From Hydrogenophilales bacterium 16-64-40 (GTDB lineage Bacteria > Pseudomonadota > Gammaproteobacteria > Burkholderiales > Thiobacillaceae), in contig NCGX01000014.1 in NCBI GenBank assembly GCA_002256995.1, positions 1 through 58,745 on the forward strand: a stretch of DNA of 58,745 nt, read 5' to 3'. The position numbers and the translations under genes are program-made. Shown here piece after piece: positions 1 through 58,745 of this stretch. Position 1 is the stretch's first letter. Each line of letters opens with the position of its first letter. The notes under the pieces were generated by a model. That model did not search any database. It was not told where the DNA came from and saw nothing but the letters and a program-made list of their open reading frames with translations.

Positions 1-66
1 GCGCGCGACCCCGCGCCGCGACCGAACGCCAAGCAGCGCGATCAACAGGGCTGACAGCAAGGGCAT
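1..66 (-). CDS. Possible N-terminus of a gene running off the left edge
   Basis: A minus-strand ATG at 66 opens 22 codons that reach the window edge. The peptide starts MPLLSALLIALLG, which looks like a hydrophobic signal or first membrane segment. No clear Shine-Dalgarno sequence precedes it and too little is present to name a family. It may equally be chance coding in GC-rich DNA. Confidence 0.2.
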   Translation of the reverse strand, partial: MPLLSALLIALLGVRSRRGVAR

Positions 67-591
67 GGCCGGAAGTAGTATCGTCAGCTTGTCCACCGCT
101 CAGCGCCTCCCTAGTCAAGAATCTGCTTCAAAATGGCGCACCCGGCTGCGCCCGGTCGCACCGTCTCGCGATCTCCGTAATAGACCGATGAATCCAACCG
201 CATTACGTTCGGATCGGCCCTATCCCGGGTTCACCAGCCCGAAAACCGCGGACGCTCAACAGCGAGTGCGATCTGCTGCCTTTCCTGCCAGACCGTCTGT
301 GTGGTTTGCAAAGCCGAACGCAGCATCCCCGGCAGCGCTTTGGGCGCGGCGCGGCTGATGCCAACGTGCAACATTCTGAAACTCAAATCCAGCCACGCCC
401 TATCTCCTGAATGAGTAAAACCGCAAGCGCGTGGCGAAACCAGAGTGCTGAACCCGAATTCGATATCCAATCCCGAGCCAGCCCCAACGCATGCTGTCGA
501 ACCCGATGGTGTCGACGGCAGGACTATAAATAAGTCGGAGAATGAACTACAGTGAATTGTTTAGATTAAATTCATATACAGGAGTAAATGA
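67..591. other. Long stretch without a recognisable gene
   Basis: About 520 bases lie between the left edge and the LysR gene. Short open frames exist on both strands but none has a convincing ribosome site, family resemblance or normal amino-acid make-up. The last 60 bases, just before the TTG start at 592, are AT-rich and probably carry the promoter of that gene. Confidence 0.5.
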
Positions 592-1572
592 TTGAAGCTA
601 CGTAACGTCACCTTGAACCAGATGCGCATCTTCCACAGCCTCGGTCGAAACCTGAGCTTCACCCGCGCAGCAGAAGAGTTGTTTCTGTCCCAATCGGCAG
701 TATCGATTCAGGTCAAACGCCTGGGGGAAAGCGTGGGCATGCCGCTGGTTGAACAAGTGGGCAAGCGCATTTTCCTGACGGAAGCCGGCAAGGAACTGTT
801 CGAGGCCTGCCGCGATGTGCTTGATCGTTTGCGCGTATTGGGTGAGGACATGACAGGCCTCGAAGAAGGGATTAGAGGACCGCTCAATATTGCTGTTATC
901 ACCACAGCGAAATACTTCATGCCCCACTTGCTCGGTGTCTTTCTGCGCGAGCACCCGGCCGTGGAGCCCCGCCTGACGGTCACCAATCAAACGCGGATTT
1001 TCGAAAGGCTGGAGGGCAACATGGATGACCTGGTCATCATGGGAACCCTGCCCGAAAATCTCGACCTCGAGGCTGCGTATTTTCTGGACAACCCTCTGGT
1101 TGTGGTGGCCCCACCCGACCACCCGCTGGTGGGCGTCAAGAACATCCCGTTGGAGCGACTTGTACAGGAGCGCTTTCTGTCGCGCGAGCCGGGTTCCGGC
1201 ACACGCATGGCGCGCACCCGCCTGTTTGCCGAGCAAGGGCTGGCCATTCGGACTTACATGGAGCTTGGAAGCAGCGAGGCGATCAAGCAGGCCGTCATGG
1301 CGGGGCTGGGCATCTCGGTGCTCTCGCTGCACAACCTGCGTCTCGAATTGAGAACCGGCCTCATCGCCGTGCTGGACGTGGAGCACTTCCCGTTGCACCG
1401 GCAGTGGTATGCCGTGCACCTGAAGGGCAAGAAGCTGTCCGCGACGACGCGGATGTTCCTGGATTTTTTGCTTAAGGACGGTGCCCGACTCTGCGAAGAG
1501 ATCCAGCCCTATTTGACGGCCTTGTCACCACCCGCCAAAAAGCCGGGCCAAAGGAAAAGAGACATAAGGTGA
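592..1572 (+). CDS. CbbR-type LysR family transcriptional regulator
   Basis: A 326-residue LysR-type regulator. The N-terminal winged helix-turn-helix covers about residues 8-67 (LSFTRAAEELFLSQSAVS) and the effector-binding domain about 95-300, including the CbbR-like stretches NPLVVVAPPDHPLVG and GSSEAIKQAVMAGLGIS. The start is TTG at 592: GGAG at 581-584 lies seven bases upstream, whereas the nearby ATG at 588 is out of frame and stops after five codons. CbbR proteins control Calvin-cycle operons and sense reduced metabolites, so that role is likely, but no target operon is beside it. Its C-terminal sequence differs from the three relics downstream, so it is not their parent. Confidence 0.85.
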   Translation: MKLRNVTLNQMRIFHSLGRNLSFTRAAEELFLSQSAVSIQVKRLGESVGMPLVEQVGKRIFLTEAGKELFEACRDVLDRLRVLGEDMTGLEEGIRGPLNIAVITTAKYFMPHLLGVFLREHPAVEPRLTVTNQTRIFERLEGNMDDLVIMGTLPENLDLEAAYFLDNPLVVVAPPDHPLVGVKNIPLERLVQERFLSREPGSGTRMARTRLFAEQGLAIRTYMELGSSEAIKQAVMAGLGISVLSLHNLRLELRTGLIAVLDVEHFPLHRQWYAVHLKGKKLSATTRMFLDFLLKDGARLCEEIQPYLTALSPPAKKPGQRKRDIR

Positions 1573-1726
1573 GCCTTAAAGCCTCATCCATCAACCGTTA
1601 AACCGGTTCGATTGAAGATCCAGTGGCTTGATTTAACTGGATTTCCGCCTTCGCGGAACACGCCGCGACCTGGCGAGCGCCGTGGCGCATGTTTTGATCA
1701 CTTACGCAAACTCGGGAGAATTATTC

Positions 1727-1861
1727 GTGGGCTTCCCCATCCTGCGCCATTGGTACGCGGTGTATCCGGCCGGGCGGCAGCTGTCGGTGGTGGCGCGGGC
1801 GTTTCTGGATTATCTGCTGGGGCGGGGGAAGGGGAAGGCGGCGCCGGCTGTGCGTCTATGA
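1727..1861 (+). pseudogene. Relic 1: last 45 codons of a CbbR-like lysR gene
   Basis: Reading from GTG at 1727, the frame gives VGFPILRHWYAVYPAGRQLS and then VVARAFLDYLLGRG before stopping at 1861. This is the C-terminal end of a CbbR-type LysR protein with no DNA-binding domain. Bases 1727-1828 match 4337-4438 of relic 2 with three differences by eye. The remainder of the gene is absent upstream. Confidence 0.8.
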
Positions 1862-1937
1862 GGAAGTAGCGAACCGAGTAAAGGCAGTGAAAACAAAAAC
1901 TAGAATAATCAATGCTCTAGAGAACGTTGGCCGCCTC

Positions 1938-1954
1938 TTGTTCATAAAACAAGC
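1938..1954. promoter_or_regulatory. Inverted repeat upstream of the AbiE-type operon
   Basis: CTTGTT and AACAAG form a perfect six-base inverted repeat around a five-base spacer. It is the outermost of four palindromes in the leader of the toxin-antitoxin pair. Confidence 0.4.
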
Positions 1955-1956
1955 CA

Positions 1957-1973
1957 GTTCACGATACGTGAAC
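1957..1973. promoter_or_regulatory. Palindromic operator 1 (GTTCACG-ATA-CGTGAAC)
   Basis: A perfect seven-base inverted repeat with a three-base centre. The same core recurs at 2018-2032. AbiEi antitoxins are known to repress their own operons by binding inverted repeats, so these are the best candidates for autoregulatory sites. Confidence 0.6.
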
Positions 1974-1985
1974 ACATACACATCT

Positions 1986-2005
1986 TGAACAAACGCGCTT
2001 GTTCA
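1986..2005. promoter_or_regulatory. Inverted repeat between the two operator palindromes
   Basis: TGAACAA at 1986-1992 and TTGTTCA at 1999-2005 pair perfectly across six bases. The half-site shares the TGAAC core of the flanking palindromes, so it may be a further binding site of the same regulator. Confidence 0.45.
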
Positions 2006-2017
2006 TCTATTCTCATG

Positions 2018-2032
2018 TTCACGTAACGTGAA
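2018..2032. promoter_or_regulatory. Palindromic operator 2 (TTCACG-TAA-CGTGAA)
   Basis: A perfect six-base inverted repeat ending 11 bases before the start codon at 2044. It repeats the core of the site at 1957-1973. Its position would let a bound repressor block transcription initiation or elongation. Confidence 0.6.
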
Positions 2033-2043
2033 AATCTCTAAAG

Positions 2044-3132
2044 ATGAACATGGTTCATGGTTTGTTACATATTCCAGGTGAAGCAGAACATTTGCTACAG
2101 CGGGCCATAGAGGCACTTCGCCAACTAACAGGTATCGAGGCGCAAATCGGCCCTTACCAAACTCGAGGGCTACTCGATGCGGGAGCTGATGCCATGGTCG
2201 AGTTTGAAAAAGGCACAGAGCGCGTCAAGTACGCCGCTGAGGTAAAACTAACAGCCGTTGATCGCTTCAAGATATTGGAAGCCTGGCAAGACGTACTCGA
2301 CATTTATCGAGAACCCAGGATGCTGGTTGTGCCTTACATGACGGCCGAGATGGCAGAGCGTTGCAGGCTATTGAAAATCCCTTTCCTCGATGCCGCTGGC
2401 AATGCCTATTTGGATGCCCCCGGCTTGTTCGTCTACGTTGCCGGCCGGAAAAAACCCGACATCCCTGAACTGACCGAAAAAGTTGCGCTACACCAGGCGT
2501 TTAAACCAACGGGCATGCGAACCATCTTCGCGCTGTTGCTGAATCCAGCTCTCGCTGGAAGAAATTACCGTGATATTGCCAAGGCAGCGGGTGTCGCGCT
2601 GGGAACAGTAGGCTGGGTATTAAGAGATCTGAATGCCAAAGGATATCTCCACGAAGTGTTGCGGGGTGAAAAGCGTTTGTATAACCCTGACCGTTTGATG
2701 CAGGAGTGGGTTGCTTTTTACCCCGTGAAGCTACGCCCGAAACTGAACGCCCGTCGTTTTCGCGCCCCTCATCCAGACTGGTGGAAAAACATCGACCTCG
2801 GTAAATACCAGGCCCGCTGGGGCGGCGAAGTCGCGGCGGACAAGCTGACCGGATATTTAAAGCCTGCGACCTTCACCATTTACCTGCATGGCAAGCCCGA
2901 CCGGCTGATCCTGGAGCAACGACTCAGACCGGATGTGAATGGGGAGGTCGAAATCCTGGAAGCATTCTGGGACGTGGCTGAAGAGGCCGCCTGGCAGGGC
3001 GGCTATCCCAACGACGCCGTTCCGCCCCTGCTCGCCTATGCCGATCTGATGGCAACCACCGACAGCAGGAATCTCGAAACTGCACGAATGATCCATGACC
3101 GTTATTTGGCCAACGCTGAAAATCAGGCCTGA
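2044..3132 (+). CDS. AbiEi-like antitoxin / transcriptional regulator of a type IV TA system
   Basis: A 362-residue protein resembling the long AbiEi-type antitoxins that pair with nucleotidyltransferase toxins. Residues 158-207 form a winged helix (NYRDIAKAAGVALGTVGWVL), expected to bind the palindromes just upstream. The N-terminal part has AAEVK near residue 66 and the FLDAAGNAYL stretch near 114; the first could be a PD-(D/E)XK-like fold, which is only an inference. The next gene overlaps its end by 38 bases, so the two are translationally linked. The codons are less GC-rich than the chromosomal genes further right, which fits recent arrival. Confidence 0.72.
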   Translation: MNMVHGLLHIPGEAEHLLQRAIEALRQLTGIEAQIGPYQTRGLLDAGADAMVEFEKGTERVKYAAEVKLTAVDRFKILEAWQDVLDIYREPRMLVVPYMTAEMAERCRLLKIPFLDAAGNAYLDAPGLFVYVAGRKKPDIPELTEKVALHQAFKPTGMRTIFALLLNPALAGRNYRDIAKAAGVALGTVGWVLRDLNAKGYLHEVLRGEKRLYNPDRLMQEWVAFYPVKLRPKLNARRFRAPHPDWWKNIDLGKYQARWGGEVAADKLTGYLKPATFTIYLHGKPDRLILEQRLRPDVNGEVEILEAFWDVAEEAAWQGGYPNDAVPPLLAYADLMATTDSRNLETARMIHDRYLANAENQA

Positions 3133-3988
3133 CAAGCCGCTTGATGCTACCCAGTTGGAGATCATGCGGCACGTGGACCACGTGGCTCGCAGCCTCCACC
3201 TCCGCTACTTTGTGGCTGGCGCGCTGGCCCGGGTCATCCTGCTGGAGCATGTGCACGGACAAAGACCCGGCCCAGCCACACGGGATATCGATTTTGGGGT
3301 GACGGTCAAGGATTGGCCCACGTTCCAGTCCCTGAAGAATGGATTAATTGGGACAGGGGCGTTTGAATCCGCACCAGGCATTGCACAACGGCTGATTTAC
3401 ATACGCAGCATTCATCGCTCCTGGATCGATCTCGTGCCATTCGGAGGCATCGAGCAGGATGGCAGAATGATCGCCTGGCCACCTGATCGGGCCATGGTGA
3501 TGAACGTCGCCGGATTCAGCGAGGCCGCTGATGCGGCTATCGAGATCGAGATTGCTCCGGGTCTCACAATGGCGGTTGCTTCGCTTCCCTCGCTGGCCGT
3601 GTTGAAGCTCATCACCTGGCTGGATCGCTGGCCGGAAAACCGAGGGAAAGACGCCCAGGATTTCTTCCACATCCTTTCGAGATATGCAGAGGCGGGGAAT
3701 ATGGAGCGTCTATACGACTCGGAACCGGATCTGATGGCGCGGGCAGACTTCGATCCCGATCTGGCTGGCGCAGGCCTGCTCGGCAGAGAGGCCGCACAAA
3801 TCTGCCTGCCAGAAACAGCGTTGCTCATTACCCAATTGTTTTCAGACCGCAAAGCGTTTGAGCGATTTACAAGCCACATCCTCAGCGAAGTACTGATGGA
3901 TAGCGACAGTGCCAGAGCAGAAACGGTGAGGCGTTATTTGGACCTGTTCATCACCTCATTCAATGAGGGCTTGCCCAAGCCGCGATAG
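3095..3988 (+). CDS. AbiEii-like nucleotidyltransferase toxin
   Basis: A 297-residue predicted nucleotidyltransferase of the AbiEii/COG4849 kind. The catalytic signature is visible: GALARVILL near residue 42, then TRDIDFGV with the two acidic residues at about 64 and 66. Such toxins transfer nucleotides to tRNA or similar targets and act in abortive infection or plasmid stabilisation. The start at 3095 lies inside the antitoxin gene; an ATG at 3164 is an alternative but would remove conserved-looking sequence. It ends 13 bases before the lysR relic 2 begins, so the pair sits exactly between two relics. Confidence 0.72.
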   Translation: MTVIWPTLKIRPDKPLDATQLEIMRHVDHVARSLHLRYFVAGALARVILLEHVHGQRPGPATRDIDFGVTVKDWPTFQSLKNGLIGTGAFESAPGIAQRLIYIRSIHRSWIDLVPFGGIEQDGRMIAWPPDRAMVMNVAGFSEAADAAIEIEIAPGLTMAVASLPSLAVLKLITWLDRWPENRGKDAQDFFHILSRYAEAGNMERLYDSEPDLMARADFDPDLAGAGLLGREAAQICLPETALLITQLFSDRKAFERFTSHILSEVLMDSDSARAETVRRYLDLFITSFNEGLPKPR

Positions 3989-4000
3989 CCCCTTTCCTCG

Positions 4001-4474
4001 GCCAGCCGCCGGAAGAATATCGACGTCGTCGCCATCCCGATCATGGACAACCCCATCGTCGTCCTCGCCCCGCCCGACCACCCGCTGGCGAACAAGAAAA
4101 AGATCACGCTGGAGCAACTGGCAGAAGAGCCCTGGCTGATGCGCGAAAAAGGCTCCGGCACCCGCAACGCCATCGAACGCCAATTCGCCGAAAGCGGCAT
4201 CAGCCTGCGCCCGCGCCTGGAACTGGGCAGCAACGAAGCGATCAAGCGGGCCATCCTCGCCGGGCTGGGTATCTCCGCCCTCTCCCGCCACGCCCTCGCG
4301 CTCAACCAGCCCGGCCAGTTCGCCGTGCTCGACGTGGTGGGCTTTCCCATCCTGCGCCACTGGTACGCGGTGTACCCGGCCGGGCGGCAGCTGTCGGTGG
4401 TGGCGCGGGCGTTTCTGGATTATCTGCTGGGGCGGGGGGATGCGGCGCCGGCAAAGGCGGATAAGAAGCAATAG
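4001..4474 (+). pseudogene. Relic 2: 5'-truncated CbbR-like lysR gene
   Basis: About 157 codons of the effector domain survive, with MDNPIVVLAPPDHPLANK, GSNEAIKRAILAGLGISAL and the full C-terminus to the stop at 4474. The helix-turn-helix half is missing; homology begins abruptly just after the toxin gene. A 143-codon frame from ATG 4043 remains open, but a protein lacking the DNA-binding domain would not be a normal regulator. The break against the toxin gene marks the insertion or deletion joint. Confidence 0.82.
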
Positions 4475-4493
4475 TGAAGTGGAGCGGGGATGC

Positions 4494-4511
4494 CTTGTCC
4501 AGACGGACAAG
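4494..4511 (+). terminator. Stem-loop after lysR relic 2
   Basis: CTTGTCC and GGACAAG form a perfect seven-base stem with a four-base loop, 20 bases after the relic's stop. The same structure follows relic 3 at 5612-5629. There is no T-run, so termination is uncertain; it may simply travel with the duplicated unit. Confidence 0.45.
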
Positions 4512-4681
4512 GGTGGCCGGTGCAGTGGAATGGCGTCAGCCCATTTGTTGCCATGTGTTGCGCTGCAAGCGTGGAGCGGAAACTACTATTACATTGGGTG
4601 GTTGGCCATGAGAGATTACCCATGCGGCAAGGCCCGTCGTGCCCTTGCTCGGTGCCAATTCAATCCTCCGGAGAGACCCCT

Positions 4682-5212
4682 ATGAAATTCATCCCCAAAA
4701 TCGCGGCGCTGGGCCTGGCCCTGGCCTTCGCCATCCCCGCCTCGTTCGTGGCGCATGCGGAGGAATTCGCGCCCTATGGAACCGCCAAGGTCGACATGCA
4801 CGAGATGCCGGTCACGGACGTGGTGTTCGACGTCAATTACGAAGACCCGCAGCAGTTGAACATTCTTTACAACTTCATCCGGAACACGCAAAAAATCACC
4901 AAGGGCAAGGTGGTGGTGGTGACGCACGGCCCCGAGCTGCGTGCCTTCGCCAAGGAGAACTATTCGAAATACCAAAGCGCCATCGACAAGATGGCCGAGC
5001 TGGCAAAGGACGGCGTCGAGTTCAAGATGTGCAACAACGCGATGAAGGCTGCGGGATTCAGCGCCGAGGACATGCACGGGTTCATCACGGTCGTGCCGGC
5101 AGGCTTCCCGGAACTCGCCTACTGGCAGGGCAAGGGCTACAAGTACATCAATCCCATCCCGCTGTCGGTGAAGGACGTCCGCTACCTCGATCAGCCGCAG
5201 CTGAAGAAGTGA
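4682..5212 (+). CDS. Periplasmic DsrE-like family protein
   Basis: A 176-residue protein with an N-terminal signal peptide (hydrophobic residues 8-24, likely cut after AHA) followed by a DsrE/DsrF-like domain. Typical features are VVFDVNYEDPQQLNILYNFI, KVVVVTHGPELRAF and the single cysteine in FKMCNNAM. Cytoplasmic DsrE proteins relay sulfur; the exported single-domain versions common in sulfur oxidisers have no settled function. ATG 4682 is chosen because GGAGAG lies six bases upstream. The gene stands alone between two lysR relics, so it may be the normal neighbour of the parental lysR gene. Confidence 0.75.
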   Translation: MKFIPKIAALGLALAFAIPASFVAHAEEFAPYGTAKVDMHEMPVTDVVFDVNYEDPQQLNILYNFIRNTQKITKGKVVVVTHGPELRAFAKENYSKYQSAIDKMAELAKDGVEFKMCNNAMKAAGFSAEDMHGFITVVPAGFPELAYWQGKGYKYINPIPLSVKDVRYLDQPQLKK

Positions 5213-5315
5213 CACTGCGCCACACGGACGGGAACGAAGACTCGTCGGGGCCGTGAGCATGACCGACTGCTCCGGCCGCCACGTCCTGAATAAATGGTGA
5301 ATAAAAAAGCGGGCA

Positions 5316-5350
5316 GGCACGATATTGGAGTCAATTAATCGCGTCTGACC
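5316..5350. repeat. Short dispersed motif, copy 1
   Basis: The stretch GATATTGGAGTCAATTAATC with its flanks resembles 12838-12872. Similar GTCAGRCACGATT strings start the direct repeats at about 9704 and 11740. These look like remnants of a family of small mobile or REP-like sequences. Confidence 0.4.
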
Positions 5351-5592
5351 CGAAGCCATCAACCAGGCCATCCTCGCGGGGCTGGGGGTCTCCGCCCTCT
5401 CCCGCCACGCCCTGCCGCTGGGACCAGCCCGGCCAGTTCGCCGTGCTCGACGTCCTGGGCTTTCCCATCCTGCGCCACTGGTACGCCGTCTATCCGGCGG
5501 GGCGGCAGCTGTCGATGGTGGCGCGAGCGTTTCTGAATTATTTGCTCGGGCGGGTTGAGGCCGCGCCGGCAAAGGCGGGTAACGAGGAATAG
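5351..5592 (+). pseudogene. Relic 3: frameshifted C-terminal part of a CbbR-like lysR gene
   Basis: Homology starts at EAINQAILAGLGVSALSRHA and, after a one-base insertion near 5420, resumes in another frame as QPGQFAVLDVLGFPILRHWY to the stop at 5592. It is more diverged than relics 1 and 2. The order relic, stop, 20 bases, stem-loop is the same as after relic 2, so the duplicated block reaches past the gene. Confidence 0.8.
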
Positions 5593-5611
5593 TGAATTGG
5601 AGTGGGGATGC

Positions 5612-5629
5612 CTTGTCCAGGCGGACAAG
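5612..5629 (+). terminator. Stem-loop after lysR relic 3
   Basis: The same CTTGTCC/GGACAAG stem as at 4494-4511, with loop AGGC in place of AGAC. No T-run follows. Confidence 0.42.
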
Positions 5630-5732
5630 TCCCACGACTTTGCTGGCAGGCAGAAATCGGCATTGCCGGTTGGGGATGTTCGGGGATCCCTGCGCTGCGC
5701 TTGCAACGCTGATTGAAGGTCACAAACTAGCA

Positions 5733-5761
5733 TTGACTGGGTTTAAGCGGTCAACGATACT
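5733..5761 (+). promoter_or_regulatory. Sigma-70-like promoter for the cytosine methyltransferase
   Basis: TTGACT (5733-5738) and GATACT (5756-5761) are separated by 17 bases, 28 bases before the GTG start. TTGAC and GTCAA within the spacer form an inverted repeat across twelve bases, which might be an operator for methyltransferase autoregulation. Confidence 0.5.
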
Positions 5762-5789
5762 ACAAACTTTGCCTTGAATTGCCCATCCT

Positions 5790-6905
5790 GTGCCAAACAT
5801 AATCGATTTATTCGCCGGTGCGGGCGGCCTCAGTCTAGGTGCGGCAAGGGCCGGATTCGACATTTCGGCCGCAATCGAACTCGATCCGTTTGCGATCGAA
5901 ACGCACTCTAAAAACTTTCCTGGAAGCGCTCACTCGCGAGAGGACGTATCGCGCTTAAGCGGAAAAAAACTTCTTGAAATTGCGGGGTTGAAAAAGGGTG
6001 AGCTGGACGGACTGATCGGCGGCCCGCCATGCCAGGGTTTTAGCTCGATCGGTCAAAAGCGCGCCGACGACACCCGCAACGACTTATTTGTGCATTTTTT
6101 CCGCCTGGTTAACGAAACGCGCCCGAAATTCTTTCTTGCCGAAAACGTTCCCGGCATCCTGAACGAACGCTACGACGATTTCAGGGAAGGTGCTTTCGAT
6201 CTCGTCCGAAAGAACTACGTTCTTCTCGATCCGATCCGAGTAAAAGCGAGCGATTACGGCGCTCCAACTATCAGGACCCGGATATTTTTCATCGGATATG
6301 ACCCTCGGCGCATTGCAGAACTAACAAAAGAGGATTTCGCCGCGTCCGCCGGAACCGAATCTATTGTCGTTCGGACGGCACTCGAAGGATTGCTGATCGA
6401 CATCGAACCGAACTGGATAAGCGAAGAAAGCGGTTGGCGTCCGATAGCAAAAACCGGCGAAAGCGAATTCTTCGATCATGTGACCAATAACATCCCGAAA
6501 AATATCGGAGACCCACGATCACTTGAACGTTATTTCGAAGGTAGAGAAGTATCCGGCTGTATGGGAACTCGCCACTCGTTAGAAGTCGAGGAACGCTACA
6601 AAGCACTCGCCTATGGGCAGCAAGACAAGATATCCAAGGCAATCAAGCTTAATCCGGAGGGCTACTGCCCCACATTAAGAGCCGGAACGGGCAGCGACAA
6701 AGGAAGCTACCAAGCCGTCAGGCCGATCCATCCGGCGAGACCTCGGGTTATTACACCGAGAGAAGCAGCAAGGCTTCAAGGTTTCCCCGACTGGTTCGTG
6801 TTTCATTCCACCAAATGGCACAGTTTCCGGCAAATCGGAAATAGCGTCAGCCCCATTGTTTCCGAGAGATTAATTCGCGTCTTGGCCAACAGCCTTTTAG
6901 GTTGA
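5790..6905 (+). CDS. dcm: DNA (cytosine-5-)methyltransferase
   Basis: A 371-residue C5-cytosine methyltransferase with the motifs in order: motif I IDLFAGAGGLSLG (residues 5-17), catalytic GGPPCQGFSSIG with Cys81, motif VI ENV (118-120), motif VIII TIRTRIFFIGY, motif IX RPRVITPREAARLQGFP and motif X QIGNSVSP. It methylates C5 of cytosine in duplex DNA at a target that cannot be read from sequence. GTG at 5790 begins the conserved motif I almost directly, so no longer start is likely. It converges on a vsr-ATPase operon, leaving only 23 bases between the stop codons. Base composition is lower in GC than the flanking chromosome, which suggests transfer. Confidence 0.92.
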   Translation: MPNIIDLFAGAGGLSLGAARAGFDISAAIELDPFAIETHSKNFPGSAHSREDVSRLSGKKLLEIAGLKKGELDGLIGGPPCQGFSSIGQKRADDTRNDLFVHFFRLVNETRPKFFLAENVPGILNERYDDFREGAFDLVRKNYVLLDPIRVKASDYGAPTIRTRIFFIGYDPRRIAELTKEDFAASAGTESIVVRTALEGLLIDIEPNWISEESGWRPIAKTGESEFFDHVTNNIPKNIGDPRSLERYFEGREVSGCMGTRHSLEVEERYKALAYGQQDKISKAIKLNPEGYCPTLRAGTGSDKGSYQAVRPIHPARPRVITPREAARLQGFPDWFVFHSTKWHSFRQIGNSVSPIVSERLIRVLANSLLG

Positions 6906-6928
6906 GTGCCAATTTGACCAACCCCACC

Positions 6929-7867
6929 TCATAGCTCGGCTTCTGTAAAAGCAGGGTAGTACCTATAAATCTTTGCGTATTTTTCGCGTTGCTCTTTAGG
7001 CACGGGAAACTTCATGGCTTTTTCTGGCCCGATTGGCAAGTGTGAATCCATATACCGTATTTCGCGAGTCGTGAGACAGGGGGCATCGATTACATATGGA
7101 TCAGCATCGTGCTTGATGTAAGGGAGATCATTCCATGGTCCCGATTTAATTGTTTCGGCTTGGCTATTTTTCCAGATAACGCCTCCTATGGTTAGCATTC
7201 TTGCGTTATCGGCATAATGAAAGTTAACGAACTGAAGGTAGTTAAGACGCTGCTGCTTTTGTCGTACACCATTTCGCGCGCTTAAAGTTTCCGCAATTTT
7301 GTTCACGATAATTTCCCGAAGGACTTTGGCTGCCCCGGCCCCTTTCATGTCCTTAATCGTGATTCCGATCGGCACGTTTTCTTTTCCAACTGCCTCCTCA
7401 AATTGTTGGAACGCACCCAGCTCAGCCTTATCGAATTCAGCATTGACGGTTACAATTAACGCGCTGCCAGACGGCGCTTTCGTACAAAATTCGGCTATGT
7501 CAGATAGACAGTCCTTATTCAACGCCCCATCGTAATCGAGCCAGAGAATAGTCTTATCCTTCCAACTCAGTGTCGGCAAAATATCATTTGAAAGACCGAA
7601 CTTAAGATCAATGCACCGGAATGGTTTATTGAACTCAAATCTTTCCTTATTGAAGGAGTCTTTTTCGATGCTCGTCATGCGACTGATACCGAGCAATCGG
7701 TGAAATAACTTAAAGTCTGAAAAATATATCGACCCGAATCCGACGTACCTGTATGAACTGAGTTTCCCGAAAACTGAGAGTCGTTGAAGCGCCTCGGTGA
7801 GCATTTTCCTTTCGATGTGCTTGGCAGGGCGCAAACTGTAGTTAACCTCTTTATAGGATGCGCTCAC
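6929..7867 (-). CDS. Unknown Rossmann-like protein, possibly a methyltransferase, in the vsr operon
   Basis: A 312-residue protein I cannot assign to a named family. Residues 41-52 (YVGFGSIYFSDF) look like a glycine-rich nucleotide or SAM loop, followed by SIEKD at 66-70, an acidic strand end, and ILWLDYDG at 107-114. This order fits a SAM-dependent methyltransferase-like fold, but no catalytic motif is evident. Its start overlaps the end of the ATPase gene by four bases (ATGA), so the two proteins are probably made together and may form one complex. It is the last gene of the operon. The nearby DNA methyltransferase is a separate convergent gene. Confidence 0.6.
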   Translation of the reverse strand: MSASYKEVNYSLRPAKHIERKMLTEALQRLSVFGKLSSYRYVGFGSIYFSDFKLFHRLLGISRMTSIEKDSFNKERFEFNKPFRCIDLKFGLSNDILPTLSWKDKTILWLDYDGALNKDCLSDIAEFCTKAPSGSALIVTVNAEFDKAELGAFQQFEEAVGKENVPIGITIKDMKGAGAAKVLREIIVNKIAETLSARNGVRQKQQRLNYLQFVNFHYADNARMLTIGGVIWKNSQAETIKSGPWNDLPYIKHDADPYVIDAPCLTTREIRYMDSHLPIGPEKAMKFPVPKEQREKYAKIYRYYPAFTEAEL

Positions 7868-9189
7868 TCGTCCCCCTCCATTGTTAAGTAATACTCGAAA
7901 GTCTTTTCGCCAACGGCCGTGAGAGTGGATACTCTTAACATTTTCTTGACCTTTTCGACTTCTTCTACAGGTCTTTGATATTGGATTCTTGTGAGTTTCT
8001 TGACAGCTGCCGCAGGTTTAATCTTGTATTGAAATGCAGGGGATTTGTTTATCAATTCAAGCGCTTTCTGCTTGGCACGCTCTACGGCCTCGGTTAGCGG
8101 TTTCTCTTCGGTGTCTTTTTCCCGGTCTAATTTGTTTAGAAACTCCAATACCGGCTTCATTGCGGCAATCATTTCAAGACGGGTAGCGCGGTATAGTGGC
8201 AGTTCTGCATCGACACTTGTTTTGGTTGTGTTCCAAGGCAGGAGACTGGCATCGTCTGAATCGAAAAAAACGTACCCCCTGAAACGCGAATATTGATTGT
8301 GAAACCGAGGTGTTCCGTCACCCCAACCCGTTATTGAATTTTGGTCCGCTGCGAGAATGGTCCTTCCGTTGCAGATCACATACCAGCCGGCGTCTGCAGG
8401 ACTTGAGGCGGAGACGCCCGCGTATATTTTGGTTATTACGGGGTTTTTTGTTTTCTCAAAGTATTTCGTTTCCTTGAAAAGCGAAGCTATTCCAGATGTC
8501 TCTAGTAACGCTGGGTGTGCCCCCGTCACGGAATAATCTCCGATTCTTATTTCCAGACCGCTCCTTAAGCTTTCCGCGTGCGCAGACTCGATCATTGCCT
8601 TAAGCCTGGTACGGAACGTAGCAAGCTGTAATTCGTTTGCAACCCCTTCGTGAAGCGCGGTAATTTTGATTGTGGTACCAATCTCTGCGTCGGTTAGATT
8701 TAGTTTATCTTGAAGGGTTTTGAATTCCAAATCCCATGTTGCCTTCTTTTTCCAATCATTTACGTGGAAATCAATGGTGAATTTTGTAGTCTTTGTCGCG
8801 GACTCGATGGAGATTTTATTGCCGAGCTTAAAAATAGCTCTCTTCATTCCCACGCCAAATTGGCCTACAGAATGCTTCGTTGAGGGGGTGTTCGCGTTTC
8901 TTCCGAAACGGAACGCATATTTCCTGGCAACTTCAACATCGATTCCACCACAATTATCGGTTAAGGTAAAAGAGTCCGCCGACAAGTCTAGATGTGCGAA
9001 CAGGCCACGGAGATTGGAACCATTAGGCCGTAGCCTTCTAGCACCATCAACTGAGTTATCAATTAAATCGACTATCGCTTCAACAAGATCTATATCTTTT
9101 GTCAATATCGAGAGGAAAAAATCCTTTGTTGCTGAGGCATCGATTGCCATCGGGTTTGTAGCTCCCGTGGGGGCGTTATTTTTTTGCAT
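7864..9189 (-). CDS. GHKL (MutL/Hsp90/MORC-like) ATPase of a modification/defence operon
   Basis: A 441-residue protein with an N-terminal Bergerat-fold ATPase. The N box is EAIVDLIDNSVDGA (residues 37-50), the G1 box DNCGGI (78-83), the G2 box GQFGVGMKRAIFKLG (109-123), and GTTIKI follows. Such ATPases act as ATP-driven clamps; MutL- and MORC-like versions linked to restriction-modification genes have been described by others. The C-terminal half, rich in Lys and Glu, shows no nuclease motif I can recognise. The gene overlaps vsr by 14 bases and the downstream gene by four, which points to a tight three-gene operon. Confidence 0.78.
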   Translation of the reverse strand: MQKNNAPTGATNPMAIDASATKDFFLSILTKDIDLVEAIVDLIDNSVDGARRLRPNGSNLRGLFAHLDLSADSFTLTDNCGGIDVEVARKYAFRFGRNANTPSTKHSVGQFGVGMKRAIFKLGNKISIESATKTTKFTIDFHVNDWKKKATWDLEFKTLQDKLNLTDAEIGTTIKITALHEGVANELQLATFRTRLKAMIESAHAESLRSGLEIRIGDYSVTGAHPALLETSGIASLFKETKYFEKTKNPVITKIYAGVSASSPADAGWYVICNGRTILAADQNSITGWGDGTPRFHNQYSRFRGYVFFDSDDASLLPWNTTKTSVDAELPLYRATRLEMIAAMKPVLEFLNKLDREKDTEEKPLTEAVERAKQKALELINKSPAFQYKIKPAAAVKKLTRIQYQRPVEEVEKVKKMLRVSTLTAVGEKTFEYYLTMEGDE

Positions 9190-9589
9190 TCAAAAAACCC
9201 TTTATCCGGTGGGTGAGGTTTTGCTTGTCTTTTAATTCGCACTGCCAAATAGTTAGGACTTCCCATCCGCTATTGATCAACTCGATTTCGTGAGCCTTGT
9301 CGCGTTCTTTATTTGCCGTAAGTTTCGGCAACCAATAATCCAACCTCGTTTTAGGCGGTTGCCCTTTTTGGCATCCATGGAAATGCCAAAAACAGCCATG
9401 AACGAAGATCACCTTTTTCCGTCCGAGAAAGACCAAATCCGGATGGCCCGGCAACTTTTTCGAGTGCAGCCTGTATCGATACCCGAGAGAATAAATCAAC
9501 TTCCTAACGATCAGCTCGGGAACCGTATTCTTGCTGCGAATACGGCTCATTATCTGGCTGCGTTTCGCTGTAGTTACTCTGTCCGTCAT
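9176..9589 (-). CDS. vsr: Very short patch repair endonuclease
   Basis: A 137-residue Vsr protein, the usual length. It has the MSRIRSKNTVPE opening with Glu25, LPGHPDLVF with Asp51, and VHGCFWHFHGC with His69; these match the positions of the metal-binding and catalytic residues known for the E. coli enzyme. Vsr nicks DNA at T:G mismatches made by deamination of 5-methylcytosine, so it protects the genome from the side effect of the neighbouring cytosine methyltransferase. It is the first gene of the minus-strand operon. In some such systems a Vsr-fold protein is the restriction nuclease, which remains possible here. Confidence 0.9.
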   Translation of the reverse strand: MTDRVTTAKRSQIMSRIRSKNTVPELIVRKLIYSLGYRYRLHSKKLPGHPDLVFLGRKKVIFVHGCFWHFHGCQKGQPPKTRLDYWLPKLTANKERDKAHEIELINSGWEVLTIWQCELKDKQNLTHRIKGFLNAKK

Positions 9590-9937
9590 GCTTTTGTCGG
9601 CTAAGGCCTAGGGCCCGTCATTTCGTTGCGTCCCAAACAAATCACCGCCTCGGCACAGCTTACCCGTTTTTCCTGAAGAGACGTGTCTGAGCACATATAT
9701 ATAGGGTCAGGCACGATTATTGCCATGACCACGCGTTTCCTTTGCTATATACAAACGACCTGGCCATTTCGCAATTCCACACGCCTATGCCCAAGGGCCC
9801 CCGGCCTGGCGACGCCGTTTGCTCAACTATAAAGAAACCATCTAGCCATTTCATGGCGCGGCACGAAGACCATGCCCAAGAAGCGCATCCTGGCATGCAT
9901 GCCGTTCCTGCCGTGATCACGGGGGCTGCCGGACACC
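9590..9937. repeat. Degenerate direct repeat, left copy, flanking the glucanase/Rap1a cassette
   Basis: From about 9700 the sequence resembles 11733-11905: GTCAGGCACGATTATTGCC, CATGACCACGCGTTTCCTTT, ACAAACGACCTGG and CATCCTGGCATGCATGC all recur there in the same order. The left copy is longer because a block around ATGCCCAAG occurs twice (9787 and 9872). No gene is supported in this stretch; its tiny frame from 9872 stops after 14 codons. The first 100 bases hold nothing recognisable. Confidence 0.65.
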
Positions 9938-11227
9938 ATGACACTATCCACCGATGCCGAGTTGACCTTGCTCCAGCAGGAGGCATTCAGTTATTTCTTG
10001 CACGAAACCAGTCCGGTCAACGGATTGGTGATCGATAAAACCGAGCCTGACTGGCCCGCGAGTATCGCAGCAACCGGCCTGGCGCTGGCGGCGTACCCGG
10101 TGGGTGTGCAGCGCGGATTTGTGTCACGTGCGCTTGCTGTGGAACGCACGCTGCGGACGCTGCGTTTCTTCTGGAATAGTCCGCAAGGCCCCGAACCCGA
10201 TGCGACCGGCCACCACGGGTTTTACTACCACTTCCTCGACATGCAGAGCGGGCGGCGTGCCTGGCAGTGTGAACTGTCGACCGTGGACAGCGGTTTTCTG
10301 CTGGCTGGCGCGCTGACAGCGGGCGCCTATTTCGACGGGAAGTCGGCTGACGAGCAGGAAATCCGAACGCGTGCCGATTCGCTTTACCGGCGCGCCGACT
10401 GGCAATGGGCGCAAAACCATGGCGATACCCTCACCCACGGCTGGAAACCGGAGCGCGGTTTTCTCAAGTACCGTTGGCAAGGCTACGACGAAGCCTTGCT
10501 GCTCTACATCTTGGGGCTGGGCTCACCGACCCACCCATTGCCCGAAAGCAGCTACGCGGCATGGGCCTCGACTTACCAATGGATACACAGTTACGGCCTG
10601 GACTATCTTTACGCGGGTCCGTTGTTCACGCACCAGCTCTCGCATATCTGGATTGATTTTCGTGGCATTCGGGATGCATTCATGCGTGCCAAGGGCATCG
10701 ATTATTTCGAAAATAGTTGTCGTGCGAGCTTGGTGCAGCATCGATACGCCATCGACAATCCGCACAAATTCGCCGGTTATCGTGAAGGGTGCTGGGGCTT
10801 TACCGCGAGTGACGGGCCCGGTCCCGACGCCCGCAAAGTGGACGGCGTCGTGCGCAAGTTCTACGGCTACATTGCACGCGGCGCGCCCTTCGGTCCGGAC
10901 GACGGCACGATCGCGCCGTGGGCCGCGGTCGCCTCGCTGCCGTTTGCGCCCGACATCGTGCTGCCACGAATCAACTACTACGTGTATCAATTGAAATTGA
11001 AGAACAACCACCCTTACGGCTTCAAGGCGACATTCAATCTCACGCATCCCGACAGGTCCGCCAATCCGTTTGGCTGGAGATCGCCATGGCATTACGGACT
11101 CAACCAGGGGCCGATCATTCTGATGATCGAAAACTACCGGACCGGCCTGTTGTGGCAATGGATGCGGGATTGCCCGTATCTCGTGACCGGTTTGCGGCGC
11201 GCGGGTTTTAGCGGGGGATGGCTTTGA
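9938..11227 (+). CDS. Glucoamylase-family (GH144-like) glycoside hydrolase
   Basis: A 429-residue protein of the PF10091 / COG5368 glycoamylase family, whose characterised members in GH144 cleave beta-1,2-glucans. Family-like stretches include HHGFYYHFLDMQSGRRAWQC with ELSTVDSGFLLAGAL, the YDEALLLYILGLGSPTHPLP block and the C-terminal NQGPIILMIENYRTGLLW, which carries acidic residues where the active site is expected. It has no obvious signal peptide from ATG 9938, although many relatives are exported, so the upstream part may have been lost when the repeat at 9700-9937 decayed. Its neighbours suggest a small mobile cassette rather than a cell-wall operon. Confidence 0.78.
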   Translation: MTLSTDAELTLLQQEAFSYFLHETSPVNGLVIDKTEPDWPASIAATGLALAAYPVGVQRGFVSRALAVERTLRTLRFFWNSPQGPEPDATGHHGFYYHFLDMQSGRRAWQCELSTVDSGFLLAGALTAGAYFDGKSADEQEIRTRADSLYRRADWQWAQNHGDTLTHGWKPERGFLKYRWQGYDEALLLYILGLGSPTHPLPESSYAAWASTYQWIHSYGLDYLYAGPLFTHQLSHIWIDFRGIRDAFMRAKGIDYFENSCRASLVQHRYAIDNPHKFAGYREGCWGFTASDGPGPDARKVDGVVRKFYGYIARGAPFGPDDGTIAPWAAVASLPFAPDIVLPRINYYVYQLKLKNNHPYGFKATFNLTHPDRSANPFGWRSPWHYGLNQGPIILMIENYRTGLLWQWMRDCPYLVTGLRRAGFSGGWL

Positions 11228-11346
11228 CTGCAGGCCGGCAGCCAACCAACTGGGTGGGCGGTTTTCGTGTTCAATTCCTGATTGACTGGGCCTGCCAGGC
11301 CCACGACACTTCCCGAAGTGCCAATGAATTTCATGTCCTCTGTGCG

Positions 11347-11724
11347 ATGCGTTCAACCGTAGTCAAATCCCGTTTGCTGCCGGCCTTCCTGTCTGTTTGG
11401 CTCGGCCTGTTCTTCTGCGCGCCCGCCCAGGCCAGCGATCATCACGGCAAGAACGGCAGCGTGATCCTGCGCATGTGCAAAAGCGCGGACCAGGTGAAGA
11501 CGCTTTCCATGATGTGCCACAGTTATCTCGACGGGTATATCGACGCGGCGCATCACTACGGCAAGGGCAAGGCGGCTTTTTGCCTGGATGCCCGCGACAG
11601 GAACGTGGCGCCGGGGGTGTTGGTGGCGTGGATCGGTGCGCATCCCGAATCCTTGACCCAGCCGGCCGCCGAAGTGATGCAGCAGGCGCTGGCGAAGCGT
11701 TTTCCGTGCAAGGGTAGGAAATAG
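11347..11724 (+). CDS. Rap1a/Tai family secreted protein
   Basis: About 125 residues: a signal peptide (hydrophobic LLPAFLSVWLGLFFCAPAQA region) and a short mature domain. The pattern ILRMC, then MCHSYLDGYIDAAHHY, CLDARDRNV, HPESLTQPAAEVMQQAL and a final FPC is that of Rap1a/Tai-type immunity proteins, which bind peptidoglycan amidase effectors of type VI secretion. No effector or secretion gene is in the window. ATG 11347 is preferred over a longer open frame from 11218 because it starts the signal peptide directly. Orphan copies of this family are common and their roles are unknown. Confidence 0.68.
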   Translation: MRSTVVKSRLLPAFLSVWLGLFFCAPAQASDHHGKNGSVILRMCKSADQVKTLSMMCHSYLDGYIDAAHHYGKGKAAFCLDARDRNVAPGVLVAWIGAHPESLTQPAAEVMQQALAKRFPCKGRK

Positions 11725-11732
11725 CGGGCTAC

Positions 11733-11911
11733 ATATAGCGTCAGACACGATTGTTGCCCATGACCACGCGTTTCCTTTGGCTATAAACAAACGACCTGGT
11801 CATTTCACCGCGCCACACGCCCATGCCCAAATACCTGAAGCTCATCCTGGCATGCATGCTATGCCTTGCCGTGATCACGGGGCTGGTGTTGCTTGTCCGC
11901 CACCTGTTCTA
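11733..11911. repeat. Degenerate direct repeat, right copy
   Basis: The right-hand partner of the repeat at about 9700-9937. It begins GTCAGACACGATTGTTGCCC and shares the CATGACCACGCGTTTCCTTT and CATCCTGGCATGCATGC blocks. It contains the small open frame 11823-11911. The pair brackets the glucanase and Rap1a genes. Confidence 0.65.
11823..11911 (+). CDS. Tiny hydrophobic peptide (29 residues) inside the right repeat
   Basis: ATG 11823 opens a 29-residue peptide starting MPKYLKLILACMLCLAVITG and ending at TAG 11911. It would be one membrane segment with charged ends. The left repeat copy keeps the start but loses the frame. It may be the stump of a signal sequence from a lost gene rather than a working gene. 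Confidence 0.3.
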
Positions 11912-11956
11912 GGCTAGGCTGAAGACTCCAACGGTTGTCGGAACAGGAGAAGCAAG

Positions 11957-12172
11957 ATGAAACAGAACATGGGGGCGGTGGACAAAGTCATTCGCCTCGT
12001 CGTGGTCGCGATCATCGCGGCCCTGTATTTCACCGGCCAGATCACCGGGACGGCAGCGATCATTCTGGGCATCATCGCAGTGGCATTCCTGGTGACCAGC
12101 CTCATCGGCTGGTGTCCGACCTACGTGCCGTTCGGCATTTCCACGAAGAAGGCGGATAAAACACTACGCTAG
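11957..12172 (+). CDS. Small inner-membrane protein, DUF2892 family
   Basis: A 71-residue protein with two hydrophobic helices (about residues 11-27 and 31-50) and the DUF2892 signature: N-terminal QNMGAVDKVIRL, then GWCPTYVPFGIST near the end. The domain is also found as the membrane anchor of the rhodanese YgaP, where the role is thought to be in sulfur or thiocyanate handling; stand-alone copies are of unknown function. AGGAG at 11945-11949 precedes ATG 11957 at normal spacing. It is monocistronic and followed by a ten-base stem-loop. Confidence 0.8.
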   Translation: MKQNMGAVDKVIRLVVVAIIAALYFTGQITGTAAIILGIIAVAFLVTSLIGWCPTYVPFGISTKKADKTLR

Positions 12173-12181
12173 AAACGCCGA

Positions 12182-12207
12182 AGGCACCGGCAATGTTCTG
12201 CCGGTGC
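12182..12207 (+). terminator. Stem-loop between convergent genes
   Basis: GGCACCGGCA and TGCCGGTGCC form a perfect ten-base stem with a six-base loop, nine bases after the DUF2892 gene. There is no T-run. It could serve both converging genes. Confidence 0.5.
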
Positions 12208-12243
12208 CGCCGCGCGCCTCACAAATGCTGGCACCTGGCCGGC

Positions 12244-12729
12244 TTACCTGTCAGGTGCGAAAATTTCCTCAGGCAACTTCAGCTCCCCGCTCGACTTGAA
12301 GTGCACGCGATCGAGCGCCGCTCCGGCGAGTTCTCCGCTTACTTCATAGGCAAGCTTGTCGCGGTATCCGTTGGTCATGACGCCGACGGCCTGGCGCGCG
12401 ATGTGGAACAAGGAAATGCTCACCGGGACGCCAACGATGGCCTCACCAAAGCGCGGCACGCTGCCGACAGCGTCGCTCACGCCCGTCGCGAAGCGCTTGC
12501 CTTGCACATCCATTCGCACTGACACGCCATTGAAATCCAGAGGCCGGTCGTTGGGGTTTTGAATCCGCAGCTTGAGCAGCATTCGCATCTCAAGTCCTTC
12601 ACCCTGAAGCGGCTCAACGCCGGCAATGATCACCTGGATGGGTTCGTGGCGCTGAAGGCTGGCGCAGCCGCCCAATAGAAGCACGCTGCAGGCAAGCAGT
12701 ACGCGCAACGCGGTCCGGCTGATTGACAT
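12244..12729 (-). CDS. LEA type 2 family lipoprotein
   Basis: A 161-residue lipoprotein. The signal sequence ends in LLLGGC with Cys22 as the lipidation site. The mature part resembles the LEA14/WHy domain: LEMRMLLKLRIQNPNDRPLDF followed by the strand-rich VSVRMDVQGKRFATGVS. Proteins of this type bind or shield periplasmic surfaces; a precise role is not known. The ATG at 12729 has GAGGAG upstream on the minus strand. It converges with the DUF2892 gene. Confidence 0.78.
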   Translation of the reverse strand: MSISRTALRVLLACSVLLLGGCASLQRHEPIQVIIAGVEPLQGEGLEMRMLLKLRIQNPNDRPLDFNGVSVRMDVQGKRFATGVSDAVGSVPRFGEAIVGVPVSISLFHIARQAVGVMTNGYRDKLAYEVSGELAGAALDRVHFKSSGELKLPEEIFAPDR

Positions 12730-12837
12730 GATGATCTCCTCGCAAGGACAAGGTTGGGGATGGTGTGCCGCCAGATTACGCCTCAGTTTAGCCGACCTGC
12801 CGGGATCCGGGATTCGAGGCGTCTGCTCTGACCGGAG

Positions 12838-12872
12838 CACAGACACTATATTGAAGTTAATTAATCTGTCTG
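12838..12872. repeat. Short dispersed motif, copy 2
   Basis: CACTATATTGAAGTTAATTA with its flanks matches 5316-5350 in most positions. It lies in the 280-base gap between the lipoprotein gene and the DedA gene, a gap that otherwise shows nothing recognisable. Confidence 0.4.
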
Positions 12873-13012
12873 AGAGTCATCTAGCGCCATGCGCTGCCGG
12901 CGATGCAGGCCTGGGTGGCGGATGCGGTGGCGGAAACCGAGCGCATCGCGATAGACGAACGGGAATAAACTGGCGCTGGTCCAACCATGCAGCCCACCAG
13001 GAAACCCTTGTC

Positions 13013-13681
13013 ATGAAACGCATCGCCCTACGCGGCTCGAAGCCTGCTCGCCTGTTCGCGCTTCTGCTCGTCTTCATCGCGTCGTTCGCCTTGCTTGCCT
13101 GGGGCCTGCGCGACGAACTCGTGGCCGCGGTGGTGTGGGGGGGCGAGACGATCGAGGAGGCGCCGGTCTGGGGCGCGGTCATTTTCTTTTTTGCCTCGGC
13201 CTTCTCGGTGTTGTTTCTGTTCCTTTCCAGCGTGCTGCTCGTCCCTTGGGCCATTCTGGCCTGGGGCAAGTGGCCGACATTTCTGATTCTCGCGACGGGC
13301 TGGTTGTGCGGCTGGATGGCGACGTATGCGGTCGGCCGGTTTTTTCGCAATCGTGCGTTCGTCGAGAAGAAGCTCAGCTCGCAACACGTCACCGATTCCC
13401 TCCTTTCGGGAAAGCTGCCTTTTTCCCTGGTGCTGATCGTCGTCAGCTCGCTTCCCGCGGAGATCGTCGGCTATGCCCTCGGGGCGGTGCGCTATCCGTT
13501 CCGCATGTTCTTTCTGGCGCTGATACTGGTGGAAGTCCCGTTCGCGTTTCTGCTGGTCTTCATCGGCGAGTCGTTCTTCCAGGAAAACATCGGCCTGCTC
13601 GTCGCGCTCATGCTGCTGCTTCTGGGCATCCTGGCATGGGAACTGAAAAACGCCCGCCGCATGAGACAGCGTGACGGCTAA
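13013..13681 (+). CDS. TVP38/TMEM64 (DedA-superfamily) membrane protein
   Basis: A 222-residue protein with about five or six membrane segments. It has the VTT-domain pattern: a re-entrant stretch near VLLVPWAILAWGKW, then the GWMATYAVGRFF block and the PAEIVGYALGAVRYPFRMFF block. DedA-superfamily proteins act in lipid flipping and membrane-potential homeostasis. ATG 13013 is taken as the start; a longer frame upstream has no signal. Its stop overlaps the end of the convergent ArsI fragment by four bases. Confidence 0.75.
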   Translation: MKRIALRGSKPARLFALLLVFIASFALLAWGLRDELVAAVVWGGETIEEAPVWGAVIFFFASAFSVLFLFLSSVLLVPWAILAWGKWPTFLILATGWLCGWMATYAVGRFFRNRAFVEKKLSSQHVTDSLLSGKLPFSLVLIVVSSLPAEIVGYALGAVRYPFRMFFLALILVEVPFAFLLVFIGESFFQENIGLLVALMLLLLGILAWELKNARRMRQRDG

Positions 13682-13866
13682 GCCGCGTGCGTTTTACGCC
13701 GCCGCGCGTCGGACATAAAAAGCGTGAAGCTCACGCGCGGCGCATCGAGCGTCCACTTGGCGCAATCGGGCTTCAGCACGGAAGGCGCGCTGGCGAACAT
13801 GGCCGAATAAAAACGGATGCCCGCGGCGAGGTCATCCACCGCGAAATTGACGGGGCGGGCGTTCAT
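13678..13866 (-). pseudogene. Truncated ArsI/CadI-like glyoxalase fold protein
   Basis: Only about 62 residues remain. The opening NFAVDDLAAGIRFYSAMFAS and then KWTLDAPRVSFTLF is the first beta-alpha-beta unit of the ArsI/CadI (VOC) family, whose full members have about 140-160 residues and cleave the C-As bond of organoarsenicals. The metal ligand and thiol motifs of the second half are missing, so activity is not expected. Its start overlaps the preceding phosphatase-like gene by four bases, as in an ars operon. Confidence 0.6.
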
Positions 13867-14348
13867 GCGGCTTTCCTCGCGCTGCAAGCCATGACGCGCC
13901 GGGCATCGCGTCGCATCGGACCGGGAGGCGTCGGCGGACGTGGCGAAGGCGTCGCGGGGCTGTCGGAATGCGCTTGAGGCATTCCAAGATCGCCCAGCAG
14001 GCGCATGACATGGCTGCGCACCTTGGACGCCAGTTCGACCGCAGACTCGGTTCCGTCGATGTCGAGTTCCCAGTCGATCCGCCCGCCGCAGTGGTAGGCG
14101 ACGCGCGGGCCCGGATCGCCCGGCGTATGAATCACCACGACCAGGTCTGCCGGTGTGCCGTTGGATGCTGCGCTTCGATCCGCGTCACCGCGGGCAGCGG
14201 CTTTGGCCGCCAGGCTGCCGTGCGCCAGGTGGTTCGTCCAGCGTGCCGCCAGCTGTGCGGCCAGGCCGCCACCGGCTGCAACAAACAGCACCTGCAGCCC
14301 GCGCCGAGCGCCCTGCTTGCCCGTTTCCTGCCAGCCTGTGTTCTGCAT
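13863..14348 (-). CDS. Degenerate ArsC/low-molecular-weight phosphatase-like protein
   Basis: A 161-residue protein with the outline of an ArsC-type LMW phosphatase: GLQVLFVAAGGGLAAQLAAR at 17-36, PADLVVVIHTPGD in the middle, and a WELDIDG...LASKVRSHVMRLLGDLG tail. The P-loop C-X5-R is gone: Ala24 and Ala30 stand where Cys and Arg are required. The last 30 residues are Pro/Arg-rich and look like read-out into former downstream sequence. It is probably a pseudoenzyme or a decaying arsenate reductase. ATG 14348 is the first start that keeps the domain intact. Confidence 0.5.
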   Translation of the reverse strand: MQNTGWQETGKQGARRGLQVLFVAAGGGLAAQLAARWTNHLAHGSLAAKAAARGDADRSAASNGTPADLVVVIHTPGDPGPRVAYHCGGRIDWELDIDGTESAVELASKVRSHVMRLLGDLGMPQAHSDSPATPSPRPPTPPGPMRRDARRVMACSARKAA

Positions 14349-14455
14349 CGTCTTGCCCCCGTCCGTGTCTCGAGGCCGGCACCCTAGCAAGCGGCAGTGA
14401 CACGTTTGTGACAGGCGGGGCACGCCTTAACTTGGAAAGCCCCGCGCCAATGTGA

Positions 14456-14495
14456 CTGAAATATTTCTGTAATGATTCTGCAAAATTTCTGCAAC
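14456..14495 (+). promoter_or_regulatory. Tandem Pho box upstream of pstS
   Basis: Four seven-base half-sites start at 14456, 14467, 14478 and 14489: CTGAAAT, CTGTAAT, CTGCAAA and CTGCAAC. The spacing is exactly 11 bases each time, the pitch of PhoB binding (consensus CTGTCAT). They end 69 bases before the pstS start, so pstS is likely induced by phosphate starvation. Confidence 0.75.
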
Positions 14496-14564
14496 GTCCG
14501 GCTCTTAGTATCGCGGTTGTTCAGCCAATTGTGGTTCGATCAACAACCTGTTCAAGGAGCCTTT

Positions 14565-15596
14565 ATGTCTGTTTCCAAGCGTGTTTACTTCAAACTGGCG
14601 GGCGTGGCCGCTGCCCTCGCCATTGGCGCGACTGCCTCGCTTTCGGCACTGGCCGTCGACATCACCGGCGCGGGCGCGACCTTCCCCTACGCCGTCTACA
14701 CCAAGTGGGCCGAGGCCTATCAGTCTGCGACCGGCAACAAGGTCAATTATCAGGGCATTGGTTCGTCGGGCGGCGTCAAGCAGATCCGCGCCAAAACCGT
14801 CGATTTCGGTGGCTCCGATGCGCCGGTGCAGGAAGCCATTCTCGACGAAGTCGGCCTGGTTCAGGTGCCGACCGTGATGGGCGGCGTCACCATCGTCACG
14901 AACATCCCGGGTATCAAGTCCGGCCAACTGAAACTGGACGGCGTGACCGCCGCCGACATCTTTCGCGGCGCAATCACCAAGTGGAACGACCCGGCCATCG
15001 CCAAGCTGAACCCCGGCGTTGCGCTGCCTGACCTGGCCATCACCGTGTCGCACCGTTCGGACGGTTCGGGCACCACCTACGCATTCACCCACTACCTGGC
15101 GAAGCAGTCGATGGCCTTCCAGCGCGAAGTCGGCGCAGGCAACACGGTGAACTGGCCGGCCAATGCGGTGGGCGGCAAGGGCAACCCGGGGGTCGCTGCC
15201 AACGTGCAGAAGATCAAGGGCACGATCGGCTATGTGGATATCGCCGATGCGATGAAGAACAACATGAACTTCGTGGCGCTGAAAAACAAGGCCGGCAACT
15301 ACATCGTGCCGAGCCAGGCTTCGGTCGCCGATGCGGCCGCCGGTGCCGACTTCAAGGTCAAGGGCATGGCGCCGGACCTGCTGGACCAGTCGCACAAGAA
15401 CGCCTGGCCGATCACCAGCGCCACCTACATGCTGGCGTATGAAAAAGGCAGCGATGCCGCCAAGCAAAAGGGCGTCGTCGACTTCTTCAGCTGGTCCCTC
15501 AACAACGGCCAGAAAATGGCTGCCGACCTCGGCTTCGTGGCGCTGCCGGCCAATGTGGTGAAGATGGTCGAAGCGGAAATGAAGAAAATCAAGTGA
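14565..15596 (+). CDS. pstS: Periplasmic phosphate-binding protein
   Basis: A 343-residue PstS. A signal peptide covers residues 1-30, followed by the mature start DITGAGATFPYAVYTKWAEA. The phosphate-binding loops are visible: GSSGGVKQI, FGGSDAPV and SHRSDGSGTTYAFTHYL. PstS delivers phosphate to the PstCAB transporter, which is not in this window, so this is a solitary or detached copy. ATG 14565 has AAGGAG at 14554-14559. It is preceded by four Pho half-sites and followed by a strong terminator, hence a single-gene unit. Confidence 0.95.
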   Translation: MSVSKRVYFKLAGVAAALAIGATASLSALAVDITGAGATFPYAVYTKWAEAYQSATGNKVNYQGIGSSGGVKQIRAKTVDFGGSDAPVQEAILDEVGLVQVPTVMGGVTIVTNIPGIKSGQLKLDGVTAADIFRGAITKWNDPAIAKLNPGVALPDLAITVSHRSDGSGTTYAFTHYLAKQSMAFQREVGAGNTVNWPANAVGGKGNPGVAANVQKIKGTIGYVDIADAMKNNMNFVALKNKAGNYIVPSQASVADAAAGADFKVKGMAPDLLDQSHKNAWPITSATYMLAYEKGSDAAKQKGVVDFFSWSLNNGQKMAADLGFVALPANVVKMVEAEMKKIK

Positions 15597-15637
15597 CGCC
15601 GGCGGCCTGGCCGCCAGACGTTCGCAGCTGAACGAGA

Positions 15638-15667
15638 TGCCCCCGGCTCATGGCCGGGGGCATTTTT
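15638..15667 (+). terminator. Rho-independent terminator of pstS
   Basis: TGCCCCCGGC and GCCGGGGGCA form a ten-base stem with a five-base loop, then TTTTT at 15663-15667. Confidence 0.85.
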
Positions 15668-15685
15668 CAATTCGGGCGCCGGCTG

Positions 15686-16693
15686 TCAGCCCAGCGGGGA
15701 AGGCGGCTGCCAGATGCCGTCCCACGCGGACTGTGCCGAGAGCCGCAGGCGCTCCTGGAGGGACGGCTTGCGCTGGAAACTGACCTGCAGAACGCGGCTT
15801 TGCTGGCAGGCGCGCCGAATCACCTCGTCACTGGTCGCGAGTTCGTCCACCAGTCCCAATTCCTGCGCCTTGCTGCCGAGCCAGGCCTCGCCGGTGGCGA
15901 CCTTTTCCATGTCGAGCTGCGCGCGGCGGCCTTGCACGAACGCGCGGAACTGCGCGTGCACGTCCTCCAGTTCCTCGCGCAGCTTGGCCCGGCCGGCTTC
16001 GGTGTTCTCGCCGAACAGGGTCACGGTGCGCTTGAATTCGCCGGCGGTGAATTGTTCCCAGTCGATATTTCTCGCCTGCAGCCAGCGATGAAAGTTGGGG
16101 ACCTGCGCGATCACGCCGATGGAGCCGATGAGCGCAAAAGGCGAGGCGACGATCCTGTCGGCGGCGGCGGCCATGAGATAGCCGCCGCTGGCGGCCACCG
16201 CATCCACCATCACGGTGAGCGGCAGCTGCGCGTCGCGCAGCCGAAGCAGCTGGGCGGCGGCGAGCCCGTAGCGGTTGACCAGTCCACCCCCGCTTTCGAG
16301 CCGCAGGAACACCGCGTCACCCGCCTTAGCCGCTTGCAGGATGGCGCTGATTTCCTCGCGCAGCGCCGCCAAGGCAGAGGCACGAAGATCGCCTTTGAAG
16401 TCCAGCAGGTAGATGCAGGGTTCGGCTTCCGTCCTTTTCTGCTGGGCCTTGCGTTCGAGCTTGCGCTGCTTGTGCAGCAGCTTGTGGGCTTTCCTGGGAA
16501 GCTGCGCGGCCTGGATCCTGTCCCCGGCTGCCTCGAACTGGCGGTTGACGTCGGTCACCTGGATCTGGCCGGCATGCTTGTCCTTGCGGCGCGACAAGGC
16601 GACCAGCCCGGCGACCAGAAGAAAGACGGCCAGCACGAGGGTGGCGGCTTCGGCCAGAAACAGGGCGTATTGCGAGACAACAAAGCTGTTCAT
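15686..16693 (-). CDS. sohB: SohB-type S49 membrane peptidase
   Basis: A 335-residue inner-membrane protease. One membrane helix lies near residues 8-32; a charged linker rich in Lys and Arg follows. The S49 domain has VDAVAASGGYLMAAAADRIV with the nucleophile Ser in ASGG, the SPFALIGSIGVI strand, and the catalytic Lys region FTAGEFKRTVTLFG. SohB/SppA enzymes degrade signal peptides and membrane fragments. ATG 16693 overlaps the stop of the upstream phosphodiesterase by four bases, so both are one operon. Its end converges on the pstS terminator. Confidence 0.88.
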   Translation of the reverse strand: MNSFVVSQYALFLAEAATLVLAVFLLVAGLVALSRRKDKHAGQIQVTDVNRQFEAAGDRIQAAQLPRKAHKLLHKQRKLERKAQQKRTEAEPCIYLLDFKGDLRASALAALREEISAILQAAKAGDAVFLRLESGGGLVNRYGLAAAQLLRLRDAQLPLTVMVDAVAASGGYLMAAAADRIVASPFALIGSIGVIAQVPNFHRWLQARNIDWEQFTAGEFKRTVTLFGENTEAGRAKLREELEDVHAQFRAFVQGRRAQLDMEKVATGEAWLGSKAQELGLVDELATSDEVIRRACQQSRVLQVSFQRKPSLQERLRLSAQSAWDGIWQPPSPLG

Positions 16694-17541
16694 CGGAAAT
16701 CGCCAGACGCGCGGATTGACGTGCGGTTCGGCAGGCCTGGTTCGCCGCAAAGTTGCCGCTTCAGCCAGCCGGCACGATTCGAGGTCAGGGAATCCGCGCC
16801 CAGCTCCAGATACCGTTTCGCGGTGGGCACGTCGCCCACCGTCCACAGGTGGACCTCCTTTTGCGCCGTCCGCAGCGTCTGCATGAACGCTTGATCGACG
16901 ACCGGGTGCGCGCGGCAGCCGACGCCTTCGGCGCCCGTTTTCTCGAGCGTTTGCAGAATCTCTGTCGCGGTCGGCTGCACGCCGGTTGCCGGGTCGGCCT
17001 TGAAATCCGTTAGCCAAAGCGCCTTGAGTTGAGGCAGCAGGCGCTTCGCTTCGGCAATGACATTCGGATCAAAGGACATGACGATGGCCTGCTCCGACTG
17101 CAACCCGGACCCGGCAAGCGCCGCTTTCAGCGCGGGCAGAATCTCCGCGCCGCATTTGATTTCGATGCACACCCGCTTGCCTGCAGGCACGGTGGCCAGG
17201 ACCTCGCCAAGGGTGGGGATCCGGGCGCCGCGCCAGGGCTCGCCTTTCCAGCAACCCACATCAAGCCGCCGCAACTCGGCGAACGTCGCCTCGGCCACTT
17301 TTACGCCCCGGCCTGCCGTCCGCCGGGTGTCTGCGTCATGGATGCAGACGATTTCCCCATCCCGGGTGAGATGAAAATCCCCCTCGATGCCGTCGGCGCC
17401 CTGTTGCCAGGCCAGCTTGAATGCGGCAAGGGTGTTCTCCGGCGCATCATCGGCAGCGCCACGGTGGGCGATCACGGCAGGCGTGGCGAGTGCGCTGCCG
17501 AAGCAGGGAATATGTTCGGTACCGGCAATGTAGCGGCTCAC
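16690..17541 (-). CDS. ugpQ: Cytoplasmic glycerophosphodiester phosphodiesterase
   Basis: About 283 residues of the GDPD family. The catalytic core reads VIAHRGAADDAPENTLAAF, then GADGIEGDFHLTRDGEIVCIHDADTRR (shown in two parts: GADGIEGDFH and IVCIHDADT), and IEIK and HLWTV further on. It hydrolyses glycerophosphodiesters to glycerol 3-phosphate and an alcohol. The domain begins about 20 residues after a GTG at 17541; an ATG at 17673 would add 44 residues without family resemblance, so the start is uncertain. No signal peptide is seen. With sohB it may recycle membrane breakdown products. Confidence 0.85.
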   Translation of the reverse strand: MSRYIAGTEHIPCFGSALATPAVIAHRGAADDAPENTLAAFKLAWQQGADGIEGDFHLTRDGEIVCIHDADTRRTAGRGVKVAEATFAELRRLDVGCWKGEPWRGARIPTLGEVLATVPAGKRVCIEIKCGAEILPALKAALAGSGLQSEQAIVMSFDPNVIAEAKRLLPQLKALWLTDFKADPATGVQPTATEILQTLEKTGAEGVGCRAHPVVDQAFMQTLRTAQKEVHLWTVGDVPTAKRYLELGADSLTSNRAGWLKRQLCGEPGLPNRTSIRASGDFR

Positions 17542-17801
17542 GTGACGCGCACCCCTTTGTGTCCAGCGATGTCGAATGTCCAAGTAGCGTGCGTCGGCAA
17601 GCGCACTGACTTGGCGATCGGTTGACTTCAATCTTAGGCGGCATTTTGAAACATGGCCGAGCGTTCGTCGCAATCGGTCGGGGTGCGTGGGCTGGAATGG
17701 GCTCGCCGAGGGACTATGATGAATTTACAGCCGTTTTTGGTGGGGGCAGCATGAAACCTTTTTCTTGCAGCGGGCACGCGCGCCGGTTCGGCGACTGAAT
17801 C

Positions 17802-18074
17802 ATGGCAGACCCTAGCGAAGCCGATCTGGCACGGGCCAATGCTTCCGTGAGCACCCTCCTCGATGGTATGCGGCTTTCCGCTCACCTTTATGCCGTCGAA
17901 CCCCGGGAAGGGCGATGGGCGGTGATCGTGGAATGCGCCACCGGGTCGGGCTGGCAGCGCGTGGAACTGCGCGCAGGCCCTGAACTGCTGGCCGCGATCA
18001 ATGGCGATGCCGAGGCCCGAGCGACCCTGCAGGCCCAATGGCGGGCACATCTGGACGACTGCAAGTACGACTGA
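17802..18074 (+). CDS. Small hypothetical protein
   Basis: A 90-residue acidic protein with no membrane segment. The middle (AHLYAVEPREGRWAVIVECA) suggests a small beta-rich fold followed by a helix that ends in CKYD. I do not recognise the family. The Shine-Dalgarno signal is weak. It stands alone between the GDPD gene and a minus-strand pair. Confidence 0.5.
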   Translation: MADPSEADLARANASVSTLLDGMRLSAHLYAVEPREGRWAVIVECATGSGWQRVELRAGPELLAAINGDAEARATLQAQWRAHLDDCKYD

Positions 18075-18149
18075 GACACCCCGGTGCGGTTGCCCCGACC
18101 CTCGATCGGCCGTGGCAAAGTCATACAGGTTGGTCGATGACGCGGGCGC

Positions 18150-18410
18150 CTACGGTTTGCGCAGCTGCCGGACGAAGTGGACGATCTTGTCGAGCTGGAG
18201 GCGCGTTTGTTTGCCGGCGCGCTCGGATTTTTTGCTCAGCGCTTTTTGCACCTGGTCGCTGAACGCGACCAGATCCTGCCTCGGATAATCGTCCTGCACG
18301 CCGCCGTCCTGGAAGAACTCGGCAATCCAGCGGGCATCCAGTTCGTCGCTGCCGGTCTCCTGCAAATATTCGTTTGCAGCCATCTCGACGTATTCGCTGA
18401 GTTTGGTCAT
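18150..18410 (-). CDS. Small hypothetical protein, helical, coupled to a membrane peptide
   Basis: An 86-residue charged, mostly helical protein beginning MTKLSEYVEMAANEYLQETG. It contains a Trp-Ile-Ala-Glu-Phe-Phe segment and a basic C-terminus. I do not recognise it. Its ATG overlaps by one base (TGATG) the stop of the small gene at 18410-18520, so the two are translationally coupled. Confidence 0.55.
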   Translation of the reverse strand: MTKLSEYVEMAANEYLQETGSDELDARWIAEFFQDGGVQDDYPRQDLVAFSDQVQKALSKKSERAGKQTRLQLDKIVHFVRQLRKP

Positions 18411-18520
18411 CACCGCACCCGGCCCAAGCGCCCGTTCTGGCTGCCCGTGTACCAGAGCTGCCCGCACGCCAGCGCCAGCGGGCCGATGAGGGTGAGGATC
18501 AGGGTCGGATGTGTGTTCAT
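18410..18520 (-). CDS. Small single-pass membrane peptide (36 residues)
   Basis: ATG 18520 with GGAGG just upstream opens a 36-residue peptide: one hydrophobic helix (LILTLIGPLALACGQLW) followed by a basic tail. The TGATG junction links it to the next gene. The strong ribosome site and coupling argue for a real gene despite its size. Confidence 0.5.
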   Translation of the reverse strand: MNTHPTLILTLIGPLALACGQLWYTGSQNGRLGRVR

Positions 18521-18692
18521 GGCAGCCTCCTGACAGAATGACCCCGGCTGCCGGCTGGCGTTCCCGCCATTGTGCGCCGGCCCAGTCCGGCGAGCATCGC
18601 GAAGCAGACAGCCGGACACGACGCCAGCCCCGGTTAGTGATACTTTCAGAGTTCCCGTTGGATTTCTGTCTTTCAATATAAGGTTGAGCCGC

Positions 18693-19097
18693 ATGAACAT
18701 TTCAAATTACGCAGACCTGCTGACAGCCGCCAGGCAGCAACCCGAACCGCAACGGCTTCTTTTCGTTTTCACGCAACCCGAACTGCCCGAAGGCTATACC
18801 GCGGCCCAGAACAAAGGCTTTGAGGACGGAACGGGGGGCGTGTTGACCCCCCAGATGTGTACCGACAAGGCACTGGATGAGCTGGGAGATTTTGCCGATC
18901 TGGTCGAGGAGTCACGCCACATGGGACAGGACTGGAAAATCGTGTTTGTCGCCTGCCTGGCCGGGCAGGCGGGGGTGATGCCGAGTTCCGAAGAAGCGCA
19001 GGCGCACCTCAAAACGATGATCAATTCCATCCAGAATGGCGCGATCTCAAAATATCTGGCCTACGACCGCGACGGCGATCTGGTTCAGTTTGCCTGA
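18693..19097 (+). CDS. Conserved small cytoplasmic protein of unknown function
   Basis: A 134-residue protein beginning MNISNYADLLTAARQQPEPQ, with the blocks RLLFVFTQPELPEGY, LTPQMCTDKALDELGDF and IVFVACLAG. Close relatives occur in many betaproteobacteria, and I recall databases sometimes calling them ribonucleotide reductase subunit alpha, a label nothing in the sequence supports. No catalytic motif is visible. ATG 18693 begins the family's typical N-terminus. Confidence 0.65.
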   Translation: MNISNYADLLTAARQQPEPQRLLFVFTQPELPEGYTAAQNKGFEDGTGGVLTPQMCTDKALDELGDFADLVEESRHMGQDWKIVFVACLAGQAGVMPSSEEAQAHLKTMINSIQNGAISKYLAYDRDGDLVQFA

Positions 19098-19235
19098 GCA
19101 GGCGGGGGGATCGCGCCGCCCTTGGGGTTCAGCCATTGCCCAGCGACGCTCCCCCGAATGCCGTGAGGCGTGCTTGAATGCAAGTGCCTTAATATTCAGG
19201 CCGTTGTCTTTGTTTTTTCCGCTGCTACGCCACCC

Positions 19236-20429
19236 ATGCAAACCATAAACCATGAATCCGTCTTTGCCGGCTTCAAGCGCGTGCTCCACAAGGGCGCACT
19301 GATCTTCGCGCTCATCATCATGGTGCTGATCTCCATGACGCTCTATCAGTACCAGCGCTCGGAAGAGGCGGTCCGCTCGGTGGCGCACACGCGGCAGGTC
19401 ATTGCGTACATCGACGCGCTGCGCACCTACCTGCTCAACCTGGACACCGCGGCCCGTCAATATGCCGAGTCGCACGATCCCGCCGATCTCGACCCCAGCC
19501 TGATCTGTCGCCAATCGCGCTGCCCCAGTGCCGAGACACTGATCGCCTTGATCGGTGCTGAAGACGCCCGGGCTGCTCGCCTGGCGCCGCTGCCGGCGCT
19601 GCAAACGGCGCTGGAGGCGGGATTTGGCGCGCTGCGGCAACGCGCAGCGGCGGATGGCGATGCCACGCCGCCGGAGCGGGAACTGGGGGGATTCGACAAG
19701 TCCGCCATCGAGGAGATCCACCGCATTCTGATCGAGACCGGACGGGAAGAGTTGCGCCTGCTGGAAACGCGCGAAGTGACGCGAATCCACGACCAGAATT
19801 GGGCGTCGGCGCTGCTGGGCATGGCCGGGCTGTGGACGGGATTGGCCTTGCTCGGGCTTTACCGGGAAACCGGCCGCCTGATCCGGGCAGGCATCGATGC
19901 CGAGCGGACGATCCGCCAGCTCAGCCTTCGCGACCCGCTGACGGGCCTGGCCAATCGGCGCTTCCTGAACGAAAACGAAAGGCATTTGATCGCCGGCGCG
20001 AAGCGCTCCCGGACCCGGATGGCGGTCCTGGCCGTCGACCTGGATGACTTCAAGGCGGTGAACGACCGGCATGGACATGCCGCGGGCGACGCGGTTCTGC
20101 TGGCGGCGGCGGAACGGATGAAGCAGTTGCTCCGCGAGTCGGACGTGATCGCCCGATTCGGCGGTGACGAGTTTGTCATCGTGCTGGGGCAGGTCGACGA
20201 CGCAGCGGCGGCGCGCGAGGTCGCCGGCCGCGTGGTCGAGAGCCTGAGCCAGCCCATCCCGCTTGCCGGCGGGGGCACCGCGCAGATCGGGGCGTCGGTG
20301 GGGATCGCCATGTGCTGCGAGGACGGAGAAACGCTGGATGATTTGCTGAAGAAAGCCGACGCGGCGCTTTACGCGGCGAAACGTGACGGCAAGCACACCT
20401 TCCGTGAGGCTGGCGCTTCAGACGTGTAA
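19236..20429 (+). CDS. Membrane-bound diguanylate cyclase (GGDEF)
   Basis: A 397-residue protein with two membrane helices (about residues 19-40 and 190-208) enclosing a periplasmic sensory loop, then a GGDEF domain. The active site reads RFGGDEFVIVLG, and RESD lies five residues before GGDEF, a complete RxxD inhibitory site. It should make cyclic di-GMP from two GTP in response to an unknown periplasmic cue and be product-inhibited. ATG 19236 starts just before the first helix. The HD-GYP protein RpfG at 40153 is the opposing hydrolase type in this window. Confidence 0.9.
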   Translation: MQTINHESVFAGFKRVLHKGALIFALIIMVLISMTLYQYQRSEEAVRSVAHTRQVIAYIDALRTYLLNLDTAARQYAESHDPADLDPSLICRQSRCPSAETLIALIGAEDARAARLAPLPALQTALEAGFGALRQRAAADGDATPPERELGGFDKSAIEEIHRILIETGREELRLLETREVTRIHDQNWASALLGMAGLWTGLALLGLYRETGRLIRAGIDAERTIRQLSLRDPLTGLANRRFLNENERHLIAGAKRSRTRMAVLAVDLDDFKAVNDRHGHAAGDAVLLAAAERMKQLLRESDVIARFGGDEFVIVLGQVDDAAAAREVAGRVVESLSQPIPLAGGGTAQIGASVGIAMCCEDGETLDDLLKKADAALYAAKRDGKHTFREAGASDV

Positions 20430-20439
20430 GCCGCATGCG

Positions 20440-20766
20440 ATGGGACGCCGAAACCACTATCACGTCTATGTGATCGAACTGTCGAAAGACGTTCTATACG
20501 AAGGCCGATTCAGGAAAGCCAACCCCGGCTACATCACGGGCAAGCAGTGTGTTTACGTCGGCATGACCGGACTGAATCCCGACGTGCGCTTCGACAAGCA
20601 CAAGGCAGGCATCCAGTCGAACCGCTTCGTCAGGGAATTCGGCCTGCGCTTGTTGCCTGAACGGTACGAACTGTACAACCCGCTGTCCTACGACGCCGCG
20701 CGCGACCTGGAAGTGGAACTCGCGATCGATTTCCGTGAAGCGGGATACGGGGTGTGGCAGGCGTGA
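20440..20766 (+). CDS. GIY-YIG-like small protein
   Basis: A 108-residue protein with HYHVYVIELS near the start and QCVYVGMTGLNPDVRFDKHK near residue 33, which fits the two strands of a GIY-YIG fold. RFVREFGLRLLPERYELY follows. The C-terminal glutamate of the nuclease family is not certain (EVELAIDFREAGYGVWQA). It could be a single-strand-binding or nuclease-like protein. ATG 20440 is 11 bases after the cyclase stop, so it may be co-transcribed. Confidence 0.5.
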   Translation: MGRRNHYHVYVIELSKDVLYEGRFRKANPGYITGKQCVYVGMTGLNPDVRFDKHKAGIQSNRFVREFGLRLLPERYELYNPLSYDAARDLEVELAIDFREAGYGVWQA

Positions 20767-20810
20767 ACTGACGCGGCGCCTTCTCGCCCGCCCCACCCGC
20801 GATCAGCGCG

Positions 20811-21649
20811 TTATGCGGCCATCCAGTTTTTTTCGCCAAGCTTTTTTTCGCCAAGCTTTTTTTCGCCAAGCTTTTTTTCACCAGGGCCCGCGATGGCGTC
20901 ATCGGATTCCGCCGTTCGGTGAAAGCGTTGCAGGGCGTCGAGCACGCCGGCGGCGCCCGGATGCGGGCTGCGGTAGACGTTTTCGTGTTGCTGGATGGCC
21001 GCATCGAGCGCGGCCTCGCGATTGCCCACGGCGACGCCGGCCAGGCCGATGTCGAACATGGACAGGTCGTTCAGCGTGTCGCCGGCCACCAGGGTGCGGT
21101 GCACGGGCAGGTTCAGCGCCTGCAGGGTGCGCAGCAGGGTGGGGCCTTTTTACACGCCGCGCGGCAGCACGTCGAAGTACAGGTTGTCCGAGATCAGGAC
21201 ATCGAAGTTCAGCTGCTGCACGTCGCGCTGGGCCGCCCGCGCATGGGCCGGATCCTTGTAGAAATAGGAACGGCGTCGGCCGCTGACGCCCGGCTGCTCG
21301 CTCAGGCCCGGGTGCTGCAGCATGGCCTGATCGATGCGCGCATGGGCGTCGGCCGGCCAGCTCTGGTCCAGCCACTGTTCCAGGTGCGGCAGGGGCGCGT
21401 AACCGGGGCCGCAGCCGACGCTGGTCCCGACGTCGCCGACCATGTGGTCGGGCTGTACCGGCAGTTCGCTGGCCAGCCCACGCATGAAGCCCTGCCCGCG
21501 CCCGCTGACGAAGATCAGCACGATCTCGTCGCGGCGACGCGCGATCCAGTCGTACAGCGTTGCGCGCTGTTCGGCGCTGCCGCCGAGAAAGGTGCCGTCC
21601 AGATCAGTGGCCAGGATGGTCTGCGGCATGCTGCCGCCCGCCTTATGCA
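20811..21649 (-). pseudogene. HAD-family sugar-phosphatase interrupted by an in-frame stop
   Basis: The N-terminal part (ILATDLDGTFLGGSAEQRAT, with the DxD nucleophile motif) and the C-terminal part (HRTLVAGDTLNDLSMFDIG, HAD motif IV) are in the same frame, but a TAA at 21150-21152 interrupts them where relatives read GV(N/K)KGPTLL. A single base change from AAA would explain it. The family resembles sucrose-6-phosphate or trehalose-6-phosphate phosphatases. Start choices are ATG 21649, overlapping the gpsA stop by seven bases, or ATG 21629. The tail carries a tandem repeat coding GEKKL. Read-through could still give a full protein, but loss of function is the simpler view. Confidence 0.75.
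20827..20885. repeat. 15-base tandem repeat in the HAD gene tail
   Basis: The unit TTTTTTTCGCCAAGC occurs three times with a partial fourth on each side. On the coding strand it gives GEKKL repeats. Each unit holds a run of seven A/T bases, so both unit number and run length could change by slippage. Confidence 0.85.
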
Positions 21650-22833
21650 TGGCCCATACCCCAGGCTTGCGCACCCACTCGCGCGTCGCTGTCGCGGCCG
21701 ATGCGGGGGCGGACGGGGACGGGTCTCGGGGTCCGTATCGCGGGCGGCAGCATGGCCGGCGCACTTTCGTGCAGCAGGCGATGCAAGGCCCGTTCGGCCG
21801 GCAGGCGCTGCTGCAGCACGTCGCGCACCGCGGCGGCCACGTTCAGCCGCAGGCCGTACTTGCGTTCCAGAATCTGCACCGACATCACGCTGAGGGCGCC
21901 TTCGGCCAGCTCCCCGGCCACGGCCATGGCCTCGCCCCCGGGCCGCCCGAGCTGCATCCCCAGGCGGGTGTTGCGCGACTGCTCGGACGCGGCGGTGAGG
22001 AACAGGTCGCCGACGCCGCTGCTGCCCAGCAGGGTTTCGACGCGGCCGCCCATTGCCTGGCTGAGGCGGCGCATGTCGTCAAGGCCGCGCGTGATGATGC
22101 CGGCACGCGCGTTTTCGCCCATGCCCTGCGCCGTCGCCATGCCGCAGGCGATGGCGATCATGTTCTTCAGCGCGCCGCCCACCTGCGCGCCCACGGCGTC
22201 CGGGGTCAGTTCCAGCGTGACGCTGGCGAGCGCAAGCTGCTGCATCAGGCCGCCGGCGATGCGGCTCGCCGCCCGGTGCTGGGGATGGCTGCGCGCCAGC
22301 GCGGGCATGGCCAGCGTCAGCAGCGTGGACTTGCCGCACGCCACCTCATCGGCAAAGCTCGGCCCGCCGATCGAGCCGGTCAGCATGGTTTTGCCCAGTT
22401 CCTCGTCCAGCACCTGGGTCATCAGCGCACCGCTGCCCTGCTCGATGCCCTTGCTGGCCGTCAGCACCACCGTGCCCGGGGTCATCAGCAGCGCCGCCCG
22501 ACGCGCGATGTCCCGCGTGGCCGCGGCGGGCACGGCGAGGATGACCAGTTGCGCGCCGTGCAGGGCATGCGCCATGTCGGCGGTGGCGCCGAGGCCGGAC
22601 GGCAGATCGACGCCCGACAGGCATTGCGGATGATGGTTTCGATCGTGAATCGCCTCCGCCACCTCGGGACGCCGTGCCCACAGCCAGGTCGGCACGCCGC
22701 CGCGCTGCAGGGCGCTAGCCAGGGCGGTGCCCCAGGCACCGGCGCCCAGCACCGCAGCACAGCCCAGTGGCGGATGCCCGTGCGGCGCAGGGGAAAGCGG
22801 ATTCAAATCGAAACCTTCAGTCAGATCGAGCAT
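21643..22833 (-). CDS. gpsA: NAD(P)-dependent glycerol-3-phosphate dehydrogenase
   Basis: A 396-residue GpsA. The Rossmann motif AAVLGAGAWGTALASAL lies near residue 26-42, followed by IGGPSFADEVA, the catalytic-lysine segment GALKNMIAIACGMATA and GVGDLFLTAASEQSRNTRLG. It reduces dihydroxyacetone phosphate to glycerol 3-phosphate for phospholipid synthesis. The usual length is about 335, so the N-terminal 24 residues and a Pro/Arg-rich C-terminal tail of about 40 are extra. GGAG lies before ATG 22833. The HAD phosphatase gene overlaps its end, suggesting a former two-gene unit. Confidence 0.88.
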   Translation of the reverse strand: MLDLTEGFDLNPLSPAPHGHPPLGCAAVLGAGAWGTALASALQRGGVPTWLWARRPEVAEAIHDRNHHPQCLSGVDLPSGLGATADMAHALHGAQLVILAVPAAATRDIARRAALLMTPGTVVLTASKGIEQGSGALMTQVLDEELGKTMLTGSIGGPSFADEVACGKSTLLTLAMPALARSHPQHRAASRIAGGLMQQLALASVTLELTPDAVGAQVGGALKNMIAIACGMATAQGMGENARAGIITRGLDDMRRLSQAMGGRVETLLGSSGVGDLFLTAASEQSRNTRLGMQLGRPGGEAMAVAGELAEGALSVMSVQILERKYGLRLNVAAAVRDVLQQRLPAERALHRLLHESAPAMLPPAIRTPRPVPVRPRIGRDSDARVGAQAWGMGHA

Positions 22834-23241
22834 GTAATCTCCAAAGTCGGGGCGGCGATGGACGCGCGCCCGTTGGAAGAACGGCCCAAGGGTGGAAGGC
22901 AAGAGCCCTGTCGTGCAGCGCATCGACGGAGATCCCCGGGCGAGAAGGGCGAGACCTTCTTCAGGAGGGTCTCGCCGCTGGGTGTGGCGGATGGAAAACG
23001 GCACAGGCGCAGAAGGCGATGCGGACATCGCGGATTTAATCATCATTAGCGTTTGCCTGTGACACTGGAAAACCAGCACCAACGATTGCGCAATATTGTT
23101 TTGCGCAAAGGCATTCTAACGCGAATCGCCCTGGCTGTAAAACCTGGCCCGATTCACAGCAGGGGAAAAGCGCTTGCCGCTTGGCTTGCAGCGGGTTGGA
23201 CTGGCGCGAGGCATGCCGCCGCCGCCGAGAAGTTCTGTCTT
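22834..23241. other. Intergenic stretch with paired TTGCGCAA palindromes
   Basis: No gene is supported here. TTGCGCAA, itself a palindrome, occurs at 23085-23092 and 23101-23108, 16 bases apart, in AT-richer DNA. They may be operator half-sites for the gpsA promoter, which would have to read leftwards from this gap. Confidence 0.4.
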
Positions 23242-24114
23242 TTAACGCGCCCGCGCCCTGGCGAGCTTGGCCTTCAGCTCCGGCATGATGGCAGCGGCGG
23301 CCTTCTCGCCCTCCAGAATCGCCAGGTGCCGGCCTTCGAAATCGGTGCTGCTCACCGCTGCCGTCTTCGGGCGGACGACGACGTCGGCATCCTTCAGCTC
23401 GTGGCCGCTGATGGCATGGCCCATGATGGCGAAGGTCTGCAGCAGCACGTCCAGGGTGCCGGTGAGCTTGTCGCGGCGGCTCACATTGGAGATGTCCACG
23501 GCGATGACGAAGTCCGCGCCCATGGTGCGCGCGGACTGCGCGGGAACCGGCGAAGTGAGGCCGCCGTCCACATAATCCCGGCCGCCGATCTCGACCGGCT
23601 GGAACCAGCCCGGCACGGCGCTGGAAGCGCGGACCGCCATACCCGTGTTGCCGTAGCGAAACAGCGCTCGCTCGCCGCTTTGCAGATCGGTGGCGACCAC
23701 GCCCAGGGGTTTGGGCAATTTCTGGATGGGCAGGTTTTTCACGTTCTGGTTGATGAAGTCCTGCAGGGCCGCGCCCTTCAATACCCCCCGGTTGGGCAGG
23801 GTCCAGTCCGCCAGCAAGTCCTCTTTCATCTGCAGGGCCAGGTTCTGCAGCTCGAAGCCGCTCATGCCGGAGGCGTAGAGCGCCCCCACCACGGAACCGG
23901 CACTGGTGCCCACCACGATGTCAGGCGCGATGCCTTGGGCCTCCAGCGCCTTGATCACGCCGATGTGGGCGAAGCCCCGCGCCGCGCCACCGCCCAGCAC
24001 CAGTGCGATCTTGAGCGGCGGCCTGGACACCTGGACAGGGGTCGGGGTAGGCGGCGGCGGTGCCGCACAGGCGGAAAGCAGGGCAGCGATGAGAAGCAGG
24101 CTCAGACGACGCAT
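23242..24114 (-). CDS. Patatin-like phospholipase lipoprotein (RssA-like)
   Basis: A 290-residue patatin-family lipid acyl hydrolase with a lipoprotein signal (MRRLSLLLIAALLSAC). The oxyanion loop is LVLGGGAARGFAHIGV, the nucleophile elbow GTSAGS, and the catalytic Asp lies in DYVDGGLTSPVP. The protein probably acts on phospholipids at the envelope. ATG 24114 is preferred because it starts the signal sequence directly, though ATG 24147 is also open. It follows the cbb operon on the same strand but is 128 bases away from cbbO. Confidence 0.82.
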   Translation of the reverse strand: MRRLSLLLIAALLSACAAPPPPTPTPVQVSRPPLKIALVLGGGAARGFAHIGVIKALEAQGIAPDIVVGTSAGSVVGALYASGMSGFELQNLALQMKEDLLADWTLPNRGVLKGAALQDFINQNVKNLPIQKLPKPLGVVATDLQSGERALFRYGNTGMAVRASSAVPGWFQPVEIGGRDYVDGGLTSPVPAQSARTMGADFVIAVDISNVSRRDKLTGTLDVLLQTFAIMGHAISGHELKDADVVVRPKTAAVSSTDFEGRHLAILEGEKAAAAIMPELKAKLARARAR

Positions 24115-24242
24115 GGAGAAATCGGTCCCGGGTTGGATGCTGGTCATGGACAGGCGAATGGACCGGCAGGTTCATTCCGCCTGGCCGGCGCGCCAGGCAT
24201 TCTGCCGGCGGATTCGAGCCAATATACCCTGCCCAGGTCGGC

Positions 24243-26522
24243 TTATTTAGTGAGCGCCATGAACAGCTGCGGCAGCCGCTCTGGCAGCCGCTCGATGTGG
24301 TCGATGACGGTGAACTGGCGGCCAAAGATGTCGCCGACGTATTCGTCGGCCTTGGGATCGAGGCTGATGCAGTAGGCGAAAATGCCCTGCTGGTCGAGTT
24401 CCTTGACGGCCTGGCGGGCGTCTTCGACCAGCAGGCGCTCGTCGTGCGTATCGACGTCGGACGGACGGCCGTCGGTGAGGATCAGCATCAGTTTCTTGTC
24501 GGCCGGGCGCGCGCCGAGGTAGTGCGCGGCGTGGCGCATGGCGGCGCCCATGCGGGTGGAATAGCCCGCTTCCATCGCGGCGAGGCGCGCTTTCACGTCG
24601 TCGTTGAAGTGTTCGCCGTAGCCCTTGATGTGCAGGTAGCGCACGTCGTGGCGGGTGTTGGAGTGGAAGCCGGCAATCGCGAATGGGTCGCCCAGTTTTT
24701 CGATCGACCAGGCCAGGAGCGAGACCGCTTCCTGGGACAGCTCGAGGATGGTCTGGTCGGAGCCGGCCGCCTTTTCGTTCAATGATTCCGACAGGTCGAG
24801 CAGCAGCATGACGGCGATGTCGCGGCCGTCGGTGCGGTGACTCATGTTGATGCGCGGGTCGGGGGTGGCGCCGCCCTTGAAGTCGATCAGCGAGCGGATG
24901 GCGACGTCGAGGTCGAGCTCGCTGCCCTCTTCCTGGTAGCGGATGCGCACCTTGTCCTGCGGCTTCAACAGGTCGAGCATCTTCTTCAGCTGCTTGGCGA
25001 GCGCGGCGTGCTTGGCGAGCAGGCGGTCGATGTCGGCGGCGTTGCCGGCAGGATGCAGCGCGGCGTACACGCTGGCCCAGTCGGGGCGATAGGTCTGGCT
25101 CGCGTAGTCCCACTCGGGGTAGTGGCGCGGCGGCAGGCCCTGGATTTCCTCGCCCGGTTCGATCTTGCGCGTCTCGTCGAAGCGCTCTTCCTCGTCGCCC
25201 GCCTCGATGAATTTCCACAGCTGGCGGTTGTCGTCGCGGTAATCGACCACGGTGTCGTCGAAATGCACGCGGGCGAACTGGTCACTCTGGAGCCGGGTTT
25301 TGGCGACATAACTCAGCGCCAAGGCGGCGATTTCCTGTGTGTTGGATTCGCGCTGCCCTGATTCACTTGGCGCCATGACGGCATGGAAGCGGGCGACGAA
25401 GTCGTTCAGGGCCGCGTCGGTATAGCCGTGATCCGGATCGAGCAGCGCGCGCGACAGCATCGCCATGCGGTGGCGCAGGCAGGAGGTGGTCTGCGGATCG
25501 CACGCGCTCTCCGCAGGCTTCGGGTGCAGCGCGAGGAACAGGCGGCGCAGGCCGGGGTATTCGCGGATCAGCAGCGTGTCGATGCGGCAGTCCTCGAAGA
25601 ACTCCACCGCCATGCGCTGGAACGGGCTCCAGTTGTCGGCGATCTGCGCCTCGGACCAGCGGCGGTGGCCGACGATGTGGGCGAGCACGGCGCGGTAGCG
25701 GTCGATGCCGGATATTTCACCGGCGGCGTCGTACACGTCCGGCAGGCGGATGCCGAGCTTGTCGTAGTAGGGAATCGGCTTGCGCAGTTCGTCGAACGCG
25801 GTCGAGTACGGCACCAGCTGGTCGCCGTCCTGCCACAGGCCGCGCAGGTAAAGATCGAGCTTGCGCTCGACGTCCACCAGCAATGTGCCATGGCGTTCGC
25901 GCTGCAGCACGGCGCGTGCGTCGGCCGACTGCAGGCTGAAATAATCCTTCTGCCGCTCGGGATGGGTGCGGTAGTTGCGGATGCCGTATTCGACCCAGTT
26001 CTTCAGGCCGGCGAGCGTCAGCTGGTTGAGCAGGTTCGGCGCCTGGGCGAGAAAATCCGGCAGGCCGGGACTGGGAAAGGTGGTGTGGTGGCCGTGGATG
26101 GAGCCGGTGGTGCGCTCCATGAAATCCAGGATCACGTCGAGGTAGCGCTGCAGCAGTTCCTGCGACTGCAGCCGGCGCGCCACCGGCGCCAGCGTTTCCA
26201 GAAACGGCGTGATGGCGCTGCCGTTGGGCGACTTCTGCATGCGCTGGACCAGCGCCATCACCGCCGGCAACGCCACCTCGCCGACCGCCTTGGCGGTGGA
26301 CGGCCACTCTTCCATGAAGGCCAGCATCGGCTCGACGCCGCGCCCCAGCTTGCCGATGACGCGGCCGGCTTCGAGGTAGGCGTCGATGCCTTCGCGCGTG
26401 AGCTCCGCCAGCGCTTCCGCCATCAGGTCGTCGAACACCGCCGCCACCTGCGGAAAGCGGGTGTCGAGCTGCTTCCAGTAGGCTGCCATCAGGGGATGCT
26501 GGTATTCGGTGGCGCTAGTCAT
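24243..26522 (-). CDS. cbbO: RuBisCO activase subunit CbbO (VWA domain)
   Basis: A 759-residue CbbO. The C-terminal third is a von Willebrand factor A domain with the MIDAS motif LLLDLSESLNEK and later ILTDGRPSDVDTHD. The long N-terminal region is helical. With the AAA+ protein CbbQ it forms the CbbQO activase, which removes inhibitory sugar phosphates from RuBisCO; the Q2O2 type in acidithiobacilli works on form II enzyme, which fits the cbbM next door. ATG 26522 starts MTSATEYQHP. A repeat element of about 86 bases separates it from cbbQ. Confidence 0.93.
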   Translation of the reverse strand: MTSATEYQHPLMAAYWKQLDTRFPQVAAVFDDLMAEALAELTREGIDAYLEAGRVIGKLGRGVEPMLAFMEEWPSTAKAVGEVALPAVMALVQRMQKSPNGSAITPFLETLAPVARRLQSQELLQRYLDVILDFMERTTGSIHGHHTTFPSPGLPDFLAQAPNLLNQLTLAGLKNWVEYGIRNYRTHPERQKDYFSLQSADARAVLQRERHGTLLVDVERKLDLYLRGLWQDGDQLVPYSTAFDELRKPIPYYDKLGIRLPDVYDAAGEISGIDRYRAVLAHIVGHRRWSEAQIADNWSPFQRMAVEFFEDCRIDTLLIREYPGLRRLFLALHPKPAESACDPQTTSCLRHRMAMLSRALLDPDHGYTDAALNDFVARFHAVMAPSESGQRESNTQEIAALALSYVAKTRLQSDQFARVHFDDTVVDYRDDNRQLWKFIEAGDEEERFDETRKIEPGEEIQGLPPRHYPEWDYASQTYRPDWASVYAALHPAGNAADIDRLLAKHAALAKQLKKMLDLLKPQDKVRIRYQEEGSELDLDVAIRSLIDFKGGATPDPRINMSHRTDGRDIAVMLLLDLSESLNEKAAGSDQTILELSQEAVSLLAWSIEKLGDPFAIAGFHSNTRHDVRYLHIKGYGEHFNDDVKARLAAMEAGYSTRMGAAMRHAAHYLGARPADKKLMLILTDGRPSDVDTHDERLLVEDARQAVKELDQQGIFAYCISLDPKADEYVGDIFGRQFTVIDHIERLPERLPQLFMALTK

Positions 26523-26551
26523 GATTGGCGCGGCTCGGTGCACACCGAATT

Positions 26552-26637
26552 GTCATTGCGAGGCGCGCAGCGACGCGGCAACCCAGAGGCCGCCGCACAT
26601 GCAAATGGCGGGATTGCTTCGCTTCGATCGCAATGAC
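26552..26637. repeat. Inverted-repeat (MITE-like) element between cbbQ and cbbO
   Basis: GTCATTGCGAGG at the left pairs with CGATCGCAATGAC at the right end, and the interior has GCAACCC against GGATTGC. This CATTGCGAG...CGCAATG architecture is widespread as a short repeat in proteobacterial genomes. It fills nearly the whole gap and would form a long hairpin in the cbbMQO transcript. Confidence 0.7.
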
Positions 26638-26645
26638 GAGGTTGT

Positions 26646-27449
26646 TCAGGCAAACGTGGCATCGATCGCGTGATCCAGCGTGTCGCGGATATCGGCATCG
26701 TCGGTGATCGGGCGCACCATGGCCATGCGGCAGGCGTCGCGCGGTTCCACGCCGTCCTTGATCAGGGTCGCCGCGTATACCAAGAGGCGCGTCGAGATGC
26801 CCTCGTCCAGCCCGTGCCCTTTCAGGTTGCGCGCGACGCCGCCGATCTTCACCAGCTGGGCCGCCACGGCTGCGTCCATGCCGGTTTCCTTCGCCACGAT
26901 CTGCGCTTCCAGCGCCGCATCGGGGTAGTCGAAATCGAAGGCGGTGAAACGCTGCTTGGTCGACTGCTTGAGATCCTTCATCAGCGTCTGGTAGCCGGGA
27001 TTGTAGGAAATCACCAGCTGGAAGTCGGGGTGCGCGTGGATCAGCTCGCCCTTTTTATCGAGCGGCAGGGTGCGGCGATGGTCGGTCAGCGGGTGAATCA
27101 CCACGGTGGTGTCCTGCCGAGCCTCGACGATCTCGTCCAGATAGCAGATGGCGCCGATGCGCGCGGCGACGGTGAGCGGGCCGTCGAGCCAGCGGGTGCC
27201 GTTGGCTTCGAGCAGGTAGCGCCCCACCAGATCGCTGGCGGTCATGTCCTCGTTGCAGGCCACGGTAATCAGCGGCTTGTTGAGCTTCCACGCCATGTAT
27301 TCGACGAAGCGCGATTTGCCGCAGCCGGTGGGGCCTTTCACCATCACCGGCAGGCGGTTGCGGTAGGCGGCCTCGTACAGCGCGACTTCGTTCTTCTGCT
27401 GCTGGTAGTAGGGTTCCTGCACAAGCTTGTACTGGTCTTTGTTCGTCAT
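26646..27449 (-). CDS. cbbQ: RuBisCO activase AAA+ subunit CbbQ
   Basis: A 267-residue MoxR-type AAA+ ATPase. Walker A is [15 protein letters not shown], Walker B is [10 protein letters not shown], and the sensor region reads [10 protein letters not shown]. It works as a hexameric motor with CbbO to reactivate RuBisCO. The length and sequence are typical for CbbQ beside form II cbbM. It lies downstream of cbbM, separated by a hairpin with a T-run that may lower its expression relative to the enzyme. Confidence 0.94.
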
Positions 27450-27470
27450 CTTGATTCCTCACGGCGGAAG

Positions 27471-27498
27471 AAAAAACGCCCCCAGCAAGCCGGGGGCG
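27471..27498 (-). terminator. Terminator between cbbM and cbbQ
   Basis: Read on the minus strand, CGCCCCC and GGGGGCG pair around an eight-base loop and six T follow (27471-27476). It lies just before the cbbQ start. Partial read-through would give much RuBisCO and little activase. Confidence 0.8.
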
Positions 27499-27579
27499 CG
27501 TAACGCTGGGGTGGCTTGCGGCGGCTAGGCCCGCCTCAACTGCCCCACGAGGGGACGATATGCTTCGTCCTCCGCGTAC

Positions 27580-28962
27580 TTACTTGTGCACGCCCAGCTT
27601 TTCACGCCAGCCGGGGAAGATCTTGTCGGCATCGCCGGGGAAGGACTCGAACGCGCGGGCGAACTCCTTGTGCTCTTTCGCGTATTCGATCGGATCGGCG
27701 CCCGACTTCCAGCACTCGTACGACTGGCGCAGCGAGATCGCGCCGGCCGCCGGGCTGTCGATGTGGCCGTAGGAGCCGCCGCCGGAGGTGTTGATGACGT
27801 TGCCGTGACCCAGGTTCTCGAAGAAGCCGGGCAGGCGCAGCGCGTTCATGCCGCCGGAAATGATCGGGGTGGTGGGCTTCATGCCGTACCACTTCTGGAA
27901 GTAGACCGGGCCCTGGCACTCGTCGCGCTCGATCATGTAGGCGATGTTCTTGTCGCTGTTCTCGCCTTCCATCTTGCCGTAGCCCATGGTGCCGACGTGG
28001 ATGCCGGACGCCCCCTGCAGACGCGAGATCTTGGCGAGCACGAACGCGGTGTAGCCGCGCAGTGCCGACGGCGAGGTGATCATGCCGTGGCCGGCGCGGT
28101 GGTAGTGCAGGTACTGAGCGGGGTACTGACGGCGGGCAGTGGTGATCATGCCGGGGCCGCCGACGAAACCGTCGACCAGGAACGCAACCTTGTCCGCATC
28201 GGGGCCGAAGGCTTCCAGGATGAAATCGGCGCGGGCGCACATTTCATAGTGGTCGTCGGCCGTGATGTTGGCGGAGAACAGCTTGGCCTGGCCGGTTTCG
28301 TCCTGGGCGCGCTTCATCGCGTCGTACACCAGCGGGTAGACCTTCTTGGCCGGGCAGAACACCTGGTTGCCCTGGGGTTCGTCGTTCTTGATGAAGTCGC
28401 CGCCCAGCCAGAACTGGTAGGCAGCAGCCGCGAACGGCTCGGGACGCAGGCCCAGCTTCGGCTTGATGATGGTGCCGGAGATGTAGCCGCCGTTGACGAC
28501 CGGGCGGCCGAGGATGCGCCACATGTCGGAGATGTCCTTGGAGGGGCCGTCGAACAGCTGGATGGCGCGCTCGGGCATGTAGAAGTCATGGATCTTGGCG
28601 TGCTCGATGTCGCCCATGCCCTGGTTGTTGCCGATCACCAGCGTCAGGAACGACACGATCATCATGCGACCGTCGGTGATGTTGCGGTCGAACAGCTCGA
28701 TCGGGTAAGCGATCCGCATGTCTTCGGTCGCTTCGTCGATGTAATACACCAGCGCGTCGACGCCCTTGGTGAAATCGTCGGTGGTGGAGACTTCAACGTT
28801 GGTGCCGGTGGACGACTCGGCGGCGAAGTGGGCGGCGCATGACAGGTAGCTGCCAAAGCCGGGCTTCGGCTTCATCTTGTAGGCGACGAGGATGTGCTTG
28901 CCACCCTTGATGAGGTCTTCTTCCTTGAGGGAGAGGTCGGCGTAACGTGCGGATTGATCCAT
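27580..28962 (-). CDS. cbbM: Ribulose-1,5-bisphosphate carboxylase/oxygenase, form II
   Basis: A 460-residue form II RuBisCO, the normal length. Active-site segments include [15 protein letters not shown], the carbamylated-lysine motif [24 protein letters not shown], and the phosphate-binding SGGGSYGH. It fixes CO2 onto ribulose bisphosphate in the Calvin cycle; form II favours high CO2 and low O2. ATG 28962 has AGGAG seven bases upstream. It heads the cbbM-cbbQ-cbbO cluster, and a divergent cbbR lies 138 bases upstream. Confidence 0.97.
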
Positions 28963-29060
28963 TGCATGACTCCTGCGGTAGATAAACAAGGCCTCAGGAG
29001 CAATACCCCTGAGCACGACAGGGGCGGACTATACGGAGGACTAACTATAATTAATATTAA

Positions 29061-29080
29061 ATTGTTATGATCGAAACAAT
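29061..29080. promoter_or_regulatory. Candidate CbbR binding site in the cbbM-cbbR gap
   Basis: ATTGTT and AACAAT form a perfect inverted repeat across eight bases (T-N-rich LysR-box style) in an AT-rich gap. TTAATATTAA lies just left of it. LysR regulators bind such sites between their own gene and the target, so control of cbbM from here is likely. Confidence 0.5.
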
Positions 29081-29100
29081 ATCGTTTTACTTATACATTT

Positions 29101-30009
29101 ATGCGCCGACTGACGCTACGCCAATTCCGGGTGTTTGAGGCGGTTGCCCGTCACCTGTCGTTTTCGCGGGCGGCGGAAGAACTGCATCTATCGCAGCCTG
29201 CCGTCTCGATGCAGGTGAAGGGGATCGAGACCATTCTGGGGATGCGGCTTACCGAACAGCTAGGGAAGAAAATCTTCCTCACCGAGGCCGGGCGCGAAGT
29301 GCTGCACGCCAGCCGGACCATCACCGCACGACTGGACGACATGCAGGCCAACCTGGCGCAGCTGCGCAGCATCGACAGTGGCCGCCTCAGCCTTGCCGCG
29401 ACCTCGACGGTGAACGTGGTCGCCACCGACATCCTCGCCCGCTTTCGCGGCCGGCACCCCGGGGTGACGGTTCATCTGGACGTATCCAACCGGGCCGCCG
29501 TGCTGGACCAGCTGATCGGCAACCGCATCGACCTCGCCATCATGGGCCAGGTGCCCGACGGGCTGGGCCTGGAGGCCATCCGCTTCATGGACAATCCGCT
29601 GGTGGTGATCGCCCCGCCCGACCATCCGCTGGTCGGCAAGAAGAACGCCTCCGTCGCAAGCCTGGCCGCCGAATCCTTCCTGGTGCGCGAGGCCGGCTCC
29701 GGCACCCGCGGCGCGATGGAGCGTTTCTTCGCCGCCCGCGAACTGGAAATCCAGAGCAGCATGGAAATGAGCAGCAACGAGGCGATCAAGCAGGCGGTGC
29801 AAGCCGGGCTGGGGCTTGGCATCCTCTCGCTGCAGACGCTGGAAATGGAGCTGGCGCTCAAGCGGCTGGCCGTGCTGGATGTCGACGGCTTCCCCATCAT
29901 GCGCCACTGGTACATCGTCCACCGCGCCGACAAAAGGCTGTCGCCGGCGGCGCTGGCCTTCAAGGACTTCGTGCTGGGGCCGGCGCAGGCGCGGCCTCGA
30001 AAGGGCTGA
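29101..30009 (+). CDS. cbbR: CbbR, LysR-type regulator of the cbbM operon
   Basis: A 302-residue LysR protein. The helix-turn-helix is at about 5-60 (LSFSRAAEELHLSQPAVSMQ) and the effector domain carries NPLVVIAPPDHPLVGKK, EAGSGTRGAME and SSNEAIKQAVQAGLGLGIL. Divergent placement next to cbbM is the classic cbbR arrangement. It is expected to activate cbbM-cbbQ-cbbO when CO2 fixation is needed. The three relics at 1.7-5.6 kb are related but diverged. No clear ribosome site precedes ATG 29101. Confidence 0.9.
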   Translation: MRRLTLRQFRVFEAVARHLSFSRAAEELHLSQPAVSMQVKGIETILGMRLTEQLGKKIFLTEAGREVLHASRTITARLDDMQANLAQLRSIDSGRLSLAATSTVNVVATDILARFRGRHPGVTVHLDVSNRAAVLDQLIGNRIDLAIMGQVPDGLGLEAIRFMDNPLVVIAPPDHPLVGKKNASVASLAAESFLVREAGSGTRGAMERFFAARELEIQSSMEMSSNEAIKQAVQAGLGLGILSLQTLEMELALKRLAVLDVDGFPIMRHWYIVHRADKRLSPAALAFKDFVLGPAQARPRKG

Positions 30010-30151
30010 CCAGGACACGTTTGGCGGCGCGCGCACCCTGCACTAGAATCGCGGCAGTCGGGGCACCCGCCCCCGGCGTCAGGCTTCTCATCCGCAAGAC
30101 GGTATCCCGTCCAAGTCGGGCTGGCTTATTCGTTTTATATGTGAGGACAGC

Positions 30152-30526
30152 ATGGAACCCGGAACCCAACCCCTGAAGCGCTGCGGCTGCGGCACCCCCA
30201 GCGAAAAATGCCCAGACCTGCCGCGCACCATCGCGCCCGCCAAGGTGAACCCGGACACCGCGCTGGTATTCGACGTCCGCCGCGAAGCCGACTACGCCGC
30301 GTCGAATGAAATCATTCCCGGCGCGATGTGGAAAAACCCGGACAAGATCGACGCCTGGATCGGTGCCCTCCCGCTCACGCTCGACGTGGTGGTGTACTGC
30401 GCGCGCGGCGACAGCGTGTCGAACAGCGTGGTCGACCGCCTGCAGGCCGCGGGCGTCAAGGCGCGCTACATCGAGGGCGGCATCGAGGCCTGGAAGGCGG
30501 CGGGCGGCAAGGTCGTCGCCAAGTAA
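30152..30526 (+). CDS. Single-domain rhodanese-like sulfurtransferase
   Basis: A 124-residue cytoplasmic rhodanese. The domain begins ALVFDVRREADYAASNEIIPG and the active-site loop is VVYCARGDSVSN with Cys83; EGGIEAWKAAGG closes it. The N-terminus carries three extra cysteines (11, 13 and 20), which might bind metal or persulfide. Rhodaneses pass sulfane sulfur; the TusE/DsrC protein 94 bases downstream is a plausible partner in a relay. GAGGA precedes ATG 30152. Confidence 0.82.
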   Translation: MEPGTQPLKRCGCGTPSEKCPDLPRTIAPAKVNPDTALVFDVRREADYAASNEIIPGAMWKNPDKIDAWIGALPLTLDVVVYCARGDSVSNSVVDRLQAAGVKARYIEGGIEAWKAAGGKVVAK

Positions 30527-30620
30527 ACCCACACCTGCCCATCGCGATTGGTTGACTAATTTACTTGGTTATTCTATCGTTCGGCATCGTAATTTTTTAC
30601 TGAACACAAGGACACGCATC

Positions 30621-30953
30621 ATGGAACGCGAAATCAACGGCAAAATGGTCGAAACCGACCCCGAAGGCTACCTGGTCAACCTGGAGGACTGGTCCGAAGA
30701 ACTGGCCGTCGAACTGGCCAAGGAAGACAAGCTGGACCTGGGTGAAAACCACTGGAAGATCATTCACTATATGCGTGAATTCTTCGCCCAGAACGGCACT
30801 GCGCCCAACCTGCGCTTCCTGCAAAAAGGCCTGAAGGAAGAATTCGGTCCGGAATGGGGCGACAAGAAATTCCTGTTCGACCTGTTCCCGTTCGGCCCCG
30901 CCAAGCAGGCAGGCCGCTACGCCGGCACCCCGAAGCCGACCGGCTGCGTATAA
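30621..30953 (+). CDS. tusE: TusE/DsrC-family sulfur-relay protein with a single C-terminal cysteine
   Basis: A 110-residue DsrC-family protein. WSEELAVELAKED and FPFGPAKQAG are typical, and the flexible arm ends in TPKPTGCV with the penultimate Cys109. The second cysteine of true DsrC, eleven residues earlier, is Gly98 here. By the known division of the family this makes it TusE-like, a persulfide carrier for tRNA thiolation or sulfur trafficking, rather than the two-cysteine DsrC that partners sulfite reductase. AAGGA lies upstream of ATG 30621, and a strong terminator follows. Confidence 0.83.
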   Translation: MEREINGKMVETDPEGYLVNLEDWSEELAVELAKEDKLDLGENHWKIIHYMREFFAQNGTAPNLRFLQKGLKEEFGPEWGDKKFLFDLFPFGPAKQAGRYAGTPKPTGCV

Positions 30954-30978
30954 GTCAGCAAGCTGTTTGTCGCATCGA

Positions 30979-31005
30979 AACGCCCCGCCCTGTGCGGGGC
31001 GTTTT
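30979..31005 (+). terminator. Rho-independent terminator after tusE
   Basis: CGCCCCGC and GCGGGGCG pair with a five-base loop, followed by TTTT. Confidence 0.82.
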
Positions 31006-31029
31006 GCTTGGGCCGCCGGTCAGCCTCAG

Positions 31030-31503
31030 CTATTTCCGGGCAGCGTCGCTCGCGAACGCATCCACCGGCGATTCGAATGCGATGAACAGCACGCATGGGC
31101 CGGCCGCCCCGCACGTCGCCGAGTGCGGCATCCGGGCCGGGCCGTAGGCATAGGTGCCCGGCGTGAGCACAGCGGTCGGGTGCCCGTCATAGGTCACGTG
31201 AAGCTCGCCGGCCACCAGCACCATGCGCTCGGCCGAGGTATGCCAGTGACGCGGAATCGCCGCATTCGCGGGCACCTTGAAGAAGACGTCGGCATTGTGT
31301 TTGGCCGGGTCGCCGTGGAGCACCGCAATCTCGCAGCCTTTGGGCATGAATTCAGGGCAGCCACCCCATTTGAGCGCGGCGTCCCCGGCGGTGCGCGCCA
31401 GCGGGAGGGCTTGTGCGAAAACCGTGGCAAACGGACTGGCAACAAGCAGCGCCGACAGGGCCGCGCTTAGCGGCAAGCGGCGCAATCTGGTTTGGATGGC
31501 CAT
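31030..31503 (-). CDS. Secreted cupin-domain protein
   Basis: A 157-residue protein with a signal peptide (hydrophobic residues 10-30, likely cut at VFA-QA) and a single cupin barrel. Metal ligands are visible in IPRHWHTSAERMVLVAGELH, the HxH(x)E arrangement, and PHSATC further on. The activity is unknown; related small exported cupins are often annotated as quercetin-dioxygenase-like. GGAGGA before ATG 31503 supports the start. It faces the tusE terminator. Confidence 0.75.
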   Translation of the reverse strand: MAIQTRLRRLPLSAALSALLVASPFATVFAQALPLARTAGDAALKWGGCPEFMPKGCEIAVLHGDPAKHNADVFFKVPANAAIPRHWHTSAERMVLVAGELHVTYDGHPTAVLTPGTYAYGPARMPHSATCGAAGPCVLFIAFESPVDAFASDAARK

Positions 31504-31602
31504 GGGTTCCTCCTCAGGATCGGGAAGGGCTGCCGAGCAGACGCCCAACAGTGCGGTGGACTTATCACCATAGTCCGAAAATCGCGGCAAGGGCGCCGGT
31601 GC

Positions 31603-31635
31603 GTGGTTGTTGCCGCTTTAGCGGCTTACAACCAC
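31603..31635. repeat. REP-like palindrome upstream of purE
   Basis: GTGGTTGT pairs with ACAACCAC, and the inner GCCGCT pairs with AGCGGC around two bases. It is followed by a second GC-rich block (CCTTGCGGGTGCTCCTAC). This resembles the extragenic palindromes typical of proteobacteria. Confidence 0.6.
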
Positions 31636-31771
31636 GGCCTACCCCTTGCGGGTGCTCCTACGAACCCTCGGACCTGAGGGGCGGCGCGGCGCCGCGATTT
31701 CGCACCGCCGCGCCGCGAATTGCAGACAGCTCTCGCGTTAAAATGCCGCTTTTATTCGGCGAATCAGGCAT

Positions 31772-32266
31772 ATGAACGCTCCTCTGGTCGGTGTGGTGAT
31801 GGGCTCTTCCAGCGACTGGGAGGTGATGAAGCATGCGGCGATGCTGCTGAAACAGCTGGGCATCCACTTCGAGACGAAGGTGGTGTCGGCGCACCGCACG
31901 CCGGATCTGCTGTACGAATACGCCGCCAGCGCCGAAGCGCGCGGCCTCAAAGCGATCATCGCAGGGGCCGGCGGCGCCGCCCACCTGCCGGGCATGATCG
32001 CCGCCAAGACCATCGTGCCGGTGCTCGGCGTGCCGGTGCCGTCGAAATACCTCAAGGGCATGGATTCGCTGCTGTCCATCGTGCAAATGCCGAAGGGCAT
32101 TCCGGTCGCCACCTTCGCCATCGGCGAGGCCGGCGCAGCCAACGCGGCGCTGTTCGCGGCGGCGCTGATCGCGCGCTACGACAATGGGTTGGCGGCGCAA
32201 CTCAACGACTTCCGCCGCGGCCAGTCGGATTCGGTGATGGCGATGGAGCTGCCCGATGTCGAGTAA
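31772..32266 (+). CDS. purE: N5-carboxyaminoimidazole ribonucleotide mutase
   Basis: A 164-residue class I PurE with [16 protein letters not shown], the [13 protein letters not shown] motif with the catalytic His, and [16 protein letters not shown]. It converts N5-CAIR to CAIR in de novo purine synthesis. The purK gene overlaps its end by 11 bases, so the two steps are made from one transcript. Confidence 0.96.
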
Positions 32267-33416
32267 GCCGCTGCCCGTTTTGCCCGGAGCGAAGCTGCCC
32301 ATTTTGCCAGGTGCAACCCTCGGCATCCTCGGCGGCGGCCAGCTCGGCCGCATGTTCACCCTCGCCGCGCGCACCATGGGCTACAAGGTCATGGTGCTCG
32401 ACCCCGACGCCGCCAGCCCCGCCGGCCAGATGGCCGATGTGCATGTGCGGGCGGACTACGCCGACCTCGCTGCCCTGAGAAAACTCGGCGCAGCCTGCGC
32501 TGCCGTCACCACCGAATTTGAAAATGTCCCTGCCGCCAGCCTGATCGAGCTGGCGAAGCACTGCCGGGTGTCGCCCGGCGCCGACGCGGTCGCCATCGTG
32601 CAGGACCGCAGCCACGAAAAGGCCTGGCTCGCCGACAACGGCTTTGCCACCGCACCGTTTGCGCTGGTCGATTCCGAGGCCGACCTCGAAGCCGCGCTGG
32701 CGACAACCGGCGCGCCGGCGCTGTTGAAAGTGTCGCGCTTCGGCTACGACGGCAAGGGCCAGGCCCGGGTCGGCACGCTGGAAGAGGCGCGTGCCGCCTT
32801 CCGCGAATTCGGCGGCCAGGCCTGCGTGCTGGAAGGCTTCGTCCAGCTCGAGCTTGAGGTCTCGGTGGTGCTGGCGCGCGACGATGCGGGCCGGTGCGCG
32901 CTGTTCCCGGTCGCCGAAAACCGCCACGACGGCGGCATCCTCGACGTCTCCATCGTCCCCGCACGCATCCCCGACAGCCTTGCCCAGGCGGCGCGCGAAA
33001 TGGCGCGCGCGGTGGCCGACAAGCTCGGTTACGTCGGCGTGATGGCGGTCGAATTCTTCATCGCCGGCGGCCAGTTGATGATCAACGAAATCGCCCCGCG
33101 CCCGCACAACTCCGGCCACTACACGCTGGATGCCTGCGTCACCGACCAGTTCGAGCAGCAGGTGCGTGTGCTCGCCGGCCTGCCGTTGGGCGACACCCGG
33201 CTCTTGTCGCCGGCGGTGATGGTCAACCTCCTCGGCGACCGCTGGCACGACGGCGGCCCGCGCTGGGCCGCGCTGCTCACGCACGACAACATCAAGCTGC
33301 ACCTGTACGGCAAGGAGGCGGCACGCCCGGGACGCAAGATGGGGCATTTCAACGTGCTCGACGCCGACCCGGCAGCCGCGCTGCAGCTGGCCGAACAGAT
33401 GCGCCATGCGCTCTAG
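32256..33416 (+). CDS. purK: 5-(carboxyamino)imidazole ribonucleotide synthase
   Basis: A 386-residue ATP-grasp enzyme that makes N5-CAIR from AIR, bicarbonate and [15 protein letters not shown] (from residue 22), [20 protein letters not shown] and [13 protein letters not shown] are diagnostic. The first 20 residues are an odd extension in which LPVLPGAK and LPILPGAT repeat, coded by a 24-base tandem duplication (32271-32318). The next gene overlaps the end by 11 bases. Confidence 0.95.
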
Positions 33417-33876
33417 CCCATCGATTCGGGGCCGGCGGCGCTGTAGCGCATTGACCCGGGCCAGCCGCCTTGGCGCGCTCGCGCTGGCGGTCCTGTGGGG
33501 CAGCGCAGCGGCAAGCGACGCGCGGCTGCCGCTGCGCATCGGCCCGCATGCCTTCCAGGTCGAACTTGCGGCCACCCCACAACAACGCCAGCGCGGCCTG
33601 ATGGGCCGCACCCATCTCGCCCCCGATGGCGGCATGCTGTTCGTGTTCGAGCAGCCGGGCCGGCATTGCTTCTGGATGCGCGACACGCCGCTGCCGCTGT
33701 CGATCGCGTTCATCGATACGGCGGGCCGCATCGTCAGCCTTGCCGACATGCAGCCGTGGACCGAAACGCCGCATTGCCCGAGCGCGGACGTGCGTTACGC
33801 GCTGGAGGTGCGGCAGGGGGAATTCCAGCGCCGCGGCATCACGCCGCGCATGCAGGTGGGCGGTTTGCCGCAGTAG
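33406..33876 (+). CDS. DUF192 family exported protein
   Basis: A 156-residue protein with a basic N-terminus, a hydrophobic export segment (LGALALAVLWGSAAA) and a DUF192 domain: VELAATPQQRQRGLMGRTHL, GGMLFVFEQPG, FWMRDTPLPLSIAFID and a conserved PHC. The function of this family is not known; it is often found exported. It overlaps purK by 11 bases, so it is co-transcribed, perhaps by position only. Confidence 0.8.
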   Translation: MRSSPSIRGRRRCSALTRASRLGALALAVLWGSAAASDARLPLRIGPHAFQVELAATPQQRQRGLMGRTHLAPDGGMLFVFEQPGRHCFWMRDTPLPLSIAFIDTAGRIVSLADMQPWTETPHCPSADVRYALEVRQGEFQRRGITPRMQVGGLPQ

Positions 33877-33879
33877 GCT

Positions 33880-34905
33880 TCAGGGCGAAATCGACAACAG
33901 CACGAGCTCCATTTCGTTGCCTTTGTCGTCGCTGCGCAATACGCGCACCGGCAGGTAGTGCCGGTCGATCGCCAGCCAGATCTCGAACTGGCCGTCGCCA
34001 TCGGCCGTCCGCGCAAGATGCAGGGTGCGCAATGCGCCCAGCTCGGTCTCCAGCGTTTCTTCGCCCCGCACTTCGTAGCGATAGTCGCGCAGCTTCTTGC
34101 CGTTGAATACCGTATAGCTTAGCGGCCCCGTTGGCGGCGGCGCGGTCAGCGCGAACTGGAAAAAAAGGCTGAGCGCATCCTGCACGTCGCCCTGATAAGC
34201 GAAATGGCGCGGTGCGCCCTTCACTGGCGTGAGCGTGAGGGTGTCGTTGGCTGAGTCGAAGCGCGCACTGCTGCGTTTGTCGCCGCGCTGGTCCCAGAAT
34301 TCTTCCGGCACCAGGCCGCGCGGGGTGATGCGGCCGCGGCTGGTCTGCACAAACCGCCCGCGGTAGAACATGCCCGCGAGGCCGGTGGCACCGGCCACGC
34401 TGGTCAAGGTGTAGTTTTCGCCTTCATTGATCCACACCAGCGCCTGCTCGCCCCTGGCCAGCCCGTAGCGCACCTGGAAGCGCAGGTCGAGACGTGGCGG
34501 CAGCGGATTCAACGGCGGCCAGACGACCTCGGCCACGGGCTCGGCTGCGGCCGCTTCGGGTTCTGCCTGGCGAGATTCCGTCTGGGGCGCGGCCTCCGGC
34601 GCGACAGCCACGGCCACGACTTCGTCCACAGCCATCGACACGTCGGCGGGCGGTTCAGCCATCGCGGGCGCTTCAGGCGGCGGCGCGGGACGGGGCAACG
34701 GGGGCGCCAGCTTGGGCTTCGCCGCAGCCACAGGCGGAACCGGCGCCGGCTTGGGCGGCGGCGCCAGCAGACGCGCCTCGATGGGGGGCGGCTCAAGGGG
34801 CGCCCGCACCTGCGGCAGCTGCCACCCCAACCCGCCGAGCAGACTGACATGCAGCAACAGCGACCCCCCCAAAGCCAACCACCATGGGCGAACGCTGCGC
34901 CCCAC
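33880..34905 (-). CDS. DUF3108 protein with TonB-like membrane anchor and Pro-rich linker
   Basis: About 341 residues from a GTG at 34905. One N-terminal helix (WWLALGGSLLLHVSLLGGLG) is followed by a long Pro/Ala/Glu-rich linker like that of TonB, then a C-terminal DUF3108 beta domain (FQVRYGLARGEQALVWINEG onward). DUF3108 proteins are periplasmic with unknown function. The upstream gene is a second DUF3108 protein ending five bases before, so this is a tandem paralogue pair. Starts further upstream are open but lie inside the neighbour. Confidence 0.68.
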   Translation of the reverse strand: MGRSVRPWWLALGGSLLLHVSLLGGLGWQLPQVRAPLEPPPIEARLLAPPPKPAPVPPVAAAKPKLAPPLPRPAPPPEAPAMAEPPADVSMAVDEVVAVAVAPEAAPQTESRQAEPEAAAAEPVAEVVWPPLNPLPPRLDLRFQVRYGLARGEQALVWINEGENYTLTSVAGATGLAGMFYRGRFVQTSRGRITPRGLVPEEFWDQRGDKRSSARFDSANDTLTLTPVKGAPRHFAYQGDVQDALSLFFQFALTAPPPTGPLSYTVFNGKKLRDYRYEVRGEETLETELGALRTLHLARTADGDGQFEIWLAIDRHYLPVRVLRSDDKGNEMELVLLSISP

Positions 34906-34910
34906 CCCGG

Positions 34911-35609
34911 CTAGTCCCTGACGCTCGCGCGCACCAGGCGCTGTTCGAGGGTGACGCCGTCTTCGCTCACCCGGATCTGCACCGGCAGATTGTTGCGCGC
35001 CGGCGCGACCCACACGGTGACGGCTTTTTCGTCGGGTTGTTGCGTGATGCGCTGATATTGCTGGGTGACCAGCGGTCCCAGCGGCGTCTCGATGGCGCCC
35101 CCGTCGCTACGGGCATAACGATAATCGTTGAGGTCGCGCCCGCTCACGACCTGCAGGCTGTAATCGGCGGGCAAGGCGGGGGCGAACATGAACTGGTACA
35201 CCTGCGACAACTGGTCTTGCGCCCCATCGAGCAAGCCATCGGCCGTCCACGATTCGCCTTTGTACTGCCAGGCGATGCTGCGTTGTTTCCAGTCGAGGCG
35301 GGCGCGTGCCAGCTTGTGCGGCGAGTCGCTGCGCGCATGCAGGAATTGCTCGGGGCGCAGGCCCTGGCGGGTGATGTCGCCCGTGCTTTCGAGGCGAATG
35401 CTGCCCGGCCACAGCGATTTCAGCGGGCCGGACGCGCGCGTTTCGCTGGTCAAGGTGTAGCGGTCGCCGCTACGGGTAAAGGTGTCGGTGACCTGGCCGA
35501 GCTTGAGGCCGTTGCGGTAGAGGTCGTACTCCAGGCTCATTTCCTGTGGCGCCGCGGCTTGGGCGGCGGCGGCAAACAGGCCGAAGGCCATTAGAAGCGT
35601 TTTGATCAT
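34911..35609 (-). CDS. DUF3108 family periplasmic protein
   Basis: A 232-residue protein with a signal peptide (MIKTLLMAFGLFAAAAQAAA) and a single DUF3108 domain (MSLEYDLYRNGLKLGQVTDT; ESTGDITRQGLRPEQF; ARNNLPVQIRVSEDG). It should fold as a beta-rich periplasmic protein. ATG 35609 lies just inside the purN stop, and GTG 35615 is an alternative, so it is co-transcribed with purM-purN. Confidence 0.75.
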   Translation of the reverse strand: MIKTLLMAFGLFAAAAQAAAPQEMSLEYDLYRNGLKLGQVTDTFTRSGDRYTLTSETRASGPLKSLWPGSIRLESTGDITRQGLRPEQFLHARSDSPHKLARARLDWKQRSIAWQYKGESWTADGLLDGAQDQLSQVYQFMFAPALPADYSLQVVSGRDLNDYRYARSDGGAIETPLGPLVTQQYQRITQQPDEKAVTVWVAPARNNLPVQIRVSEDGVTLEQRLVRASVRD

Positions 35610-35611
35610 GG

Positions 35612-36240
35612 TCACGTCTCAGTGGATAACACTGACTGTGACGTCAAATCGCCCTTCAAGTTTACGCGGCCCTGGTTTATTTCCAGCCGTCCCTCGGCAA
35701 ACCAGCGGATTGCCTGCGGATAGATGCGGTGCTCCTGCTGCAGCACGCGCGCGGCCAGGGTGCCGGGCGTGTCGTCCGCCCGCACCGGCACCGCCGCCTG
35801 GATGGCGATGGGGCCATGGTCCAGATCGGCGGTGACGAAGTGCACGGTGCAGCCGTGGACCTTCACGCCCTCCGCCAGCGCGCGCTCGTGGGTTTTCAAT
35901 CCCGGGAACATGGGCAGCAGCGAGGGATGGATGTTCAGCAGGCGGCCTTCGAAGCGCGCGATGAAGGCCGCACTGAGGATGCGCATATAGCCCGCCAGCA
36001 CCACCAAATCGGGCCGGTGGCGCTCGATCTCGTCGGCCAGCAGGGCGTCGAAGGCCGCGCGCTCGGGGTGCGCGGTGTGGTCGAGCGCGATGGCGGCGAG
36101 GCCGCGCGCGCGCGCGTAGTCCAACCCCGCCGCCTGCGGCCGGTTGCTGATGACAGCGACGATTTCAATCGGCAGCGCCGCCTCGGCGATCGCCTGGAAA
36201 TTGCTGCCGCGCCCGGACAGCAGCACGACGACGCGGCAAC

Positions 36241-36244
<4 letters not shown>
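35612..36244 (-). CDS. purN: Phosphoribosylglycinamide formyltransferase
   Basis: A 210-residue PurN. It has [14 protein letters not shown] at the start, the catalytic [20 protein letters not shown] with Asn and His, and [17 protein letters not shown] with the catalytic Asp. It transfers formyl from 10-formyltetrahydrofolate to GAR. The GTG at 36244 overlaps the purM TGA (GTGA), a typical coupled start. The C-terminus extends slightly past the family's usual end. Confidence 0.94.
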
Positions 36245-37269
<1,025 letters not shown>

Positions 37270-37309
37270 ACCCGACTCCAGAATCAAAAAGTGCGGTATT
37301 TTACCGCCT

Positions 37310-39295
37310 ATGTCGACTCCCCGCCCGTTCTACCGCCCCTGGCTCGCCCTCGCCGTGCTGCTCGTCACGGGCGGCCTGATCTACCTGCTGGGACCCATTC
37401 TCACCCCCTTTCTGGCCGGCGCCCTGCTCGCCTACATCTTCGACCCGCTGGTCGACCGCCTGGAAGCGCACGGGTGGTCGCGCGCCGCCGGAACCGTTGC
37501 GGTGATCGTGCTGGCCGGACTCGCCGTCTTTGGCCTGGTCCTGATCGCCCTGCCCCTGTTTCAAGGCCAGTTTGCCGAGCTGAGCCAGCGCCTCCCGGGC
37601 GCCCTCGACCTGCTGCAAACTCGCTTCCTGCCCTGGCTGCAACAGACCTTCGGCATCGCCATCGCCCCCAATCTCGATGCGCTCAAAAGCTGGCTGACCG
37701 AACAGGCGACCGAAAACAGCGCCAACTGGCTACCCTCCCTGCAAACCGGTGCGCTTGCCGTGCTGGGCCTGGTGGTCAACCTGCTGCTGATTCCGGTGGT
37801 GATGTTTTATCTGCTGAAGGACTGGGACGTGATGGTGGCGCGCGTCGCCGCGCTGGTACCGCGCGACTGGACGGGGCGTGTCACCCGCGTCGCACGCGCG
37901 ATGGACGCGGTGGTCGGCGAATTCATGCGCGGGCAGCTGGCGGTCATGACCATCCTCGGGCTGTATCACGCCATTGCCCTGTGGGTGCTGGGGCTCGACT
38001 ACGCGCTGCCGATCGGCATTCTCACCGGACTGCTGTCCTTCGTGCCTTTTCTCGGAATCGGCTTGGGCCTGACGCTGGCCTTGCTGGTGGCGCTGTTGCA
38101 GTTTGCCGACTGGAGCGGGGTGGCCTGGGTGGCGGGGATTTTCATGGTCGGCCAGCTCTTCGAAGGCTACGTGATCACCCCGCGCATCGTCGGTGAACGG
38201 GTCGGCCTGCATCCGGTGGCCGTCATCTTCGCCCTGGCCGCATTCGGCCAGTTGTTCGGCTTTGTCGGCGTGCTGCTGGCGGTGCCGCTGGCGGCGGTGC
38301 TGCTGGTGGCGCTGCGCGAACTGCGCGGCGTATACGAGCAGAGCGACCTTTATCGCGGCGGCTATAATGCCGGCTCTTCCGATCCTGCCTCGTCTGCCAT
38401 GTCCGCCTCGCTCCTCGGCCAACCCCTGCTCGAATCGCGCATCGCTTCCCTGTCACTGGTCCATCGGGGCAAGGTGCGCGACATCTACGCCGTCGGCGAC
38501 GACAAACTGTTGATCGTCACCACCGACCGCCTGTCCGCCTTCGACGTGGTGATGCCGACGCCGATTCCCGGCAAGGGCGAGGTGCTGACCCGCGTCTCGG
38601 CCTTCTGGTTCGACAAGCTCAAGTCCATCGTGCCGAGCCAGGCGCTCGACATCGCGCCGGAAACGGTGGTCGCCGACAACGAGCGCGATCAGGTGGCCGG
38701 CCGCGCCATCGTGGTGAAAAAGCTCAAGGCGCTGTCGGTCGAGGCGATCGTGCGCGGCTACCTGGTCGGTTCAGGCTGGAAGGAATACCAGGCCAGCCAA
38801 TCGGTGTGCGGCATCGCGTTGCCCGCCGGCTTGAAGCAGGCCGAGCGCCTGCCGCAACCGATTTTCACGCCGTCGACCAAGGCGGCGGTCGGCGCCCACG
38901 ACGAGAACATCAACTTCGAGCAAATGGCCGAACTGATCGGCGCCGACCTGGCGAAGCAGGTGCGCGACGTCAGCCTCGCCCTTTACAAGGCCGCGGCGGA
39001 GTATGCGCTCACACGCGGCATCATCATCGCCGACACCAAGTTCGAATTCGGCCTCGACGAAAAAGGCCAACTGGTCTGGATCGACGAGGCGCTGACCCCG
39101 GATTCGTCGCGTTTCTGGCCGGCCGACCAGTACCAGCCTGGCAGCAATCCGTCCAGCTTCGACAAACAGTTCGTGCGCGACTGGCTGGAAGCCAGCGGCT
39201 GGAACAAGCAGGCGCCGGGACCGGAACTGCCCGCGGAAATCGTCGCCAGGACCAGCGAGAAATACCGCGAGGCGATGTCGCGGTTGCTGGGATAA
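37310..39295 (+). CDS. AI-2E family permease fused in frame to SAICAR synthase (PurC)
   Basis: One uninterrupted frame of about 661 codons. Residues 1-363 (37310-38398) are a complete PerM/AI-2E exporter-like protein with seven or eight membrane helices and the family block [20 protein letters not shown]. From 38399 the frame reads [20 protein letters not shown] and is a full Pur[41 protein letters not shown], and [19 protein letters not shown]. PurC joins aspartate to CAIR. No stop separates the two. A TATAAT at 38363 and the ATG at 38399 suggest that purC can also be expressed alone, so the parts may be separate proteins with a lost stop codon, or one membrane-tethered enzyme. ATG 37310 is chosen for the permease. 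Confidence 0.85.
38363..38368 (+). promoter_or_regulatory. purC: Possible -10 box for independent purC expression
   Basis: TATAAT, a perfect consensus, lies 31 bases before the purC ATG at 38399, within the last permease codons. No good -35 box is evident at the usual distance, and no Shine-Dalgarno sequence precedes the ATG. Confidence 0.4.
38399..39295 (+). CDS. purC: Phosphoribosylaminoimidazole-succinocarboxamide synthase (likely internal start)
   Basis: The PurC part of the fused frame taken from its own ATG. It codes 298 residues, the length usual for PurC of betaproteobacteria, and its N-terminus begins as in stand-alone relatives. It catalyses the ATP-dependent step CAIR plus aspartate to SAICAR. 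This entry marks the alternative product of the frame 37310-39295. It lies near purM, purN, purE and purK, so the purine genes are grouped but in several transcription units. Confidence 0.85.
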
Positions 39296-39311
39296 GTGAT
39301 TCGGCCCTGAC

Positions 39312-40061
39312 CTATTTCAACGTCGCATTCAGAAAATCCGCCACCGCCGCCACCATCTCGCTTTCGTGCCCAGTGAAGAAATGGTCGGCGCGTGCAATCG
39401 TCACCTGCCTTGAACCCTTGGCCGCCAGGCTCTGCTTGCGCTTGCCAGCGTTCGCCAGCACTTGCGGCAGGTCGTTGTCGCCGTACAGGTCGAGAATCGG
39501 CAGTTTCACGGCCTGGTAGTCATCGACCGAAATGCCCAGGCTCGCCCACGACTTCACCGCGGGATCGGGCCTGCCGGTCATATACGCACGGCTCATGCGC
39601 GAGCCCATGCTGTGGGACACGACGGCAATCTCCTTGTAGCCCTTGGCCTTGAGAAACGCGACCGCCTCGGCAATGCGCTCGGCGGCCTCGGGGAAAGTCG
39701 GCGGGTAGGCTTCGCCCTTGGCGTCGGCAGCGAGGATCGGCATCTGGATCGACAGGGTGGCGAAACCGCGGTCGGCCAGTTCGGTGCGCAAGGTGCCGAC
39801 CATGCCCCAGTCGGGGTGGATGCCCATGCCATGAACGACGATGGCCGCCTTGCCGGTGTCCGCCGGGATAAACAAGGTGAGGAACTTGTGGTGGCCGCGC
39901 GGCGTCTGCAGGTAGACCGGATCGCCCACCACCAGCCCGGGCACGATTTCATCCGCCCATTTCTTCTCGCGCGCATAATCCGCCACGGGCTCGGCAAGCG
40001 CCGTCAGCGAAAACAGTGCAAGCAATCCAGCGGCCAGACCCAACACCATGTTTTTCTTCAT
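39312..40061 (-). CDS. Secreted alpha/beta hydrolase
   Basis: A 249-residue protein with a signal peptide (MKKNMVLGLAAGLLALFSLT, cut near ALA). The alpha/beta hydrolase fold shows AAIVVHGMGIHPDWG as the oxyanion turn, VVSHSMGSRMS with the nucleophile Ser in SxSxG form, LDLYGDNDLPQ with the acid, and ADHFFTGHE with the His. It resembles the DUF3530-type exported hydrolases; the substrate is unknown. It is convergent with the purC frame and divergent from rpfG. Confidence 0.78.
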   Translation of the reverse strand: MKKNMVLGLAAGLLALFSLTALAEPVADYAREKKWADEIVPGLVVGDPVYLQTPRGHHKFLTLFIPADTGKAAIVVHGMGIHPDWGMVGTLRTELADRGFATLSIQMPILAADAKGEAYPPTFPEAAERIAEAVAFLKAKGYKEIAVVSHSMGSRMSRAYMTGRPDPAVKSWASLGISVDDYQAVKLPILDLYGDNDLPQVLANAGKRKQSLAAKGSRQVTIARADHFFTGHESEMVAAVADFLNATLK

Positions 40062-40152
40062 TTCATCGCTCCTGCGCGTTAAAGTTCATGACTCACCCGC
40101 CCGATAATTCAGCTAAACCGTTTGGTTATCAATCGTTCAAGGTAGAAAATTA

Positions 40153-41274
40153 GTGTCCGTCAAGCAACTGCGCATCGTGCCCTCTACCTTGCCAACCGAC
40201 CCGCCGCACGATGTGCGCCCGCGTGGCGGCGCGCGGGTGGTGATTGTCGACGACCGCAGCACCGCACGCAGCCTGCTCGAAGGCTTGGCGCGCACGCTGG
40301 AACCCGGCGTGGTGGTGGAAAGCTTTGCCGACCCGCTGGACGCACTGGCGCAGATGCAACGCGTCACGCCTGATCTCATCATCAGCGACTACCGCATGCC
40401 GGGCATGGACGGCATCGAGTTCACCCGGCGCGTACGCGCGGAACGCCGTCTGGCCGACGTGCCGCTGATCATCGTCACCGTGGTGGAAGACCGCCAGATC
40501 CGCTATCAAGCGCTGGAAAACGGCGCCACCGACTTCCTCACCCGACCGATCGATCCGCAGGAATACCGCGCCCGCTGCCTCAACCTGCTGACCCTGCGGC
40601 GCAGTCAGAAAATGCTGGCCGACCGCGCGCAGTGGCTGGAAGACCAGGTGATGCTGGCCACCCGCGAAGTGCGCACGCGCGAACGCGAAACCCTGATGAA
40701 ACTGGCCAAGGCCGGCGAATACCGCGACGAGGAAACCGGCAACCACATCATCCGCATGGCGAAGTACGCCCGTCTGATTGCCGAGGAACTCAAGCTCACC
40801 GCGATGGAGTGCGACGAGATCGAGTCGGCCGCGCCGATGCACGATATCGGCAAGATCGGCATTCCCGACCGGATTCTGCTCAAACCCGGCCGCCACACCC
40901 CGGAAGAGCAGGCCATCATGCGTCGCCACCCGCTGATCGGCCACGGGATTCTGACCGACAGCCCGTCGCGCTACCTGCAGATGGGCGCGGTGATCGCACT
41001 CGGCCACCACGAGAAATTCGACGGCAGCGGTTACCCGCAGGGCCTGGTAGGCGAGGCCATCCCGCTGCCCGCCCGCATCGTGGCGGTGGCCGATGTGTTC
41101 GACGCGCTCACCTCCAATCGCCCCTACAAGCGTGCATGGTCGTTTCAGGCAGCACTGAACTACATCCGGTCGGAAAGCGGACAACACTTCGACCCCGACT
41201 GCGTGCGCGCCTTTGAACTGCGCATCGATGCCGTGGCGGTCATCATGTGCGAGCTGGGCGACACCCAGGCGTAA
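40153..41274 (+). CDS. rpfG: RpfG-type response regulator with HD-GYP cyclic di-GMP phosphodiesterase domain
   Basis: A 373-residue protein. The receiver domain (about 28-145) has VVIVDDRSTARSLLEG and the phospho-acceptor in LIISDYRMPGMDG; the usual lysine is replaced by Arg in FLTRPIDP. The HD-GYP domain follows with AAPMHDIGKIGIPDRILLKP and GHHEKFDGSGYPQGLVG. In the DSF pathway RpfG is activated by RpfC and degrades cyclic di-GMP. The start is GTG 40153. The rpfC gene begins eight bases after its stop. Confidence 0.92.
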   Translation: MSVKQLRIVPSTLPTDPPHDVRPRGGARVVIVDDRSTARSLLEGLARTLEPGVVVESFADPLDALAQMQRVTPDLIISDYRMPGMDGIEFTRRVRAERRLADVPLIIVTVVEDRQIRYQALENGATDFLTRPIDPQEYRARCLNLLTLRRSQKMLADRAQWLEDQVMLATREVRTRERETLMKLAKAGEYRDEETGNHIIRMAKYARLIAEELKLTAMECDEIESAAPMHDIGKIGIPDRILLKPGRHTPEEQAIMRRHPLIGHGILTDSPSRYLQMGAVIALGHHEKFDGSGYPQGLVGEAIPLPARIVAVADVFDALTSNRPYKRAWSFQAALNYIRSESGQHFDPDCVRAFELRIDAVAVIMCELGDTQA

Positions 41275-41281
41275 TCGGCGC

Positions 41282-43798
<2,517 letters not shown>

Positions 43799-43819
<21 letters not shown>

Positions 43820-44704
43820 CGGGGCGACTGCATGGGCCGTTTCAGCCTTGCCCGTTTGCCGGCTAACCAGCCGTTCCATCATCCGCAGATCCTTCGCTTC
43901 CAGTCTCAAGGCGGCATCCACCCAGACTTCGGTGATGCGGATCAATTCATCGTAAGACACAGGCTGGCTGATCTCGCGCGCGGCGCGCACGGCCAGAATC
44001 CCATTGCGGGATTTTTCCTCGCGGCGGATGTAGCCATAGACCGCGCTTTCGCCTTCGCCCGGCTCGGCCAGCACATCCACCACCCCCATCTCGTACAACT
44101 CCTCCGCCAGATAAAGCTTTCCGCTGAGGATGATTTTTTCGGCCTGGTGATGACCGACACGACGCCCCAGAAAAGTCATCGCGCCCATCCCCGGAAACAG
44201 GTTGAACAGGATCTCCGGCAATCCCATCCTGGCCCCGCGCTCGGCGATCAAGACCTTGGCTGCCAAGGCACTTTCAAACCCGCCACCGAGCGCCTGCCCC
44301 TGGACCAGGGCAATGCTCGTCACGTTGGGTCGGCTCAGGTGGCTGTGCACGGCATACGAGCAGTCGATGCAGGAGACCGCGTAGCGGTACAGCGCATCGC
44401 GGTCACGCGCCGCAATATGCCGCAGGAAAAGGTCGAGGTCGCCCCCCAAGCTGAAGGTATCGGGTACTTTTGACGCCAGCACAAAATATTTCACGCTCTC
44501 CTGCGCGGGGTCGTCGACCATGGCGGCCATCTCGCTTCCCCAGGACAGCAGCTCCCGCAACAAGGTGGGCGTAAAGCATGGCCGCGGCTCCGCATGCATG
44601 TAGCCCCAGGCAACCTGGCTATGCGGGTCCAGATACGTGGTGAGTTGTGTGTAAGCGTTCTGTTGGGGTTGCAGCTTGGTGTGGACTGCTTGCAAATGTG
44701 CCAT
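43799..44704 (-). CDS. rpfF: RpfF-type DSF synthase (crotonase family)
   Basis: A 301-residue crotonase-fold enzyme. The oxyanion-hole segment ALVQGQALGGGFESALAAKV and GLPEILFNLFPGMGAMTFLG carry the two glutamates expected of RpfF, and DTFSLGGDLDLFLRHI marks the first loop. RpfF makes cis-2-unsaturated fatty-acid signals (DSF) from acyl-ACP. ATG 44704 with GGAG six bases upstream is preferred over GTG 44716. Convergence with rpfC, whose product senses the signal and controls the synthase, keeps the whole circuit together. Confidence 0.88.
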
Positions 44705-44861
44705 GTAATTCTCCACGGGTTAGGGATCGGCCATGCGACGAAAATCGGCATGTGTCGAAAGACTAACCCGGGCAACACCGCTGCTCAAGCGCCAAGTCAT
44801 TACGCACAGCGCAGTTCGATTTCGTGCAGAGACCCGCCGTGCCAGAGGCCGCAACGCGTCG

Positions 44862-45668
44862 CTAGAACGTCCACACCATGCGCAGCGCCAATGCCAGCAA
44901 CAGCAGCGCAAAAACCCGCTTCAGCGGCCGCACCGGCAGGCGATGCGCGGTGCGCGCGCCGAGCGGGGCGGTCAGCACGCTGCCCAAGGCGATGCCGGCG
45001 AACGCCGGCAGGTAGACGAAGCCGAGGCTGCCGCTGGGCAGGTCGGTCTCGTTCCAGCCGCCCAGCAGGTAGCCGGCGGCACCGGCGATGGCAATCGGGA
45101 AGCCGATCGCGGCCGAGGTGGCGATCGCGCGGTGCAGCGGCACGTTGTGCCACAGCATGAACGGCACCGACAGGGTGCCGCCACCGATGCCGACCCAGCT
45201 CGACACCGCGCCGATCACGCCGCCCGCCAGCGTGGTGCCGGCGCACCCCGGCAGGCCGCGATGCGGCGCCGGCTTGAAGTCGAGCCACATCTGGACGGCG
45301 GCATAAAACAGGAAGGCGACAAAGAACAGCTTCAGCACCGTCGCCGGCATCTGCGCCGCCACCATCGCCCCGCCCAATGTGCCGAGCACGACGCCGGGCG
45401 TGATGCGCCGCACCAGCGGCCATTCGACCGCGCCATGGCGATGGTGCGCGCGCACGCTGGCGATCGAGGTGAACAGGATGGAGGCGAGCGAGGTGCCGAG
45501 CGCCAGCTGCGGCTCCATGCCGGCAGCAAGGCCGTTCGCGTGCAGCAGCAGGATCAGCACCGGCACGATGATGAGGCCGCCGCCGACACCGAGCAGGCCG
45601 GCGACGAAGCCGACCACCAGCCCGAGGCCGACGTAGGCCGCGAGCAGCGCTAAGGCAAGCTCGGGCAT
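44862..45668 (-). CDS. TauE/SafE family sulfite/organosulfonate exporter-like permease
   Basis: A 268-residue membrane protein with about eight helices in two homologous halves. The repeat signature is VAGLLGVGGGLIIVPVLI in the first half and WVGIGGGTLSVPFMLW in the second. TauE/SafE proteins are thought to export sulfite, sulfonates or similar anions, which suits a sulfur oxidiser, but substrates cannot be told from sequence. The ATG at 45668 overlaps the stop of the EVE-domain gene by one base (TGATG). Confidence 0.85.
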   Translation of the reverse strand: MPELALALLAAYVGLGLVVGFVAGLLGVGGGLIIVPVLILLLHANGLAAGMEPQLALGTSLASILFTSIASVRAHHRHGAVEWPLVRRITPGVVLGTLGGAMVAAQMPATVLKLFFVAFLFYAAVQMWLDFKPAPHRGLPGCAGTTLAGGVIGAVSSWVGIGGGTLSVPFMLWHNVPLHRAIATSAAIGFPIAIAGAAGYLLGGWNETDLPSGSLGFVYLPAFAGIALGSVLTAPLGARTAHRLPVRPLKRVFALLLLALALRMVWTF

Positions 45669-46123
45669 CAGAGGTGCTTGATGATGAAGTTGTATTCGGC
45701 CGGGTCGATCGGGGTGATCGACAGGCGGTTGCCCTTTTGCAGAATGCGCATATTGGCAAGTTCGGGATAGCCGCGGATTTCGGACAGCGGCATCAGCCGC
45801 GTTTTCTTCACCAGCTTGACGTCGACGTTGAACCAGCGCGGCGTCTCCGGGGTGGCCTTGGGGTCGAAGTACTTGTTCTTCGGATCGAACTGGGTGGCGT
45901 CGGGATACGCCGCCACGCCGACTTCGGCCAGCCCGGCGATCCCCGGCTCGGCGCACGACGAATGGTAGAACAGCACCTTGTCGCCGGGCTGCATCTGGTC
46001 GCGCATGAAGTTGCGTGCCTGGTAGTTGCGCACACCGTACCAGGCGACGCTTTGATTCGGCATGGCGGCGAGGTCGTCGATGCTGACGTCGCTGGGTTCG
46101 GATTTCATCAGCCAGTAGCGCAT
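45668..46123 (-). CDS. EVE domain-containing protein
   Basis: A 151-residue EVE/PUA-like protein: YWLMKSEPSDVSIDDL at the start, then WYGVRNYQARNFMRDQMQPG, GDKVLFYHSSC and RLSITPIDPAEYNFI. EVE domains bind modified bases in DNA or RNA; in bacteria the precise role of the stand-alone form is unclear. The gene sits between argB and the TauE-like gene, coupled to the latter. Confidence 0.88.
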   Translation of the reverse strand: MRYWLMKSEPSDVSIDDLAAMPNQSVAWYGVRNYQARNFMRDQMQPGDKVLFYHSSCAEPGIAGLAEVGVAAYPDATQFDPKNKYFDPKATPETPRWFNVDVKLVKKTRLMPLSEIRGYPELANMRILQKGNRLSITPIDPAEYNFIIKHL

Positions 46124-46134
46124 GGTGGGGGACC

Positions 46135-47049
<915 letters not shown>

Positions 47050-47167
47050 TTACGCCAATAAAAATGCGCCGGCGCGCCGGCATCCCCTAAGCCCGATGGC
47101 CGGGCTTGCCGCTTGGGGTGGCTGCCACTACAGTGCCTCCACCTCGCGCAATGCACAAGGATCATTG

Positions 47168-47734
47168 ATGGATACGCTCGACACGCACGCCTGGCTGGCC
47201 GACCACGGCGACTATCTGTTCCGGATGGCGCGCCGCCAGCTGCATTCGGACGCGCTGGCCGAGGATGCGGTGCAGGAAACCCTGCTCGCCGCGATCTCCG
47301 CGCAGGCGCGCTACGCCGGCCATGCCAGCCCGCGCACCTGGCTCACCGGCATCCTCAAGCACAAGATCGTCGACCAGATCCGGCGCAACGTGCGCGAAGT
47401 CGAACTGCCGCGCGACGCAGACGGCGAGGAAGCCGTCGACAGCCTGTTCAGGCAGGACGGCCACTGGGCCGAGACGGTGCGTCCGTGGGGCAACCCGCAC
47501 GCCGAGGCGGAACTCAGCCAGCTGCGGCGCGTGCTGGACGATTGCGCCGACCGCCTGAAGCCGGTGATGGCGCAGGTGTTCAGCCTGCGCGAGGTGGCCG
47601 GGATGGAAACCGAAGAAATCTGTAAGGAACTGGGTATCACGCCGACGAACTGCTGGGTACTGCTGCATCGGGCGCGTTTGTTCATGCGGCAATGCCTGGA
47701 GTTGAACGGGTTCTCGAAGGCAGGTGCGGCATGA
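47168..47734 (+). CDS. ECF RNA polymerase sigma factor
   Basis: A 188-residue ECF sigma factor. Region 2 reads LFRMARRQLHSDALAEDAVQ with TRTWLTGILKHKIVDQIRR nearby in form (RTWLTGILKHKIVDQ), and region 4 is FSLREVAGMETEEICKELGI followed by TNCWVLLHRARLFMRQCL. It should direct transcription of the RiPP genes just downstream and perhaps copper genes. The next gene starts within its stop codon (ATGA), coding a zinc-finger anti-sigma protein, so they form a sigma/anti-sigma pair. Confidence 0.88.
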   Translation: MDTLDTHAWLADHGDYLFRMARRQLHSDALAEDAVQETLLAAISAQARYAGHASPRTWLTGILKHKIVDQIRRNVREVELPRDADGEEAVDSLFRQDGHWAETVRPWGNPHAEAELSQLRRVLDDCADRLKPVMAQVFSLREVAGMETEEICKELGITPTNCWVLLHRARLFMRQCLELNGFSKAGAA

Positions 47735-47991
47735 AATGGATCGTGACATGCAAGGAAACCAGCCTGCTCGCCTCGCGCGCCATGGACGAGCGGCTGCCGT
47801 TTGCCGACCGCCTGGCGATGCGGATGCACCTTGCCATCTGCAAAAACTGCGCCCGCTTCAACCGGCAACTGCAGGAAATGCGCCGCCTGTTTCGGGTGGA
47901 GACCGGGGCCGACGAGGCGATCGCGCCCGGCCTCACGCCGGAAGCCCGGCGGCGCATCGAAACCGAAATGCAGAAAAAGCTCGGCTCGTGA
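47731..47991 (+). CDS. Zinc-finger anti-sigma factor
   Basis: An 86-residue soluble protein with the zf-HC2-type ligand pattern: Cys7 in VTCKETS and His-x3-Cys-x2-Cys in MHLAICKNC. No membrane helix is present, so it is a cytoplasmic ZAS-type anti-sigma factor. Metal or oxidation may release the sigma factor it holds. It overlaps the sigma gene by four bases. Confidence 0.8.
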   Translation: MKWIVTCKETSLLASRAMDERLPFADRLAMRMHLAICKNCARFNRQLQEMRRLFRVETGADEAIAPGLTPEARRRIETEMQKKLGS

Positions 47992-48061
47992 GCCTTTCGC
48001 ACCATGCCGGATTCGTCCGGTAATTTTTGACCGCCGTTAAACCTGTTAGGAGAGAAACACC

Positions 48062-48397
48062 ATGTCCAAGAAAACCCTGATCACCGCCGCCGTCGGCACC
48101 GCATTCGTCGCCAGCATGGCCGCCGCCCCCATCGTATCGGCCGCGGAAAATCCCTTCGCGCTGTCCGGCCTGTCTTCCGGCTACCAGGTGGCCGACAATC
48201 ACGGTGAAATGAAGCCCACCGACAAGAAAATGCCGGAGGGCAAGTGCGGTGAAGGCAAATGCGGCGCCACCAAGAAAGACGCCAAGGCGACCGAGATGAA
48301 ACCCACCGACAAGAAAATGCCTGAAGGAAAATGCGGCGAAGGCAAGTGCGGCGCCGCCAAGAAGCCTGTGGAAGACAAATCGGGCGCCATGCAATAA
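48062..48397 (+). CDS. HvfA/BufA-like RiPP precursor with four EGKCG motifs
   Basis: A 111-residue exported peptide. Signal peptide residues 1-28 end in IVSAA; the mature part contains two copies of a 29-residue repeat (49-77 and 78-106). Each repeat holds MPEGKCGEGKCGA, giving Cys62, 67, 91 and 96 as the only cysteines. EGKCG peptides of the HvfA family are reported substrates of DUF692 (MNIO) enzymes, which turn the cysteines into oxidised heterocycles that bind copper. AGGAG lies upstream of ATG 48062. The maturase gene follows after 12 bases, and a sigma/anti-sigma pair precedes it. Confidence 0.85.
   Translation: MSKKTLITAAVGTAFVASMAAAPIVSAAENPFALSGLSSGYQVADNHGEMKPTDKKMPEGKCGEGKCGATKKDAKATEMKPTDKKMPEGKCGEGKCGAAKKPVEDKSGAMQ
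48206..48379 (+). repeat. Two tandem 87-base repeats in the RiPP precursor
   Basis: Bases 48206-48292 and 48293-48379 code near-identical 29-residue units; differences lie mainly after the second EGKCG. Copy-number change would alter how many modified cysteines the peptide carries. Confidence 0.85.
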
Positions 48398-48409
48398 GCA
48401 GCTGACCTG

Positions 48410-49261
48410 ATGCTTCCCCTGCGCCTGTCCGGCGCGGGGCTCGGGTTTCGGCGCGAACTCATTCCCGCGCTGAAAAACCGGGTCCCCGGCGCCATCGATT
48501 TCTTCGAACTCGCTCCGGAAAACTGGATCGACCTGGGCGGCGCCTACGGCCGCGACCTGCGCGGCTTCACCGAACGCTATCCCTTCGTCTGCCACGGCCT
48601 GTCGCTGTCGCTCGGCGGCCCATCGCCGCTCGACGAAATGCTGCTGACCAAGACGCGGCAATTCATGGATGCCCACGGCATCCAGCTTTTTACCGAACAT
48701 CTGTCGTACTGCTCGGATGACGGGCACCTGTACGACCTGCTGCCGATTCCCTTCACCGAAGAGGCGGTGAAACACGTCGCTGCGCGCATCCGCCGCGCGC
48801 AGGACATTCTGGAACGCCGCATCGCGATCGAAAACGCCTCGTACTACGCGCCGAGCCCGATCGCCGAGATGGACGAGATCGCGTTCATCCGCGCCGTATT
48901 GGACGAGGCCGGCTGCGACCTGCATCTGGACGTCAACAACGTCTACGTCAACAGCGTGAACCACCGCTACGACCCACTCGAATTCATCGGCGCGCTGCCG
49001 ACCGAGCGCATCGTCTATATGCACATGGCCGGGCATTACGTCGAGGCCGCCGACCTGCTGGTCGACACCCACGGCGCCGACGTGATCGATCCGGTGTGGG
49101 CGCTGCTCAACGCGACCTACCGCCTCCACGGCGTCGCGCCGACGCTGCTGGAGCGCGACTTCAACCTTCCGCCGCTGGATGAACTGGTGCACGAGGTCGC
49201 GCACATCGCGCGCATCCAGGCAAAACATCATCGACATGAACACGCTAGCCGCGTTTCCTGA
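48410..49261 (+). CDS. DUF692 multinuclear non-haem iron maturase (HvfB/BufB-like)
   Basis: A 283-residue TIM-barrel enzyme of the MNIO family. Candidate iron ligands appear in order: His62 in [11 protein letters not shown], Glu96 in FTEHLSY, Glu141 in IENASYY, Asp174 and Asn177 in LDVNNVYVN, His209 in MHMAGHY, Asp219/His221 in VDTHG, and Glu248 in LLERDF. It should oxidise the EGKCG cysteines of the precursor just upstream. The ribosome site is weak. The partner gene overlaps its 3' end by 26 bases, indicating coupled synthesis of a two-protein complex. Confidence 0.9.
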
Positions 49262-50007
49262 ATTCCAGCGCTACCAGCTCGCCTTCACCGCGCACATCCG
49301 CGATCCCAGGGCGCATCCGCGCCCGGCCGGCGTCGACGCGCGGCGCATGAAGATCTACACCGAGCTGCTGTTCAACAACGTCGAGGGCTTCCTGCTCGCC
49401 TGCTTTCCGGTGCTGCGGAACGTGCTCGGCGCGCGCAAGTGGGCGAAGCTGGTGCGCTTTTTTTGCCACGCATCGCAGCCGCACGCCTTACTTCCGGCAG
49501 ATTCCAGACGAATTCATCCAGTACCTGCAGAACGAATGGACGCCTGTGGCGGGCTATCCGCCGTTCACGCTGGCGCTGGCGCATTACGAGTGGATCGAGC
49601 TGGTGCTGGCGGTGTCGAACCGCAGCGCGGATCGCGCGTTCGATGCAGCGGGCGACTTGATGGCGGGTGTGCCGCTGCTGAATCCGGTGCTGGCCAACCT
49701 GCGCTACGACTGGCCGGTGCAGCGCATCGCCCCGCGCCGCAAGACGCAGCCCGCCGAAACCCATCTATTGGTGTTTCGCGACGCCGACGACGCGATTCGA
49801 TTCAGCGAGATCAACGCGTTTACCGCGCGGCTGCTCACGCTGCTGGAAGCCGGCGCGCTCACCGGCCGCGCCGCACTGGAACGGATCGCCATCGAGAGCC
49901 GCCACCCCGATCCCGCGCTGATCCTGCAAGCCGGCGGCGCGCTGCTCGACGACTTGCGTGCGCGCGGCGCGATCCTGGGAACCCGTCAGCCGGGCGAGGG
50001 TGCGTAA
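49236..50007 (+). pseudogene. HvfC/BufC-like (DUF2063) maturation partner with a frameshift
   Basis: ATG 49236 gives the normal N-terminus ([40 protein letters not shown]) but the frame changes at a run of seven T (49458-49464). After the run the family sequence continues one frame over: THRSRTPYFRQIPDEFIQYL, HYEWIELVLAVSNRSA and LLVFRDADDAIRFSEINAFT to the stop at 50007. With six or nine T the protein would be about 256 residues, the family's usual size. HvfC/BufC helps the MNIO enzyme hold its peptide. The change could be a true mutation, slippage variation or a sequencing error. Confidence 0.82.
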
Positions 50008-50010
50008 ATC

Positions 50011-50095
50011 GGGGCGGGGACGCCCCGCCTACGCGGCAAGAGCACCGTTGTAGGCGGCTCGTTCCCGGGCCGATGGGTGCGCGTGGCGCACCAGG
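50011..50095. repeat. REP-like GC-rich palindromic element
   Basis: GGGGCG and CGCCCC pair around four bases at 50011-50026, followed by a GTTGTAGGCGGCTCG block of the same kind of extragenic sequence. It separates the RiPP genes from the PCuAC gene and may act in termination. Confidence 0.55.
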
Positions 50096-50099
50096 CTAT

Positions 50100-50558
50100 T
50101 TAATGGTGATGCTGCATGGGCATGGCGTTGCCAACGCCGTGCGCCTCAGCCTTCACCTCGACCGTCTGACGTTTGCCGCCTGACTCCACCGTCAAGATCA
50201 GCGGGATGACGTCGCCGGCGGCGATCGGCTTCGGCAAATTCATCAGCATGATGTGAAAGCCGCCGGGCTCAAGCGAGACCGTCTTGCCTTTCGGCAGGTC
50301 GATCGCCTTCACCTCGCGCATCCGCATCACGTCGCCGTCCATCCGCATTTCATGCATCTCCACCCGCGGCACCGCCGGGCTGGAAGCACTGACGAGACGC
50401 GCGTCGGCATCGGACCGGATCTGCATGTAGGCGCCGCTGACCTTCTGTCCCGGCATGGTGGCGCGGGCCCAGGCCTCGGTGACGCTGATGTTGGCGGCCC
50501 AGACCGATTGCATGGCCAGGGTGCCGATTGCGGCGAGCATCAAAACCTTCAGTTTCAT
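50100..50558 (-). CDS. Periplasmic copper chaperone, PCu(A)C family
   Basis: A 152-residue exported protein: signal peptide up to VWA-AN, then the domain ISVTEAWARATMPGQKVSGA. Copper ligands fit the family pattern His-x-x-Met plus His-x-Met: VEMHEMRMDGDVMRMREV and GGFHIMLMNL. The C-terminus MPMQHHH adds a further metal-binding tail. PCuAC proteins pass Cu(I) to cytochrome oxidase. ATG 50558 has GGAG upstream. It is divergent from the copper-type TonB receptor, so both may share a control region. Confidence 0.9.
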   Translation of the reverse strand: MKLKVLMLAAIGTLAMQSVWAANISVTEAWARATMPGQKVSGAYMQIRSDADARLVSASSPAVPRVEMHEMRMDGDVMRMREVKAIDLPKGKTVSLEPGGFHIMLMNLPKPIAAGDVIPLILTVESGGKRQTVEVKAEAHGVGNAMPMQHHH

Positions 50559-50830
50559 TTTTTTCTCCGTTGAAAATCGATAGCGCATGATCAAGCCTGC
50601 AAGTGAGACACGATAGGCAATCCAGGCACAAATGACGATGCGGCAAATCGTCGCAGCATGGTTTTGCCGCCCGCATCCGCCCGGCGCGACAGCCGCCATC
50701 ATGCGCCGCAATTCTGTCCATGCGCCGGCCGATGCACCCCAAGCAAGCCTCACTTGCGGCAATTTGCCACATTTTCGCGCGCGCGTGATTTCCCTAGACT
50801 CGGAAAGCTTCCAACAATTCCGAGAAAAAC

Positions 50831-53116
50831 ATGCCGTTATCCAGAAAGCCGCTTTCCCTCGCCGTCTCGCTTGCCCTGTCGGCGATGTGGGCCCACGCCG
50901 CTGCGCAGGAGGCATCGCCTGATACGCCGCTGATGACCGTGATCGTCGTCGGTTCGCAGCCCGCAGACGTCGATCTCAACAGCGTGACGCTCGATGCAGA
51001 CGCGCTGCTGCCGATGCGCGCCGCCACCAGCGACACCGCCGCCCTGCTGCGCGATATTCCCGGCGTCAGCGTCACCGGCGCCGGCGGCGTTTCCAGCCTG
51101 CCGTCGATACGCGGCCTGGCCGACGACCGCCTGCGCATCAAGGTCGACGGCATGGACCTGATCGCGGCCTGTCCCAACCACATGAACCCGGCGCTTTCCT
51201 ATATCGATCCCACCCGGGTCGACAGCATCAAGGTCTACGCCGGCATCACGCCCGTCAGCGTCGGCGGCGACAGCATCGGCGGCACCATCCTCGTGGAATC
51301 GGCCAAACCGCTATTCGCCAAGCCCGGCGAAGGCGTCCTGACCCAGGGCGAATTCGGCGCTTTCTACCGCAGCAACGGCGATGCCATGGGCGCGAACCTG
51401 TCGGCGACGCTTGCCGGCGAGAATCTGAGCGTGACCTACACCGGCTCGACCGCGCAGTCGGACAACTACACGGCGGGCGACGACTTCAAGACGACGACCG
51501 CGACCGGCCGCCCCGGGCATACGCTGCCGCTCGACGAAGTCGGCTCCACCGCCTACAAGTCGATCAATCATGCCCTCGGTTTTGCCTTGCGCAATGACGG
51601 CCATGTGTTCGACCTGAAGCTGGCACATCAGAAAGTCCCCTACGAGAATTTTCCGAACCAGCGCATGGACATGACCGACAACACCAGCAATCAGGTCAAC
51701 CTGGGCTACACGGGTGACTATCAGTGGGGCACGCTGAAGGCGCGCGTCTACCACGAGACAACCGAGCACGAAATGGACTTCGGCGATGACAAGCGGTTCT
51801 GGTACGGCAGCGCCTCCAATTCGCCCGTGCCGGGCACCCCGTGTTCGCCCCTCGGGCCCTCGTGCGCCGCGGGCATGCCGATGGACACCGAGGGCAAGAC
51901 CACCGGCATGTCGGTCAACGCCGAGCTGCCGCTTTCCGCACGCGACACCCTGCGCGTCGGCACCGAGTTCCAGGCCTACCGCCTTGACGACTGGTGGACG
52001 GCTTCGGGCGCGATGATGTGGCCAGGCACCTTCCTCAACATCAACGACGGCCAGCGCGACCGCTACGCCGTGTTCGGCGAGTGGGAAGCGAAGATCAATC
52101 CACAGTGGACGAGCCTCTTGGGCCTGCGCCACGAAACGGTGAGGATGGATGCCGGCGATGTGACGGGCTACAAGACCGCCTTGGCAACTGCACCCATGCC
52201 GGGAATGGATGTCGGCAGTCAAATTGCCGATGCCGCTGCCTTCAACGCCCTCGATCGCGACACGACCGACCGCAACTGGGACCTGACCGCACTCGCGCGC
52301 TATGAACCGAACACGACGCATGCCTACGAGATCGGCGTCGCGCAGAAGACCCGCTCGCCCAATCTGTACGAGCGCTATACCTGGTCCAGCTGGACCATGG
52401 CGGCGGTCATGAACAACTTCGTCGGCGACGGCAACGGCTATGTCGGCAACCTCGATCTGGAGCCGGAGGTGGCACGAACCTTGAGCTTCGCCGCCGATTG
52501 GCACGATGCCGGGAAGAAGTCCTGGGGGGTGCGCGTCGCGCCGTACTACACGCACGTGCAGGACTACATCGACGCCACCTGCAATACGGCCAGCTGCCCG
52601 GACGACCAGTTCAACGTGCTGAAGTACGTCAACCAGTCGGCCCGGCTGCTTGGCGTCGATCTGTCCGGCCACTTCCTGGCGGCACGCAGCGCCGCTTACG
52701 GCGACTTCACCGTCCGCGGCGTGGTGAATTACACCCGCGGCGAGAATCGTGACACCGGCGACAAGCTCTACAACATCATGCCCTTGAACGCGAAGCTGGC
52801 GCTGACGCAAAAGCGAGGGCGCCTGACCAATACGCTTGAAGGGCAGTTCGTCGCGGCGAAAAACGACGTCTCGGATATCCGCAACGAGATCGAGACCGCT
52901 GGCTACAGCCTGTTCAATCTGCGCAGCAGCTACGAGTGGAAGCAGGTCCGCCTGGACGTCGGGATCGACAACCTGTTCGACAAGGGCTACGCGCTGCCGC
53001 TGGGCGGCGCCTATGTCGGTCAGGGCACGACGATGTCGATCAACGGCGTGCCATGGGGGATCGCCGTCCCCGGCCCCGGCCGCTCGTTCTACGCCGGGCT
53101 GAATGTGAAGTTCTAA
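50831..53116 (+). CDS. OprC/NosA-type TonB-dependent copper receptor
   Basis: A 761-residue outer-membrane receptor. The signal peptide ends near residue 25, the plug shows DIPGVSVTGAGGVSSLPSIR, and the barrel ends with the aromatic SFYAGLNVKF. The diagnostic feature is IAACPNHMNP with Cys114 and Met118, the CxxxM copper site known in OprC and its relative NosA, and many Met residues lie in the loops. It should import copper across the outer membrane. It is followed by a strong terminator and preceded by the divergent PCuAC gene. Confidence 0.9.
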   Translation: MPLSRKPLSLAVSLALSAMWAHAAAQEASPDTPLMTVIVVGSQPADVDLNSVTLDADALLPMRAATSDTAALLRDIPGVSVTGAGGVSSLPSIRGLADDRLRIKVDGMDLIAACPNHMNPALSYIDPTRVDSIKVYAGITPVSVGGDSIGGTILVESAKPLFAKPGEGVLTQGEFGAFYRSNGDAMGANLSATLAGENLSVTYTGSTAQSDNYTAGDDFKTTTATGRPGHTLPLDEVGSTAYKSINHALGFALRNDGHVFDLKLAHQKVPYENFPNQRMDMTDNTSNQVNLGYTGDYQWGTLKARVYHETTEHEMDFGDDKRFWYGSASNSPVPGTPCSPLGPSCAAGMPMDTEGKTTGMSVNAELPLSARDTLRVGTEFQAYRLDDWWTASGAMMWPGTFLNINDGQRDRYAVFGEWEAKINPQWTSLLGLRHETVRMDAGDVTGYKTALATAPMPGMDVGSQIADAAAFNALDRDTTDRNWDLTALARYEPNTTHAYEIGVAQKTRSPNLYERYTWSSWTMAAVMNNFVGDGNGYVGNLDLEPEVARTLSFAADWHDAGKKSWGVRVAPYYTHVQDYIDATCNTASCPDDQFNVLKYVNQSARLLGVDLSGHFLAARSAAYGDFTVRGVVNYTRGENRDTGDKLYNIMPLNAKLALTQKRGRLTNTLEGQFVAAKNDVSDIRNEIETAGYSLFNLRSSYEWKQVRLDVGIDNLFDKGYALPLGGAYVGQGTTMSINGVPWGIAVPGPGRSFYAGLNVKF

Positions 53117-53144
53117 ACGGTCGCCCGAAGCGTTGCGCAACAAG

Positions 53145-53170
53145 AAGCCCCTTGTTCACGGGGCTTTTTT
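53145..53170 (+). terminator. Rho-independent terminator of the copper receptor gene
   Basis: AGCCCC and GGGGCT pair around an eight-base loop, followed by TTTTT. Confidence 0.8.
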
Positions 53171-53345
53171 CAATTCCGTCGCCGACGCCTCGGCAGCGAC
53201 GACCAAAAAAAACCCGCCGGTTGGCGGGAAGGAGAGGGGTACGCGATGAAGCGTCAGCACACTGACGGCGAGACGATTGGCGCGCACAATTGGACAAATT
53301 GTCGCAGCCCGCAGGCCGCGGCGGCGCGCGCATTACAATGCCGCC

Positions 53346-54602
53346 ATGTCGTCCGCGCCTGATTTCACCCTGCTGTCCACCCTGCCCGCCCGCGCCATGC
53401 TGGGGCGCTTGCTGGCGGTGCGCGTATCGCTGATTGTCGGCTGGACGGCCGGCATCGTCTGGCTGCACTGGGGCCTCACCATCCGCATGCCGCTGTTTCC
53501 GATGGCCGCGGTGCTGGGGCTGATGGCGCTGTTCTCGCTGTCCACCGCCTGGCGGCTGCGGCTGGACGCGCCGGCCACGCAGATGGAGTTTCTGGCGCAC
53601 CTCCTGGCCGACCTCACCGCGTTCGCGGTGCTGGTGTTCTTCAGCGGCGGCGCGACCAATCCCTTCGTCTCGCTGATGCTGGTGCCGGTCATCATCGCCG
53701 CCATCAGCCTGCGCCCGCGCTGTGTGTGGCTGCTGGCGGCGGTGGCGGGCGGCTGTTACGCGCTGCTGCTGTTTTATTACCAGCCGCTGGCGATCGCCGA
53801 CCCGGTCGCCGCCTCCGCCATGCATCTGGGCGGCATGTGGTTCAACTTCCTCATCAGCGCGGCGCTGATCGCCCTCTTCGTCACCCGCATGCAGGCTGCG
53901 CTGCGCACGCGCGATCGGGAGCTGTCGGCGCTGCGCGAAAAACAGCTGCGCGACGAACGTATCGTCGCGCTCGGCACCCAGGCCGCGCTGGCGGCGCACG
54001 AACTCGCCACTCCGCTCGCCACCATCCAGACCACCGCACACGAACTCGCCGTCGAATTCGCCAACGACCCCGACATCGGTGCCGACTGCCGCCTGCTCGA
54101 AAAGCAGGCGCAGGCCTGCAAGTACATCCTCACCCAGCTCGCGGCGCGCGCGCAGGACAGCGCGCCGGTGACGCAGCCGCTCGACGCCTGGCTCGCCGCG
54201 CTGATCGAGCGCTGGCAGGTGCTGCGCCCCGACGCGCGAATCACGCCGCGACTGCCGCCGGACCGGCGCGCCTTCACCCCGCCCGACGGGCTGGAGCAGG
54301 CGATCCAGAACGTGCTCAATAACGCCGCCGACGTATCGCCCGATGCCGTCGAAATCGACGTCGACACGAACATCGACGCGCTTTTGATCGACATTGCCGA
54401 CCGCGGCCCGGGCTTCACGCCCGAGCAGAAGGCACAGGCCGGGCACGTGCTGTTCAGCGCCCGGCCGGGGCGGGGCTGGGGAGTGGGCCTGGCGCTCACC
54501 CACGCCACGTTGGAGCGCCTCGGCGGCAGTCTCACCCTGATCGAACGTGACGGCGGCGGCACCCGCGTGCGCATCACCCTGCCCTGGAAGCGAGCGACAT
54601 GA
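53346..54602 (+). CDS. regB: RegB/PrrB/ActS-type redox sensor histidine kinase
   Basis: A 418-residue kinase with six membrane helices. The quinone-site motif GGATNPF is at 101-107, the H box [19 protein letters not shown] has His218, and Cys258 in [10 protein letters not shown] corresponds to the redox-active cysteine of RegB. The ATPase lobe has [20 protein letters not shown] and [10 protein letters not shown]. RegB senses quinone redox state and phosphorylates RegA; in many autotrophs this controls cbb, respiratory and nitrogen genes. Its stop overlaps the regA start (ATGA). Confidence 0.9.
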
Positions 54603-55132
54603 ACCGGAAACTTTTGATCGTCGAGGACGATGTCGATTTTGCTGCCGCCTTGGCGCGCGCCATGAAAAAGCGCGGCTTCGACGTGGCGCTGGCGCACGAC
54701 GCCAGCGCAGCCCGCACCATAGCGGAAGCCTTCGCCCCCAGCCACGCCGTCGTCGACTTGAAGCTGCCCGGCGAGTCGGGGCTGAAGGTCGTCGCGATGC
54801 TGGCTGCGCGCACGCCCGCCCCCGCCATCGTCGTGCTCACCGGCTACGCCAGCATCGCGACCGCGGTCGAAGCGGTGCGGCTGGGCGCGCGGCATTACCT
54901 GGCGAAGCCGGCGAACGCCGACGAGGTGCTCGCCGCGCTGCTGCGCGACGAGCCGGATGCTGCGCTGGACGTCAGCCCGGAACCCCTAACGGTCGCGCGG
55001 ATGGAATGGGAGCACATCCAGAAAGTGCTGAACGAGCACGACGGCAACATCTCGGCGACCGCGCGCGCGCTGAAAATGCACCGCCGCACGCTGCAGCGCA
55101 AGCTCGAAAAAAAACCGCCCAGAACGGGCTAA
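54599..55132 (+). CDS. regA: RegA/PrrA/ActR-type response regulator
   Basis: A 177-residue two-domain regulator. The receiver has [17 protein letters not shown] and the phospho-acceptor in [15 protein letters not shown]; Lys lies in YLAKPAN. The C-terminal Fis-type helix-turn-helix, [20 protein letters not shown] and [13 protein letters not shown], is nearly invariant in the RegA family. It is likely to control redox-dependent genes, cbbM among the candidates. Confidence 0.92.
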
Positions 55133-55153
55133 GGGCACCACGACTCCCGCGAC

Positions 55154-55171
55154 GTGTCATTTTACTGACAG
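55154..55171 (+). promoter_or_regulatory. Pho box upstream of the secreted GDPD gene
   Basis: GTGTCATTTTACTGACAG fits the 18-base Pho box (two seven-base half-sites, 11-base pitch) with few mismatches. It also reads as an inverted repeat, TGTCA-N6-TGACA. It lies 66 bases before ATG 55237. Confidence 0.6.
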
Positions 55172-55236
55172 ATTCCGGGTATAGGGTGGCATCGTCGGCA
55201 TCGCCGATCTTCCCGCCAATCCTCACAGGAGTCCCC

Positions 55237-56547
55237 ATGTTCCCCACCTTTGCTTCCCGGCAGGCCGCCGCTTCTGCCGCATTGCTGATCGTCGCTGCCG
55301 CACCGGTCTGGGCCGATGAACGGAATGCGCCCGATCGCGACGATCCGCGCGGCGCCGTCCGCACCGCACACACCGTCCAGCTCGGCCCGCGCCCGTTCTT
55401 CCTCGTCGAGGATATGCAGGACGGCACGCTCAAGCGCACGCTGCAGCAATGCGCCAACGGCCCGTTCCGCAAGCGCGATTTCTCGATCGGCCACCGCGGC
55501 GCGGCGATGCAGTTCCCCGAACACACGCGGGAATCCTACAAGGCCGCCGCGCGCATGGGCGCGGGCATCGTCGAATGCGACGTCACCTTCACCCAGGACA
55601 AGGAACTGGTGTGTCGCCACGCGCAGAACGACCTGCACACCACCACCAACATCCTTGCCACGCCGCTGGCCGCAAAATGCACCCAGCCGTTCACGCCCGC
55701 CGCCTTCGACGCGGACGGCAAGCTGCTCACGCCGGCGTCGGCCGAGTGCCGCACCAGCGACATCACCCTAGCCGAATTCAAGACGCTGCGCGGCAAGATG
55801 GATGCAGCGAACCCGCGCGCGCGCACCGTCGGCGAGTATCTCGACGGCACCGCCAATTTCCGTACCGACCTCTATGCCGGCCCGACCAGCGGCACGCTCA
55901 TGACCCACAAGGAGAGCATCGCGCTGTTCAAGAAACTGGGCATTAAAATGACCCCCGAGCTGAAGAGCGCCAGCGTGCCCATGCCATACGACAGCGACGG
56001 CGACGGCGTCGGCGACTACACGCAGGAAGACTATGCGCAACAGATGATCGACGAATACAAGGCCAAGGGCGTGCGTCCGCAGGACGTGTGGGCGCAGTCG
56101 TTCGACATCCGCGACGTGCGCTATTGGATCGCCAGGGAACCCGACTTCGGTAAGCAGGCGGTCTACCTGGACGACGCCAACACCCCCGCCGAACTGCCGG
56201 GCGCTGCAGAACTGCATAGCTACAAGGACGAGGGCATCAACATCGTCGCGCCGCCTCTCTTTGCGCTGCTCGACGTCGATGGCAGCGGTCGCATCGTGCC
56301 TTCGGCCTATGCGCAGAATGCCAAGGCTGCCGGCCTCGACATCATCACCTGGACGCTGGAACGCTCGGGCATCCTGGCCGACGGCAACAATGGCTTCTAT
56401 TTCCAGACCGTCGCCCCGGCGATCCAGCGCGAAGGCGACGTGATGACCGTGCTCGATGTACTGGCGAAGGATATCGGCATACTCGGGATATTCAGCGACT
56501 GGCCGGCCACCGTGACCTATTACGCCAACTGCATGAACTTGAAATAA
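55237..56547 (+). CDS. glpQ: Secreted glycerophosphodiester phosphodiesterase
   Basis: A 436-residue exported GDPD. The signal peptide ends near APVWADE. The core motifs are [37 protein letters not shown] and [12 protein letters not shown]; a [10 protein letters not shown] stretch suggests an extra calcium-binding loop. It releases glycerol 3-phosphate from glycerophosphodiesters in the periplasm, a phosphate-scavenging step in line with the Pho box upstream. AGGAG precedes ATG 55237. It is a second GDPD, distinct from the cytoplasmic one at 16690. Confidence 0.9.
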
Positions 56548-56587
56548 ACCCGACGAGCCGCACCCGCACGAGGCATCCCGCTTCGTC

Positions 56588-56623
56588 AAAACAAACAGGC
56601 CGCGATTGCGGCCTGTTTGTTTT
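56588..56623. terminator. Bidirectional terminator between glpQ and uppP
   Basis: A perfect 16-base stem around GATT, with A-run on the left and T-run on the right, so it can end both converging transcripts. Confidence 0.88.
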
Positions 56624-56643
56624 GCGTCATCAAATCACCGTAC

Positions 56644-57474
56644 TCACTGCGTGACACCCCAATCCACCAGCCCGCTGTAGGCGGTGGCCAGCACCACGCC
56701 GCCGAAAATGATGCGGTACCAGGCGAACACCGTGTAGTCGTGGCGGCTGACAAACTTGAGCAGCGTGCGCACGGCAATCAGGGCGCTGACGAACGACGCC
56801 GTCCCGCCCACCACGAACAAGGGAATGTCGCCGGCATCAAACAGCTGCCAGTTCTTGTAGAGGTCGTAGGCGGTCGCCGCGAGCATGGTGGGGATGGCAA
56901 GCAGGAATGAGAACTCGGCCGCCGCTTTTCTCGACAGCCCAAGAAACAGCCCGCCGATGATGGTCGCGCCCGAGCGCGAGGTGCCGGGAACCATCGCCAG
57001 CGCCTGCGCGAAGCCCACCGCCAGCGCGCGGCGCCAGTTGAGATCGTCCACCGTCGGCGTGCTGACGACATGGCGGCGCCGCTCCGCCCACAGGATCAGC
57101 ACGCCGCCGATGATCAGCGCAGACGCCACCACGATGGGGTTGAACAGATAGTGTTTGATTTCCTTGTAGAACAGGAAGCCGAGCACCGCCGCCGGCAGAA
57201 AGCCCGCCATCAGGTTGGTCGCCAGCCGCCGCGACGCCGGCTCGGTGCGCAGCGTCGTCGCCACGTGTCCCAACCGCACCCGGTATTCCCACACCACCGC
57301 GAAAATCGCCGCCAGCTGGATGGCGATCATGAACACTTTGGCCTTCTCGCCGTTGAAGCCCAAGAGCTGCCCCGCCAGGATCAGGTGGCCGGTGCTGGAG
57401 ATCGGCAGAAACTCGGTGACGCCTTCGACAAGGCCGAGGATGAGGGCATGCAGCAGGACGATGGGTTCGGTCAT
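56644..57474 (-). CDS. uppP: Undecaprenyl-diphosphatase
   Basis: A 276-residue BacA/UppP membrane phosphatase with eight helices. The two active-site motifs [17 protein letters not shown] and [15 protein letters not shown] are intact. It recycles undecaprenyl diphosphate for cell-wall synthesis and gives bacitracin tolerance. It starts at ATG 57474, downstream of the thiC terminator. Confidence 0.95.
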
Positions 57475-57491
57475 GGCGAGGTGTCTGACAT

Positions 57492-57520
57492 AAAAAAAGG
57501 CGCGCCAACTGGGCGCGCCT
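57492..57520 (-). terminator. Rho-independent terminator of thiC
   Basis: On the minus strand AGGCGCGCC and GGCGCGCCT pair around a five-base loop and seven T follow (57492-57498). Confidence 0.85.
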
Positions 57521-57541
57521 GCGGATTATACGACGGGCCGA

Positions 57542-58745
<1,204 letters not shown>

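Follow-up and report, generated by a model that had tools for sequence, protein, structure and literature searches.

An AI-2E-type permease and PurC in one open reading frame, with a conserved promoter-like joint, in Thiobacillus

Genes in which an internal promoter and start yield both a long and a short product are known in general, and in this article I describe a locus that seems to resemble them in carrying a promoter-like site and a start codon inside a longer frame; here, by contrast, two unrelated families appear to have been joined by the loss of a stop codon. One of these families is PurC (SAICAR synthase), an essential enzyme of purine synthesis, of which the C-terminal 298 aa of the frame is a full-length member scoring 465.1 bits against the NCBIfam purC equivalog NF010568 (cut-off 251), with best solved relatives that include 1a48, which I take to be the yeast PurC structure; the fused protein differs from other PurC in being preceded by a membrane protein of 350 aa. 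The second is the AI-2E family of transporters, which is thought to be functionally mixed (PMC7221264). Escherichia coli TqsA (7nb6, five chains), the only solved relative of the permease half at E <= 0.01, aligns with its residues 16-340 (E 3.3e-12), and the permease is likewise full-length, although it departs from other AI-2E transporters in ending in PurC instead of a stop codon and in adjoining purM divergently at 25 of the 29 loci examined in its order. A limited search of the open-access literature found no report of an AI-2E permease-PurC fusion, a domain pairing that is kept through most of one genus, and unfused, fused and permease-less genomes can here be compared side by side, the fused frame still carrying the promoter-like site.

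The fused frame and its distribution

The window, meaning the whole 58,745-nucleotide stretch that was analysed (contig NCGX01000014.1 of Hydrogenophilales bacterium 16-64-40, Thiobacillaceae), holds an uninterrupted forward ORF (37259..39295) that, read from an ATG at 37310 to a stop codon at 39293-39295, encodes 661 aa (Table 1). The first-pass annotation had proposed a full-length permease and a full-length SAICAR synthase in one frame, and this is borne out: the frame is open and both domains are complete, the permease half matching Pfam AI-2E_transport (PF01594; residues 11-338, E 7.1e-61, 206.6 bits against a cut-off of 34.3, profile positions 2-326 of 327) and the PurC half matching SAICAR_synt (PF01259; residues 384-636, E 1.6e-76, 257.6 bits, cut-off 20). 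The fused copy is the sole purC match in the window's own genome, and the dN/dS of 0.12 of the PurC half among fused Thiobacillus ORFs suggests retained enzymatic activity; the permease half, at 0.20 (45 ORFs), is also under purifying selection. Since the permease has no stop codon before purC, it would be made solely as a PurC-tailed protein.

Table 1. Coordinates of the fused frame, its joint and the neighbouring purine genes
Feature	Position	Strand	Remarks
AI-2E-family permease half	37310..38359	+	residues 1-350, complete, without its own stop codon; PF01594 at residues 11-338
Joint	38360..38398	+	residues 351-363
TATAAT, putative -10 box of an internal purC promoter	38363..38368	+	read in frame as Tyr-Asn
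PurC (SAICAR synthase) half	38399..39295	+	298 aa counted from the internal ATG; coordinates include the stop codon
purM	36241..37287	-	adjacent to the permease and divergent from it; coordinates are ORF limits, true start perhaps further in
purN	35612..36244	-	adjoins purM

The same fusion was sought in relatives, as had been suggested at first pass with a stop codon at the joint as the outcome that would count against it, in 117 genomes of the family (56 of Thiobacillus, the window's genus, 9 of the genus g28 and 52 others). Among the matches listed, 49 of the 56 Thiobacillus genomes have an open joint, namely 48 with one match across the open joint plus G002, where the joint lies in open frame and a run of N falls inside the permease; four others carry a stand-alone purC (G029, G027, G483 and G019), G018 and G022 have a PurC fragment alone and G025 has no match. 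The joint is found in 8 of the 9 g28 genomes (G496 and G498 as partial matches), with no match listed for G503, and none of the remaining 52 family genomes has a joint-spanning match among those listed, some being without any listed PurC match. Across 399 genomes of the order, joint-spanning matches are confined, among those listed, to Thiobacillus (4) and g28 (1), and no second Pfam domain turned up in ten long purC frames from other parts of the order (10 of 17 loci listed). Genomes with the fusion include T. thioparus DSM 505 (L044), and T. denitrificans RG (L068) has an N gap at the locus. Two side observations concern the identity of contigs: one fused Thiobacillus genome also holds, on another contig, a distant stand-alone purC of 62% identity (L158, G014:C36), possibly a contaminant in a genome with 4% contamination listed, and contigs labelled Rhizobium sp. 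(L050) and Sulfuriferula multivorans (L046) bear a Thiobacillus-type fusion and are probably misnamed bins.

The joint as a promoter-like site

Joints were compared over 97 loci, left from 102 under the overlap rule after five were dropped (L031 and L068 for an N gap, L062 and L069 for a stop at the joint, L103 for another frame), and these reduce to 56 joint regions that differ from one another (48 in Thiobacillus, 8 in g28); codons were counted in the 45 Thiobacillus ORFs that are distinct and full-length, after three incomplete sequences had been set aside. The TATAAT and ATG remarked on at first pass are both seen, and both are present in 56/56 distinct joints, the ATG (38399) even though neighbouring codons drift. 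Tyr352 is encoded by TAT in 45/45 ORFs, against 300 of 744 tyrosine codons elsewhere in the same ORFs, and Asn353 by AAT in 45/45, against 51 of 344. Columns with a single codon make up just 24 of 292 invariant degenerate columns; Tyr352 is the only one among 15 invariant Tyr columns, and there are two among the four invariant Asn columns, with Asn353 using the rarer AAT. Similarly, the pairwise synonymous difference (pS) falls to 0.018 at residues 350-353 versus 0.397-0.519 in the other five segments, and with this drop and the codon invariance the putative -10 box is conserved beyond coding need. The joint had earlier been read as a short peptide linker, a description that no longer suffices: its most conserved part, GGYN, looks constrained as DNA and not as peptide, and the peptide after TATAAT drifts (dN/dS 0.61).

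I infer from this that the internal TATAAT belongs to a sigma-70-type promoter, a word that rests on conservation because there is no -35 element (a consensus scan of 36900-39400 gave no -35/-10 pairs, and no -35 box at 16-18 nt) and because the extended motif has no second copy in the genome. The hexamer as a rare motif in itself was considered and rejected, with 3 found in the window versus 3.01 expected.

The same TATAAT precedes purC in four stand-alone loci (L131, L132, L153 and L133) and in four unfused ones (L062, L069, L075 and L130). L062 and L069 have the gene order of the fused loci, and their permease closes with LYRG and a stop codon (TGA or TAA), after which come AGG, TATAAT and purC, which places the stop three bases before the box; in Sulfuriferula L075 the permease stop lies >200 nt upstream of it. 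Thiobacillus reads LYRG-GYN, that is, L062 minus its stop codon, and the fusion probably arose through stop-codon loss before an existing purC promoter. In the PurC tree g28 stands apart from Thiobacillus (g1) with weak support, and the purM+purC tree is mute on one versus two origins because it has just three outgroup loci. A curiosity among the unfused relatives is L130 (G261), where at about 3266-3282 of the locus the permease stop TAA sits inside the purC TATAAT (GTA TAA T).

The first-pass annotation was also right that the joint has no Shine-Dalgarno sequence, the mean duplex energy over 48 joints being +0.25 kcal/mol versus -6.8, -5.4 and -4.1 in three neighbouring control genes. However, this absence does not count against separate expression of PurC, since the four stand-alone purC genes share this leader: all keep the TATAAT and the ATG, with a leader of 29 nt, and their leaders lack a Shine-Dalgarno as well (mean duplex -0.3), so that such a leader apparently suffices for PurC. 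Because the TATAAT and ATG are invariant, pS drops at the box and the same leader stands before stand-alone purC, free PurC is probably made from the fused locus, again without a Shine-Dalgarno. In L131, L132 and L153 purM is directly divergent from purC, the L133 contig begins just upstream of purC, and with a threshold of E <= 1e-40 PurC is the single match in G029, G027 and G483, and G019 gives two matches, both PurC. The PurC tree nests the four within the fused genus, with fused L005 inside the stand-alone group; the purM+purC tree (without L133) makes L132+L153 sister to L005 with support of 100 and places L131 apart with low support, so the permease was lost at least twice unless L005 regained it. 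L131 has what appears, by eye, to be a degraded permease start.

The permease, its orientation and its purM neighbour

Charge counts favour a permease with both termini inside, with 0.115-0.162 K+R per residue in loops assigned to the inside and 0-0.069 outside, for loop segments picked by eye in some of which D+E is similar to K+R. The substrates of PurC are cytoplasmic, which likewise favours an inside C-terminus. The cytoplasmic active site that the first-pass annotation had envisaged, should the permease C-terminus be inside, agrees with the charges of this permease, but it is set against a PhoA study, reported in PMC7221264, in which another AI-2E-family member has a periplasmic C-terminus.

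Also, within about 1.5 kb on each side, a divergently oriented purM adjoins the permease at 25 of the 29 loci examined in the order and at 6 of the 29 examined in the class (L178-L235), these being the best-scoring loci from the 34 of 60 order genomes and 40 of 75 class genomes with a match; the window's own genome is counted in the 34 and the 40 and excluded from both sets of 29, and one of the 25 (L191) has a purM identity of just 30%. Because the arrangement extends across the order loci, the link between permease and purM probably predates the fusion. From this adjacency one may suspect that this branch of the AI-2E family has some connection with purines, and the fusion adds a further hint that a poorly understood permease with purM as its neighbour is tied to purine metabolism. 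Between purM and the permease, at 37293-37307, lies a palindrome, GCGGTATTTTACCGC, with -10-like hexamers on both strands near the purM and permease starts; TATTTTACCGCC is shared by the four fused loci compared (the window's included), and the left arm varies.

What the locus may make

The explanation that I favour, and consider fairly probable on what the genomes offer, is one gene with two products, free PurC and a PurC-tailed permease. The ancestral permease gene would have ended before, or overlapped, the purC -10 box and, on losing its stop codon, would have come into frame with purC. Free soluble PurC, probably the main pool, would come from a short transcript begun at the internal TATAAT and be translated without a Shine-Dalgarno, and a longer transcript starting near the permease would extend as far as the stop codon of purC, with the result that every permease would bear PurC on its cytoplasmic C-terminus. 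The tail would be tolerated or mildly useful, and preferred over an out-of-frame tail. The tethered enzyme is probably made, and a role for its tail is a possibility only.

Selection on the fused frame is likely. In its favour are a permease that is under purifying selection yet has no way to end ahead of PurC, and the length of the spacer. The TATAAT-ATG spacer is 30 nt in 48/48 distinct Thiobacillus joints and 27 nt in 8/8 g28 joints. The four genomes without the permease have 29 nt, which is out of frame, and no other Thiobacillus joint compared shows an out-of-frame leader. Among unfused relatives the spacer measures 27 nt (L075), 28 nt (L130) and, by eye, 27 nt (L062) and 30 nt (L069), and a multiple of three can therefore occur without fusion, which slightly tempers the two-product explanation. 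As a length control, the purM-permease gap shows 4 changes when 22 tips are measured strictly (one change being an outlier of 260 nt), or 12 on 45 by a looser count against 0 on 45 for the spacer, though this gap is another kind of sequence and leader length is perhaps constrained otherwise. A one-base deletion in the joint would leave the permease with a foreign tail of median 42 aa (48 joints), and a one-base insertion with one of median 103 aa (47 joints).

The alternative that fares best, which I would call a possible but somewhat less than even prospect, is that the fusion is a neutral stop loss in which free PurC does the work and the tail is without a role, is cleaved, or belongs to a permease that is hardly expressed, with the frame persisting since few mutations can make a stop there. 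A neutral simulation expects 0.7-1.0 stop-bearing tips and gives a probability of 0.47 (0.63 with shorter branches) for no stop in any tip, which suits this alternative, as do a linker p-distance of 0.341 versus 0.355 at four-fold sites, that is, near-neutral drift, and the four Thiobacillus genomes that manage without the permease. On the same simulation, the absence of stops was rejected as evidence of selection for the fusion, being weak. Neutrality sits less well with a spacer that keeps its length in 48/48 joints while the purM-permease gap varies, with an out-of-frame leader restricted, among Thiobacillus joints, to genomes that lost the permease, and with the permease dN/dS of 0.20.

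A more ambitious version of the two-product reading, which I regard as unlikely, would make the permease a purine-pathway transporter whose oligomer displays PurC at the inner membrane face, beside its own substrate path, with a selected split between bound and soluble PurC; the permease, beside purM, would have come before purC and then fused, and the internal promoter would feed the free pool. More doubtful still is a PurC made solely or mainly as a membrane-tethered 72 kDa enzyme. The continuous frame and an internal ATG without a Shine-Dalgarno speak for it, but the TATAAT and ATG are invariant with synonymous change suppressed, and stand-alone purC genes are preceded by the same leader. 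Of the tethered enzyme considered at first pass, the part that stands is the open frame without a permease stop; given the promoter-like TATAAT and ATG that are kept, PurC is probably not made in tethered form only. Finally, a sequencing or assembly error that deleted a stop codon is refuted by other genomes: although most of those compared are draft or metagenome assemblies, 49 of the 56 Thiobacillus genomes have an open joint, and these include G011 and G024, each assembled as a single contig, and the T. thioparus DSM 505 record (L044).
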